DNA from: a virus
Reading direction: 5' to 3' (one strand)
Virus record (IMG/VR): IMGVR_UViG_3300034374_001152
Span: 1-49,605 of that record
DNA: 49,605 nucleotides
The notes beneath the pieces are model-generated. The model was not told the origin of the DNA. It worked only from the letters and a program-made list of their open reading frames with translations, and made no database searches. Shown piece by piece: positions 1-49,605 of the stretch. Both the position numbers and the translations under genes were made by a program. Position 1 is the stretch's first letter. Each line of letters starts with the position of its first letter.

Positions 1-30
1 ATTCCACTAACAACCACTAAAATTAACAAT

Positions 31-303
31 ATGAATAGAATTTATAGAGGTGTGAAATACACTAAAAATAAAAGTACAACTTGGGATGGTGTAGAGTTTG
101 ACTCTTATCACTGCAATGATAAAAAAATACTTGATGGTTTAGATACTGTATCATTTACTAAACTAAGTGAACAAGATATGAAAAGTGAAATAGATCAACT
201 CATAGATAAAAAAGAAGTAAATATACTTTTACAAAATCTAATGCATGAAGCGCGAAGAGATTGGTACACTAACACATACCCAGGTGAGTACACAGGTGAT
301 TAA
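31..303 (+). CDS. Hypothetical early protein, 90 aa
   Basis: Open frame of 90 residues starting at ATG 31 after an A-rich leader. The product is charged and soluble, with no membrane segment or cysteine motif. I do not recognise the family. It is the first gene of a dense run of small rightward genes, and its stop codon lies directly against the first copy of the two-box promoter-like element (305). Phage early regions usually hold such small host-takeover genes, but no function can be inferred from the sequence. Confidence 0.6.
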   Translation: MNRIYRGVKYTKNKSTTWDGVEFDSYHCNDKKILDGLDTVSFTKLSEQDMKSEIDQLIDKKEVNILLQNLMHEARRDWYTNTYPGEYTGD

Positions 304-304
304 G

Positions 305-340
305 TTACAAACAAATAAAAATCACTAATGGATAATATAA
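305..340 (+). promoter_or_regulatory. Two-box promoter-like element, copy 1
   Basis: TTACAAACAAA at 305-315 and TGGATAATA at 329-337, separated by 13 bases that include TCACTA. The same two boxes with exactly the same spacing occur at 1001, 2132 and 5007. The second box contains GATAAT, one mismatch from a sigma70 -10 hexamer. The next start codon (373) is about 35 bases downstream. Most likely an early phage promoter; the recognising polymerase or sigma factor is unknown. Confidence 0.65.
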
Positions 341-372
341 TAAACTAATAATAATAAATAAAACTAATAACA

Positions 373-471
373 ATGAGAAAATTCACACACAAAGTACTTA
401 TAGTACTAAAGCGAGCAAACAAAGTATTAACCAAGTTAGGTAGCGCTGCTGCATTCGCAATAAGAAACTAA
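373..471 (+). CDS. Small basic peptide, 32 aa
   Basis: ATG at 373, first start codon downstream of promoter-like copy 1, giving a 32-residue peptide. It is strongly basic (Lys/Arg throughout), begins MRKFTHKVLIVLKR and ends in an Ala-rich stretch, so it could form an amphipathic helix. The next gene starts three bases after its stop, consistent with translational coupling. Family not recognised. The close packing and promoter position argue it is real, but its size leaves doubt. Confidence 0.45.
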   Translation: MRKFTHKVLIVLKRANKVLTKLGSAAAFAIRN

Positions 472-473
472 TT

Positions 474-611
474 ATGCAATTTATACTAAAATGTCCTAAC
501 GGAAAACGAATTGATATGTCCACCTATATATTAAAGCAACTTACGGGTGAGATAACTCAAAGCGAAGTTAACGAAAGAATTGAATTTTATAAATCTACAA
601 ATACTATATAA
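474..611 (+). CDS. Hypothetical small protein, 45 aa
   Basis: Open frame of 45 residues from ATG 474, two bases after the preceding stop; the next gene begins at 613. A basic N-terminal half is followed by a short acidic helix-like end (ITQSEVNERIEF). No known motif. Its place in an unbroken chain of tightly spaced small frames (373-997) is the main support. Confidence 0.45.
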   Translation: MQFILKCPNGKRIDMSTYILKQLTGEITQSEVNERIEFYKSTNTI

Positions 612-612
612 T

Positions 613-747
613 ATGAGAACTATAAAACTTACCGACGGAGATTGTACTTTTGTACACTATGTATTAAGAATGTATGCTCAACAAACACCTGGGCTTGACA
701 GCGAAGATAAAGAAGAAATCCGTGAAGTAGCTGCTAAATTTAAATAA
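613..747 (+). CDS. Hypothetical small protein, 44 aa
   Basis: ATG at 613, one base after the previous stop; 44 residues, ending one base before the next start at 749. The C-terminal half is acidic and probably helical (DSEDKEEIREVAAKFK). No domain recognised. Spacing of only one base on both sides suggests translation as part of a coupled string following promoter-like copy 1. Confidence 0.45.
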   Translation: MRTIKLTDGDCTFVHYVLRMYAQQTPGLDSEDKEEIREVAAKFK

Positions 748-748
748 T

Positions 749-997
749 ATGGAAATAGAATTATGTGAAAATATAACCGTGAACGGTTGGGATTTTGAAC
801 TAGTAAACAACGACACTAATGATAGATTTTACCAATGCAGAGGTGAAGTAATGTACGACGACGAGCATGACGAGATACCTGAACCAAGTCTTTGGCGAGC
901 AGCACAGAAATTAGAAGAAATACTAACTAAAGATGGTCTTGATGTCTACTCAGGTCACAGCGAAAAAGGTTGGGTTGAAGTAACTATAAATCAATAA
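749..997 (+). CDS. Hypothetical acidic protein, 82 aa
   Basis: 82-residue frame, last member of the 373-997 gene string. It is acidic in the middle (YDDEHDEIPEPSLW) and ends in a beta-like segment (WVEVTINQ). No catalytic or binding motif is visible and I do not recognise the family. It is followed directly by promoter-like copy 2 at 1001. Confidence 0.55.
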   Translation: MEIELCENITVNGWDFELVNNDTNDRFYQCRGEVMYDDEHDEIPEPSLWRAAQKLEEILTKDGLDVYSGHSEKGWVEVTINQ

Positions 998-1000
998 AAG

Positions 1001-1039
1001 TTACAAACAAAACAATATTACTATTGGATAATATAAATG
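1001..1039 (+). promoter_or_regulatory. Two-box promoter-like element, copy 2
   Basis: TTACAAACAAA at 1001-1011 and TGGATAATA at 1025-1033 with the same 13-base gap as the other three copies. The next start codon is at 1060. The gap differs from the other copies mainly by having TTACTA instead of TCACTA. It would drive the 1060-2131 gene string. Confidence 0.65.
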
Positions 1040-1059
1040 TAAATAATAAATAATAAACT

Positions 1060-1254
1060 ATGCAGACAATTAAATTTCAAAATTCAAGTACAATCAAGTT
1101 AAAAGGTACGATTTACAAAGGTTATACTGTAGGTAATCTACCAAAAAGATTTGCCTTCATCTATGATGAAAATAAAGATCAAGAAGGTATTACCAACTGG
1201 TTTAACTACAAAGGTTTAACTTACATTGAAAAACCTGATAACCCATGGGCATAG
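1060..1254 (+). CDS. Hypothetical small protein, 64 aa
   Basis: 64-residue frame starting 21 bases downstream of promoter-like copy 2. The composition (alternating hydrophobic and basic residues, then aromatics such as WFNYKGLTY) suggests a small beta-rich fold. It overlaps the next gene by 10 bases, indicating coupling. Not recognised. Confidence 0.5.
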   Translation: MQTIKFQNSSTIKLKGTIYKGYTVGNLPKRFAFIYDENKDQEGITNWFNYKGLTYIEKPDNPWA

Positions 1255-1511
1255 CAGCTAATCCGAGAACTATGAAAGAGCTAATAGCTTACTCGGAACT
1301 ACAAAAGAAATTACGAGCAGACGGGCATAGACGTGCTGTTCGAACAGACGGTGCATGTGGTGGACTAACTGACAAAGAATACAATAGTATTACAACTCGT
1401 CAGAAATCTAACTTCGCAAAAGCTAGAAAGTTCACCCACAGCCGTATGTGGCTAGAAACTCACAAGAAGTTTGACACAAAGCAATTATCAATAATAAAAA
1501 AAACACTATAA
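1245..1511 (+). CDS. Hypothetical basic protein, 88 aa
   Basis: 88 residues, strongly basic, with an Arg/Lys/His-rich centre (KKLRADGHRRAVRTDGACGG) and a Lys-rich C-terminus, so nucleic-acid binding is possible. The start at 1245 overlaps the preceding frame by 10 bases. Its TAA stop shares its last A with the next ATG (TAATG at 1509-1513). No family recognised. Confidence 0.5.
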   Translation: MGIAANPRTMKELIAYSELQKKLRADGHRRAVRTDGACGGLTDKEYNSITTRQKSNFAKARKFTHSRMWLETHKKFDTKQLSIIKKTL

Positions 1512-1714
1512 TGAGTAAAACAAAATTTAACGGATTTGAAAAGTATTTTATCCAAACAGCACTGCGTCACGCTATAGAGGAGGCGGAAAAAGATGTATTA
1601 GCAGCTGAGGCTGACGGAAAAAGATCTATATACGCACCAGGTTATTTTACCTTGGTTGGCAATGAAATAATTGATAAAGTAAATAGTATGACACTTAAAA
1701 AATACCAAGACTAA
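1511..1714 (+). CDS. Hypothetical small protein, 67 aa
   Basis: 67-residue frame joined to both neighbours by one-base TAATG overlaps (start 1511, stop/start 1714), a strong sign of translational coupling. A probable helix in residues 8-35 is rich in Ala and acidic residues. No recognisable domain. Confidence 0.5.
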   Translation: MSKTKFNGFEKYFIQTALRHAIEEAEKDVLAAEADGKRSIYAPGYFTLVGNEIIDKVNSMTLKKYQD

Positions 1715-1926
1715 TGAGTGATTCAGTAAAAAAATGGCACGAAATACAAGAAGATAAGCAAACATTATCAGAAGAGCACATAGACTCTATTGCTATGCAA
1801 ATGGATCTTAAGATGTGGGAAAGTTTTAGCAGTATTATAAGTAATACTTTAGAATACGAGCAAGCTATGTATATAACAGACAGAGATATACTGTTAATAA
1901 AAGAAAGAGTTAAAAAATACTTATAG
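1714..1926 (+). CDS. Hypothetical small protein, 70 aa
   Basis: 70 residues, mixed charge, mostly helix-forming. The start overlaps the previous stop by one base (TAATG). An antiparallel frame also covers this interval (1695-1961) but is a hydrophobic, low-complexity shadow. The family is not recognised. Confidence 0.5.
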   Translation: MSDSVKKWHEIQEDKQTLSEEHIDSIAMQMDLKMWESFSSIISNTLEYEQAMYITDRDILLIKERVKKYL

Positions 1927-1927
1927 T

Positions 1928-2131
1928 ATGAGTAAAATGAAAGAAATTGACGAGATAGCACAAGGTATTGCTGACGTCACTAAAGAACTTATGGAAGACA
2001 GTATTGATTGGCGGATAGCGGATCAACCTGTGAACGGAGACGAGTATAAAGAGCTGCACGATATGGTTATGTTCTTAGCTATTGAGAAAATGTATATGTC
2101 TACTAAAAGAAAGTATTATGAGTATGATTAA
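1928..2131 (+). CDS. Hypothetical acidic protein, 67 aa
   Basis: 67 residues, acidic and helical (MKEIDEIAQGIADVTKELME), starting one base after the previous stop. It closes the gene string that begins at 1060 and is followed at once by promoter-like copy 3 (2132). No catalytic motif seen. Confidence 0.5.
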   Translation: MSKMKEIDEIAQGIADVTKELMEDSIDWRIADQPVNGDEYKELHDMVMFLAIEKMYMSTKRKYYEYD

Positions 2132-2170
2132 TTACAAACAAAATAAAATCACTACTGGATAATATATATG
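2132..2170 (+). promoter_or_regulatory. Two-box promoter-like element, copy 3
   Basis: TTACAAACAAA at 2132-2142 and TGGATAATA at 2156-2164, same 13-base gap including TCACTA. The next start codon is at 2192, close to the distance seen at copies 2 and 4. It would transcribe the Cys-rich small protein and the 150-residue protein, and possibly the structured RNA region beyond. Confidence 0.65.
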
Positions 2171-2191
2171 TAAATAATAAAATAATAAACT

Positions 2192-2380
2192 ATGTACTGT
2201 AAATGCGGCGATGAAGTCCATCCTTATCGATTAAATTTAGGATATAAAACATGTCCACCTTGTTCTGAAGTAAAAAAACATTCTTATGTTCCAATTACTT
2301 ACCACAAAACAGGTAATACAATTCAAATAGTAAGTCAAGAGCTAAGCGCACTTGTACATAAATCACAAAGACGAAGATAA
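2192..2380 (+). CDS. Small putative zinc-binding protein, 62 aa
   Basis: 62 residues with C3-x-C5 and C21-x2-C24, a spacing typical of a small zinc ribbon, followed by a basic C-terminal tail ending QRRR. Such proteins in phages often bind host factors or nucleic acid, but the exact family is not recognised. The start lies 22 bases downstream of promoter-like copy 3. The next gene follows by one base. Confidence 0.55.
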   Translation: MYCKCGDEVHPYRLNLGYKTCPPCSEVKKHSYVPITYHKTGNTIQIVSQELSALVHKSQRRR

Positions 2381-2381
2381 T

Positions 2382-2834
2382 ATGAATTACAGAACAGAAT
2401 GGCAAGCTCGCCAAAAAGAGCTAGAAGACAAATATGTAGAGCTAATGCTCGCTAAATACCCACTACTAACTGATGTAACTACAGATACACAGCGTAAAAA
2501 CGGTACTAGAATGTTTGAACTTAATCATAAAAAGTATGGTCCAACCAGATTTGCTACGTATAAAACAGGCATGGTGCGTAAAATTATTAGAACTAGGTTT
2601 AATGAGCTTTCTTGCTATCAACTAAATCCTCAACGAAAATCTATCAGATACTACGCGCACCTTAGTGACAATAGCGAGTTAAATATAAAAAGTTACGAAA
2701 GTACACAAAGAGTAGGAATAAGTAGTGGCTTAGCTAGATTAGTGTATTTAGAAAAATACTTAATAAAAAACTACAATTTGGATTCAGTGCAAGATATTAT
2801 CGAAGTCGACGGTGTGTTGTATAAAAAAATCTAA
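2382..2834 (+). CDS. Hypothetical basic protein, 150 aa
   Basis: Start chosen at ATG 2382, one base after the previous stop. An in-frame ATG at 2352 would overlap the upstream gene and adds only 10 residues. The product is basic and mostly helical in its first half (TEWQARQKELEDKYVELML), with many Lys/Arg residues that would suit DNA or RNA binding. Family not recognised. It is the last coding gene before the structured non-coding region 2835-3223. Confidence 0.55.
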   Translation: MNYRTEWQARQKELEDKYVELMLAKYPLLTDVTTDTQRKNGTRMFELNHKKYGPTRFATYKTGMVRKIIRTRFNELSCYQLNPQRKSIRYYAHLSDNSELNIKSYESTQRVGISSGLARLVYLEKYLIKNYNLDSVQDIIEVDGVLYKKI

Positions 2835-2835
2835 T

Positions 2836-2902
2836 ACACGGTAGAGGGCTTAGTACGGCTGCAATATAACGTAGTTAAGCTAACGAAGATCCTCCAATGT
2901 GT
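2836..2902 (+). ncRNA. Candidate structured RNA, nested stems
   Basis: Nested complementary arms can be read directly: ACAC 2836-2839 with GTGT 2899-2902, GAGG 2844-2847 with CCTC 2891-2894, GCTTA 2848-2852 with TAAGC 2876-2880, and TACG 2854-2857 with CGTA 2870-2873 closing a 12-base loop. A further hairpin follows (TAGAG 2904-2908 with CTCTA 2924-2928). The stretch has no open frame. It shares the 10-mer TAACGAAGAT (2881) with the tRNA-like element at 3162. Function unknown; stems were found by eye without energy calculation. Confidence 0.4.
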
Positions 2903-2984
2903 TTAGAGTTTTACGGTATATAGCTCTATTTAAATAAGAAAACCGATGGCGAAAGATACGATTAGTGATCACATAATAGCCGGT

Positions 2985-3091
2985 AAACTAGGTATGGTAC
3001 GCAGTGCGCTTGAATCAGTAAACGTTTTCACGAGCTGGTTAGCGAGGACGTTACTACCGACGGGTATGAGGTTCGATTCCTCACTAGTTAC
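2985..3091 (+). ncRNA. tRNA-like element A (T-arm module)
   Basis: A perfect T-arm-type hairpin at 3067-3083 (TGAGG, loop TTCGATT, CCTCA) is preceded by a 4-bp hairpin TACC-GACG-GGTA (3055-3066), placed as the long variable arm of a class II tRNA would be. It is followed by CTAGTT (3084-3089), which is complementary to AACTAG at 2986-2991. AACGT 3021-3025 also pairs with ACGTT 3048-3052. The span is about 107 bases and I cannot build a 7-base anticodon loop, so this is not a normal tRNA. It may be a tRNA with an insertion, a decayed tRNA, or another tRNA-like RNA. Confidence 0.4.
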
Positions 3092-3150
3092 AAAGCCCAG
3101 CGAATAAATAACAAACCACGGCGAAAGCAAAGGTAGGAAATGTCTGGGTA

Positions 3151-3203
3151 GGACGATATGGTAACGAAGATAATTTCAAGCGGGTTCGATTCCCGCGCGT
3201 CCA
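3151..3203 (+). ncRNA. tRNA-like element B (T-arm module)
   Basis: T-arm-type hairpin GCGGG-TTCGATT-CCCGC at 3180-3196, followed by CGTCC (3198-3202), which pairs with GGACG at 3151-3155. The closed unit is only about 53 bases, too short for a full cloverleaf. Just upstream CCCAG 3096-3100 pairs with CTGGG 3144-3148 around a GC-GAAA-GC mini-hairpin. A GGCGAAAG motif occurs upstream of both elements A and B. The element ends 20 bases before the gene at 3224. Confidence 0.4.
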
Positions 3204-3223
3204 CTAATTTAAAATTAAATATT

Positions 3224-3418
3224 ATGAATTTATACCAAAGGTTAATGACCAAAAACAAAGAAGCTATTAAAGAGTATGGTAAAAGATACCCTCATACAGC
3301 TGAGATGATTATTGCAGAATTAAAAAGTGAAGAATTCTTTACGAATGTAAGATATGGAACTGCTTATGATGTGCAATTAATATGTAAAATTGACTTTTTT
3401 GGCGATGCATTTATTTAA
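3224..3418 (+). CDS. Hypothetical small protein, 64 aa
   Basis: Start taken at ATG 3224. A longer in-frame start at 3158 would run through the tRNA-like T-arm and translate it into an unlikely N-terminus, so it is rejected. The 64-residue product is basic at the N-terminus (LYQRLMTKNKEAIKEYGKRY) with a hydrophobic C-terminal end (FFGDAFI). Not recognised. Confidence 0.5.
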   Translation: MNLYQRLMTKNKEAIKEYGKRYPHTAEMIIAELKSEEFFTNVRYGTAYDVQLICKIDFFGDAFI

Positions 3419-3476
3419 ATACAAAGAAGTAAATATAAAAAGAATTAAAAATATAACTATAAATAAATAAAAGCAG

Positions 3477-4145
3477 ATGAAAAATAAATTTATAACAGAT
3501 GAGTTAATAGCTCAAAGAATGGAAGCTAAAGGTTGGATCGAAGGTTGCGACGACGAGCATGCTAAAAAACAAGTACTTGAACACTACGATTGTGAGATAA
3601 CTGATCAATGGCAAAGTCCTGATTTTAGTGTATACGAAGAATCAACAGCTGACGGTTACTCTGTATGGATTGCTACTGCTGACGATAAACATATAAATGT
3701 TAACGAAGATGTATACTACTATGAAAACGAACTTACAGATGTGTTATACGATGCAATACCTGACTTCGATCAGATATACTGTGATAACTATGACTTTGTT
3801 GAAGATGCTATTACTAGACACTACGAAGATTTACTGTTTCGAATGGAAGATGAAATTATAGATGAGTTACTTGACGAGGGTTACGACCATAAAGTAGTTA
3901 TTCCTATAAATACACTACAATATATAGAAATGATCTCTCAAGATGATCAGTTTAATAAAGATCACGAAAAATATTCAGGGTGTATAAATATAGATGCTGA
4001 ACATGATTATAAGTGGCTAAACTACGCTAGTCAAATAATTAAAGACAAATCTAGGTATGAGATTGTAGCTAACCACTATGGTTTAACTATAGAAAGGGCA
4101 GTTAAAGGTGAATTAATATTTAAAGAATTAAAAAATGAAGACTAA
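3477..4145 (+). CDS. Hypothetical highly acidic protein, 222 aa
   Basis: 222 residues with a striking excess of Asp, Glu and Tyr (for example YYYENELTDVLYDAIPDFDQIY), very acidic overall. Strongly acidic phage early proteins include DNA mimics that inhibit host DNA-binding proteins; that role is possible here but rests only on composition. No enzyme motif seen. The 3' end overlaps the next gene by 11 bases. A 58-base A/T-rich spacer precedes it. Confidence 0.55.
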   Translation: MKNKFITDELIAQRMEAKGWIEGCDDEHAKKQVLEHYDCEITDQWQSPDFSVYEESTADGYSVWIATADDKHINVNEDVYYYENELTDVLYDAIPDFDQIYCDNYDFVEDAITRHYEDLLFRMEDEIIDELLDEGYDHKVVIPINTLQYIEMISQDDQFNKDHEKYSGCINIDAEHDYKWLNYASQIIKDKSRYEIVANHYGLTIERAVKGELIFKELKNED

Positions 4146-4398
4146 AAAACAAACAGTACCTAAATGGTTTAAAGGTATGATTTACGATAAAGGTGAAGAA
4201 GTACAAAACCCTTTTAGCGGTCAATGCTATACACTGAATAGCCTTGAGCTATCTATGTATGATTTCATAATGGGATCACAGCATGTGTTTGAGATGGCAC
4301 CTAAATCTGTTACACCTAAACAAGTTAATGACTTTCAAAAAGCATTAAATTGGTTTCGTAAAAACAATATTGAAGCTTATATGGTATTATTAGATTAA
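4135..4398 (+). CDS. Conserved small phage protein, 87 aa
   Basis: 87 residues; a basic start, then WFKGMIYDKGEEVQNPFSGQ and SLELSMYDFIMG. I associate this pattern with a small protein common in marine cyanophage and flavophage genomes, but I know no function for it. A C-terminal helix-strand ending (FRKNNIEAYMVLLD) suggests a compact fold. The start overlaps the acidic protein's 3' end by 11 bases. Confidence 0.55.
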   Translation: MKTKKQTVPKWFKGMIYDKGEEVQNPFSGQCYTLNSLELSMYDFIMGSQHVFEMAPKSVTPKQVNDFQKALNWFRKNNIEAYMVLLD

Positions 4399-4400
4399 TT

Positions 4401-5006
4401 ATGAACTTACTTACTCAAAACTCTAAATTAAAAAAGACCTCAAAAAAATTAAAGCTCCGGGTTTTTAACTTCGGTATTCCTGCCTACAAATCTGCTAGCG
4501 GGAAACTGACGTGCCCCATGGCTGACAGTTGTGTTAAATTCTGTTATGCTAAGAAAGGAGCTTACATCTGGAGTAACGTAAAACCTGCGTTTGAAAAGCG
4601 TTATCAACTCAGCAAGACTGACAATTTTGTTGAGGCTATGAACGCTGAAATACGTAAAAAGAAACCTGATTACGTCAGAGTCCATGATAGCGGCGATTAT
4701 TATTCTCGCGCGTATCTAAAAAAGTGGATCGAAATTGCTATTAGCAATCCTAACGTTAGGTTTTACAGTTACACCAACATGATAGACATGATGCTAAAAG
4801 CTTCATTACCAGATAATTATGATATAATCTTCTCTGATTCAGGGAAACAAAAACACTTAATAAATGAAAGGCAACATAGACACACCAAGATTTTTTCTAG
4901 TCACAGCGATCTTATATCTGCTGGCTATACTGATGCTTCGTCTGTGGATTTAATGGCTACAAGATGGTTCAACAAGACAAACAAAGTAGGATTAGTGTTC
5001 CACTAA
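4401..5006 (+). CDS. GP88-like phage protein with Cys cluster, 201 aa
   Basis: Resembles the phage gene product 88 family: an N-terminal NxKL motif, then TCPMADSCVKFCYAKKG with C38, C44 and C48, and a central VRVHDSGDYYS segment. The Cys pattern suggests metal or iron-sulfur binding. The family's biochemical role is not established as far as I know. It sits alone between the small acidic/conserved pair and promoter-like copy 4. The first half (about 4440-4700) is clearly richer in G+C than its surroundings. Confidence 0.65.
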   Translation: MNLLTQNSKLKKTSKKLKLRVFNFGIPAYKSASGKLTCPMADSCVKFCYAKKGAYIWSNVKPAFEKRYQLSKTDNFVEAMNAEIRKKKPDYVRVHDSGDYYSRAYLKKWIEIAISNPNVRFYSYTNMIDMMLKASLPDNYDIIFSDSGKQKHLINERQHRHTKIFSSHSDLISAGYTDASSVDLMATRWFNKTNKVGLVFH

Positions 5007-5042
5007 TTACAAACAAAATTTATTCACTAATGGATAATAAAC
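5007..5042 (+). promoter_or_regulatory. Two-box promoter-like element, copy 4
   Basis: TTACAAACAAA at 5007-5017 and TGGATAATA at 5031-5039, with the same 13-base gap containing TCACTA. It begins at the stop codon of the GP88-like gene. The next start codon, of the KTSC gene, is at 5068. It is the last copy seen in the window; genes from 7090 onward lack it. Confidence 0.65.
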
Positions 5043-5067
5043 TAAATATTAACAATTAAATTAAATT

Positions 5068-5298
5068 ATGAACAAATTAGTATTACCAAAGCAAATTGTA
5101 CAAGTAAACTCTACTGCAATTTCAACAGCAATTTATGAGTATGAAACTTATAGATTAAAATTAACATTTCATAGCGGTAGTTCTTACAACTACACTAAAG
5201 TTCCTAACCACGTATTCGAAGGTTTACGAACTTCGGAATCTAAAGGTAAGTTTATTAACAAATACATTTTACCTGTATATAAATTTACATATGCTTAA
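5068..5298 (+). CDS. KTSC domain protein, 76 aa
   Basis: The whole 76-residue protein fits a KTSC domain: a VNSTAI-like start, then LKLTFHSGSSYNYTKVPNHVF and the characteristic SKGKFINKYI...Y ending that gives the domain its name. KTSC domains occur alone or fused to nucleases and lysyl-tRNA synthetases, and their function is unclear. It is the first gene after promoter-like copy 4, with a TTAAATTAAA-type A/T leader. It shares one base with the next start (TAATG at 5298). Confidence 0.75.
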   Translation: MNKLVLPKQIVQVNSTAISTAIYEYETYRLKLTFHSGSSYNYTKVPNHVFEGLRTSESKGKFINKYILPVYKFTYA

Positions 5299-5579
5299 TG
5301 ACAGAGAAAGATATTACTAAAATAGCTGAGCTAACTGCTAAAATTATAATAGATCATTTAGAGGCTAAGCAAGATGAATGGAATCAAGAGTTTCATTTAT
5401 CGATGGAAAATATCAAACAAGACGGCTTTGGCAACATGCGTATGATGTCTGAGCAAGAAGTAATTCAAATGCAAATAGACGAACTGCAACAAGAGTTAGA
5501 CAAAGCCGTTGATTCTCAAGACTTTAAATTAGCAAGTAAAATAAACAGTAGAATAATAGACTTAAAAGCAAAATTATGA
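5298..5579 (+). CDS. Helical protein with UVR-like C-terminal motif, 93 aa
   Basis: 93 residues, mostly helical. Residues about 59-93 (IDELQQELDKAV, then DFKLASKINSRI) match the UVR helical hairpin found in UvrB, UvrC and some ClpC/McsA proteins, where it mediates protein-protein contact. No nuclease or ATPase domain is present, so it would be a stand-alone interaction module. It overlaps the DNA ligase start by four bases (ATGA), suggesting coupled production. Confidence 0.5.
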   Translation: MTEKDITKIAELTAKIIIDHLEAKQDEWNQEFHLSMENIKQDGFGNMRMMSEQEVIQMQIDELQQELDKAVDSQDFKLASKINSRIIDLKAKL

Positions 5580-6403
5580 TAAAACCAATGCTCGCATACA
5601 AAGTAGGTAAAAAAGATATCGACTGGTCCGAGAAAATATTCATGCAACCTAAGCTCGACGGCGTTCGCTGTATAATATCTAAAGACGGTGCGTGGTCTCG
5701 TACAGGTAAACCCTGGCTAAACATTGATCACATACTTGAAAATTTAAAACCAGTATTTGAAAAATACCCTGAACTTATACTTGACGGCGAATTATACAAT
5801 CACGAATTAAAAAATGATTTCGAAAAAATTATTTCATTAGTTCGTAAGACTAAGCCACAAGCTAATGACAGAGTTGAATCAGCAGCTTATGTGCAATTTC
5901 ATTGCTACGACTTTGTAGATACTAATCTTACATTTGAAAACCGTATGAAGTTTTTATCTACAGCTCCATTGTATTCTTATTGTGTTAAGTATGTACCAAC
6001 TCATAGTGTTGCAACACGGGGTTTAGCAAATGCTATGCATGAAGACTGGCTTGACCAAGGCTACGAAGGCTCGATACTGCGTTTAAACGGTGTTTACGAA
6101 TGTAAACGTTCTTATAACTTACAAAAGTTTAAAGACTTCCACGATACCGAAGCGACAATAGTAGGCTATGTACCCGGTAAAGGCAAGTTTACAGGTCTAA
6201 TCGGTAAGTTTTTAATGCGTGATGATGACGGTATTGAGTTTGGTTGCCCTATTGGTAAAGGCTATGACTTTCAAGATCGCCGTAATATATTAGAAAATAT
6301 AAAAGATTATATTGGCAAACGAGCTACGTTCACTTATTTCGAGCGTACTAAAGCTAATAGTTATCGACATCCACTATATAAAACCTTACGTAATTATGAG
6401 TAA
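5576..6403 (+). CDS. ATP-dependent DNA ligase, 275 aa
   Basis: Seals nicks in DNA using ATP. Motif I is KLDGVR with nucleotidyl lysine K26, motif III is LDGELY (about 66-71), motif IV is YEGSILR (about 162-168) and motif V is LQKFK (about 182-186), followed by a short OB-fold-like C-terminal domain. The length is typical of minimal phage and bacterial LigB/Lig-E-type ligases without an N-terminal DNA-binding domain. It would join Okazaki fragments or recombination products made with the primase-helicase and ERF/exonuclease. The start overlaps the UVR-like gene. Confidence 0.9.
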   Translation: MIKPMLAYKVGKKDIDWSEKIFMQPKLDGVRCIISKDGAWSRTGKPWLNIDHILENLKPVFEKYPELILDGELYNHELKNDFEKIISLVRKTKPQANDRVESAAYVQFHCYDFVDTNLTFENRMKFLSTAPLYSYCVKYVPTHSVATRGLANAMHEDWLDQGYEGSILRLNGVYECKRSYNLQKFKDFHDTEATIVGYVPGKGKFTGLIGKFLMRDDDGIEFGCPIGKGYDFQDRRNILENIKDYIGKRATFTYFERTKANSYRHPLYKTLRNYE

Positions 6404-6503
6404 GTTAATATGGAGACTATACAACGAGAATATGATAAGTATAGAAGTAGCTGATATGTTACTTGATGAATATTATAATAGAGTAAACAAAAAAAGATAT
6501 TAA
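6396..6503 (+). CDS. Hypothetical small protein, 35 aa
   Basis: Start chosen at ATG 6396, which overlaps the ligase stop region by eight bases and fits the coupling style of this arm. An upstream in-frame ATG at 6312 lies deep in the ligase gene and is unlikely. The product is 35 residues with a probable helix (VADMLLDEYYNRVNKKR). Its stop shares a base with the next ATG at 6503. Not recognised. Confidence 0.45.
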   Translation: MSKLIWRLYNENMISIEVADMLLDEYYNRVNKKRY

Positions 6504-6988
6504 TGAATATATTTTATTTACACAGAGACCCAGTTAAAGCTGCTAAGATACAATACAATAAGCATGTTGTTAAAATGATCTTAGAATCAGCCCAAATGCT
6601 TTGTACAGCACACCATCTGCTATGTCCAGATGAATCTGAAGATATACCATATAAGGTAGCTCATAAAAACCATCCATCAACAAGATGGGTTAGGCAATCA
6701 GCATCTCATTATGCTTGGTTGTATTACCATATGATAGCACTAGGTGAAGAGTATACTAAGCGTTATGGTAAAGTACATAAGAGTATTACAAAATGCAAAG
6801 ATGTATTAGCTAAGCTACCTGGTGGTATATTTAATGTAGGTTTTGAAGAGCCTCCACAGTGTATGCCTGATGAATACAAAGTAGAAGGTGATAGCGTAGC
6901 AGCTTATTGGAATTATTATGAAAATGAAAAATATAAAATAAAAGGAAAAAATGAGCAGAAAATTATACGTACACAACTTAGAGACTAA
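6503..6988 (+). CDS. Conserved phage protein of unknown function, 161 aa
   Basis: 161 residues with a pattern I recognise from many unrelated phages: MNIFYLHRDPVKAA at the start, NKHVVKMILESAQML, then HKNHPSTRWVR, YGKVHKS and a PPQCMPDEYK segment near the C-terminus. The conserved His, Asp and Arg residues suggest an enzyme, but the activity is not known to me. The N-terminus could be a metal-binding site (H7, D9, H20). The 3' end overlaps the next small gene by 38 bases. Confidence 0.65.
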   Translation: MNIFYLHRDPVKAAKIQYNKHVVKMILESAQMLCTAHHLLCPDESEDIPYKVAHKNHPSTRWVRQSASHYAWLYYHMIALGEEYTKRYGKVHKSITKCKDVLAKLPGGIFNVGFEEPPQCMPDEYKVEGDSVAAYWNYYENEKYKIKGKNEQKIIRTQLRD

Positions 6989-7079
6989 TTTCGGAGGAAT
7001 AAAAAATAAGATTGAAAATCTTAAAAAAAATAAAACTAAGAAAAAAGGGACTGTGACAACAGCCTATAAGATTAAATAG
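6951..7079 (+). CDS. Small lysine-rich peptide, 42 aa
   Basis: 42 residues starting at ATG 6951 behind an AAAAGGAAAAA leader, one of the few plausible Shine-Dalgarno-like sites in this arm. The middle is a lysine-rich, probably helical stretch (KNKIENLKKNKTKKKG). It overlaps the end of the upstream gene by 38 bases in another frame. It might bind nucleic acid, but this rests on composition alone. Confidence 0.4.
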   Translation: MSRKLYVHNLETNFGGIKNKIENLKKNKTKKKGTVTTAYKIK

Positions 7080-7089
7080 TAAGGGGCTA

Positions 7090-7710
7090 ATGTCATACAA
7101 AAGAAATATTAAATATCTAGCGGATAGAGGCATCGTGTATAGGCAAGATCCTGTTAACGATGTACCTACTATTGAAACAGATAAATACATGTTCTTTGAA
7201 AATGGTACTTACGAATGTTACACATTGTTTAATACTAATGCTAAGATTACATCTTACAAAAGTCTTAAGTGGCATTTGTATGTATTATGGTATTTGAACG
7301 CTGACATGAATCAAGATAAGTTTGATAACATGGCTAAAATTATATGTGACAAAAAAAATGGATTTGTTACCTTTGACATTAGCACTTGGCATTATGAGAA
7401 AATTGTTTATGATGTACTGATGAGTGATCTTGATGAACCACCTAGAAACAAATTACGTAAGGTAATATTTAAAGATTATAGTATGTTAACTGTCAGTGAA
7501 AAACTTAGTATAGTTGGTAAGTTAATAGGTAAGTCTAGTAATGTAGACGCTGAAGCTATTTATCAATGTATGTTAGATATAAACGAATTTGGTAAAAAAA
7601 TAACAATAAGTCGTTTAGCTGGTTTACTTGATTGCTCAACTAGAACTATATACAGAAATATGAATAGTGCTTTAAACAAAGAGAAAGAATTATTAAATCA
7701 ACAATTATGA
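7090..7710 (+). CDS. Hypothetical protein with C-terminal HTH, 206 aa
   Basis: 206 residues. The last 40 contain a convincing helix-turn-helix (ITISRLAGLLDCSTRTIYRNM), of the kind that reads DNA in phage regulators and replication initiators. The N-terminal 150 residues are rich in aromatic residues and I do not recognise them. It lies just upstream of the sigma factor gene, so a regulatory role in the early-to-middle switch is plausible. The alternative is a replication initiator. Its stop overlaps the next ATG (ATGA at 7707-7710). Confidence 0.6.
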   Translation: MSYKRNIKYLADRGIVYRQDPVNDVPTIETDKYMFFENGTYECYTLFNTNAKITSYKSLKWHLYVLWYLNADMNQDKFDNMAKIICDKKNGFVTFDISTWHYEKIVYDVLMSDLDEPPRNKLRKVIFKDYSMLTVSEKLSIVGKLIGKSSNVDAEAIYQCMLDINEFGKKITISRLAGLLDCSTRTIYRNMNSALNKEKELLNQQL

Positions 7711-7817
7711 GACAAAACTTTAATGAGTGGATGGCAAAGATAGGTAATATACATTACGCTAACGATAATTTAATGGCTAAAGCTTTTGAAAAAATAGATC
7801 AATATGAAGAAATATAA
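7707..7817 (+). CDS. Hypothetical small protein, 36 aa
   Basis: 36 residues from ATG 7707, overlapping the HTH gene by four bases (ATGA) and the sigma factor gene by 14. The double overlap argues that the frame is translated and links the HTH and sigma genes into one coupled unit. Probably helical (NLMAKAFEKIDQYEEI). No family recognised. Confidence 0.45.
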   Translation: MRQNFNEWMAKIGNIHYANDNLMAKAFEKIDQYEEI

Positions 7818-8589
7818 TATACAAAATTATATAAGATACAAGACAGATGTTAAAACATCTATAGCCAACCTTGAAGGTAAATTCTACGATGAGTATACTA
7901 AAGACGAACTTATAATAAAGTTTCTTCCTTTAGTAGAAAACTTAGCTAGAAAATTTTCAACCAGCGATCAAGCTTCTGGAATATTAAGTATTAATGACTT
8001 AATACAAATAGGTAATGAAGCGTTAATTAAAGCTGTAAATAAAATAGATTGGTCAGTTATAGATGAATCACCTGATGTTGAGAAAACTTTAAAATCATTT
8101 TTAAGCAAGCGAATTAAGGGTGCAATACGTAGAAGAATAGATATAAACAAAGGTGGTATGAGAATACCAGAGCATAAACTAAACGAGATACGTAAAAATC
8201 CTGACAACGAAGACTTAAGTAAAATATTTATAACAAGTATGTTTACTTCACTAGACAATGAACAGTCGAGTAAAACTAATACATATAAAAACGATGACAA
8301 TACAATGAGCTTTGCTCAGTCTATAGAAGATGATTCAACTCCTTATAATATAGACTTAATGAATGCATATCTCATGGGTATAATGAAACAATATTTAAGC
8401 AACACAGAGTACGAAGTTATAAGATTAACTTATGGTATGGACTGTGAAAAACACTCAGCAAAAGAAATAGCTGTAAAACTAAATATAACTGGAGTTAGTA
8501 ATTATGTGAGAATATCTGAAATAAAAAAGGCAGCTATAGATAAATTAATAGCAAACGTAGATAGCTCGCAAGTGATTGACTTTCTGTAA
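7804..8589 (+). CDS. Phage sigma70-family RNA polymerase sigma factor, 261 aa
   Basis: Would redirect host RNA polymerase to phage promoters. Region 2 is visible at about residues 40-115: LVENLARKF, then INDLIQIGNEALIKAVNKIDW (the 2.1/2.2 core-binding helices) and FLSKRIKGAIRRRID (2.3/2.4). Region 4 lies at about 200-245 with LSNTEYEVIRLTYGM and SAKEIAVKLNITG, a helix-turn-helix for the -35 element. The linker is acidic and low in similarity, with no region 1.1. It is the obvious candidate to recognise middle or late promoters. Whether it reads the two-box elements at 305-5042 is unknown. Confidence 0.8.
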   Translation: MKKYNIQNYIRYKTDVKTSIANLEGKFYDEYTKDELIIKFLPLVENLARKFSTSDQASGILSINDLIQIGNEALIKAVNKIDWSVIDESPDVEKTLKSFLSKRIKGAIRRRIDINKGGMRIPEHKLNEIRKNPDNEDLSKIFITSMFTSLDNEQSSKTNTYKNDDNTMSFAQSIEDDSTPYNIDLMNAYLMGIMKQYLSNTEYEVIRLTYGMDCEKHSAKEIAVKLNITGVSNYVRISEIKKAAIDKLIANVDSSQVIDFL

Positions 8590-8653
8590 GTTAAGTGAAA
8601 AAAACAATGTAAAACTTAATATTAATATGTAATTATATACTTAATAGACTAAT

Positions 8654-9205
8654 ATGAAATTAAATACCTTAAACGACAAACTGGCATCTGTCCAGACAAG
8701 ATTTAAATCGAAAAAAAGTAGATTTAACTCATTCGGCAAATACAACTTCAGATCAGCCGAAGACATTCTAGAAGCGATAAAACCCTTTCTGTTAGAGTTA
8801 GGAGTTAGTGTGAGAATTGATGAGGAATATATACATACAGATATGTTACCTCTTTTAAAATCAACTGCTATAATTAGTGACGGTGATAATGCTATACATG
8901 CAACATCTATTGTTGGTATAGACTTAAATCAAAAAGGTATGAACGTACCTCAGCAGTTTGGTAGTGCGTCCTCGTACGCTAAGAAATATGCTCTTGGAAA
9001 TTTATTTCTAATTGATGATACAGCAGATAGTGACGCGACAAATACACACGGTAAAGCACCGAAAGCTAAAAACACATTAACCTCAGAAAAAGATCCAGCA
9101 TATACAAAAGCTGTAGACTATATTAAAAAAGGAGGTAAGTTAGAAGCTATAAAAGCTAAGTATAATATTTCAAAAGAAATAGAAACAAAATTAACAACTT
9201 TATAA
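8654..9205 (+). CDS. ERF-family single-strand annealing protein, 183 aa
   Basis: Matches the ERF recombinase family, which anneals complementary single strands in phage recombination. Diagnostic segments are KYNFRSAEDILEAIKPFL (about 29-46) and FGSASSYAKKYALGNLFLIDD (about 102-122). A Lys/Ala-rich tail follows. The gene sits two bases upstream of a RecE-like exonuclease, the classical exonuclease/annealase pair. The 64-base A/T-rich spacer in front (8590-8653) is the longest gap in this part of the arm and could hold a promoter, but no copy of the two-box element is there. Confidence 0.8.
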   Translation: MKLNTLNDKLASVQTRFKSKKSRFNSFGKYNFRSAEDILEAIKPFLLELGVSVRIDEEYIHTDMLPLLKSTAIISDGDNAIHATSIVGIDLNQKGMNVPQQFGSASSYAKKYALGNLFLIDDTADSDATNTHGKAPKAKNTLTSEKDPAYTKAVDYIKKGGKLEAIKAKYNISKEIETKLTTL

Positions 9206-9206
9206 C

Positions 9207-9947
9207 ATGGATAATTTAACAAAAAAAGATATATTAGAAAAGCTTAAAATTGATGAGCATTACTATGGAGAGTTTGGCCAGCAGTTTAGAAGTAATTCTG
9301 ATATATCTGTATTGTTAAAAAACCCTTTAGCGCTTAACAAAAGTCAAGGTACTAATATAAACTTCTTGGTTGGTGGTTATTTCCACACGGCTATACTAGA
9401 GCCAGATAAACTAAAGAACTTTAAAATAATAGAATCTACGACTAGGAATACAAAAGCGTATAAAGAGATTTCAGGCGGTGAAATGTGTTTATTACAACAC
9501 GAAGTAGATAAAACAGAGTTACTAATTGATACTATGAAACAAAATAAGTTTTGTATGGATCTAATTAATGGTATCAATGTTGAATACGAACAACCTGGAA
9601 TTAAAGAGATTGAAGGGATGTGGTGGAAAGGTAAAGCAGATATAGTAAATCACGATGAAAGATTAGTTATTGATCTAAAGACAACAGGTGATATATCGAA
9701 ATTTAGAAGTTCAGCCTTCCGTTACAACTACGACAGTCAAGCGTACATTTATCGAAGACTATTTGGTTATGACTTAGTGTTTATAGCTATAGATAAAAAC
9801 ACACATCAAATAGGTATATTTGATTGTTCAGATGCTTTCTACGAAAGCGGTTTAGATAAAGTACAAAAAGCTGTAGAGCAATACAAATTGTTCTACGAAA
9901 CACCGGATTTCGATCCACATCAATTTTTTATTAACAAGACTTTATAG
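9207..9947 (+). CDS. RecE-like PD-(D/E)XK exonuclease, 246 aa
   Basis: Resembles the PDDEXK-type exonucleases of the RecE/DUF3799 group that resect double-stranded DNA to feed an annealase. Key features: LVGGYFHTAILEPDKL near residue 50 (the family's entry helix), KGKADIV (about 142-148) and VIDLKTTG (about 152-159) supplying the Asp and D-x-K active site, then YDSQAYIYRRLF (about 174-185) with the QxxxY motif typical of AddB/RecB-like nucleases. Partner of the ERF protein immediately upstream. Confidence 0.8.
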   Translation: MDNLTKKDILEKLKIDEHYYGEFGQQFRSNSDISVLLKNPLALNKSQGTNINFLVGGYFHTAILEPDKLKNFKIIESTTRNTKAYKEISGGEMCLLQHEVDKTELLIDTMKQNKFCMDLINGINVEYEQPGIKEIEGMWWKGKADIVNHDERLVIDLKTTGDISKFRSSAFRYNYDSQAYIYRRLFGYDLVFIAIDKNTHQIGIFDCSDAFYESGLDKVQKAVEQYKLFYETPDFDPHQFFINKTL

Positions 9948-9964
9948 TCTTAAAAACTATTCAA

Positions 9965-10276
9965 ATGGCTAGTATTATTAAAGCAAACATTAATTTAAAT
10001 GAGATCCCAAAGGATAAAATCTACAAGGGAAAGAAAGGGTCTTATTTACCAATTACAATCACAATAAACGACGAGGTTGATAATTATGGTAATCAAGGCC
10101 CTGTAGTAGTAGAACAATCCAAAGAAGAACGTGAGGCTAAAGCTCCAAAGGTTTATTTAGGAAATGTAAAGGTTGTATGGACTAACGGCGACAACGTTGC
10201 TGCAGCACCTAGAACAGATCAACCTCAGCAAGCAGCTCAATCTTTTGCTCCTCAAGACGATGATTTGCCGTTCTAA
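9965..10276 (+). CDS. ssb: Single-stranded DNA-binding protein, 103 aa
   Basis: Small protein with a beta-rich N-terminal domain, a Gln/Ala/Pro-rich linker, and the acidic tip QDDDLPF at the extreme C-terminus. That tip is the hallmark of bacterial and phage SSB proteins and is used to recruit partner enzymes. The body is shorter than E. coli SSB. The location between the exonuclease and the primase-helicase fits. Its stop shares a base with the next ATG (TAATG at 10274-10278). Confidence 0.75.
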   Translation: MASIIKANINLNEIPKDKIYKGKKGSYLPITITINDEVDNYGNQGPVVVEQSKEEREAKAPKVYLGNVKVVWTNGDNVAAAPRTDQPQQAAQSFAPQDDDLPF

Positions 10277-10365
10277 TGGAACAATGCGAGTTTTGCGAGA
10301 GAGACATGTCCGAAGAAGAGTACGATTTTTGTGATATATGCCCTGATTGCAGGGAAGGAGAATAA
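10276..10365 (+). CDS. 29-aa putative zinc-finger peptide
   Basis: A 29-residue acidic peptide with five cysteines: C4-x2-C7 and C19-x2-C22-x2-C25. This is enough for a single zinc knuckle. It is translationally linked to the SSB gene by a one-base overlap and lies just before the primase-helicase. It is a plausible micro-protein partner in replication, but the function is a guess. Confidence 0.5.
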   Translation: MEQCEFCERDMSEEEYDFCDICPDCREGE

Positions 10366-10384
10366 TTAAATTAAATTAAATTAA
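10362..10384 (+). repeat. Pentanucleotide ATTAA tandem repeat in primase leader
   Basis: Four tandem copies of an ATTAA-type unit run directly into the primase-helicase ATG at 10385. A shorter version (TTAAATTAAA) precedes the KTSC gene at 5068. In Bacteroidota, unstructured A/T-rich leaders take the place of Shine-Dalgarno sites, so this probably acts as a translation-initiation region. The repeat number could vary by slippage. Confidence 0.5.
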
Positions 10385-12106
10385 ATGCAGACAACAGAGA
10401 TCAATGGATTTGCGATTGACACATTCAATCAGCATGGCCTAGAAGAAGGGAGTAAGCAAGGGACTTGTCCTTTATGCTCTCACACTAGGAAACCCAAGAA
10501 TCAAAAAGCAAAATGTGCTTCTTATGATTGGGAACGGGGTCTCGGTACTTGTCACAACTGTAATAAATCATTTCAACTACATACTTATCAGCGCAAAGGT
10601 AGTGCTGAAAAAGTATATGTAAAGCCTGAAGTCAAAACAAATCCAGATAAACCTGAGTTTGTAAGTGATAAGGTTATCGAATGGTTTGGAACAAGAGGTA
10701 TATCACCTCGGACTCTCATTGACTTAAAGATCAGTGAGGGTCCTGAGTGGATGCCACAGACCGGTAAAACCGAGAATGTAATAAAGTTCAATTATTTTAT
10801 GGGCGGCGAATTAACTAATGTTAAATACCGAGATGGAAGAAAGAACTTTAAATTATATAAAGGGGCTGAGAAAGTATTTTATAATATAGATAGTATAGTA
10901 GGATATGAGTATTGTGTTATAGTTGAAGGTGAAATGGATGTATTAGCATTACATGAAGCCGGTATTACAAATGCTATATCAGTTCCTAACGGAGCAACAT
11001 TAAATACTAACAATTTAGATTATTTAGATAGTTGTATTGATTATTTTGAAGACAAAGAAAAGATCATACTAGCTGTAGACTCTGATGATGCTGGACAAGC
11101 ATTACAAGCAGAGTTAATTAGAAGGCTAGGATCTGAGGTTTGTTATATAACTACATTTGAAGATTGTAAAGATGCTAATGAATACTTGCAAAAATATGGC
11201 AAAGAAAAACTTACAGAGAGAATCACTGGAGCAAGGCCCGTGCCACTGGAGAATGTTACAACGTTCAGGGATATCGAAGATGAAGTCACGGACTTTGTTC
11301 GTAATGGTTTCAAGCCTGGCTTTCAAATTGGTTTGGAAAACTTTGATAATATATTTTCGACGTACACTGGTCAGTTTATTACTGTCACTGGCATACCCTC
11401 TTCGGGCAAGTCGGATTTCGTGGATCAAATGGTTGTCGGATATAATGCGAACTATGGTTGGAAAACAGCTTTCGCTTCTCCGGAAAACGTACCAACATAT
11501 CTACATGCTCATAAGTTAATGCGTAAGACTTGGCAAGGTATGCCAACTAAAGAAGATATCGGTGGAGACAAATGGAATCAAATAGCAGATCATTGTAATA
11601 GTAATTACTTTCACATTGATATGGAACGTTACACTTTAGAATCAGTACTTAAAAAAGCTGCTGAACTAGTTAAACGTAAAGGTATTAAATGCCTAGTTAT
11701 TGATCCATTTAATAAGGTTAGAGATGTTGATTGCAAGACAGAAGATGTTAACCGTTATACAATGGAATATCTTACTAAGATAGAAACATTTGCTAAAAAG
11801 TTTGATGTACTAGTATTTATAGTAGCTCACCCTACTAAAATGTATAAAGACAAAGATGGTAAAATCGAAGAGCCAACTATGTATAATATTAAAGGTGGTG
11901 GTGAATGGTACGATGCTTCTTATCACGGATTATTAATTCATAGAGATTATGAAAACAAAACTGTTAAAGCTAAAGTACTTAAAATAAAGTTTCAAAACCT
12001 CGGTGAAAACGGAGCTGAAGCACATTTTAAGTGGGAGCCAAGATCAGGTTGTTTCTTACCTCACGAACCTTTAGATGTATCTGCAGATAAAATGCCTTGG
12101 GAATAA
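10385..12106 (+). CDS. Primase-helicase (T7 gp4-like), 573 aa
   Basis: Makes primers and unwinds DNA at the phage fork. An N-terminal zinc ribbon (C28-x2-C31 and C56-x2-C59) is followed by a TOPRIM primase core (VIVEGEMDVLA at about 178-188, AVDSDDAGQ at about 229-237). A RecA-like DnaB-family helicase follows, with Walker A GIPSSGKSD (about 336-344), Walker B CLVIDPFN (about 435-442) and VFIVAHPTK (about 478-486). The layout and size match T7 gp4. The linker and Walker A region (about 11220-11490) is richer in G+C than the rest of the gene. No DNA polymerase partner is present in the window. Confidence 0.9.
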   Translation: MQTTEINGFAIDTFNQHGLEEGSKQGTCPLCSHTRKPKNQKAKCASYDWERGLGTCHNCNKSFQLHTYQRKGSAEKVYVKPEVKTNPDKPEFVSDKVIEWFGTRGISPRTLIDLKISEGPEWMPQTGKTENVIKFNYFMGGELTNVKYRDGRKNFKLYKGAEKVFYNIDSIVGYEYCVIVEGEMDVLALHEAGITNAISVPNGATLNTNNLDYLDSCIDYFEDKEKIILAVDSDDAGQALQAELIRRLGSEVCYITTFEDCKDANEYLQKYGKEKLTERITGARPVPLENVTTFRDIEDEVTDFVRNGFKPGFQIGLENFDNIFSTYTGQFITVTGIPSSGKSDFVDQMVVGYNANYGWKTAFASPENVPTYLHAHKLMRKTWQGMPTKEDIGGDKWNQIADHCNSNYFHIDMERYTLESVLKKAAELVKRKGIKCLVIDPFNKVRDVDCKTEDVNRYTMEYLTKIETFAKKFDVLVFIVAHPTKMYKDKDGKIEEPTMYNIKGGGEWYDASYHGLLIHRDYENKTVKAKVLKIKFQNLGENGAEAHFKWEPRSGCFLPHEPLDVSADKMPWE

Positions 12107-12361
12107 ATGGGTAAGAAGAAATCACCTTGGGATATGGGTGACTATACTCCCACTAAACAAGAGGCTGAAGCTATGAGATGGTGTATAAGAAATAAAATAT
12201 ACATCTCACCAGTGGCAATAAGAGAAGCTAGATGGACTATAGAGATATTGAATAATGGTAAAGCAAATACAGATCCTAAAGACTACAAAAAAGTAGATAT
12301 ATGGATGAAGATGTATGAGTACTACAAATACTATAAAAACAAATATGAAAACAAGATTTGA
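12107..12361 (+). CDS. Hypothetical basic protein, 84 aa
   Basis: 84 residues starting immediately after the primase-helicase stop. Basic, with several Trp and Tyr residues and a long tyrosine/lysine-rich C-terminal helix (MKMYEYYKYYKNKYENK). The pattern YISPVAIREARW recalls small proteins next to phage helicases, but I know no function. It overlaps the following TS-family gene by 17 bases. Confidence 0.55.
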   Translation: MGKKKSPWDMGDYTPTKQEAEAMRWCIRNKIYISPVAIREARWTIEILNNGKANTDPKDYKKVDIWMKMYEYYKYYKNKYENKI

Positions 12362-12986
12362 AAACGCTAATGAAGCTTATGAAGCTGTGTTAGATGAAAT
12401 ACTTCAAAAAGGTATAGATTTTGGTGATACTAAAGCTATATTTAATTGCGGGTTTTATATAGATAATCCTTCAGATAAAACTATAACAAATGTAGAGAGA
12501 AAATGGAATCAAAAATACGCAGCAGCTGAATGGGCTTGGTATTTATCTGGTGACCCTAGAATATCTAAGCTAGGTGAATTATATGGTAGCATACCTCCTA
12601 TATGGAAACGAATGGCAGATAAAAATGGTGAAGTTAATTCTAATTATGGTTATCAATGGCAAAGACATAATCAAATAGATTATATAGTAAACAAACTTAG
12701 AGATAATAAAGAGACAAGACACGCGGCTATAAGTATATATGATGCTAAAGAGCATGCAGAATACGGCAATGATACGCCCTGTACTTATGCTATACAGTTT
12801 TCAATCATAGACGAAAAGCTATGTATGTCTGTCTATATGCGTTCTAATGACATCTGGTACGGTTTCTGTAATGATCAGTATCAATTTGCGTCGTTACAGC
12901 AATTAGTTGCAGAGAGACTGTCTATTGAAACGGGTTGGTATTACCATCACGCACATAACATGCACTTATATAATAATAAACTATAA
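12345..12986 (+). CDS. Thymidylate synthase-family enzyme, possible dCMP hydroxymethylase
   Basis: 213 residues of the ThyA fold: NSNYGYQW (about 98-105), catalytic DTPC with C146, MRSND (165-169) and HLYNN near the end. The position equivalent to E. coli ThyA N177, 31 residues after the catalytic Cys as in ThyA, is Asp here (GFCND, D177). Asn at this site selects dUMP; Asp is found in dCMP hydroxymethylases such as T4 gp42. The enzyme may therefore act on dCMP. The roughly 50 C-terminal residues of ThyA are absent. Start at 12345 chosen because 12315 would overlap the upstream gene by 47 bases. Confidence 0.7.
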   Translation: MKTRFENANEAYEAVLDEILQKGIDFGDTKAIFNCGFYIDNPSDKTITNVERKWNQKYAAAEWAWYLSGDPRISKLGELYGSIPPIWKRMADKNGEVNSNYGYQWQRHNQIDYIVNKLRDNKETRHAAISIYDAKEHAEYGNDTPCTYAIQFSIIDEKLCMSVYMRSNDIWYGFCNDQYQFASLQQLVAERLSIETGWYYHHAHNMHLYNNKL

Positions 12987-12989
12987 ATT

Positions 12990-13760
12990 ATGTATTATTT
13001 ATACCACATACCGGGTAAAAAGATCGGTGTTACGCGTGATCTTAATAGTCGCGTCACACATCAACAAGGTTATAGCGCAGATGAATACGAAGTTCTACTT
13101 ACTAGCGATGATATAGATTATATATCTGACAAGGAAATAGAACTTCAAAAGTCTTATGGCTATAAAAGAGATATTAAATTATATAAAAACCTATTTAATA
13201 AAATGAAAATAAACGTAACAGAACAAACAACCACGTTTCCATTACCTATAAATAAATTAAAGGGAAGATTAATGGATAATATTGGTTTAAAATGGAAGCA
13301 TTCAGAGTTTGGTACTTTTGAAATAACAAAAGAAAATATACAGTGGATAATGCAAAATGTTAAAACGTCTATGTTTAACAGTGATAGATCTTATATTTAC
13401 AATAAAGCTTTTTACGAAGCTTGTTTTAATAAAACAAAAAATGTTTATAAAGATAATGAAGTAAATGTATATGATCTAATAAGGCAATGGGCTACTGATA
13501 AAGGCATATACAAATCAGGTGACTCTAGAACTCAATATGTTAAGTTAATGGAAGAAGCTGGTGAGCTTGCTCAAGCTATACTTAAAGATGATGAGCCGGA
13601 GGTTATAGACGCTATCGGTGATATGGTTGTAGTATTAACCAACTTAGCAAAATTAAGAGGCCACAATATTGAAGACTGTGTAACTTCAGCTTACGATGTT
13701 ATTAAGTCTAGAACAGGTAGAATGGTTAATGGGTCTTTTGTAAAATCAGAAAGTTTATAA
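12990..13760 (+). CDS. GIY-YIG-like / MazG-like fusion protein, 256 aa
   Basis: Two domains can be read. Residues 1-65 resemble a GIY-YIG nuclease: YLYHI, KIGVTRDLNSRV with the conserved Arg, and DKEIELQKSYGY with the candidate catalytic Glu. Residues about 180-250 are a MazG-type NTP pyrophosphohydrolase: KLMEEAGELAQAI (EExxE) and EVIDAIGDMVVV (ExxD), the four metal-binding acidic residues. The middle is unassigned. MazG enzymes clean or adjust NTP and (p)ppGpp pools; the nuclease-like part might act on DNA. Sits between TS-family and second MazG-like genes, within the nucleotide-metabolism block. Confidence 0.7.
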   Translation: MYYLYHIPGKKIGVTRDLNSRVTHQQGYSADEYEVLLTSDDIDYISDKEIELQKSYGYKRDIKLYKNLFNKMKINVTEQTTTFPLPINKLKGRLMDNIGLKWKHSEFGTFEITKENIQWIMQNVKTSMFNSDRSYIYNKAFYEACFNKTKNVYKDNEVNVYDLIRQWATDKGIYKSGDSRTQYVKLMEEAGELAQAILKDDEPEVIDAIGDMVVVLTNLAKLRGHNIEDCVTSAYDVIKSRTGRMVNGSFVKSESL

Positions 13761-13762
13761 TT

Positions 13763-14119
13763 ATGAAAATAGAAACTAAAGATGAAATAGTACTAAAGGT
13801 ACTTAAGAAAATGGATCAGCGTAGTTTAGTAGGTCAAAAAAAATATGGAGCTACAATGATGCAAGAAATTGAAGGCCAGAAAAAAGATCTTAACAGGTTT
13901 TTAGTTGATGTTCAAGAAGAATTAATGGATGCATTATTATATATAGAATCAGCGAAGCGTTGTTTATCTGATGAATTAGAAGACCTTATGTTAAAGCATT
14001 ATGCTTATGAAGACGAAAAGAGAATGAACATTATAGGTCAAAACGGAAACGATGGTTTACATTATGATAGTTTAAGTGATCTTGATGTAAATTATGAATT
14101 AGTTACAGGTAAGAAATGA
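13763..14119 (+). CDS. MazG-like helical protein, 118 aa
   Basis: 118 residues, all helical. The pattern SLVGQKKYGATM, then DLNRFLVDVQEELMDALLYIES, resembles phage MazG-like nucleotide pyrophosphohydrolases, which carry a KYG motif and a paired EE/DA metal site. The second acidic motif is less clear than in the upstream fusion, so it may be a degenerate or regulatory member. Its stop overlaps the next ATG by four bases (ATGA at 14116). Confidence 0.5.
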   Translation: MKIETKDEIVLKVLKKMDQRSLVGQKKYGATMMQEIEGQKKDLNRFLVDVQEELMDALLYIESAKRCLSDELEDLMLKHYAYEDEKRMNIIGQNGNDGLHYDSLSDLDVNYELVTGKK

Positions 14120-14571
14120 TAAAAAGGAAAAGACCTTTTAAGAAGAAAAGAGGTCCTGTTGTGAGTAAAAAAGTTACTTATGATGGGATCAACTTCGCTT
14201 CAGGTTTAGAACGTTATATGTATATGGCGTTAAAGAAAGCTAAAATAAAAGCTAAGTACGAAGGAGAGACCTTTGTATTACTAAGTGGTTTTCATTTTGA
14301 AAATGAAGTTTATGAAAGACAATCTAATGGAAAAGGTGAGTATAAAAATAGAGGATGCAAACGTATCTTACCTATTAAATATACACCTGATTTTATAGGT
14401 GAAGATTTTATAATTGAAACCAAAGGTAGAGCTAATGAGTCATTTCCAATGCGTTGGAAGTTATTTAAAAGACTAGTAATGAACCAGTTTCCTACAGTTA
14501 CATTATACAAACCTCAAAATCAAAAAGAATGCGACAGAACAATACAGCTAATCCTTTCCAAAAGAAAATAA
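14116..14571 (+). CDS. PD-(D/E)XK endonuclease, T7 endonuclease I/DUF1064-like, 151 aa
   Basis: 151 residues with a very basic N-terminus, then FASGLERYMYMALKKAKI (helix with the first acidic residue), and the nuclease core YTPDFIGEDFIIETKG, which gives the PD...ExK triad at about residues 94-106. This arrangement is shared by T7 endonuclease I and the DUF1064 family, which cut branched or host DNA. It could resolve recombination intermediates from ERF/RecE or degrade host DNA for nucleotide salvage by the adjacent RNR. Overlaps both neighbours. Confidence 0.75.
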   Translation: MIKRKRPFKKKRGPVVSKKVTYDGINFASGLERYMYMALKKAKIKAKYEGETFVLLSGFHFENEVYERQSNGKGEYKNRGCKRILPIKYTPDFIGEDFIIETKGRANESFPMRWKLFKRLVMNQFPTVTLYKPQNQKECDRTIQLILSKRK

Positions 14572-14699
14572 TAGCTAGACAAAAGTACGCTGAAAGAAAA
14601 ATTGATAAGTTTGTCAAATGGAGTTGGGAAACCAAAGGCAAAGTAAGATCAATAGATATAGAACAATTACATAAAAGATATAATATAATCTGCACATGA
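14529..14699 (+). CDS. Small basic protein, 56 aa
   Basis: 56 residues from ATG 14529, overlapping the nuclease gene by 43 bases and the next gene by four. Basic with several aromatic residues (KFVKWSWETKGKVR). No domain recognised. The double overlap fits the coupled gene style of the region; the large overlap on the 5' side is its weakest point. Confidence 0.45.
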   Translation: MRQNNTANPFQKKIIARQKYAERKIDKFVKWSWETKGKVRSIDIEQLHKRYNIICT

Positions 14700-14848
14700 A
14701 AGAAGATGAAAGTAAATCAGCCTGGAGTTTAGAGGTTGGTTTTTACCCTGGTTTTTTACTAGGTATTAGAAGTTACGATATGGAAGACGCTACAATACAC
14801 GTCTTATATTTACCATTAATAGATTTAGCATGGACAATTTATAAGTAA
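14696..14848 (+). CDS. Small hydrophobic protein, 50 aa
   Basis: 50 residues with a hydrophilic start and hydrophobic Gly/aromatic segments (VGFYPGFLLGI and IHVLYLPLIDLAW). It could be a small membrane-associated protein. It overlaps the previous gene by four bases and shares one base with the nrdB start codon (TAATG at 14846-14850), so translation into nrdB is probably coupled. Confidence 0.5.
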   Translation: MKEDESKSAWSLEVGFYPGFLLGIRSYDMEDATIHVLYLPLIDLAWTIYK

Positions 14849-15816
14849 TGGGTTTATTTGATGAGCGCATAGCGTACAAACCGTTTGAATACCCTGAGTA
14901 CTACACTGAGGGTTGGTTAAAACAAGCACAAGCATTTTGGTTACACACTGAAATATCAATGCAAAGTGACATAAAAGATTGGAATGAAAAACTTAACGAA
15001 AAAGAAAAAAACCTCGTCGGAAATATTTTACTTGGGTTCGCTCAAACAGAATGCGCAGTTTCCGATTATTGGACTCAAAAAGTTGTTGGATGGTTTCCGA
15101 AACACGAGATCCAACAAATGGCAATGATGTTTGGATCACAAGAGACAGTGCATGCTGTTGCTTATAGTTATTTAAATGAAACATTAAAATTAGAAGATTA
15201 TGAGGCATTTTTACATGAACCTGCTACAGCGGCTCGTTTTGATAACCTCGTTGCTTATGACGGTGACTCTAGTGTTGGTATTGCTAAATCTCTTGCAGTC
15301 TTTTCTGCCTTCGCTGAGGGTGTTAGCTTATACTCTGCTTTTGCAGTTCTGTATTCTTTTCAGTTGCGTAATTTGCTTAAAGGTATTGGGCAACAAATGA
15401 AATGGTCAGTAAGAGATGAATCATTGCATAGTAGAATGGGTTGTCAGTTATTTAAACATATGTGTGAAGAAGATAACCAATTGCTGAATTTATGTAGAGA
15501 AGACATAATAAAAGCTGCTAAAACAATGGTTGATCTTGAGATCAAGTATATAGACAAAATGTTTGAGATGGGTGATATAGAAGGTATATCATCAAATGAT
15601 TTAAAACACTTTATAAAAAAGAGAACAAATGAAAAACTTGTGGAACTCGGTTACGTCGATCTTGGAAATTATTTTGCGTATGACAATAAAGCAGCGGGTA
15701 ATCTTGATTGGTTTTATCATCTTACCGGGGGCGTCACTCATACTGATTTCTTTGCTATTCGTCCAACGGATTATTCGAAGGCAAACGAAGGAGAAGACTT
15801 CGACGATATGTGGTAA
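14848..15816 (+). CDS. nrdB: Ribonucleotide reductase small (beta) subunit, 322 aa
   Basis: Generates and holds the radical for ribonucleotide reduction. Candidate metal ligands read in order are E68, E99, H102 (QETVH), E157 (AEGVSLYSAF), E191 and H194 (RDESLH), and the radical-tyrosine position is Y106, four residues after H102 as in E. coli. The first ligand seems to be Glu instead of the usual Asp. The acidic C-terminal tail (GEDFDDMW) is the expected docking peptide for NrdA. Works with nrdA at 16260; the two are split by two small genes. Confidence 0.9.
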   Translation: MGLFDERIAYKPFEYPEYYTEGWLKQAQAFWLHTEISMQSDIKDWNEKLNEKEKNLVGNILLGFAQTECAVSDYWTQKVVGWFPKHEIQQMAMMFGSQETVHAVAYSYLNETLKLEDYEAFLHEPATAARFDNLVAYDGDSSVGIAKSLAVFSAFAEGVSLYSAFAVLYSFQLRNLLKGIGQQMKWSVRDESLHSRMGCQLFKHMCEEDNQLLNLCREDIIKAAKTMVDLEIKYIDKMFEMGDIEGISSNDLKHFIKKRTNEKLVELGYVDLGNYFAYDNKAAGNLDWFYHLTGGVTHTDFFAIRPTDYSKANEGEDFDDMW

Positions 15817-15854
15817 AATAAATATAACTAATTATGAAATTATAAAGCAATTAT

Positions 15855-16085
15855 ATGAAAGAAAGTGAATTAATTAAAATGAGGAATAAGATTGAAACCT
15901 TAGGTCGAATCAATCAAAAACTAATAAGTGAATTAAACCAAACAGCTACAATAGCTTTAGGTGTATTAGAAACAATTAAAAACATGCCTGGGTATGATAA
16001 AGCAATCGAAAAAGTTAAAGAGCAAGCTGCTGAACAGTCTAGTAAGGCAGAAGAGGCTAAGTCCTTGGAAACGCTTAGCAACTAG
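15855..16085 (+). CDS. Hypothetical coiled-coil protein, 76 aa
   Basis: 76 residues, almost wholly helical with heptad-like spacing (LIKMRNKIETLGRINQKLISELNQ), and an acidic Ala/Lys/Glu tail. No enzyme motif. It lies between the two RNR subunit genes, a place where phages often carry small accessory or glutaredoxin genes, but this one has no cysteine and is not a glutaredoxin. Confidence 0.5.
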   Translation: MKESELIKMRNKIETLGRINQKLISELNQTATIALGVLETIKNMPGYDKAIEKVKEQAAEQSSKAEEAKSLETLSN

Positions 16086-16095
16086 AGTAGGTTAT

Positions 16096-16260
16096 ATGGG
16101 TAGCGGTTTTTTGATCGCTGCCCAATGGACTATAGAGCCTAAACTTTACATTATAGGTTTTATACTAGTAGTAATACAAACTAGCTCTAGAAAACAATGG
16201 AATCTAGTAGCTTTAAATATAAATGGGCTAATTGCCTGGTTAATACATTTAATAACATAA
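16096..16260 (+). CDS. Small two-helix membrane protein, 54 aa
   Basis: Start taken at ATG 16096, 10 bases after the previous stop; an upstream in-frame ATG at 15994 lies inside the preceding gene. The 54 residues contain two hydrophobic segments (GSGFLIAAQW...YIIGFILVVIQT and LVALNINGLIAWLIHLI) separated by a short basic turn, a hairpin membrane topology. It could be a holin-like or host-membrane protein. Its stop shares a base with the nrdA start. Confidence 0.5.
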   Translation: MGSGFLIAAQWTIEPKLYIIGFILVVIQTSSRKQWNLVALNINGLIAWLIHLIT

Positions 16261-17978
16261 TGTGGAACAATGAATGGAAAAAAGGAGAAGATTACCCTAC
16301 GTGGGGTAATACGGACGTATACAAGAAGACAATATCCGGGGGATATTTATACGACGGAGAGACACCTAGAGAAGCATACCAAAGAGTCGCTAAAACAGTT
16401 GCTCGTAGACTTTATAAACCGGAAATGGCTGAAACGTTTTTTAATTATATTTGGAATGGTTGGCTTTGCCTTGCTTCTCCAGTGCTTTCCAATACTGGTA
16501 CAGATAGGGGCCTTCCTATTAGTTGCTTTGGTATCGACGTTGCTGACAGCATCCAAGACATAGGACAGAAAAATCTAGAGATGATGCTACTCGCTAAGCA
16601 CGGCGGTGGAGTTGGTATCGGTATAAATCAAATCAGACCCGCTGGCGCTAGAATAACAGGTAATGGAACATCAGACGGAGTCGTACCTTTCTGCAAGATA
16701 TATGACTCAACAATTCTTGCAACTAATCAAGGGAGTGTCCGTCGTGGAGCTGCCTCAGTTAATATCAACATTGAACATGATGACTTCGAGGAGTGGCTTG
16801 AAATCAGGGAACCTAAAGGAGATGTTAACAGACAATCGCTTAATCTACATCAGTGCGCAGTTGTTGGTGATAAGTTTATGCGAAAGCTTGAACAAGGAGA
16901 TAAGGAAGCAAGATCTAGATGGAGTAAATTACTTAGAAAACGAAAAGCAACTGGAGAACCGTATATTATGTTTAAAGGAAATGTTAACAAAGCAAATCCA
17001 GCAGCATATAAAGACAACGGATTAAAAGTACATATGACTAACATATGTTCAGAGATAACATTAACAACAGATGAAAACCATAGTTTTGTATGCTGTTTAT
17101 CATCATTAAACTTAGCTAAATATGAAGAATGGAAAGACACTAACCTTATATACCACGCCACGTGGTTTCTTGATGGGGTTATGGAGGAATTTATTCAAAG
17201 AGCAAAAGGACTTAGAGGTTTTGAAAATGCCATTCGTTCTGCTCAAAAAGGAAGAGCACTCGGATTGGGTGTGCTTGGATGGCACACGTATCTCCAAGAA
17301 AAGGGTATACCTTTTGAAGGTTTACTTGCTCAGTTTGAAACTAGGAAAATATTTTCTCAAATTAAAATCGAAAGTGAAAGAGCCTCAAGAGATCTTGCTG
17401 AAATTTATGGAGAGCCTTTATGGTGTGTTGGTACCGGTATGCGTAATACTCATCTTCGTGCTATTGCTCCTACTGTTTCTAATAGTAAGCTTAGTGGTAA
17501 TGTTTCACCGGGTATTGAGCCGTGGGCTGCAAATGTTTTTACAGAGCAAAGTGCGAAAGGGACTTTCATTAGGAAAAACCCGACGTTAGTTAAACTATTA
17601 AAAAAACATAAATTAAATACTAGTGAAATATGGAATAAAATATTGGCTGACGGAGGTAGTGTACAGGATATCGATGCTTTGGATAATATTACTGTGGGTC
17701 ACGACATTCCAGCTAAAGAAGTTTTTAAAACTTTTAAAGAGATTAATCAATTGGAATTAGTTAATCAAGCAGGTCTAAGGCAACAGTATATAGATCAATC
17801 AGTTAGTTTAAACCTAGCTTTTCCATCTGAAGCTACACCTAAATGGCTGAACAAAGTTCACTTTGATGCTTGGAAAAAAGGTGTTAAGACTTTGTATTAT
17901 ACTAGAACAGAATCTGTTTTACGTGGCGATATAGCTCAGCAAGCAATGAATGAAGACTGTTTAGCTTGTGATGGATAA
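16260..17978 (+). CDS. nrdA: Ribonucleotide reductase large (alpha) subunit, 572 aa
   Basis: Reduces ribonucleotides to deoxyribonucleotides. Visible are the active-site pair cysteine in LPISCFG (about 88), the radical cysteine in NICSEI (about 262), the partner cysteine in VCCLSSLNL (about 277), the radical-path tyrosines in LYYTRTES (about 544), and the C-terminal redox shuttle CLAC. It is about 190 residues shorter than E. coli NrdA and has no N-terminal ATP-cone, so dATP overall-activity inhibition is probably lost. Start 16260 gives a TAATG junction; an earlier in-frame ATG at 16197 lies in the upstream gene. The first half is unusually G+C-rich. Confidence 0.9.
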   Translation: MWNNEWKKGEDYPTWGNTDVYKKTISGGYLYDGETPREAYQRVAKTVARRLYKPEMAETFFNYIWNGWLCLASPVLSNTGTDRGLPISCFGIDVADSIQDIGQKNLEMMLLAKHGGGVGIGINQIRPAGARITGNGTSDGVVPFCKIYDSTILATNQGSVRRGAASVNINIEHDDFEEWLEIREPKGDVNRQSLNLHQCAVVGDKFMRKLEQGDKEARSRWSKLLRKRKATGEPYIMFKGNVNKANPAAYKDNGLKVHMTNICSEITLTTDENHSFVCCLSSLNLAKYEEWKDTNLIYHATWFLDGVMEEFIQRAKGLRGFENAIRSAQKGRALGLGVLGWHTYLQEKGIPFEGLLAQFETRKIFSQIKIESERASRDLAEIYGEPLWCVGTGMRNTHLRAIAPTVSNSKLSGNVSPGIEPWAANVFTEQSAKGTFIRKNPTLVKLLKKHKLNTSEIWNKILADGGSVQDIDALDNITVGHDIPAKEVFKTFKEINQLELVNQAGLRQQYIDQSVSLNLAFPSEATPKWLNKVHFDAWKKGVKTLYYTRTESVLRGDIAQQAMNEDCLACDG

Positions 17979-18000
17979 GTATGCTATACATGTAGTTAAA

Positions 18001-18027
18001 AAAGGGCTCTCGATATGAGGGCCCTTT
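18001..18027 (+). terminator. Rho-independent terminator at convergence of the two arms
   Basis: Eleven-base-pair stem AAAGGGCTCTC (18001-18011) with GAGGGCCCTTT (18017-18027), loop GATAT, preceded by an A run and followed by CTT. The single U-G wobble is allowed only in the rightward transcript, so it mainly stops the nrdA-side operon. On the leftward strand the same position is a C-A mismatch, though a weaker hairpin remains. The leftward genes end at 18074. Confidence 0.85.
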
Positions 18028-18073
18028 CTTGGTTACAGGAATATTGGGTATGGTACGCCCATTGTATTTATTC

Positions 18074-18394
18074 CTATTTAATTAAACTGTCTACTAATAA
18101 TTGTATTTCTTTTGGGTCAACGGTTAAACGCATTGATAATCCTCCGTGCCAAATTTTCTTTAATTTTTTATTTTTATCAAACAGTATTATTGCTGGGACA
18201 GAAGTTATTTTTTCCTTAAATTTTTTAGGTTGAGAGTCGTAGTCAACTTTTATAATTTTTACACCTTTAATTGATTCAAGGTATTTATATTCGTTTTCAG
18301 TATTCCAACTTGAATTCATATATAAAAGCGTGGGCTCTTGTGAAAACAAATTAAAAGAAAATAAAAATGCAATTAAAATTAAAGTATTTTTCAT
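18074..18394 (-). CDS. Exported thioredoxin-fold protein lacking CxxC, 106 aa
   Basis: A signal peptide of about 19 residues (MKNTLILIAFLFSFNLFSQ) with an FSQ end typical of Bacteroidota precedes a short thioredoxin-like domain. The cis-proline loop is TSVPAIILFDKNKKL (P67), followed by a WHGG turn. The WCGPC active site is replaced by W30-N-T-E-N, so no thiol redox chemistry is expected. It is the last gene of the late arm. It may act in the periplasm or outer envelope on a host factor, for example in lysis or superinfection control; this is inference. Confidence 0.6.
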   Translation of the reverse strand: MKNTLILIAFLFSFNLFSQEPTLLYMNSSWNTENEYKYLESIKGVKIIKVDYDSQPKKFKEKITSVPAIILFDKNKKLKKIWHGGLSMRLTVDPKEIQLLVDSLIK

Positions 18395-18396
18395 AA

Positions 18397-18678
18397 TTAT
18401 TTATTTATAATCTCAAATAGTTTCTCATCTATTTTGTCTAGTTTTTTACTGTTATTATCTACTTTTTCGTTTATATTTATTATAGTCTCACGAATTAGTT
18501 GATCTTTTAAATCATACTCAGTTCGATCTATTGGTGGTTTAGGTAGTTCTTTTGCTAATTCAATGTCTGACTGTAAGGTGAAGTAGACCGAAGCTATAGA
18601 TATTGCTCCAACAACTATTATGCTTATAGTCTTCAAGTCCAATATAACTTGAGTGTCTTCTGATATTTTATTTGCCAT
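18397..18678 (-). CDS. Membrane-anchored coiled-coil protein, 93 aa
   Basis: 93 residues: short hydrophilic N-terminus, one transmembrane helix at about 16-36 (ISIIVVGAISIASVYFTL), a Pro-rich turn (ELPKPPIDRTEYDLK) and a long coiled coil to the C-terminus. This one-helix plus coiled-coil layout is seen in phage inner-membrane spanins and in holin-associated proteins, and similar proteins recur near the end of marine podovirus late operons. A lysis role is likely but unproven; no endolysin was recognised nearby. Confidence 0.6.
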   Translation of the reverse strand: MANKISEDTQVILDLKTISIIVVGAISIASVYFTLQSDIELAKELPKPPIDRTEYDLKDQLIRETIININEKVDNNSKKLDKIDEKLFEIINK

Positions 18679-18681
18679 GTT

Positions 18682-18759
18682 TTATTTATACTTTTTAAAC
18701 ATTAGTTTATATAGTAAGCTGTTCCAAGCCGCTTGTAACTTATCGATTATTTTCCGCAT
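18682..18759 (-). CDS. Putative 25-aa basic peptide
   Basis: Frame of 25 residues starting at 18759 on the minus strand, overlapping the end of the upstream gene by 13 bases and ending four bases before the next start. Basic and amphipathic (MRKIIDKLQAAWNSLLYKL), like a short membrane-active helix. It fills the only gap between two late genes. Real translation is uncertain because of its size. Confidence 0.35.
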   Translation of the reverse strand: MRKIIDKLQAAWNSLLYKLMFKKYK

Positions 18760-19022
18760 GCTTCCCCTGTTTGTACGTTTATCCAGTTTTCTTTTTCAAA
18801 CCAATCTCTAAGTGTAGCTCCTTTCTTACGAGCACTTTTAACATTTGATTTACTTGATCGTTTGTAATCACCTTTAGCAGCTGCTGATTTCTTAGCTCTA
18901 ACTACTTTATCTTTTTCTGCCTTACTCATTGATCTTACTTTAGCAGCAGGTAGACATACTTTTTTAGTACCACCACCTTTTACCTTACTTTTTTTATTAA
19001 ATGGAGAGTTTTGTGTGTACAT
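18747..19022 (-). CDS. Small basic protein, DUF5872-like, 91 aa
   Basis: 91 residues, very rich in Lys, with KVCLPAAKVRSMSKAEKDKVVRA followed by a WFEKENWINV...GEACGK ending. The conserved Trp-Phe and Cys-Gly ending recalls a small domain often found in phages and algal viruses (DUF5872-like). The charge suggests DNA or nucleoprotein binding in the virion. It forms a pair with the next small basic gene, sharing a TAATG junction at 19022. Confidence 0.55.
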   Translation of the reverse strand: MYTQNSPFNKKSKVKGGGTKKVCLPAAKVRSMSKAEKDKVVRAKKSAAAKGDYKRSSKSNVKSARKKGATLRDWFEKENWINVQTGEACGK

Positions 19023-19180
19023 TATTTTTTCTTTTTACCAAATTTACCTGGTCCTCCAGCTTTAGTACATCGAACTCCCCAGCCCGATGCATATGCAGAT
19101 GGCCACACTTTAAACTTACTTTTTGCTGCAGCCTTACAGGCTGAACTAATTTTTCCTAGTAAAGGTGATTGTTCACTCAT
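19022..19180 (-). CDS. Small basic protein with PSAYASGWGVRC motif, 52 aa
   Basis: 52 residues starting at 19180. The segment KVWPSAYASGWGVRCTK is a motif I recognise from short phage and giant-virus proteins with basic tails; here the tail is GGPGKFGKKKK. A few bases separate it from the giant virion protein gene upstream, and its TAA overlaps the next ATG. Likely a virion or DNA-associated accessory protein; the function is unknown. Confidence 0.55.
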   Translation of the reverse strand: MSEQSPLLGKISSACKAAAKSKFKVWPSAYASGWGVRCTKAGGPGKFGKKKK

Positions 19181-19190
19181 AATTTATTTT

Positions 19191-22100
19191 TTAAAATTCA
19201 TCAAATGTTATCCCTCCGGATCGTCTTTTCTTACTTTTGGTTTTTTTCTTTTTTATACTTTTACTTTCATCTTTTATACCTAACTCCCAGTCTTGCCAAC
19301 CAGCAAATAAAGCTACTCTCTCCCATAACTCCATATCGCTTTCTGTTGCCTTAGTTACATTGTTTACTTTCTTAATAACTCTATCTAAAGGTATATTTGT
19401 AAGAGCAGACACAACGTTACCACCAGCTAAAAATGCTGGATTATCTAAGCTAAAACCTTTTGTCATCATTTCCTCTTTATTCCATTCGTAAGCTCTAGCG
19501 GCTTGATTTATACGTGACAACTTAGCTGATACAGGTGGGGATATTTTAGTTAGTTCATATCCAACCTTTTCGTATTTAGGTCTTTTCTTTTCAGATTCAT
19601 TTATTATTCTTATAACAGCATTTTTACCTACAGATATAACAGATCCTGCAATACCAGTACCTCTCAATAATGAGTCAGCCATACCGTTAGCAATACTAAC
19701 ATACTTCTTTTGCTTCTCTTCATCTTCAGGTTCTTCGTCACCGAATGCCATAGCAAATAAAGCTTGCTGAACAGCATTAAATATAATATTTTGAACAGTA
19801 GTGTAATATATTATTTTACTTATATTAGTTTTAGCATCACCTCTTTTGTTTTTAAGATCACGTATTGCTTTATCAGTTAACCTAGCATACTGAGCTGGTG
19901 TATTAGCAAAAGCTAATATTAATCTACCTAATGGTCCTGCTTGCTGTGCTGATATCTTATCTGGTCTAGAAGACTGTTGTGACTCTTCAGCATTTTCTCT
20001 AAAATCTTGAAAAGCTTTTTCTTCTGCTTGAGCTTGATCTAACCCTTGTTTAGTATAAGTCTTAATTCTATTTCTATAAAAAGTAGCACCTCCAGATGCA
20101 ATAGCAAAACTATCTGCTATTTGCGTAGGTGCAAAACCTAATTGTAACAGCTTGTTTATAACACCTCTTGGTCCTTCTTGCTTAGCCATATCTGCTATAT
20201 CAGCTTCATTTACATTTATACGCAAACCAGATCTACGTTCTTTTAAGAAGTCTGAGTTCATAAGCGTTGTAAAGTCTTTCCAATACTGCTTTTGATTTGC
20301 AAATGCCTTAGCTGCAGCATAAGGGTTATTATCAGTAAAGTTAACAAAGTTAACAGCGGATAATGTTTGAAGCACAGCAGATCTAGTATTAAAGAACATT
20401 ATAGCTCCAACACTACCTTGTAACCAGTCAGTAAATCTACCAGTAAGGCTATCATCAGAGAAAGATCTGTTTCTACCAGTCTTCATACGCTCTAAGCTAT
20501 TCTCTAATGCTTTTACATATTTTATACCGTAAGCAGCTTCTAATTTATTTTTATTTTCTTTACTGAATATAGCATCAACATTTCTTTGCCATTGTTCTAA
20601 ATACTTAGTTCTTTTTACAGTATTCAAACCTTTTAACATGTCAGTAGATATACCACCAGACACCCAGCTTTCTCCAGGCTCAGGGTACATATCACCTTTT
20701 TGTATTGCTATTAATTGATCTGCAAAAACCTGCAGCTCAGCATTGTTTGTTACAAAACTGTTTAAATCTTTTAAATCATTTTTACTTATGCCAGGTACTT
20801 CTGTTCCTTGTCTACTCCAAACATATACCCTAACAGCCTGCTCTTTAGTCCAAGGCTCTCCAGGTATTTTTTTACGTAAATTTTTAGGCACAATACCTAA
20901 TTGTTTTTTCAATGCTCTATAATCGTTCATCATAGCAAGTCTTGCTGAAGATAAATCATTCATAGCTCTAGCGTAAGGATCTAATAGATTTTGTTTGTAC
21001 CAAGCCATCTGAGCATCACCTTCTTTTCCTTTACCAAGTGTCTCATATAATAAGCCTACAAAGTCTTGAGCGGAGTAAGCTATACCTCTAAATACTTTAC
21101 CTCTACTAGCGCCAGCTACCTGAGCTTTAGCTTTTCCGTAAACTTTCTCAGAAGCAATGCCTGTAGCATTTTCTATTATTTTATTAAAATCTTTGCTTAA
21201 ATTACTAGCTTTACTAAATTTAACATAAGCTTGTTGCACTTTAGATTTTACATCTAAAACACTTAAAGCATCTTTAACAGCTTTAACATTTTTCGATGCG
21301 TCATCTGCGAAGTAAAAATCATTATAGCCTTCAGCAGCTTTATCAACCATCCACCTAGCTTTTGCTTGAGCAGTGCCATCTCCTAAACCTGTTATATTTT
21401 CTAATGGAATATTTAACCCCATACTATCTAAAAACTCCTTTATAGGTCCAGCAGCATCCTGAGGTCTAGCTGTTAATACAAATATATCTCTTTCACCTTT
21501 AGCATCACTTATGAACTTAGCGACGTCAAGTAAAGGTCCTTTAGCTCCTTTCATAACTTTACTAAACTCTGAAAAATCCCACTCAGCTCCTTCAGCTTCC
21601 ATTTCACCAGCTTTTTTAGCAAACTCAGTAGCTGTTAGAGATCCAGTTTTACCATCAGGCATTGTATATAGTACATTACTTTTCGTTGTAGCCAATGTAT
21701 CGTCAAAATCAAATACTCTAATCTTTTTAACTGGAGCATCAGGATTTCTAGCTATAGACAACGCTTTGTCTATATTACTTAAGTTATCTAACGCTTCTTG
21801 ATTAGTTACGTTTTTAGAAAACTTAACATTTAACGGTGCGTTACTATTATTTACTTTAGATGCATTTGTTTTAGATGATAACTTTACAAAGTTATTTAAA
21901 TAGGCTTGAGGATTTTTATACTCTCCCTTATCTAATATCAAATCTTTTAATATTTTGTTTTGTTCAGCTATATTATCTAAATTTATATTACTAGTATTTA
22001 AAGACACACCAAGCTCTTCAGCCATAGTCTTACCAGTCTTGTAGTTGATAATACTATTAAGGTCTATACCAGCTTCAATAAATCTAATAGCTGGATTATC

Positions 22101-25100
22101 TGCTATGGTTGTACCCACCGGTAAGGTTGCATCTAACTTAGCTTCATCTAGCTTTTGATCGTCAAGTTTAGAAAGCTTTGTTTGATAGTAGTTTTTCTTA
22201 ATATACGGCATTATATCGGCCATATTATTAGTCGCTATACCATATATCAATGTTGCACCAATTACAGAAGCTGGAGGATTATGCTCTTCTCTAAACTTTT
22301 CTCCTTTCATTTGCTTAGGTATAGTACCGTATTTAAAGTTTTTAGACAAATATCTAAAAGGTGCCGCTACTTTTATAATCCCACTAGTCGCTTGATATCC
22401 TGACGACACAAACAAAGACGCTATTTCTATTGGAATTTCACCTTTAGCAACAGCATCAGCTAATTTGTTTCCAAAAAACTCTAAAGCCTTTAAGTTGTCT
22501 TGGCCTTGCTGTTGACCTTCTTTTGTAAAAGCTTTCTTAATGTTAACTCTTCTTGGTGGCTTTATATCACTATCAGTATCATTTTGTTTAGCCAAAGCTA
22601 AAGCTTTTTTATAAGCTGGATCTTTACTTCCATAGTACAAACCACCTTTAGCAGGTAGATCAACGTAAATACCATTAATTTTACGTCTAGCAAAATTAGC
22701 AAACTTAGAGCCTTCAAACATCCAACTAGGTATATTAGATGCTACTATAGCCTCTTCCATTTGTTTTTGCTTTTTAACTCTATTATTATCGTTTACGGTT
22801 ATTTTAGGTATATTTAATATTTTTGCCACTGAGTTTATATCTCTTGCTTGCGTAACATTTAATAACTGTGCTTTACTAAATTTTGCACCAGCTTTAATAT
22901 CTACTCTAGCCTTAGGTTCTGCTGTTTCAGCTGCTTTTTCAACTATTAAGTTTCTAAAAGACATCGCGGCTAAACCTTTTATAGTTTGTGCTTCAGCAGC
23001 TCTATAAACGTTACCTTCTATTTTACCTAAAAGATCTTTATAGTCTTGTACTGTTTTTGTAGGGTCTTTCTCCCATTTACCCTTATCGTTTTTTCTATAT
23101 AAAGCGTTTAGTATATTGTTAGGTATAAATGTTGATTTACCTTCTATAGTACTAGGACCAGCATAAGCATCTGGTAATAAAGAAAAATCCTTTGCAGCAT
23201 TATTATCTAAGAACTGTCTTAAGTTTCTTAAACCGTCTAATTCTTTTTTCTGTATATTTCTAGTTTTTTTAGTAAATACTTCAGGATTTAAACCAAAAGC
23301 TTTACCAAGGGTTTTTGCTAAATTATCACCGATGTTTCTACTCTCACCAAAAGTTTTTATTGGTTTGTCTTTAAGATCAGCTTCTATAGCTTTATCAATC
23401 ACATTAGAGACTTCTGAGCTGCTAACTCCTAAATTACTTGCTACAACACCAGTATACTTTTTAAGCTTCTTAGGACTGATCTTTCTAGTAGGCTCTTCTT
23501 TAATAGATACAGCAACTTCTTCAGCAGCTACACCTTTAGCCTCTGTTACATCATCTGTAAACTCTTCACCTAATACTCTTCTAGATGCTTCAATTGCTCT
23601 AGCGGGTAAGAATTTATTTATATAAGCAGCTAATGGCACGCCTGACTCTGGCTTGTATTCCTTTATAAGATCGAATATACCACGCTTACCTGTTTCTATT
23701 TCATCTGTTAATAGCTGTCTGTCAAAATTAGGAGCATCTCTTCTACGCTCTACTATTTTATTCGTTATAGGTTTAAATTTTTCTAGTATCTCAAAAGCAC
23801 CCGCAACACCTTGTTCATCGTATATTCTTTGAACTTCTTGAGAAGCTTGAGAAGCTTCTTGTGATAAAGAAGTTTTAACTTCTTCTCTATCAGGCGCTTG
23901 AAAAGTAACACCTTTAGAGACGTCTGCCTGAAAATTTTTAACAAGATTAAAAACATCGTCAGATGTTTCTAAGCTAAGCATCCAAGACATATCACCAAAT
24001 GTAGATCTAATAGCGTTGTTTAAAAACTTCTTGAAAGAAGGTGTTGATTCTAAGTCTGATCTGTTTATAGCACCTAAAGATATAGCATTATTCATTTGAG
24101 CTATAAATTCTTCAGCATCAAAATCTTTACCGTCTCTATAAAGATCAAATCTTTCTTTTAAACCGCTATAATCTTTCTCGGATATAACACCAAGATCTCT
24201 TTTTTCTTTTAATACTTTTTCAGCCTCTAAAACAGCATTTTTAGCCGTAGAGTCAAACTTTATACCTTTTTCACTTACACTTAAGTGAAACAACTCTTCC
24301 AGCGGAGCAACAGCAGCATATTGAGCGCTTGTATCAGTAGGTGCTATAGCTATATTTCTATCTATTATGGGTTGGTTTACTATTATATCTTTTCCAATGG
24401 TAGTAGCGTTAAAATCCCCTTGCTCTATTTTTGTTTTTAAATATTCAAAAGCATCAACGTTTTTACCATCTTCATCTTTAATAGTTTTATTTTTATACTT
24501 AGCTAGTTGATTTTCTAAGTCGTTGTATTTTATTTTACCATCATCTTGGATTTCACCTTTTATAGAAATAAAATCACCATCACCCATCTGTGTCATGGTT
24601 AGATCATTGTAAAAGTTATTTACACCATAGTAAAAAGCCGCTTCAGAGTTTCTAGCAGCATTACCTAAAGCTTTATTTATGTTTGCAGCTTTTTTAATAT
24701 TAGATCTTTGTTTAGTATCTAGAATTTCTTGCTTAGCAATAGTTAAGTTAGAATACTCTTTTTCTAGTTGTTTTTTAACACGTTTATTTTCAGCTTCTCC
24801 TAAATCACCTAAGCCACCTAATTGTGTAAATTTACTATTAACTTGCCTCATTTGTCTATTGATGTCAGCAACCTCTTCTATTTGATTCGCTGTCATATAC
24901 CTTAACTTATGCAAGCTAATAGCATCACTAAGAGCTAGTTCTTTTAATATTTCTTTTTTTCTAGTTCTAAGCTGTGTTGAATTCTCCGGTGTTGTTGCTT
25001 CATTAAGATCTATAAGCTCTCTAGCTAATTCTTGGTTCTTAAATATTTCACCTCTAGTTCTAAACTCACTCTTAACAATGTTAAATATATTTCCAGCTGA

Positions 25101-27302
25101 CCTAGGCGCCATTATACCAAAACTACTAACAGCTGTACTTGCTAGAAAGTCTTTATTTATTCCTTCAAACATGGATTTGTTTTCACCTAACACTAATATA
25201 TCTAAAGCGTTGTGAGATATTTCTGTAGCTGTTTCTTCTAGTATTTCTCCAGTAAGATTTTTTGGTAAAGATTTTAAACCCGCTACTGTCTTACCTATTA
25301 AGTTGGCACTAAATCTAACAGGTTGTTTGTATAATTCTTTTTTAGCTGCGTTAATACCTATTTGTTTAGCTAAACCTTTAGCAGGTTCTAGCATTTTTAA
25401 AGTACTTATACTTTCAAGAAATGTAGCTGTAGTCCCAGCGCTAAAAGACGTAAATGCTTTTTGAAGTAAACTATAATCTTCTATTTCTTCAAGCTCTTTA
25501 ATCTTATTATATATTTTAGTTTTATCACCTATATCCTCAGTATTATCTAATTTTGAGTATAAAAACTTTATTTCTTGTTCTCTAGATGCTTCATCCGTTT
25601 GCAGTTCTCCATATTTACCACCTGTTTCAGCTACAAAGAAAGTTCCTTGAACAGTTCTTTTACCAGCTAACCATAAGGCTTTTTGTTTTTGTAAAGCATC
25701 TTTTACTCCCTTACCAGTTTTTATAGCTTTAGTTAATGTAGTAGCTCCTTTTAATTGAGCTAAACCTGGTACAAATGTAGTAGATATAGTAGCTGAATTA
25801 TCTTGAAGCGCTATAGATGTCCAGTCCCACACAGATAAGCCGTCTTTACCTATGTCATCTATCGAAGGAGATGTTGGTATGTTCTCTCTTTTAGAGGCCA
25901 TACTTAAGTTGTAGTTTTTATTATTTTTCTGTATCGTCTGTATTAAAGAATCTATTTTTTCAGAATTTTCTGGGCTTGTTAAAAAAGAGAGAGGTTGATA
26001 AAATTCACCTATTTTTTTAGCTCCTTTTAAATATAACTCAGAATATAAGTCTAAAAAGTTTCTACCAGACTGTACAAAAAATTCATCAAAAACCCTACCA
26101 ACTCTAGCGCTTGTGCTGTAATCTTGTTTAAGATTTTTTTCAAATAAATCAGCATCTACCAAAGCTTTTCTAGAGTCCTCAAGCATTTTAGAGTAATCTT
26201 CTTGCTGTGAATTTACTAGCTTAGCCTGTGAGTTTACAAAAGCTGGTAATTCATTAAAACCTTTTTCTTCCCACTGCTGTATCTTGGTGTTAAAGTTCTG
26301 TATCAACTCATTATATTGATCTACTTGTTCTTGACTTGCACCACCAGAATAAAACGTAAATCTATCTATTTGGGCCTTAAGATCTTTAACTTCTTTATTA
26401 AGTGGCAAGGCTTGAGACTCCCATTCTTTTTTAGCTTTTTCGTAGTTTTCGTAGTTTTTATCTATACTTTGTTTTTGCTCTTTAATTAAAAACTTTTGAG
26501 CTTCTAAACTTTCTGCTCCGGTAGCAAATTTTGGACTAGCCACCATGTACTCTTGTACATTTTCTGAAACATTGAATAGACTATTGTTATATACTTTGTC
26601 TTTAGCCTGTGTTTCAGCTTCGTTATATATACCCTCTAACTGAGACTGATTTTGGCTATTAAGAGGTACTATTTTATTTGTTTCTTTATAATTTAAATAT
26701 TGATCGTATTTGTTACCTAAAGTTTCTTTCAAGTACTTAGTATAGCTTTCATCTGAATCAAAAGTAGGTTCAAAAGCAACAGTTGGAGCCATCATACCAG
26801 GAACAGTTTTACTTACAGTCGTTCTGTCGTTTCTACTTTTTATAGGTCCAAAATAATCATTAGCTTGAATGGCTACTATATCTTCTTTTGGTATGTTTTT
26901 TATTCTATCGTTTATTACATTAGTAGCTAAAATTGCTTCAGCCTTTAATCTATCTTGCTTTTCTTGTTGTCTTTTTTTTCTAGTTGCTATTCTTTTTTCA
27001 CTAGCTGACAAAGGTTTTGTTGAATCAAGATCTTGTAATTCCGAAGAAGTATTTACCGAAGGTAATTCCGTAACGCCCGCTTGTGATGCTGTCATTGGTT
27101 GAGACACTACACCCGCACCCGCTGCAGCGTCCGTTTGAAAAGTTGTTGGATCAAGCAAGTCTGCATCTTCTACCTTTTCATCAGTTTTAGGTTGAGTATC
27201 TGCTTTTATTTTTTCAACATAATCTTCAACAGACATATTAGACTTTTTTGCAGCTTCTTGTATTTGATTTATAGTATATGAAACGTTTTTATAAGTATAC
27301 AT
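19191..27302 (-). CDS. Giant internal virion protein with HAD-like domain, 2703 aa
   Basis: By size and operon position, the large polyvalent or ejected internal protein of a podovirus. The N-terminus (TYKNVSYTINQIQEAAKKSN) is a motif recurrent in marine phage internal proteins. Long helical, Gln/Lys/Glu-rich stretches follow. Around residue 1220, YKPESGVPLAAYINKFLPARA resembles sigma region 2. At about 1860-2020 a HAD phosphatase-like domain has VFDFDDTLATT, LTARP and YFADDASKN. The last 700 residues carry conserved segments with hydrophobic helices (NIIFNAVQQALFAMAF) that could cross a membrane during ejection, and a very basic C-terminus. Confidence 0.75.
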   Translation of the reverse strand: MYTYKNVSYTINQIQEAAKKSNMSVEDYVEKIKADTQPKTDEKVEDADLLDPTTFQTDAAAGAGVVSQPMTASQAGVTELPSVNTSSELQDLDSTKPLSASEKRIATRKKRQQEKQDRLKAEAILATNVINDRIKNIPKEDIVAIQANDYFGPIKSRNDRTTVSKTVPGMMAPTVAFEPTFDSDESYTKYLKETLGNKYDQYLNYKETNKIVPLNSQNQSQLEGIYNEAETQAKDKVYNNSLFNVSENVQEYMVASPKFATGAESLEAQKFLIKEQKQSIDKNYENYEKAKKEWESQALPLNKEVKDLKAQIDRFTFYSGGASQEQVDQYNELIQNFNTKIQQWEEKGFNELPAFVNSQAKLVNSQQEDYSKMLEDSRKALVDADLFEKNLKQDYSTSARVGRVFDEFFVQSGRNFLDLYSELYLKGAKKIGEFYQPLSFLTSPENSEKIDSLIQTIQKNNKNYNLSMASKRENIPTSPSIDDIGKDGLSVWDWTSIALQDNSATISTTFVPGLAQLKGATTLTKAIKTGKGVKDALQKQKALWLAGKRTVQGTFFVAETGGKYGELQTDEASREQEIKFLYSKLDNTEDIGDKTKIYNKIKELEEIEDYSLLQKAFTSFSAGTTATFLESISTLKMLEPAKGLAKQIGINAAKKELYKQPVRFSANLIGKTVAGLKSLPKNLTGEILEETATEISHNALDILVLGENKSMFEGINKDFLASTAVSSFGIMAPRSAGNIFNIVKSEFRTRGEIFKNQELARELIDLNEATTPENSTQLRTRKKEILKELALSDAISLHKLRYMTANQIEEVADINRQMRQVNSKFTQLGGLGDLGEAENKRVKKQLEKEYSNLTIAKQEILDTKQRSNIKKAANINKALGNAARNSEAAFYYGVNNFYNDLTMTQMGDGDFISIKGEIQDDGKIKYNDLENQLAKYKNKTIKDEDGKNVDAFEYLKTKIEQGDFNATTIGKDIIVNQPIIDRNIAIAPTDTSAQYAAVAPLEELFHLSVSEKGIKFDSTAKNAVLEAEKVLKEKRDLGVISEKDYSGLKERFDLYRDGKDFDAEEFIAQMNNAISLGAINRSDLESTPSFKKFLNNAIRSTFGDMSWMLSLETSDDVFNLVKNFQADVSKGVTFQAPDREEVKTSLSQEASQASQEVQRIYDEQGVAGAFEILEKFKPITNKIVERRRDAPNFDRQLLTDEIETGKRGIFDLIKEYKPESGVPLAAYINKFLPARAIEASRRVLGEEFTDDVTEAKGVAAEEVAVSIKEEPTRKISPKKLKKYTGVVASNLGVSSSEVSNVIDKAIEADLKDKPIKTFGESRNIGDNLAKTLGKAFGLNPEVFTKKTRNIQKKELDGLRNLRQFLDNNAAKDFSLLPDAYAGPSTIEGKSTFIPNNILNALYRKNDKGKWEKDPTKTVQDYKDLLGKIEGNVYRAAEAQTIKGLAAMSFRNLIVEKAAETAEPKARVDIKAGAKFSKAQLLNVTQARDINSVAKILNIPKITVNDNNRVKKQKQMEEAIVASNIPSWMFEGSKFANFARRKINGIYVDLPAKGGLYYGSKDPAYKKALALAKQNDTDSDIKPPRRVNIKKAFTKEGQQQGQDNLKALEFFGNKLADAVAKGEIPIEIASLFVSSGYQATSGIIKVAAPFRYLSKNFKYGTIPKQMKGEKFREEHNPPASVIGATLIYGIATNNMADIMPYIKKNYYQTKLSKLDDQKLDEAKLDATLPVGTTIADNPAIRFIEAGIDLNSIINYKTGKTMAEELGVSLNTSNINLDNIAEQNKILKDLILDKGEYKNPQAYLNNFVKLSSKTNASKVNNSNAPLNVKFSKNVTNQEALDNLSNIDKALSIARNPDAPVKKIRVFDFDDTLATTKSNVLYTMPDGKTGSLTATEFAKKAGEMEAEGAEWDFSEFSKVMKGAKGPLLDVAKFISDAKGERDIFVLTARPQDAAGPIKEFLDSMGLNIPLENITGLGDGTAQAKARWMVDKAAEGYNDFYFADDASKNVKAVKDALSVLDVKSKVQQAYVKFSKASNLSKDFNKIIENATGIASEKVYGKAKAQVAGASRGKVFRGIAYSAQDFVGLLYETLGKGKEGDAQMAWYKQNLLDPYARAMNDLSSARLAMMNDYRALKKQLGIVPKNLRKKIPGEPWTKEQAVRVYVWSRQGTEVPGISKNDLKDLNSFVTNNAELQVFADQLIAIQKGDMYPEPGESWVSGGISTDMLKGLNTVKRTKYLEQWQRNVDAIFSKENKNKLEAAYGIKYVKALENSLERMKTGRNRSFSDDSLTGRFTDWLQGSVGAIMFFNTRSAVLQTLSAVNFVNFTDNNPYAAAKAFANQKQYWKDFTTLMNSDFLKERRSGLRINVNEADIADMAKQEGPRGVINKLLQLGFAPTQIADSFAIASGGATFYRNRIKTYTKQGLDQAQAEEKAFQDFRENAEESQQSSRPDKISAQQAGPLGRLILAFANTPAQYARLTDKAIRDLKNKRGDAKTNISKIIYYTTVQNIIFNAVQQALFAMAFGDEEPEDEEKQKKYVSIANGMADSLLRGTGIAGSVISVGKNAVIRIINESEKKRPKYEKVGYELTKISPPVSAKLSRINQAARAYEWNKEEMMTKGFSLDNPAFLAGGNVVSALTNIPLDRVIKKVNNVTKATESDMELWERVALFAGWQDWELGIKDESKSIKKKKTKSKKRRSGGITFDEF

Positions 27303-27322
27303 ATTTTATTTTATTTTAATTA

Positions 27323-28897
27323 TTAAAAAATTGGTAAATCACCAGTCTTACTAAAGTCAAATACTTTATCAACTACACTATCTATATTTTCAGAAACCTC
27401 TAAGCTTTTATTACCTCTAAAATCAAATAAGGTTCTAGCTAGATTTTTAACTTGAGATTTGTCAGAAAGATCAAACTTTTTCATTTTTTTATTTCCAGTT
27501 TTTTTATCTGTCATAGAAAATTCAAGTATTTTAGTTTCTTCGTCGTATCTCCTATCACCAACTCCACCACTTTCTGGACCACCGATATTTGTTAAGTAAG
27601 ATATAGGATCTTCTAAAAGATCGTTAACAGCTCTCTCAGCAGCTTCAAGTTTAAAATCTTTTTCTTCTTCTTTACCTATATCTTCTACTTCTACAGCTGT
27701 AGGTTTTCCAATGTTTTTAGTGTATATTGGATCACCTACTTTAAGGTTAGGTAGACCTAAGTTTCTTACATCTTCGGGCGTAGCTTTTCTTTCAGTTCCT
27801 AAAGACTTCAGGTTTCTATCAATCATTTGACCTTTTAAAAATTCCTCTCTTTTTTCTACTGAGGTATTTTCATAAGCATCAGCAGTTTCTTTATCCCATT
27901 TCAATCTACCAGTGATAAATTGTTTTTGTTGCTTCATTGGGTAAGACATTATTCCTTTAGCATGAGATTTAATTAAATCCATATAAGCTACATTATCTTC
28001 AATAGCAGCATTGTTTACAACTTGCTCTTTATATTCAAAACCACCAACAGTTCTAGTAGTTATGTTTGGGTAAACAAATTCTTTTGTTAGTTGGTTTTTA
28101 TCGTCAAATATATTAGACTCTTGAAGTGTTTTGTTTCTATCACTTTCAGCTGGTATAGGCTCGAAAAATGATCCGTCCCATTTTGATAAATCTCTCTCAA
28201 ATTTTATATTAACATATCCATCAGATTCTTCATAATCACCTAATAAGTTAGCTTCCTTGAATTTATTATATACATCACTCCCAACTTTTATACGCGAGTT
28301 TATTTTAAGTATATTTGAATTATTACCATCAGCAGCAACATTTATAGTGCTTTCAACACCTGGAGTTTTTTTACCATTAATAGCCATAACACCTACTAGG
28401 TTAGATAATTCATCACCAGAACTAGGTGCATGACCCGAGACTACTTGATCTATGGTTAAATCGTTAAACTCCTGCGCACCAGTAGAGATGTTATTTATTT
28501 GATCTTTACTGTTAACCATATAAGATTGAAAATCATTTATAGCTTTTCTATATTTTTGTCTATCTTGTTTAGATAAATTAGTGTTCATACCTAATTCGGC
28601 TGAAGCATTCATAGCGGCACCACCTTTTTCTTGAAATATTTTAGTGAGCTCATCTCTTACTCTAGTATCTTTTACATCTGAAACTATTTTTAATATATCT
28701 TTATCTTGCTGTAGCTCTGTATTTACTAAAAACCTATTTTTAGCTTCGTCTATTTTTTTCTGCTTTTCTTCAGCAATTTTTTTAGCTTTGTAATAGTCTG
28801 TTATACCACCGCTAATAGTTTCACCTATTTTACCGATGCTCTGAGCCCATATCTCAGCTGATCTATCTACTATTATTTGTGGATTTCTATAGCTCAT
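27323..28897 (-). CDS. Probable internal virion protein, 524 aa
   Basis: 524 residues, mainly helical in the first 150 with many charged residues (ITDYYKAKKIAEEKQKKIDEAKNRF), then mixed. No enzyme motif found. It lies between the S74-domain protein and the 2703-residue protein, the place occupied in T7-like phages by gp15/gp16-type core proteins, so an ejected internal protein is the best guess. One base separates it from the upstream gene. Confidence 0.55.
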   Translation of the reverse strand: MSYRNPQIIVDRSAEIWAQSIGKIGETISGGITDYYKAKKIAEEKQKKIDEAKNRFLVNTELQQDKDILKIVSDVKDTRVRDELTKIFQEKGGAAMNASAELGMNTNLSKQDRQKYRKAINDFQSYMVNSKDQINNISTGAQEFNDLTIDQVVSGHAPSSGDELSNLVGVMAINGKKTPGVESTINVAADGNNSNILKINSRIKVGSDVYNKFKEANLLGDYEESDGYVNIKFERDLSKWDGSFFEPIPAESDRNKTLQESNIFDDKNQLTKEFVYPNITTRTVGGFEYKEQVVNNAAIEDNVAYMDLIKSHAKGIMSYPMKQQKQFITGRLKWDKETADAYENTSVEKREEFLKGQMIDRNLKSLGTERKATPEDVRNLGLPNLKVGDPIYTKNIGKPTAVEVEDIGKEEEKDFKLEAAERAVNDLLEDPISYLTNIGGPESGGVGDRRYDEETKILEFSMTDKKTGNKKMKKFDLSDKSQVKNLARTLFDFRGNKSLEVSENIDSVVDKVFDFSKTGDLPIF

Positions 28898-28898
28898 G

Positions 28899-29849
28899 TT
28901 ATACTTGTTTAAATTCTACGTCAATCTTAGAGTAGTCTACACCGTCATATATACCTGAAAAGTTTTTAACAACAGCATTTTGTGGAACCTCATCAGACAT
29001 AACACCTTGCCATGTTTCTTTGCTAAAAGACTTGTCAATATATTCAAAACTATATATATTTAAACCACTTTTTGATTTACCTATTAATTTTATGTTCTCC
29101 TTTAACCTACGATCAGATGTACCAAAAGCACCACCCGAAAGACCAGCTCCAACCATACTACTAACACCACCTATAGCACTACCCCAGGCTTGTGCTTTAG
29201 CTTGATTAGCCGAAGCTTCATTAGCTTGAGCTTGTGATATTTGACCAGCTGCTCTATCAAGATCTGCATTTGTTCTATTCTCTTGAGATTGAAACATGAA
29301 CTGTTTTCCAGCTGCTTCAGTTGCTTGTACTCTTTGACCTTCAGATATAGCAATGCTTTGCATTCTTTGTTGTTCAGACATTTTAGCATTTAAAAGGTTC
29401 TGTTCTCCTTGAGCTCTTAGCTTTTCATTTTGTGCCTCTTGTTGCTCAATACTAGCTGCAACACCTTGTTTACTTTGTAACGCGGCTTGAGCAAGTGCAG
29501 TAGCACCACCAGCTGAAGCGCCTGTAGCTCTTAATGTATCTAATGTGTTTGCTAGTGATATATCAGCTTGCTCTATCTGTATTTCAGCCGCTTTAGTTGC
29601 TACACCTAAATTCTCGAATGGATTAGATAATTGACTACTAAGATCTGTAGCTAACCCACTAAGGTCCTCTGTAGAAGCATATGGATTTGTTATCTGTTGT
29701 CTAGAGTTTTTAATAGAATCTAATTCGGCTTGAGCTCTTTGTTTATCTGATCTAGCTCTTTTCGCTGCTCTACCTGCTGCTCCACCGGCTATCGCTCCAC
29801 CTGCTAAACTTGCCGCTGCGCCAACGGCTAAAGCTGTTACTACACCCAT
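28899..29849 (-). CDS. Internal virion protein with C-terminal S74 chaperone-type domain, 316 aa
   Basis: The N-terminus is a Gly/Ala-rich hydrophobic segment (ALAVGAAASLAGGAIAGGAAG), followed by long Ala/Gln/Glu-rich coiled coils, as in T7 gp14-like internal proteins. Residues about 244-316 (SDRRLKENIKLIGKSKSGL, YSFEYID, GVMSDEVP) match the peptidase S74 intramolecular chaperone domain, normally found at the end of trimeric tail spikes, where it cleaves itself off. Here it is attached to a membrane/coiled-coil protein. The Ser-Asp of SDRR is the expected cleavage site. Confidence 0.7.
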   Translation of the reverse strand: MGVVTALAVGAAASLAGGAIAGGAAGRAAKRARSDKQRAQAELDSIKNSRQQITNPYASTEDLSGLATDLSSQLSNPFENLGVATKAAEIQIEQADISLANTLDTLRATGASAGGATALAQAALQSKQGVAASIEQQEAQNEKLRAQGEQNLLNAKMSEQQRMQSIAISEGQRVQATEAAGKQFMFQSQENRTNADLDRAAGQISQAQANEASANQAKAQAWGSAIGGVSSMVGAGLSGGAFGTSDRRLKENIKLIGKSKSGLNIYSFEYIDKSFSKETWQGVMSDEVPQNAVVKNFSGIYDGVDYSKIDVEFKQV

Positions 29850-29852
29850 AAT

Positions 29853-30257
29853 TTATATTTTTTTTACTAATTCTTTAGAAGACTTGTCGTCTACATGCCA
29901 ACCAAGTTCTTCATGTATATTTATTAATGATTTATTTCTACCTATAGAGAACATGTATTTTACACCATTTGCTTTACAAACTTCTTCAGCTGCATTTATT
30001 AAAAGCGCTATAGCTTGTTTTCTGTCATTTTCTTTATACTCTGGATTAGATACAACCCATTCCAATAAAGCTCCCTTAGAATTAGTGTAATATATAAAAC
30101 CCGCTACAATAGGCACGTCTTTTTCAACCATTAAACCTCCTTTACCGTTATCAGGTAAAAAATCTCTAGGTGGATTTTGCCATTCAGGCCACTCGTCCCA
30201 CCAAGAACATAAGGTTTCCCAGTCGCTCTCTTTTAATTTTCTAGTGTTTAATTGCAT
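29853..30257 (-). CDS. GNAT-type acetyltransferase-like protein, 134 aa
   Basis: 134 residues with a GNAT-like layout: an N-terminal strand-helix with W residues (SDWETLCSWWDEWPEW), central strands PIVAGFIYY and LLEWVVSNPEY, helix RKQAIALLINAAEEVCKANG, and a C-terminal INIHEELGWHV. The usual acetyl-CoA loop is R/Q-x-x-G-x-A; here the equivalent is KENDRKQAIA, so cofactor binding needs checking. It is embedded in the virion operon, a spot where such proteins recur in marine phages. Substrate unknown. Confidence 0.65.
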   Translation of the reverse strand: MQLNTRKLKESDWETLCSWWDEWPEWQNPPRDFLPDNGKGGLMVEKDVPIVAGFIYYTNSKGALLEWVVSNPEYKENDRKQAIALLINAAEEVCKANGVKYMFSIGRNKSLINIHEELGWHVDDKSSKELVKKI

Positions 30258-30267
30258 TTAATTTTAT

Positions 30268-31836
30268 TTAGTAAGCAGATGTCACATAATCTGACGACAC
30301 TGCAAATAATTCTAGTGGTAAACTTCTGTTATCACTATCTGATTTTATTGTAACTGTTGAATAATAACCTTTAACACCAGTCATACTAGCACCAAACACA
30401 ACCTCTCCAGTTGTAGCCGGACTAGAGTTAACTAGATTAGCGTAATACTTACCTTCTTTTTTATTAAAACCAGCATGTACCTGTACTCCATATGTTGGAT
30501 CTGTATATGCTCCATCGTCAAAACTTAAAACAGGTTTAGCCGTGTCATTTAGCTCAAAACTTCTAGCAGCATTAAAGCTTGGTACTTCCCAACCATTAGA
30601 GCCTTCGTAATTAACAGTTTTAAATACCTTTGATGTACTGGGGTTTGGGTTGAATATAAATTCTACAGATGAATCATACTGGACTCCATACAAGTTATTT
30701 CTGCTTACTGTGGTAGAATAATGTTGCCATATTTTACCATCTTTAATTGAATAGTAATTACCACCTAAACTAAAAGCTTGTTCTGGCTCATAATCAAATA
30801 GACTAGTCCAACCTAATACAGCTTCGTCAAAGGACAATGTGTTATAGCTGGTAAAGTTTAAATTAGTGTTATTACTTATCGTTTGGTTTTTATTAACTAC
30901 TATATTTAAATTAGCTACGTCTACGCTAGCCACTATTGTATTACGTTGAACACCTGTGCCATAAACATTCAAACCAGGTACTATATTATTAACAGAATTT
31001 ACAGATATTATTCTACTGTTACTAACCGCATTATTTGTCTGAGACTCAGCTACTTGTATTTGATTTTGCAGACTTAAAACATATTGCTTATTATATATAT
31101 CCCAAGCTCCAATAGCTTTTCCAGGCGTAGAAACTGTATTTAAAGTTGATAATTCATCTCTAAAATAATCAACCATACCATAGTTAGATATTTCAGTTAT
31201 ACCGTCCATAGATAATCTTAAAACAGCATTTCTTACCCTGTCTGTAAAGTATTTTCTATAACCATACACCGCAAAACTTTCTGGGTTTTTACTTATACCA
31301 AAGTTACCAGCATAAGGTATTATCTGTCCTATAACTAGATTAGATGAAGTAACACTACCACCTCCTTCAGCTGAATATATCGCGTCTTTGTCTATTAACG
31401 CTCTATTTACTTTTCTTTCTTGAAATACTATTAAGTTAGTATCTTCAGCGTATAGTTTTTGTATACTACCGTTTGCGGGATCTACAGATTTAGTTATATC
31501 TTGACCAACACTAAAAACATTAGTATCATTAATACCTGTTCTAGAGTTAAAAATCCCAGAATATATTAGTGAATTAAACCTTATAGATGACTTAGGCTCA
31601 TCTTCAACTAGATAAGCTCTTACACCGTAAGAAACGTTTGTGTTATTGTAACCTCCTCTAATTCTAGCTTCTTCAATATAGTAACTATCATCTTGAGTAC
31701 CACCAGTATTAACTGGGTTAGAACCAGCGACACCTTCAGGCACTCCAGTAGAACCGTTCCAAACAGGAACACCATTTTTTATAGTCTTCTTTAAAAGAAA
31801 AGAGTTAAAGAATTTTACTTCTATAGTCGCTGCCAT
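30268..31836 (-). CDS. Tail/stabilization-region protein, 522 aa
   Basis: 522 residues, predominantly beta. It lies directly downstream of the 1106-residue tail protein. Asn/Ser/Thr-rich throughout, with a segment in the middle (bases about 30855-31020) that closely resembles two segments of the upstream protein: VNNIVPGLNVYGTG and VNKNQTISNNTNLNF. Repeated YGVRAYL and DGITEIS stretches suggest a beta-propeller-like tail or stabilization protein. No enzyme motif. Confidence 0.6.
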   Translation of the reverse strand: MAATIEVKFFNSFLLKKTIKNGVPVWNGSTGVPEGVAGSNPVNTGGTQDDSYYIEEARIRGGYNNTNVSYGVRAYLVEDEPKSSIRFNSLIYSGIFNSRTGINDTNVFSVGQDITKSVDPANGSIQKLYAEDTNLIVFQERKVNRALIDKDAIYSAEGGGSVTSSNLVIGQIIPYAGNFGISKNPESFAVYGYRKYFTDRVRNAVLRLSMDGITEISNYGMVDYFRDELSTLNTVSTPGKAIGAWDIYNKQYVLSLQNQIQVAESQTNNAVSNSRIISVNSVNNIVPGLNVYGTGVQRNTIVASVDVANLNIVVNKNQTISNNTNLNFTSYNTLSFDEAVLGWTSLFDYEPEQAFSLGGNYYSIKDGKIWQHYSTTVSRNNLYGVQYDSSVEFIFNPNPSTSKVFKTVNYEGSNGWEVPSFNAARSFELNDTAKPVLSFDDGAYTDPTYGVQVHAGFNKKEGKYYANLVNSSPATTGEVVFGASMTGVKGYYSTVTIKSDSDNRSLPLELFAVSSDYVTSAY

Positions 31837-31872
31837 TTGTTTTATTATTACTTGTTTATCACGTAAGTTACT

Positions 31873-34800
31873 TTAAGGTAGTAACAAACTAAATTTAACA
31901 AAAAATCTTTTACTTGCAATTAGATTTGTTGGGCTTCCATTGTCTTGTATCCCTAGTACAAATTGACTGTCGTACGCATTTCCAGTAAAAGCGGTTCCAT
32001 CAGTATTAATAACAGATGTACCATCTGAACCTATTTCAAAATCACCAGGACCAGATTGACTAACTATATAGTAGGTTAACCCGCTAGTATTTAAACTTGC
32101 GTCAGCTGATCCATTTAAACCTGTTATGGTTGGAATAATTATACCCTGTCCTTCAACTGCATCTATATAAGGATCGTTTGAAGTTTGGTAAGTTATAGAT
32201 GGAGCTGTATTAGTTAATGGTTGATTGTTTTTAGAAACAGTACTAACAGCACCACCGCTAACCAATGTGACATTGAATACAAAGTCAAAAGCGTTTTTAG
32301 ATGCTACTGTATCGTAATAGAAGAATTTACCTACAGCTGTTTTTACGCTGTAAGTATTATTACCGTTATTTACGAGGTTAAATTTTGAAGTAACGTCTGC
32401 CCCAGAATTATCAGTTACAGACATTGTAACATTGTGTATATTTGTTAATGTTGTACCAATTATATCTTGAAAAATAAAACTGTCTACCACGGTAGTGTCG
32501 TCACTAGTTGCTTCATTGTGAATGTAGCTCCAATTAGATATTAAAGAAGCTTGTACTGTTTCATTTATAGCTACATTCAAGTCAGATATCAAACCTGACG
32601 TTGAGGTTTCCCAGTATATATCTAAATTTGACTCAGTTGGTTTTGTTTCAAAAATATTTAGATTTTCAAATCTACTATACAGTGTAGATCCATTATTATT
32701 GTATTCAACATTTATAACACCAAACTGATCAGTATCTGTTTGAGATGTTACAAATTCAGCTATAAATGGATTTGATTCAGCTCTAAAAAAAGCATAATAA
32801 GGACTATGAGAATCAGATACTGGAATTACAGATCCTGTACTACCTTCAAACTGTAATACATCGAAAGCATCAAACAAATCTTCTATTTGATTAACAGTAA
32901 AAGATCTTTTTCCTGGCAAGTATTGTTTATTACCTACGTCACTAAATGCAATTGTAGTATTCTCTACTCTACCAAATAGTCTAACAGAGCTTCTAAACTG
33001 TTTGTCTTGAGCTCCAACCTCTTTTAAGTCTCTAGGTATTTTATTTATATTGTCATTTAATAATGTTATGAATGAAGTGCTAGTATCGGTTAGAGGAACT
33101 TGTGGGTTTGTAGTAGTGCTATAATAAGGCAAACCTTTCATAACACCTGTTGTGTATACATTGTAATACTCTTGTTCTGTCTGTTTTACAACTATCTTAT
33201 ATGAGTACCAACCTAAAGGGTTGTAGTTAACATCACTAGTGTCTCCGTTATATAAACCAGGTATTCCAACGCTTTCGTTTTTATCTATACCAACACCGCT
33301 CAAGACAGAGTTGAATCTTGTTTTTATAGAATTACCTAAAAAATCAATAGAATCATTTACTGAAGAGTATGGTAAATATATAGTGTCTGCTCCAAAACCA
33401 TTAGATGTATTATCAGTATTACTAGATAGTATAACTGTAGATTGTCTACCAAATTTATCAGCTAAAACTACGCCTACCTGATAATTTCTGTTTTGTTTTA
33501 AATTGTGGTTTGGATATTCCACTGTTGATTTAGCAGAGCTAGTAGAATCAAAAGGTAATTTTTGATTAGCACCAACTTGATAATCTATAAAATTTGGTGG
33601 AGTATGTTTGTTTTGAAAGTTACTATATATTACTCTATTACTAGCAACCTCTTGACCTAGAGCTTTTACCGGTATTTTGTCATACACTCTTATTATCTCG
33701 TCTGACGGAAGTGTTTTGTAAGGTTTTTGAGATACATACTCGTACACGTATACAGATGAACTACCTACTATACTAGAAACTTCTATTGTTTCGACTACTT
33801 GGATAGTGGTTGAGTCAGATTCTTTGTATATTATGTCTATTTCAGTTATTAAATAATCACTAAGTAAATTATCTGACGACACTGGAAGTGGTATCTGCAA
33901 ATCTATTTTATTAACTTTATTCTCCATAAAGTCAACCACCGTACTTAACGTGGTTTGTTTTTCGTCTCCAATTAAGAAGTACCCGTCTTGTTTAGGTATA
34001 AAAGCAGCTTGAGTAAAAGGGGCTATTATAGAATACTCACCATCAGCAAATTTAAATCTATAGCTAAATCTAACAAATTTGTCTTCAAGGTATTGAGGGT
34101 CTCCTGGGAAATTAGAATTAAAATACGGGTTGACATCTCCAAAATTTAACTTAGTCCCTATAGGAATATTTGCTTGTCCAGTGCTGAAGGTTAAAGTGGT
34201 GCCTATGTAACTAACTACAGTGGTGCCAGGCACTATATTATTACCTGTTACAGAACTTCCATTTGTTATTGCTCCGATTACACCAGCAATAGTTACAGAT
34301 AAAACGGGTGTACTCCCAATAGCTGCAGAAGTTTTAGCTGTGGATGTAGGCGGCAAAGATGGACTAGATACGTCGTACATTGTAGTTTCTAAACCTACAA
34401 AACTTATAGCAGCATTATTGCTTAATGTTTGTGGTTGGTTTACTGTTATGTTCAATCCATTTATAGCAGTAACAAAAGTTCCTATAGATACACCACTACC
34501 GGTTACACCTAAGCCTACAACTACATTAGTATTACTATTAACAGGTATAACATTAGTATCTGTGATAGCGCTACTAGTATTAGTGTTTAATACTAAAGCC
34601 CCAGCTTGTGAGCTAGCTGTAATTAAATTTATAGAACTATAAGGATTATATTTAGCAACAGATATCTTATCTTCAGTATTATAACTAACACTACCGTCTA
34701 AAGCTGATTGTATATTTATTTTTCTTGGTTGATTTCTGTTGTCTGTCCAAAATAGTAGATTCTCTAAAACATTAATACCCGTTATAGGTCTATTTGTGGA

Positions 34801-35193
34801 AAAGTTTAAAAAAGAACCCTCTACAAGTTTTGTTCTTTGATTGCTTAACGTGTTATAAGCGTATATAAAATTCTTAGCAGATGTACTGTATGTAGAAATA
34901 CCTTCTACTAAGTATGGATCAGTATAATCAGTAAAGAATAAATACACAAAACTACTAGACTCATCAACAACATAGCCTATACATTGTATATTAGGAGCTG
35001 AAGCGTCTGCAGCAAAATCACCATTAACAGCTACAGCGTTACCAAATATATTTTCTAAAGCACCAACGTCATCACCTTGAGATCGACTAACTTGTATATT
35101 CTTAGCATCCCTATACTCACCATTAGGTATAAGTCTAGAATCCAAGTCTTTATTCATCTTGGATTTTATGAAAGCATTTTTAACTTCAGCCAT
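31873..35193 (-). CDS. Large tail stabilization protein, 1106 aa
   Basis: The N-terminus KNAFIKSKMNKDLDSRLIPNGEYRDAKN is characteristic of a tail protein common to marine podoviruses, related in role to P22 gp10-type stabilization proteins. The bulk is beta-rich, as in a propeller. Two copies of a Gly/Asn/Thr-rich module occur at about 34395-34590 and 34150-34310. The last 120 residues look like an Ig- or cadherin-like domain (APSITYQTSND..., VLGIQDNGSPTN). It would close the tail below the connector and could touch the receptor. Confidence 0.65.
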   Translation of the reverse strand: MAEVKNAFIKSKMNKDLDSRLIPNGEYRDAKNIQVSRSQGDDVGALENIFGNAVAVNGDFAADASAPNIQCIGYVVDESSSFVYLFFTDYTDPYLVEGISTYSTSAKNFIYAYNTLSNQRTKLVEGSFLNFSTNRPITGINVLENLLFWTDNRNQPRKINIQSALDGSVSYNTEDKISVAKYNPYSSINLITASSQAGALVLNTNTSSAITDTNVIPVNSNTNVVVGLGVTGSGVSIGTFVTAINGLNITVNQPQTLSNNAAISFVGLETTMYDVSSPSLPPTSTAKTSAAIGSTPVLSVTIAGVIGAITNGSSVTGNNIVPGTTVVSYIGTTLTFSTGQANIPIGTKLNFGDVNPYFNSNFPGDPQYLEDKFVRFSYRFKFADGEYSIIAPFTQAAFIPKQDGYFLIGDEKQTTLSTVVDFMENKVNKIDLQIPLPVSSDNLLSDYLITEIDIIYKESDSTTIQVVETIEVSSIVGSSSVYVYEYVSQKPYKTLPSDEIIRVYDKIPVKALGQEVASNRVIYSNFQNKHTPPNFIDYQVGANQKLPFDSTSSAKSTVEYPNHNLKQNRNYQVGVVLADKFGRQSTVILSSNTDNTSNGFGADTIYLPYSSVNDSIDFLGNSIKTRFNSVLSGVGIDKNESVGIPGLYNGDTSDVNYNPLGWYSYKIVVKQTEQEYYNVYTTGVMKGLPYYSTTTNPQVPLTDTSTSFITLLNDNINKIPRDLKEVGAQDKQFRSSVRLFGRVENTTIAFSDVGNKQYLPGKRSFTVNQIEDLFDAFDVLQFEGSTGSVIPVSDSHSPYYAFFRAESNPFIAEFVTSQTDTDQFGVINVEYNNNGSTLYSRFENLNIFETKPTESNLDIYWETSTSGLISDLNVAINETVQASLISNWSYIHNEATSDDTTVVDSFIFQDIIGTTLTNIHNVTMSVTDNSGADVTSKFNLVNNGNNTYSVKTAVGKFFYYDTVASKNAFDFVFNVTLVSGGAVSTVSKNNQPLTNTAPSITYQTSNDPYIDAVEGQGIIIPTITGLNGSADASLNTSGLTYYIVSQSGPGDFEIGSDGTSVINTDGTAFTGNAYDSQFVLGIQDNGSPTNLIASKRFFVKFSLLLP

Positions 35194-35199
35194 TTAATT

Positions 35200-36426
35200 T
35201 TAATGTTTTAACCATTTAGATTTACCTCTCATAGTTTGAATTATCTCATCAAGTTTTATGTTAGATAATCTTATCTTTGCATTTCTAAGTTTTGCAGACT
35301 TTTCTTTCTTAAGTCTTTGTACTATATATTCTGGTTGATTTATTCTAGTAGATATTATAGCATGTGATATATAAGCATACATAGCTTCTTCAGCCATCTT
35401 AGGAACTCTAGTATCTAAGCTAGAAGATAAACCGTCTGATATATATTCTAACACTATTAGCTTGTCAACAAGATTTGATGAGAAAGAAAATTTACCTTCT
35501 CTATCATTTATAGTGAACCAACCATTAGCGTTTGCGTATTGAGGATCTAAACCATAAACACCACCGTAACCAAAATTAGCACCGGCACCGTAAACACCGT
35601 TTGCAAAAGCATTATCAATGTTTGCGTTTAAATCATTTTTATAGAAATTAGTTTTCCATCTTTCCTCTACAACTGAAGTACTCTCAATATTATTACTATT
35701 AGCATCTTGAGTAGGTTGACCTTCGCTATCTTGTACAGGTGTTTCGTATGGATTTGTAGTTAGTTTTGTTGGGTATATTTTATGAGCAATACCTTGACTA
35801 TCATACCAGGACATGCTGACATAATTTACATAGTCTTGAGGCATTATAACACTAAGGTTATTAGGTATTGTTAATTCTTGAGAATTTATACTTCTTAATG
35901 TATCGTAGCTAAACTCTTGCATAGCTCTTTTAGCGTGAAATATAATATCTGTTCTTTTACAGCTTGGTATCAATTTACCGTTACCAACATATGCAACAAT
36001 AAAATTGTTTATTACATCATTTAATTTAATATAACCATAAGACCCATAGTTATCTTCAGTAGTATTTCCATAAGCTTTTTCAGAAGCTGTATTACCATAC
36101 ACACCGCCATCTAATCTTTTTAACTGAACAACTACAGTTGCGCTCGCTGCTATAGCTCCAGTTATAGTCACGGTGTTATTCGACACAGTGTAAGCTGTAA
36201 CCTCTGTAAAACTACCACCAACACCGGTTGGGCTTACATAAACCTTAAAATTGTTTAAAGCGTATTGTGGGTCGGTAGTTACAGTAGAGTAAAATACTAA
36301 GTCAGTATCAAAAGTTGTAGTAAAGCTTTGCCCAGCTGTACCACCTACATTACCTGTAAAACTCTGTGCGCCTTCGTAGTATTGTCTATTGTTTTCGGTT
36401 ATTAAACCACCATTTGGTAAAGGCAT
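35200..36426 (-). CDS. Tail tubular/connector protein with inserted N-terminal beta domain, 408 aa
   Basis: 408 residues. Residues about 18-110 form a fibre-like beta module (YEGAQSFTGNVGGTAGQSF, VYVSPTGVGGSFTEV). The rest is an adaptor-like alpha/beta fold with HAKRAMQEFSYDTLRSI and a basic C-terminal helix (EYIVQRLKKEKSAKLRNAKIRL), typical of podoviral head-tail or tail tube proteins. It is flanked by other tail genes; the assignment as tubular protein is by position and pattern. Confidence 0.6.
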   Translation of the reverse strand: MPLPNGGLITENNRQYYEGAQSFTGNVGGTAGQSFTTTFDTDLVFYSTVTTDPQYALNNFKVYVSPTGVGGSFTEVTAYTVSNNTVTITGAIAASATVVVQLKRLDGGVYGNTASEKAYGNTTEDNYGSYGYIKLNDVINNFIVAYVGNGKLIPSCKRTDIIFHAKRAMQEFSYDTLRSINSQELTIPNNLSVIMPQDYVNYVSMSWYDSQGIAHKIYPTKLTTNPYETPVQDSEGQPTQDANSNNIESTSVVEERWKTNFYKNDLNANIDNAFANGVYGAGANFGYGGVYGLDPQYANANGWFTINDREGKFSFSSNLVDKLIVLEYISDGLSSSLDTRVPKMAEEAMYAYISHAIISTRINQPEYIVQRLKKEKSAKLRNAKIRLSNIKLDEIIQTMRGKSKWLKH

Positions 36427-36432
36427 ATCTTA

Positions 36433-37497
36433 TTAGCTTTTTTGATTTATTTCGTTTTGTTGTACTTCGCTAGCGGCTGCTTGCACTATCTGGGGATCTC
36501 TTATTATTATACCTGCATACAATAATATTTTAAGTATAAGTCTAGTTTGTTCTGATTCTTGAAGTTCAAAATTTGTAGAACCATAAGTACTACCACCGTT
36601 AAAGTCTGATGCTTTTAAAGTTATAACTGGGTTTTGAGATCCGCTACCAAGTTGACCATTGTTTATAGTAATAACATCACCAATAGCATACCCAGTACCA
36701 GGTGATACTATATTGACAGAGACGGTAGTTGCATTTGTAACTACAGCACTTAAAGTTAAACCATTACCAGATCCTCCTGTAAAAGTTGGCGTGTAGGTTC
36801 CTGCTGTTCCACTAGCTAAAGGTGTAGTTATACTGCTAGTTAAAGACCCTCCTTTGTTTAAAAGACTTGGATTATAAATAGTTGGGTCGTATATATACTG
36901 ACCTACGCTTCCAGAATAATAACCCCACCTTACGTTAAGTGGTTTTCTTAAAAAGTCTACAGTTATATTACCAGCTTGATTTATGCTAGTTGGCCTAACG
37001 TATAGTTTTTTATTCTCGTATAAATATGTAGGAAAGTCTTTTGTTGATGCTGTTAGTGGTGATTTTTCTATATTATAAAATTCACTACGTGGTAATCTCT
37101 GTAGCTCTACTGGTAATCCAATAGAAGGATTATATGTTACAGTACCTAATTTGTAGAAAGAGACTTGGCTAGCGCCAGGCTCTTGACCATCATAGAGTAT
37201 TGTGTTTGAGTAAGTATCTGTGGTTGGTAACTGCCACGTTCCAGTACTATAGGTACAGTTTCCAAATGTTTTAAACGGAGATATCTTCTCGTCTATGCTT
37301 AGTTGTCTATCTGAGTAATCTAGATCGACTTGTGGCACTCGTAATTGCTGATTTAAATCTTCGAAGTATTGCTCGAATATATCAAGTTGAGATTGTGTAG
37401 CTATTCTGTTATACTCTACAGGCGTCATATAACCACGCTGCTCTTTATTTAGTATTAACAAAACGGTTTGATATACAGTGTTTACGTTTATTGCCAT
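36433..37497 (-). CDS. Head-tail connector/tail protein with inserted beta module, 354 aa
   Basis: Start taken at 37497 (MAINVNTVYQTVL). An in-frame ATG at 37539 would place the RNA hairpin 37517-37538 inside the coding region. The N-terminal helices (YNRIATQSQLDIFEQYFEDLNQQL) resemble P22 gp4-type or T7 gp11-type adaptors. Residues about 233-297 hold a distinct Gly/Thr/Asn-rich insertion containing SPGTGYAIGDVITI, a module found in many marine phage structural proteins. The C-terminus returns to helices. Confidence 0.6.
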   Translation of the reverse strand: MAINVNTVYQTVLLILNKEQRGYMTPVEYNRIATQSQLDIFEQYFEDLNQQLRVPQVDLDYSDRQLSIDEKISPFKTFGNCTYSTGTWQLPTTDTYSNTILYDGQEPGASQVSFYKLGTVTYNPSIGLPVELQRLPRSEFYNIEKSPLTASTKDFPTYLYENKKLYVRPTSINQAGNITVDFLRKPLNVRWGYYSGSVGQYIYDPTIYNPSLLNKGGSLTSSITTPLASGTAGTYTPTFTGGSGNGLTLSAVVTNATTVSVNIVSPGTGYAIGDVITINNGQLGSGSQNPVITLKASDFNGGSTYGSTNFELQESEQTRLILKILLYAGIIIRDPQIVQAAASEVQQNEINQKS

Positions 37498-37516
37498 TAT
37501 TTTATATTTAAATATA

Positions 37517-37538
37517 TGGAGCGGTTTTACCCGCCCCA
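37517..37538 (-). promoter_or_regulatory. RNA hairpin upstream of connector gene
   Basis: On the leftward transcript an 8-bp stem forms between 37538-37531 and 37524-37517 with a 6-base loop; one pair is a G-U wobble that exists only on this strand. It lies between the stop of the 276-residue protein (37554) and the connector start (37497). There is no U run after it, so it is more likely an attenuator, processing site or RNA-stability element than a strong terminator. Confidence 0.55.
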
Positions 37539-37553
37539 ATATATTATTACCTG

Positions 37554-38384
37554 TTAATTAATCTTTTTATCTATAGATTTATAAATTTCAACACCTTCAT
37601 CTGTTTTTAAGAAATATGCAAATGCTGAATATGGATTTTCATCGAAAGGAACTTCCATTAGTTTTCTACCATTACTAGCCCAAGTGAAATATCTTTGGTC
37701 ATCTGATAATCTTATAATATTAGCCTCTGTAGCTTGTATTGCAAAATTCCTTAATTGTACATTTTCATCATTAGCTAAATCTAGGAACAAACCTGGACTC
37801 ATCTTAGCAAACAATAGTAAATCTCTTTTTAGCTCCTTAGAACTCATCGTAGACACCTTAGATCCTAACTCAACTCTTAATATTGCTTCAGCGTGGTCTA
37901 TATCCATACCTCTCGCAGCGTTTAAAGCGTCGATTTGTAACTCTAATATATCTAATTCGTCTTCTGCTATTTCAACCTGATCAAGCTCTTTGTATAACTT
38001 GTTTTTTAAAGGGTGATATAAAGATAATACTTTTTGAAGATTTTGTTTTTCTTTTGGAACAAACAACGCGCCGTCTTTAAATATAATGTGACCTAAAGTA
38101 GCTTCTCCTTGTTGTTCTTTTACAAACGGAGAAGATTGGTTTGTTGCATATCTTATTTCTTTTTGTTCACCATTTTCTTTATCAAAATATAGTAAAGCGT
38201 GTTTAGAAGTATGCTTACTAGGTATTGTAAATGTTATTGGCGATCTATTAGAAGTTAATATATATGTTCTATCTTTTATTTCCCAACTTGGTTTAGCTGG
38301 TTTTACTTTTGTAGCAGCTTTAACTACTACTTCTTGCTGAGGAGCAACCTCAACTTTCTTTGCTGGTGCTTTTTTTGCAGCCAT
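37554..38384 (-). CDS. Capsid-region protein of unknown function, 276 aa
   Basis: 276 residues with a Lys/Ala/Val-rich, unstructured N-terminus (MAAKKAPAKKVEVAPQQEVVVKAATKVKPAK), then a short beta domain (TYILTSNRSPITFTIP) and a helical C-terminal half. The basic tail recalls DNA- or capsid-binding proteins. It follows the major capsid gene and is flanked on both sides by RNA hairpins, so its expression may be tuned separately. A minor capsid, decoration or head-completion protein is possible. Confidence 0.5.
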   Translation of the reverse strand: MAAKKAPAKKVEVAPQQEVVVKAATKVKPAKPSWEIKDRTYILTSNRSPITFTIPSKHTSKHALLYFDKENGEQKEIRYATNQSSPFVKEQQGEATLGHIIFKDGALFVPKEKQNLQKVLSLYHPLKNKLYKELDQVEIAEDELDILELQIDALNAARGMDIDHAEAILRVELGSKVSTMSSKELKRDLLLFAKMSPGLFLDLANDENVQLRNFAIQATEANIIRLSDDQRYFTWASNGRKLMEVPFDENPYSAFAYFLKTDEGVEIYKSIDKKIN

Positions 38385-38420
38385 AATATAATATAATTAA
38401 ATAGTTTTTAAGAGTAATAA

Positions 38421-38447
38421 TTACCCCCGTAGCTATTACGAGGGTAA
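38421..38447 (-). terminator. Hairpin downstream of major capsid gene
   Basis: On the leftward transcript an 11-bp stem pairs 38447-38437 with 38431-38421 around a 5-base loop. The only non-Watson-Crick pair is a G-U that exists on this strand and is a C-A mismatch on the other. It begins 24 bases after the capsid stop and is followed by a partly U-rich stretch (UUAUUACUCUUA). Likely a partial terminator or mRNA 3'-stabilising structure that separates capsid from downstream expression. Confidence 0.65.
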
Positions 38448-38470
38448 GAATTACATTTGTTATTTAGTGA

Positions 38471-39934
38471 TTACACACCTTTGAATAATACAAAGTTGTT
38501 AGCACCTTGTACACATAAACATCTTTCAGATAAGAAGTTTACTTCCATAGCATCTAGATCAGATGTAGCAGCTCCACCGGCAGAACCAGTTACCCATTGC
38601 TTCATTCTTCTGTCATTTGCTTGAGAAGCTCTATATCTTACGTGTAAGAAAGGACGTCTGATGTTTGTACCTAATACTTGATCATAAACCGTAGAAGTTC
38701 CAGCTGGTACTAATACACCTTCGATAGAAGAAGTTCCAGTCATAGCTCCACGAGTAGAAGCATCGTTTAAGTATTTCCAGTCAGTCTTATAGAAGTCATA
38801 AGAACCTCTTCTGAATCCAGAGAAACCTAAGTTCAATGCCATTTCTTCAGAGTTTTCGAATAATCCATAAGCAGTACCACCTTGAGCACCTCCAGAGATT
38901 GCAGCTAACATATCATCAAAATCTAAAGACGTTTGTCTTTGTAAGAATAACATGTTCTCTTCAATAGCTCCTTGAGTATCTAAGTTTTTCAAGATGTCAT
39001 CAAAAGTATCAAGACCTGCAGAAGCAGTGAATCCTACGTTTACATTACCTCTATCTTCGATAGCAGCAAATAAACCTTGAGTACCTTTATATCCAGCATT
39101 AGCAGCAGATCCAGCTCCAGTTCCTGTAGCTTTTTCTCCTTCTACTACAGACATTTCTAAGTAATCTTCAAAACGTAGTCTAGTCTCAGACTCAGCTTTT
39201 AAGTACCATAAATATCCAGATGTTCCGTCTTCAGTAGCAACTTCTACCCAACCGATTTGAGCCATATCAGATCCGTTTACAACGTATTTGTTTCTGATGA
39301 TGATTGGTGAGTTAGAGAATTGAGTGAAAGAAGGATCTACAGACACATACCCATCAGCAGCTCCAGCGCTTACGGTAGAGTTAGGAGTAGTTGAACCTTT
39401 TCCATATTCAGACCCAAATACAAATATCTTTACACCTGTAGCAGCTAAACCTGCGATAGTTGCAGCAGTATAAGGACTTACTACTAAAGCTCCAGTTGTT
39501 AAGTTAGATGAAATTACAACAGCTTTAATTTCAAAACCAGTTGAATCCATAGCAACGATAGTAGCTCCAGGAGATACAACGTTTGCAACATAATCTTTAG
39601 GATCAGCTGGTGTTAAATTTACTGGAATAGTAATTGTACTTGTTGTTCCTGATACACCACTAGTACATCCTTCATAAGAAATATGTAATCTATTTTGCTC
39701 AGACCAAATTACCTGATCAGAAGTCATTGGCATTTCAGCTCCTACCATTCTTAAGAATCCAGATAAAGTTCTGTTTCCGTAACGCTCTACTTCTTGTTCG
39801 TAGATCTCTGGTAAGTATTGTTGTGCGAAAGTGTCTGTTCCAGCAGCACCGTCGTTAAATTTTAAATAATTGCTATCTAAAATCTCTTGTTTTTGAGATG
39901 GTTTCAATGAACCAAATTGTGGAGTTAAACTCAT
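38471..39934 (-). CDS. Major capsid protein, 487 aa
   Basis: 487 residues beginning MSLTPQFGSLKPSQKQEIL, with FAQQYLPEIYEQEVERYGNRTL and a beta-rich middle, in the position expected for the HK97-fold shell protein: downstream of scaffold and portal. Codon choice is noticeably cleaner and higher in G+C than in the neighbours (GCT, ACT, GTA-type codons), as expected for a highly expressed gene. A strong hairpin follows it. Identification rests on order, size and pattern, not on a search. Confidence 0.75.
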   Translation of the reverse strand: MSLTPQFGSLKPSQKQEILDSNYLKFNDGAAGTDTFAQQYLPEIYEQEVERYGNRTLSGFLRMVGAEMPMTSDQVIWSEQNRLHISYEGCTSGVSGTTSTITIPVNLTPADPKDYVANVVSPGATIVAMDSTGFEIKAVVISSNLTTGALVVSPYTAATIAGLAATGVKIFVFGSEYGKGSTTPNSTVSAGAADGYVSVDPSFTQFSNSPIIIRNKYVVNGSDMAQIGWVEVATEDGTSGYLWYLKAESETRLRFEDYLEMSVVEGEKATGTGAGSAANAGYKGTQGLFAAIEDRGNVNVGFTASAGLDTFDDILKNLDTQGAIEENMLFLQRQTSLDFDDMLAAISGGAQGGTAYGLFENSEEMALNLGFSGFRRGSYDFYKTDWKYLNDASTRGAMTGTSSIEGVLVPAGTSTVYDQVLGTNIRRPFLHVRYRASQANDRRMKQWVTGSAGGAATSDLDAMEVNFLSERCLCVQGANNFVLFKGV

Positions 39935-39949
39935 TTTTGTTTAATTTTG

Positions 39950-41152
39950 TTAGTTAAATTTTCTAGTTTTTATCTTTAATTTTGAAGAATCAGCACCAGA
40001 AATAGCCTTAACTTTTAAACCATTTATAAACACTTCACCACTACTAGTTTTTCTAGGTTCAGTTGAAATGTTTTTTGATTTAACCATAACATCTCTAACA
40101 GCGTCGGCCTTGCCTTGCTCGTAAAAATGTTGTGCTATCGTATCAGCGTTTCTAGCAGCGTATAAAGCTTTGTGGTAACCTTTAGTATCTTTAACCTCTC
40201 CTTTTTCATTTAGGAACGTCCCAATGAAGTTAGAGATGTCAGATTGTGCTTCTGCTACCTTTCGTGGATTTTTTACGCTGTACCTAAACTTGCTTTCACC
40301 AACATTGAAATCAAAACCTTTGAAATCATCAGTTAATAGCTCGTTAGTACGTTTTATAAAATCCGAGTGTTTTTCTTTACCAGCTTTCTGCTCTTCGTTA
40401 TATCTGTTAAAAAAGTCCATAGCTTTTTGTTGGTCCTGAGTTACGCCTGGTCTCAACTTGATCTCATCGTAATATTTACTCTTAGTTTCCTCTAAAAAGT
40501 TTCTAGCTTTTGCAACTTCTTCTTTGTATGCAAGTTTCTTCTTACGTATATCTCTTTGCTCATCAATATCTTCATCATAAGAAAAATCTTCTAGCAATAG
40601 ATCTAAATCATCACCTTCTAAATAAGGTTTTGTTTGTTTGTAATACTCTTTAAGTAATGTATCATTATCTATGTTTGAATAATCTGCATTCAATCTAACA
40701 TAGTCGTTTATATCTCCACCGGTTTCCTCCATAAAAGTAACAAGCTTCTCGATATTTTCAGGTAAAGGCTTACCTAGTACTTTTTCGTCTCTTACAGCCT
40801 CTTTGTACTCAGTAGTTATTTTTTTAGCCTCTTCTTCATCTTCATCGTCATTCACTAGTTGTATTGGCGAATCTATTGTTTCTTCGGGCTTCCGTACTTC
40901 TTTAACCACTGCCTCGCTGTCTGCACTGTCTTCGGGTTTTTTGATAACAGCATCGCTATCATCTGTCGCTTGTGTTTGAATGGCATTGTCTTCTTTTTTA
41001 ATTACAACTTTTGTAATTTCTGGCTCTGTTTCAATAAGAGGTTCTTTGATATTAACCTTAGTAACATTGTCCGTTGGTGTTGATAATTTCTTTGGAGTGG
41101 TTTTCTTTTTTAATTTAAACTCACCCTCTTGTTTTACTGTTTGTTCTGACAT
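39950..41152 (-). CDS. Scaffold-like acidic protein, 400 aa
   Basis: 400 residues with a long charged, low-complexity N-terminal half (KKPEDSADSEAVVKEV, DDEDEEEAKKITTEYKEAV), an acidic middle (LDLLLEDFSYDEDIDEQRDI) and a helical, more basic C-terminus. Helical, charged proteins between portal and major capsid are usually assembly scaffolds. No protease motif is visible. The C-terminal residues would bind the capsid protein in that model. Confidence 0.6.
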   Translation of the reverse strand: MSEQTVKQEGEFKLKKKTTPKKLSTPTDNVTKVNIKEPLIETEPEITKVVIKKEDNAIQTQATDDSDAVIKKPEDSADSEAVVKEVRKPEETIDSPIQLVNDDEDEEEAKKITTEYKEAVRDEKVLGKPLPENIEKLVTFMEETGGDINDYVRLNADYSNIDNDTLLKEYYKQTKPYLEGDDLDLLLEDFSYDEDIDEQRDIRKKKLAYKEEVAKARNFLEETKSKYYDEIKLRPGVTQDQQKAMDFFNRYNEEQKAGKEKHSDFIKRTNELLTDDFKGFDFNVGESKFRYSVKNPRKVAEAQSDISNFIGTFLNEKGEVKDTKGYHKALYAARNADTIAQHFYEQGKADAVRDVMVKSKNISTEPRKTSSGEVFINGLKVKAISGADSSKLKIKTRKFN

Positions 41153-41184
41153 AATATAATAATATAAAATTAATAAAGTTTTAT

Positions 41185-43605
41185 TTATCTAGGCTCGAAT
41201 TGTTCTAATCCAAATCCACCTAGTGAGTCAAAACCTGATGACTCAAAATTCTTAGGTAATTCATCGTTTTTACGCTGCGCTATAAGCTCTGATTGTTGTG
41301 TAGCTTGTATTCTAGTTCTTTCGTCTTTACGATCTTCTATATCTTTTTCTTTCATTTTCTCAGCATCAGCTCTTGCTTTAGCTAACTGAATATTGTAATT
41401 AAATTCTTCAGCCATAAGCTCTTTTTTGATTTGAGCTTCGGTCTGCATTCTTTGCATTTCAAATTGAGACTTCCCTTGTTCGATCTGAAGTGTTGTTTGA
41501 GCAAGTGCTTGTTGTTTTTGAACCTCAGCCATTGCAGCTTTTTCAGCACCCTCAGCGTTTGCTTGAGCTTGAGCTTGTATGTTCTGCATTTGAGCTTGTC
41601 TGTCAGCTTCTATTTTTTGCTTACGTTTTATTTTAAGCATTTGGTTAGCTAACTTAATATTAGATATTTCTCTCAAATCTATAACATCTTCAAGATCTAT
41701 ACCTCCAGTTTGTAATGCTATTTGTATATTTCTCTCTAGCATTTGCTTTTCCTCTTCATCAGGCTCTAATTCTAAGAATATACCAAACTCATGCATGTTT
41801 AGTTTTTCTATTTGTTCTAATGTATCTACATTGAAACTACTAATAGAATTCATTAAGGCATTTTTAGTTAAAGGGAAGTTTAACATATCTGCCGCTCTTA
41901 AACTTATATTCTCACACACTCTTACAGTTACATACATTAAAGACTGTAATATATGTTTTGTAGCTGTATTTGAAGCAGCAGCTGCTAATTTCTGTAGACC
42001 AACTAGAGAATCTTTAGCTGGTTGACTACCATCTCTAGCTTCATTAAGTCCAGTTACGTCTCTTATCATTTGTAAGTAATACTGATAAGTTTGTATAAGC
42101 GCTTGTATCTTGCTCATACCTGACGATGTTTGTAATTCTTGAATTGGCACCCTAGCTCTGTTAGGGTCACCATCCTGCGTTAACGATCTACCAACTATAC
42201 TACCAGTTTGAAAATACATATTAAGTGCTTCCTGTGGATTATAGTTTGTTCCGTTGCCAAGATCAACCTCAGCTAAACCGTCTACATCAACAAATACACC
42301 GTCTGGTACCATACGTGCTAATACTTGTTGTATCTTTAAGTGAGTTAATTGTATCATATCAGCAAACCCAATAGTTTTACTAACAATACTTTCAACTCTA
42401 CCTTTGTACATTCTAGGAGCAGATATAACATAGTTCATATTAACCTTAGTTTGATCACTAAAAGGTCTTGTCATATTCTCTGCTAACTCCCATTTAAGCA
42501 TTTTTTCATAACCTAAAATCTTAGCACCGCTATATAATACTTCTATAGATCTACTAACTCTATTAAAGTTATCACTCTCAGGTGGATCAAATGTATCATC
42601 TTTTTCTAATGCTTTTTCTAATCCTTGATCTGTTTGTTTTATTTTAAATACTTGATTAGTATAAGTCTTGTACTCGAAATAAAGAACTTGAACATTATCA
42701 TAGTTACTATCTTGACCATTAAAGTTTCTAGTGTAATTAGAGTCACCTGGAAATTGTTGTATTTCTTTAAGGTCATCGTCAGTTAATTGTGGGAATTGCT
42801 TTTTAAGTTCTTCTAATGGAACGCTTTTAACCTCACCGACATAATATATATCTTCAAAATTAGGGTCTTCAGTATAAGAATATACTAAGTTTACTGGATC
42901 TACATAATCAACAGTAACACCGTTAGCTAAATTAAAATCTGTCTTACTAGCACCGACACCTATAGTGACTAAATCGTAAGCCACTCTCTTTTTAACTTCT
43001 TCGTATTTATTATAATCTAATACATTGTTTATAAGCTCTTCTTCAGCTATTTCAATAGCTTGCTTATAACTAAGTTGCATATGTAGCTCTAATTCCTCTT
43101 TACTTTTAGGTAATTGATCTTTAGGTACGTTAGTTCTACTTAAATCAATACCAAAGTTTTGCTGAGCTTCTTGTATAAGGTTTTGTGAGAAAGCATCTTC
43201 AGCCAAATCAGTGGCGTGTTGTGTTCTTTCTTTTACAGCAAATGGATCTGACGCAAATGATTTTATTTCATATCCTTTATCTGTCATACCGTTAACAACA
43301 ATATCAACAAACTTAGATAATACAGCTACAGGTTTCCAGTCTAGGTTTAAGTAGCTTAAGTCACCATTTATAGATAACTCATCTTTATACTTTTGAACAG
43401 ACTGCTCTCCTCTTGCGTAAAGTCTTAATCTGTGAAAGTACTGCCAATTACTTGCAAATCTTCCACCAAGATTAGTACCTCTGTCGCCTTTGAACCACTC
43501 ATTCTCAATGGCTCTACCTACAGCGTGACCATACTCTAAACTTTCCTTTTCTGAATCTGGTACTACCTGACTTGGGAAAGAGCTATTTGTACTAGTATAA
43601 ATCAT
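41185..43605 (-). CDS. Portal protein, 806 aa
   Basis: Large portal: the N-terminal region (EYGHAVGRAIENEWFKGDRG, FASNWQYFHRLRLYARGEQ) and the central alpha/beta core are followed, from about residue 670, by a very long Gln/Ala/Glu-rich helix that would form the coiled-coil barrel inside the head (KQKIEADRQAQMQNIQAQAQ and onward). The gene abuts the large terminase stop by one base. The size fits the long-barrel portals of P22-like and crAss-like podoviruses. Forms the dodecameric DNA channel. Confidence 0.75.
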   Translation of the reverse strand: MIYTSTNSSFPSQVVPDSEKESLEYGHAVGRAIENEWFKGDRGTNLGGRFASNWQYFHRLRLYARGEQSVQKYKDELSINGDLSYLNLDWKPVAVLSKFVDIVVNGMTDKGYEIKSFASDPFAVKERTQHATDLAEDAFSQNLIQEAQQNFGIDLSRTNVPKDQLPKSKEELELHMQLSYKQAIEIAEEELINNVLDYNKYEEVKKRVAYDLVTIGVGASKTDFNLANGVTVDYVDPVNLVYSYTEDPNFEDIYYVGEVKSVPLEELKKQFPQLTDDDLKEIQQFPGDSNYTRNFNGQDSNYDNVQVLYFEYKTYTNQVFKIKQTDQGLEKALEKDDTFDPPESDNFNRVSRSIEVLYSGAKILGYEKMLKWELAENMTRPFSDQTKVNMNYVISAPRMYKGRVESIVSKTIGFADMIQLTHLKIQQVLARMVPDGVFVDVDGLAEVDLGNGTNYNPQEALNMYFQTGSIVGRSLTQDGDPNRARVPIQELQTSSGMSKIQALIQTYQYYLQMIRDVTGLNEARDGSQPAKDSLVGLQKLAAAASNTATKHILQSLMYVTVRVCENISLRAADMLNFPLTKNALMNSISSFNVDTLEQIEKLNMHEFGIFLELEPDEEEKQMLERNIQIALQTGGIDLEDVIDLREISNIKLANQMLKIKRKQKIEADRQAQMQNIQAQAQANAEGAEKAAMAEVQKQQALAQTTLQIEQGKSQFEMQRMQTEAQIKKELMAEEFNYNIQLAKARADAEKMKEKDIEDRKDERTRIQATQQSELIAQRKNDELPKNFESSGFDSLGGFGLEQFEPR

Positions 43606-45834
43606 TTATTTTATTATTTTTGAAATATTTCCATTATTGTCATATCTGTTAAAAGATAATTGCACTTTTCTTTTCTGCACTTTATACACTGGTGAATACT
43701 TGTTTTTATTACAAGCCATAGCAGCTAGTCCAGAGCTTATAGTTGCATCGTGTTTTGTTCTATTGTTTATGTTAAATCTTGCCCAGTCCTCTAATGTTCT
43801 TTGAAAATACATTTGTCCATAGCCTTCTCCAGTATAACCAACATGATCTTCTATATATGTTTCAATAGAAGCAGCGTGAGCTTGTTTAATATCTTCACTA
43901 GAGTTTGGTATTCCACCAATTTCTTTCTCAGTTACAGATAATTTATTATATGCTTTATCAGGTCTATTTATAGAGAAGTTTCTATAACCTCTTCTTCTTA
44001 AATAATACAGTAATCTAGGTTTATTATTCTCTGCTAGTATTGGCATACCATAAAAATGCAACGCCATTAAAACATCTTCAAAGAATATTTCTGCTGTTTG
44101 TGGTCTAGCTATATATTCTAAAAAAAACATATTAGATGGAGCATTATCCATATTAAATTTAGTTAAACCATGCAGAGATCCATTAGAACCTCTTTTATCA
44201 ACTGTACCTGATATATCGTAGCTATCACACCCAAAAGCACCAATGTGCTCATTGCCTGGGTATTTTAAGCCATTTTTTATAATAACATTGTTTTGTAAGT
44301 TCATCGATGGAATCCAAGATATATAAAACCTACCGTTATTGTTTGGCTTAAATTCAACTACAGTATCTTTAACATCACCTCTCCACTGAAAACTACCTCT
44401 TGTAACTAAGCTTTTGTTCTTAACATCTTCGTTAAAATCTATTTGCTCATATATTTTAGTTAAATTATATAGAGATAATTTTGCTTCATCTCTAAAAGCG
44501 TGTTTCTCTGTTCTTGGAAATTGTCTGTAGTATTCGTTTAATCCATCTTGATCACTCTTTAAACCATCAACTTCATTTTCCCAATGCTCTATTACTCCTG
44601 TTGTAATTATATCACCAGTAGGATCTAATATTTTTCCTTTCGGTGTATCGAATACAGGTAAGCCATAAGCGTCGATGAATCCTTCGTAATTCCATTCCAT
44701 AGGTATGAACAGACTATATAATCCTGAGCTAGTCTGCCCGTTGCGGTTTCTCTCCCTGACGTCTGAAGCATAATATAATTTTTTAAAATTAGCACCACCC
44801 TTGTCTAAAGCGTTTGAGGTACTACCCATCATACATTTACCTACTATTTTTTTACCTAAACGTAAACAAGTTTTTGTAACTCTCCAGTTATTTAATATAT
44901 TATCTGGTCTCTCCCATTTACCACTCTCGTCGTGTACTAATATCTTTAGTTTTTCACCATCGTACGAGTTGTCCCCGGTGTTCTTCCAGTCGATTGTCGT
45001 GTCGAGACCCTGTTTCTCCTCTGAGGCGATACCCTCATCAAGTTTCTTTCTTGTAAGTTTCGATGCTGGTACTCTGTACGCGAGTTCTGTCTTCGGCCTG
45101 TCCATACCGTCCTGGATCGGTTTGAAGAAGAAGGGGTAATTAACCGATATGGGTACGACCTTATCAGTAAACATCTTCTTGGCATCTTGCCCGGACTTTG
45201 ATAGAATGCCAAATCTTGAATCTGTGGATATTGTAGCAAGGTTAACCGTCTCACTTGATGCCATGAAAGAGAAACCTGATCGTCTGTTCTTAAGATAACA
45301 CATTCCGTAACACCGTACATCTGCTTTACAAGCTTCCCAGAAGATAAAGAATAATCTATTCGACTCCCTATAGTCTGCTGCCCCAACATCAATTTTGGAC
45401 CACTGCAAGAACATATAGTGAGTACCAGTAATATAATTGCCATTACCATTGTTTTTGAACCAAAAACCCTGCTCCCTTCTTTTAAACTCTTCGTCAATAT
45501 AATCATACCATTTTTCTTTAAATGTATTAGGGTACTTTTCCCAGTCAAATACACTTTTTATTTTTGAAAGCTCTTTAGGGTACTCTAATTTCTCCCACTT
45601 CTGCTCTTCTTTTTTTCTTGAACGCTTGTATATATTTTCAGGTTCTAAAGGTAGACCTATGACTAGATTTTGTATCTGTATTATTTCACCTAACGTACCA
45701 TCTTTACTTATTACAACTATATCATGCTCAGCATCATAGCCATAATTCCATTTCTTATACCTGTTATTTTTTTTTATAATACCAGGTTTAATGTAATCAT
45801 CAAGTGTTTTTACTAATGTTTGTTCGTACATCAT
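43606..45834 (-). CDS. Large terminase subunit (TerL), 742 aa
   Basis: Packaging ATPase and nuclease. A degenerate Walker A lies at about residues 178-187 (KNRRSGFSFM), Walker B at about 294-301 (KILVHDESG), and a nuclease first aspartate in FGCDSYD (about 533). Larger than T4 gp17, with extended N- and C-terminal regions. The start overlaps the stop of the small upstream gene as ATGA at 45834. A block at about 44930-45330 is strikingly G+C-rich (35 of 60 bases by hand count at 45061-45120) compared with the rest of the gene. Confidence 0.8.
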   Translation of the reverse strand: MMYEQTLVKTLDDYIKPGIIKKNNRYKKWNYGYDAEHDIVVISKDGTLGEIIQIQNLVIGLPLEPENIYKRSRKKEEQKWEKLEYPKELSKIKSVFDWEKYPNTFKEKWYDYIDEEFKRREQGFWFKNNGNGNYITGTHYMFLQWSKIDVGAADYRESNRLFFIFWEACKADVRCYGMCYLKNRRSGFSFMASSETVNLATISTDSRFGILSKSGQDAKKMFTDKVVPISVNYPFFFKPIQDGMDRPKTELAYRVPASKLTRKKLDEGIASEEKQGLDTTIDWKNTGDNSYDGEKLKILVHDESGKWERPDNILNNWRVTKTCLRLGKKIVGKCMMGSTSNALDKGGANFKKLYYASDVRERNRNGQTSSGLYSLFIPMEWNYEGFIDAYGLPVFDTPKGKILDPTGDIITTGVIEHWENEVDGLKSDQDGLNEYYRQFPRTEKHAFRDEAKLSLYNLTKIYEQIDFNEDVKNKSLVTRGSFQWRGDVKDTVVEFKPNNNGRFYISWIPSMNLQNNVIIKNGLKYPGNEHIGAFGCDSYDISGTVDKRGSNGSLHGLTKFNMDNAPSNMFFLEYIARPQTAEIFFEDVLMALHFYGMPILAENNKPRLLYYLRRRGYRNFSINRPDKAYNKLSVTEKEIGGIPNSSEDIKQAHAASIETYIEDHVGYTGEGYGQMYFQRTLEDWARFNINNRTKHDATISSGLAAMACNKNKYSPVYKVQKRKVQLSFNRYDNNGNISKIIK

Positions 45835-46100
45835 TTAGACCTCCCCTCTGCAAAACCTTTAAAAGATTTTTCTTTAGTATTCTCACCTTCATTTAACATA
45901 CTTTTTTCTTCTTCAATACGTGTTAGTATTTCAAAAGCGTCAAATATAGCTAGTTTCTTTGTGGCTGCAGCATTCTTTAATCTATCAGCGGTTATATCAT
46001 CTCCTGAATCAACAATAGGCTCTTTAGCTACTTTTATTAATTCCTCAACTGCTCTTTGCCCAGCTTGGATTATACTGAGCTTGGTCTTTTTCGTGCTCAT
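45831..46100 (-). CDS. Putative terminase small subunit, 89 aa
   Basis: 89 residues, helical and charged (AGQRAVEELIKVAKEPIV, KNAAATKKLAIFDAFEILTRIEEEK), with a basic C-terminus. It is placed immediately upstream of TerL with a 4-base ATGA overlap, the usual site of the small DNA-recognition subunit. No clear helix-turn-helix was seen, so the call is positional. It overlaps the GroES-like gene by 56 bases in another frame, an unusually long overlap. Confidence 0.45.
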   Translation of the reverse strand: MSTKKTKLSIIQAGQRAVEELIKVAKEPIVDSGDDITADRLKNAAATKKLAIFDAFEILTRIEEEKSMLNEGENTKEKSFKGFAEGRSK

Positions 46101-46653
46101 ATTTAATTACAATATCTTTTGATTTCATACAATATAATAATTCATCGTTAACGACAAATTCAAATTCGCTGTTAGGTGTAAAGCCCACAACGTCTCCTTT
46201 GTTTATTTTAAGAGCTTCTAAAGAACTATTACCATATTTTAGTATTCCAATATGGTTTTTTTCTTTCTTTAGCTCTAACTCATCCTTATTAATTATAGGT
46301 GCTACAAAGCATCTATTGTTAAAAGGTTTCCACGAGTTATCTTTACCATATAAATATATTTGATCTAATTGACAAAAATATTTATTTTCTTTAAAGTACT
46401 TACTGCTATTTACCTCTTTACCTTTTTGGTTGTAGTATCTTCTAAATACATTATGGTGAATAATAACCTGATCACCCACTTTTATAGGGGTTTTAAAGGC
46501 TATTGGCACAGATATTACTTTAGCTTTATTATTTATAAATTTGTGACTTTCTATCTTAGAATTTAAAACTAATTTCTTATCACCTATTTTTAACTCGTTA
46601 TCGTATCTTTCTCCTACTGGTTCTACAATAAAGTCATATACACTTCTCATCAA
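46045..46653 (-). CDS. Co-chaperonin GroES-like protein, two domains, 202 aa
   Basis: Two segments resemble the Cpn10 fold. The first half has DFIVEPVGERYDNE, KVISVP and IKVGDQVIIHHNVFRRYY. The second has KPFNNRCFVAPI, HIGILKYGN, INKGDVVGFTPNSEFEFVVND and LYCMKSKDIVIKYEH, matching GroES order (G-I-L, GD-V-x-F, the EEVLIMxExDI ending). A phage GroES can replace or redirect host GroES for folding the capsid protein, as T4 gp31 does. It sits just upstream of terminase. Confidence 0.6.
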   Translation of the reverse strand: MMRSVYDFIVEPVGERYDNELKIGDKKLVLNSKIESHKFINNKAKVISVPIAFKTPIKVGDQVIIHHNVFRRYYNQKGKEVNSSKYFKENKYFCQLDQIYLYGKDNSWKPFNNRCFVAPIINKDELELKKEKNHIGILKYGNSSLEALKINKGDVVGFTPNSEFEFVVNDELLYCMKSKDIVIKYEHEKDQAQYNPSWAKSS

Positions 46654-46877
46654 TACTGAAGATCATACTCAATAGATATAGCCATGTTAGAATTAAACTT
46701 CTTCCATGGCAATACCTCATTGTTCTTTTTTATATGTATGTTATAAGAATTATCTTCTTCGTCTAGTAATATATAAGCTATCTTGTGACCACCATAAACT
46801 TCTTGACCTATAGAATAATGCATAGCATCATTTTTATAGTCAGAGCCTATACTAATCTTTCTTATAATATTACTCAT
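46650..46877 (-). CDS. Conserved phage hypothetical protein, 75 aa
   Basis: 75 residues, beta-rich, with a basic N-terminus and YSIGQEVYGGHKIAYILLDEEDNSYNIHIKKNNEVLPWKKF, a compact Sm/SH3-like barrel pattern. I have seen similar short proteins in marine phage genomes but know no function. Overlaps the GroES-like start by four bases. Confidence 0.5.
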   Translation of the reverse strand: MSNIIRKISIGSDYKNDAMHYSIGQEVYGGHKIAYILLDEEDNSYNIHIKKNNEVLPWKKFNSNMAISIEYDLQY

Positions 46878-47103
46878 CTTCTTCTATTTCAGTATACTCA
46901 CCAGTTGATAAGTCTATAGATATTTTACCGTACTCTTCTTCTAGTTCAGCTTTATACTCTTCTATCTTGATGTTCATATCAGCTATAGCGTGAAGTAAAC
47001 TATGTTTTTGAGATTCTAACGCACCTATTTGACCCAACACACTAGCTAGTTCGTTTTGTTGCTTTACTACTTTCTTTAACTGATCTTCTTTAATTTTTCC
47101 CAT
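46870..47103 (-). CDS. Coiled-coil protein, 77 aa
   Basis: 77 residues that are almost entirely heptad-like helix (LKKVVKQQNELASVLGQIGALESQKHSLLHAIADMNIKIEEYKAELEEE), ending in an acidic tail (EYTEIEEDE). It could be a dimerising adaptor or small scaffold. Overlaps the next gene by eight bases. Family not recognised. Confidence 0.55.
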   Translation of the reverse strand: MGKIKEDQLKKVVKQQNELASVLGQIGALESQKHSLLHAIADMNIKIEEYKAELEEEYGKISIDLSTGEYTEIEEDE

Positions 47104-47146
47104 TTTTGATTAAATTTAATTATTATTTTGTATATAGTTACACTAT

Positions 47147-47512
47147 TTATTCTGAAATTACTTCTTCTTCTACAGGTGGTGGTGGAACCTCAGCATTTCT
47201 TGGATAACCATAAAATTGATGAGCTGATGCATCACCTGGATAAACTTCATTACTTCCAAAGTCTAAGTCATCTGTACTCATTATATCGTAAGCAACACCA
47301 GGGTAATAAATTGGTGGAGTTATCTCGTGACCATCTGGGCCATAAGTACCAGGTGTTTTTACTACCTTACCAATATAAACAACTGCTTTTGTTCCATTAA
47401 TATACTGCATCGAAGTAACACCTTCTTCTGTTACTTCTTGCCAAACGTCTTTTTGTATTAAAACGTCTTTACCTTGTTGTTCTGTATCAAATACTGTTTT
47501 GTAAATATTCAT
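47147..47512 (-). CDS. Hypothetical virion-region protein, 121 aa
   Basis: 121 residues, with KTVFDTEQQGKDVLIQKDVWQEV, IYYPGVAYDIMS and a Pro/Glu-rich C-terminal tail (EVPPPPVEEEVISE). It lies two bases downstream of the tail-fibre-like gene. Proteins with such a profile often act as small tail accessory or assembly proteins, but I cannot assign a family. Confidence 0.5.
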   Translation of the reverse strand: MNIYKTVFDTEQQGKDVLIQKDVWQEVTEEGVTSMQYINGTKAVVYIGKVVKTPGTYGPDGHEITPPIYYPGVAYDIMSTDDLDFGSNEVYPGDASAHQFYGYPRNAEVPPPPVEEEVISE

Positions 47513-47514
47513 AA

Positions 47515-49605
47515 TTATATTGTTGTTAAATCTTCTAATTGTACGTCTGCTAATGCTTTTGGGTAATATTTTAAACCTTTTGTGTTACCGAAGAAAGGAT
47601 TTGCTCCATTAGTGTCAAAGCTTAAATTATTTAAATTTGACAAAGATATTGGAGATGTTGATGTAAAAATTTTACTACCATTAACCCAGAAAGTAATATC
47701 GTTATTCTTGTATTTTAATGCAACTTTAGAATAATCAGTCGAGTCTGTCAAGGTATAAGTGTTACCTACATCAGGATTAATACCATCTTTTATTAAATAT
47801 TGTATTTGATTTGTATCACTTCTATATCTTATTATAACAACTACATTAGAAGTACCATCATTTAAAGATATTGACCTTGTGCTACCTCCATCAACTAAAG
47901 CTGCTATCTCTGCATACAATGTTCCTTCTGTGCTATTAATAACTGGTGTTGCATCTAAACATAATTCTTGATTTCTAGTTGCTGATGCCCCATCTGTTGG
48001 GATGTATGAAGTTGCGTAGGATAGAGCTTCTGATTGAGCTCCCCAAATATATATGTCAGTTATAAATGTATCCCCTTGATTTACAATACCTAATTGACTA
48101 CCAGTACCAATATAATCAAATCTCTGCCATTCACTTGTTGCGGTTTTTAAAGAAGATGTGATGCTTCCATCAAAAAGATTAAAATCATTATTTGTTGCAG
48201 CAGATTTAGCATAAATACTTAAGGCTAGTGGGTTTTGACCAGTAAAACTATTACTTAATAAAAAAGTGCTTGATTGTGCGGGTAAAGTTAATCTATAAAC
48301 CCCTAAACTTCCATCAGGTGCAACTATGTCGCTTTCGTATGATAATGTTGCGTTACTACCTAGAGTCCACTGACTAAAATCCTCACTATAAGTTATCAAG
48401 TTCGTACTCTGTGGTTCAAGTAAAAATGCTTTTGCACCAGTTGAGTAATCTATTCTAGGAGTGTTAGTTGCAGATATTACTTCTTTTACTGAAACGTTGT
48501 CTATTGAGCCTACAAAAAGCCCACTTGAAATAAAATATAAAGTACCATTAGTTGAAGCGTTAGGGGTAAATTTTGTTGTGTATGTTCCACTTTCTGTTAT
48601 ACTTAATATAGTTTCATAACTTCCATAGAATGCTCTAGCAATAAGCCCACTACCACTAACCTTTGTTGCTGTAAAAGTAACTTGATATGTTTTGTTGGCT
48701 TCAAAAACGTTTGATTGAAGAATTTGACCATTTGAACTTCCGTCAGAATTAGCTTTACCGTCACTTATAGTCCAGTTAGGTCCTTTACTCCAATTACTAT
48801 CTGTAGCAAAATCTCCATTAGTTACCAATTCTGGACCTAGCTGATTTGTACTTTCAATTAACCCTTGTTCATTAACAAACGTAGCTTCTGAACCTCTTGT
48901 AAAAGTAAACTGCTCTGCAATAGTATCAAAGTCTAAATCAAATGTTGTTGCAACTGGATTTGGATATGTAAGGCATCTTAGATTTGCATCTGTTTTTGCT
49001 TCTTTGTAAACTGCAAGTGCTTTGCATTTACCGTAGAAATTACCACCTGATAATTCAAAACCTAAATCATTTAATCCAATAGGAGCAGAGCCACTTGTAT
49101 CTGTTGCCCTTTCTACACCATCAATCCATAAGGCAAAATCATTAACTTTATATTTGACTGCTACTTTATGAAAATCTGTAACATCAGTTACATTATAATA
49201 TAAATCTGCATATTTAGTACCACCACTAGAAACTATTGCTCTTATTCTATTTGCAGTACCATCATTTAAGATAACGACCCTATTGTTTGAGCTGCCATCA
49301 TTTAATCCTAAATATCTAACAGTATTACTATTAGCCAAAGCAGCTATCTCTGCATATAACACACCCTCTGTACTATTTATTAAACTAGCGTTACCACTAT
49401 TGGTTGCAATATCTTGTAGCCTTGTGTTTGAAGCTCCGTTAGTTGGAATGTATGATGTTGCGTAGGATTGGTTTTCTACTTGTGCTCCCCAAATTTCAAT
49501 ATCTCTAGCGGTTGCGCCTCCATAAGTACTTATGCTTATTGCAAAGCTATAAGGACTCACACTTCTTGTTATTGATAACCTTTGCCAAGTACCGTCAAGT
49601 GTAAA
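47515..49605 (-). CDS. Tail-fibre-like protein with duplicated LamG-type modules (partial)
   Basis: Only the C-terminal part is present: the frame stays open to the window edge (49605), so the true start is outside and the GTG near 49560 is not a start. About 697 residues are visible. They are rich in Ser/Thr/Asn/Gly and contain two copies of a concanavalin/LamG-like module (INSTEGxLYAEIAAL, IWGAQ, SYATSYIPT, LKYK/VKYK, FxLWIDG/FWVNGSK), joined by a carbohydrate-binding-like middle domain (ELVTNGDFATDSNWSKG). Likely receptor-binding. Confidence 0.7.
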   Translation of the reverse strand, partial: FTLDGTWQRLSITRSVSPYSFAISISTYGGATARDIEIWGAQVENQSYATSYIPTNGASNTRLQDIATNSGNASLINSTEGVLYAEIAALANSNTVRYLGLNDGSSNNRVVILNDGTANRIRAIVSSGGTKYADLYYNVTDVTDFHKVAVKYKVNDFALWIDGVERATDTSGSAPIGLNDLGFELSGGNFYGKCKALAVYKEAKTDANLRCLTYPNPVATTFDLDFDTIAEQFTFTRGSEATFVNEQGLIESTNQLGPELVTNGDFATDSNWSKGPNWTISDGKANSDGSSNGQILQSNVFEANKTYQVTFTATKVSGSGLIARAFYGSYETILSITESGTYTTKFTPNASTNGTLYFISSGLFVGSIDNVSVKEVISATNTPRIDYSTGAKAFLLEPQSTNLITYSEDFSQWTLGSNATLSYESDIVAPDGSLGVYRLTLPAQSSTFLLSNSFTGQNPLALSIYAKSAATNNDFNLFDGSITSSLKTATSEWQRFDYIGTGSQLGIVNQGDTFITDIYIWGAQSEALSYATSYIPTDGASATRNQELCLDATPVINSTEGTLYAEIAALVDGGSTRSISLNDGTSNVVVIIRYRSDTNQIQYLIKDGINPDVGNTYTLTDSTDYSKVALKYKNNDITFWVNGSKIFTSTSPISLSNLNNLSFDTNGANPFFGNTKGLKYYPKALADVQLEDLTTI

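Follow-up and report, generated by a model that had tools for sequence, protein, structure and literature searches.

A structured RNA array in a phage genome

The stretch between positions 2835 and 3223 in the genome of an uncultured marine phage carries an array of structured RNA modules, among them two members of an undescribed tRNA-like RNA family, which we call TLS1 and TLS2. Such a family was one of the readings offered in a preliminary description of this DNA, and it is now supported by matches to covariance models from which the window was held out and by compensatory changes in relatives. The explanation that we favour, tentatively and at slightly below even chances, is that the two tRNA-like RNAs would be matured as tRNAs and act as decoys, with TLS2 derived from tmRNA. 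By the window we mean the whole stretch of DNA that was analysed; its source and the genes bordering the array are as follows:

1 to 49,605 (49,605 bases): window, IMG/VR virus record IMGVR_UViG_3300034374_001152
2352..2834, + strand: upstream gene, 160 aa; anchor of the locus in relatives
3224..3418, + strand: small downstream gene, 64 aa; its ATG lies within a longer mechanical ORF, 3158-3418

The array is placed immediately 3' of the 160-aa gene, for which no match was found in Pfam or PHROG, and 5' of the 64-aa gene; beyond it are ligase, primase-helicase, exonuclease and ribonucleotide reductase genes. Within 2835-3223, the sole listed ORF of at least 60 aa begins inside TLS2. The GC content of the array was 48% versus ~30-35% in its surroundings, as expected for structured RNA within an AT-rich genome, and promoter-like and terminator-like matches around the array were no more frequent than chance. 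The portal protein of the window shared 42-50% identity with phages mostly from Flavobacterium, Cellulophaga and Tenacibaculum hosts, an indirect assignment that points to a Flavobacteriia phage. Elsewhere in the window, positions 19191-27302 hold one ORF of 2703 aa on the minus strand.

Two tRNA-like modules that do not form a cloverleaf

A descriptor scan of the window returned exactly two T-arms and two complete modules:

2986..3090, + strand: TLS1, tRNA-like RNA of 105 nt; held-out model match and 25 further members
3013..3040, + strand: plug-in hairpin G in the TLS1 arm, AATCAG[TAAACGTTTTCACGAG]CTGGTT
3055..3066, + strand: variable-arm hairpin of TLS1, TACC-GACG-GGTA
3067..3083, + strand: T-arm of TLS1, TGAGG-TTCGATT-CCTCA, exact
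3151..3203, + strand: TLS2, tRNA-like RNA of 53 nt; held-out model match and a near-twin in L011
3180..3196, + strand: T-arm of TLS2, GCGGG-TTCGATT-CCCGC, exact; identical to the Rfam tmRNA T-arm consensus

Both T-arm hairpins noted earlier are thus exact in the sequence, and the upstream pairings are present where they had been placed (AACTAG at 2986-2991 with CTAGTT at 3084-3089, and GGACG at 3151-3155 with CGTCC at 3198-3202). The spans, first put at ~107 and ~53 bases without a cloverleaf, measured 105 and 53 nt. A chance origin of the modules was ruled out by simulating 200 windows with matching dinucleotide composition; these contained a mean of 0.01 T-arms per window and 0 complete modules. 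The cloverleaf, D-stem and 7-nt anticodon loop of a canonical tRNA are absent from the window: neither ARAGORN nor the Rfam tRNA model found a tRNA there, and a search of all Rfam at gathering thresholds gave no match. Each module does have an acceptor, a GG-containing D-loop-like strand, a T-arm and A73, which together could form an L-shaped elbow. Taken as a whole, the stretch had an unremarkable folding energy (z +0.5), so we dropped it as structural evidence and argued the structure from covariation instead.

Relatives were gathered via the proteins of the flanking genes and via DNA patterns, giving 134 viral loci, of which some come from one contig and some are chance matches. All stem from assembled viral contigs, many of them closely related, so that counts of relatives are not independent. 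The related loci were assembled from the same blocks, whose arrangement varied, and the same islands held true tRNA-Met and tRNA-Gln in some relatives. Among named phages, blastn returned nothing comparable to the array, and neither TLS model matched the nearest named portal relatives (MW202828.1 and MT497071.1). No matching description was found in the literature on phage tRNA mimics without an anticodon.

TLS1 is conserved as an RNA

In the window, TLS1 consists of a 6-bp acceptor (AACTAG), a GTATGG strand without a D-stem, a variable arm that replaces the anticodon arm, the TACC-GACG-GGTA hairpin, the T-arm, CTAGTT and A73. The hairpin lies just 5' of the T-arm, at the position of the long variable arm of class II tRNAs (Ser, Leu, Tyr); unlike these, TLS1 has neither a D-stem nor a 7-nt anticodon loop, its acceptor has 6 bp and ARAGORN misses it. 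Covariance model R2, made from nine relatives with the window held out, matched TLS1 at 80.9 bits (E 8.9e-16), with a runner-up at 16.9 bits; the tool itself describes the E-values of the covariance models made here as rough. We catalogued 25 other TLS1 copies with compensatory changes. Their T-stems changed in matched fashion (TGAGG/CCTCA, GAGGG/CCCTC, GAAGG/CCTTC, GAGAG/CTCTC), and the variable hairpin occurred as TACC/GGTA, TACT/AGTA, TAAC/GTTA, TAC/GTA and TGC/GCA. Covariation on a uniform subset alignment was thin (2 pairs), whereas the wider tally covers all 25 members. Arm length varied widely: L041 has almost no arm, and that of L160 is considerably longer than 60 nt. A coding origin of the first T-arm, in a 53-codon frame seen by eye at 2946-3107, was also considered; the held-out match and the varied arm lengths favour RNA.

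The mascRNA model (RF01684) matched TLS1 weakly, at 17.8 bits against a threshold of 42.5. Like TLS1, mascRNA and menRNA are tRNA-like without a normal anticodon arm, and they are cut by RNase P and RNase Z; they are however vertebrate nuclear RNAs, and the likeness would be convergent at best.

TLS2 covaries and is shortened in the window

TLS2 in the window combines a 5-bp acceptor, no D-stem, a 4-bp hairpin (3166-3177), the T-arm and A73, and it is shorter than most of its relatives. Covariance model R1, made from 21 relatives with both the window and the near-twin L011 left out, gave TLS2 as the clear top match in the window (34.5 bits, E 2.7e-6, again rough). A further 43 TLS2 copies with compensatory changes were catalogued. 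In the alignment of relatives, 90.2% of cells were paired, and sliding the partners lowered pairing to 34-52%; both-sided changes were found in 51 cells versus a shuffled mean of 16.2. The arm was helix-closed in 36 of 38 distinct inserts, compared with 30% of shuffled inserts. The comparison with homologous loci proposed in the preliminary description therefore found covariation in TLS1 and TLS2 alike. As a separate observation made by eye, the TLS2 arm at L015:2262-2364 could form a pseudoknot between the hairpin loop GTTCA and a downstream TGAAC.

Between the window and L011, one T-stem pair of TLS2 had changed on both sides, from G-C to A-U, and this matched change is why the shortened TLS2 of the window appears to have been kept in shape. 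It also bears on the proposal, made at the outset, that the modules are decayed or interrupted tRNAs, and on a wider version in which they are decayed or intron-interrupted tRNAs or tmRNA remaining in the phage genome. Although the true tRNAs in relatives' islands and the reduced length of TLS2 in the window would suit decay, the helices are held by matched changes in many contigs, in TLS1, in TLS2 and in a 40-nt class described below, and we consider this explanation very improbable.

TLS2 is probably related to the tRNA-like domain of tmRNA

In many relatives, the TLS2 slot 3' of TLS1 is occupied by GGGGGTG-ACCTGGTATTGACGTG...GGAAGAGAGTTCGAATCTCTC-CACCTCC-A. While Rfam matched nothing in the window at gathering thresholds, it did recognise these relatives: in 18 contigs an RNA of ~80 nt in the TLS2 slot passed the tmRNA threshold at 51-69 bits (cut-off 47), spanning model positions 1-374 with the entire mRNA domain skipped. 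The relatives share with Flavobacteriia tmRNA (RF00023) a D-loop without a D-stem, G3-U70, the T-arm and an A73-CT trailer. Their D-loop, CTGGTTTTGAC, is identical in the tmRNAs of Maribacter and Flavivirga, which end in the ACT trailer and have a different but paired acceptor with G3-U70. These host tmRNAs measure about 395 nt and include a tag frame and pseudoknots, whereas the phage versions, of 53-120 nt, have neither. Judged from sequence, the TLS2 slot elsewhere is thus held by RNAs reduced to a tmRNA-like domain, and the replacements of the anticodon arm are swappable, both of which go beyond the preliminary description.

We next considered alanine identity, which in bacteria comprises A73, G2-C71, G3-U70, G4-C69 and G20 (PMC9976931). 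Of 44 TLS2 copies, 40 had G3-U70, none had G-C at this pair and 41 had A73, frequencies that are biased by the use of chosen motifs in the pattern scans (the last fixed CGTGAAATGG with position 3 free, and another fixed the tmRNA-like D-loop). Pair 4-69 flipped between C-G and G-C while the neighbouring G3-U70 stayed, the pattern expected from selection for alanine charging given this identity set (PMC9976931). The exceptions, with A3-U70, were the window, L011, L013 and L015.

The TLS2 of the window is accordingly a divergent copy: it lacks the tmRNA alanine identity of G3-U70 with A73, since only A73 is kept, and it scored below the RF00023 gathering threshold, with the T-arm alone matching (17 of 47 bits). 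It has no mRNA-like domain, tag frame or pseudoknots, being 53 nt in total with a 12-nt hairpin as its arm. Its slot, the shared architecture and intermediate acceptors (GGGCGTG, GGACGTG, GGACG), rather than a tree, suggest that it probably descends from the tRNA-like domain of a tmRNA that lost its mRNA domain.

A full-length or permuted tmRNA over the 390 nt was rejected because neither a fitting tag frame nor an acceptor partner was present, and the permuted tmRNA model RF04321 reached 13.3 of 47 bits on the window. When bacterial genomes were scanned with the tmRNA-like 5' pattern, 0 of 59 matches had the T-arm motif within 420 bases downstream. Two observations concern other loci. L120:2987-3195, in Maribacter phage Panino (PP540027.1), matched RF04321 at 62 bits; the tmRNA annotated in that record covers a stretch that differs in part and overlaps both tRNA-Asp and tRNA-Thr. 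L058:3358-3602 is a Group I intron (81.5 bits) near a match to the tmRNA-like 5' pattern.

The nearest precedent is the tmRNA of mycobacteriophage DS6A, which consists of the tRNA-like domain only; the relatives of TLS2 likewise keep little else, matching tmRNA without the mRNA domain and having G3-U70 and A73. CDS-less plastid tmRNAs of ~65 bp, grouped with the DS6A type, also retain little beyond this domain. The present RNAs differ from DS6A in their phages, in their Flavobacteriia-type sequence and in their exchanged arm hairpins, and the window copy differs further in its 5 acceptor pairs, its A3-U70 and its sub-threshold Rfam score.

Smaller tRNA-like classes and possible transcript processing

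Related loci held further tRNA-like forms. A third class of 40-42 nt consists of a 6-7-bp acceptor, ATGGTTAAY, a T-arm and A73, with nothing more (L055:1653-1692, L033 on the minus strand, L123, L126, L128, L134 and others), and its helices covary (AGACATA, TGACATA, AGTCACA and TGTCACT types). A 75-nt tRNA-like RNA lies 5' of TLS1 in L002:1155, L055:999 and L121:265, beginning with AGTCGTA or AGACATA and then ACGGTTTCACTCTGCATTTTGACTACG...; the window probably starts too late to hold it. A 103-nt class (L138, L153:3639, L179) has a GGGTAAC acceptor and TACATGGACAGTAG.

tRNAs punctuate transcripts in mitochondria, mascRNA does so in MALAT1, and forms of 40-42 nt with an acceptor and a T-arm are near the minimal requirement of RNase P. 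The modules might therefore be processing signals, minimal RNase P/tRNase Z substrates whose released pieces are functionless and whose cuts would free modules A, D and C (described below) or set mRNA ends. The existence of the covarying 40-42-nt forms, the location of the elements between short genes, the real tRNAs in some islands and the weak resemblance of TLS1 to mascRNA all fit this idea. It does not, however, need G3-U70 to be retained in most TLS2 copies, nor the elaborate shared arm hairpins or the tmRNA-type D-loop, and we regard it as the leading alternative to our favoured explanation, possible but rather unlikely.

Exchangeable hairpins in and around the tRNA-like RNAs

The remainder of the array comprises the following modules:

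2836..2902, + strand: module A, long hairpin with internal loop TAACGAAGAT at 2881-2890; common to relatives
2905..2983, + strand: module D, AGAG/CTCT hairpin followed by GGCGAAAGATACGATTA...TAGCCGG; common to relatives
3095..3149, + strand: module C, GCCCAG-CGAATAAATAAC...GGAAATGT-CTGGGT
3115..3134, + strand: plug-in hairpin K within module C, ACCACGGCGAAAGCAAAGGT

Nested stems had been described for 2836-2928, and a fold was indeed found over 2836-2902, in module A (MFE -19.4 kcal/mol, z -2.0), with a similar fold in 8 other distinct versions and a conserved GCT[A/G]ACGAAGATC. Module D kept its sequence in 6 contexts and had an ordinary folding energy. The closing stem of module C occurred with matched pairs in relatives (CCCAG/CTGGG, TGCAG/CTGCA, TCCAG/CTGGA, GAAGC/GCTTC). 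The repeats noticed earlier are present, GGCGAAAG at 2948 and 3120 and TAACGAAGAT at 2881 and 3162, but they do not form a single family: each copy of GGCGAAAG falls in a different conserved module, and of the two TAACGAAGAT copies one lies within an internal loop and one within a hairpin. A third TAACGAAGAT, at 3701-3710 within a downstream coding gene, makes this repeat at least partly coincidence.

Several hairpins recurred in different places, with constant loops and stems altered by pairs. Hairpin K, with the core CGGCG[A/T]AAGCAAAGG, was found elsewhere in TLS2 arms (L033, L128, L154, L156) and in the TLS1 arm of L028; L045 and L048 have it within module C, and in L033 and L035 it stands alone. 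The loop of hairpin G, which occurs in TLS1 arms including that of the window, was kept in 7 contexts with varying stems (L027 AATTAG/CTAATT, L004 ATATG/CATAT). Hairpin F was seen in one TLS1 arm and also by itself, and hairpin C likewise occurred by itself as well as in the TLS2 arms of L169 and L174; hairpins H and N were shared between module B and TLS2 arms. Of the latter module (CTAGACGAGTAGCTTAATTAG...ACATAAGTGAATAGCTAG; L029, L002, L026, L128 and others) we observed by eye that the flanks resemble a loop E (bulged-G) motif and that GCUU/AAGU and GGUU/AACU covary. This arm swapping is the most unusual and least explained part of the system.

One reading of the exchanges is that the tRNA body is a natural scaffold that guards the ends while the swapped hairpin is active, for example as a decoy or inhibitor of host defence or RNA-binding proteins, the hairpins having diversified through an arms race. 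The appearance of K, G, F, H, N and C in both TLS types, within other modules and on their own, with loops kept and stems free, is consistent with this; on the other hand, no module matches any Rfam family and the alanine signal of TLS2 relatives is left unexplained, and we consider it improbable.

GOLLD and ROOL, which are often found near tRNAs, are likewise ornate structured phage RNAs. They differ from the array, which has no Rfam match and consists of short separate modules around tRNA-like bodies.

Possible function and significance

In the explanation that we favour, in which TLS1 and TLS2 are decoys, the array would be transcribed together with the genes beside it, after which RNase P and tRNase Z of the host would excise the tRNA-like pieces and CCA would be added. 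The small RNAs would then act on tRNA- or tmRNA-recognising factors of the host, such as SmpB, AlaRS, EF-Tu and tRNA nucleases, and TLS2 and its relatives would dampen trans-translation. Mimicry of tRNA to engage host enzymes, already suggested in the preliminary description, would be the likeliest function of these RNAs. A tmRNA form with only the tRNA-like domain has been reported as an inhibitor of E. coli tmRNA (PMC4131195, PMC11915505); such a DS6A-like RNA is a strong inhibitor in both chargeable and non-chargeable form, an effect that may come from titration of SmpB (PMC4131195). Complete tmRNA, or tmRNA in two pieces, can likewise be found in phages (PMC9004378). The non-alanine TLS2 of the window could still serve as a decoy. 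Against this explanation, the TLS2 of the window has lost G3-U70 and is cut to 5 acceptor pairs, and a plain SmpB decoy needs no extensive arm swapping. Moreover, TLS1 acceptors are mostly A1-U72 and have no alanine signal, so that a single target cannot account for both TLS1 and TLS2.

A bolder proposal, which we offer as speculative and more doubtful than not, is a combinatorial system in which constant tRNA-like bodies, one of them from tmRNA, and a shared repertoire of hairpins exchanged by recombination would give each phage its own set of decoys or inhibitors in tRNA-stable shells.

If these ideas hold, standard annotation would be overlooking small tRNA mimics in many marine Flavobacteriia-type phages. 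Such mimics would provide natural examples of a tRNA body that displays RNA modules, and RNA decoys against ribosome rescue, until now suggested mainly by one mycobacteriophage, would become directly testable.
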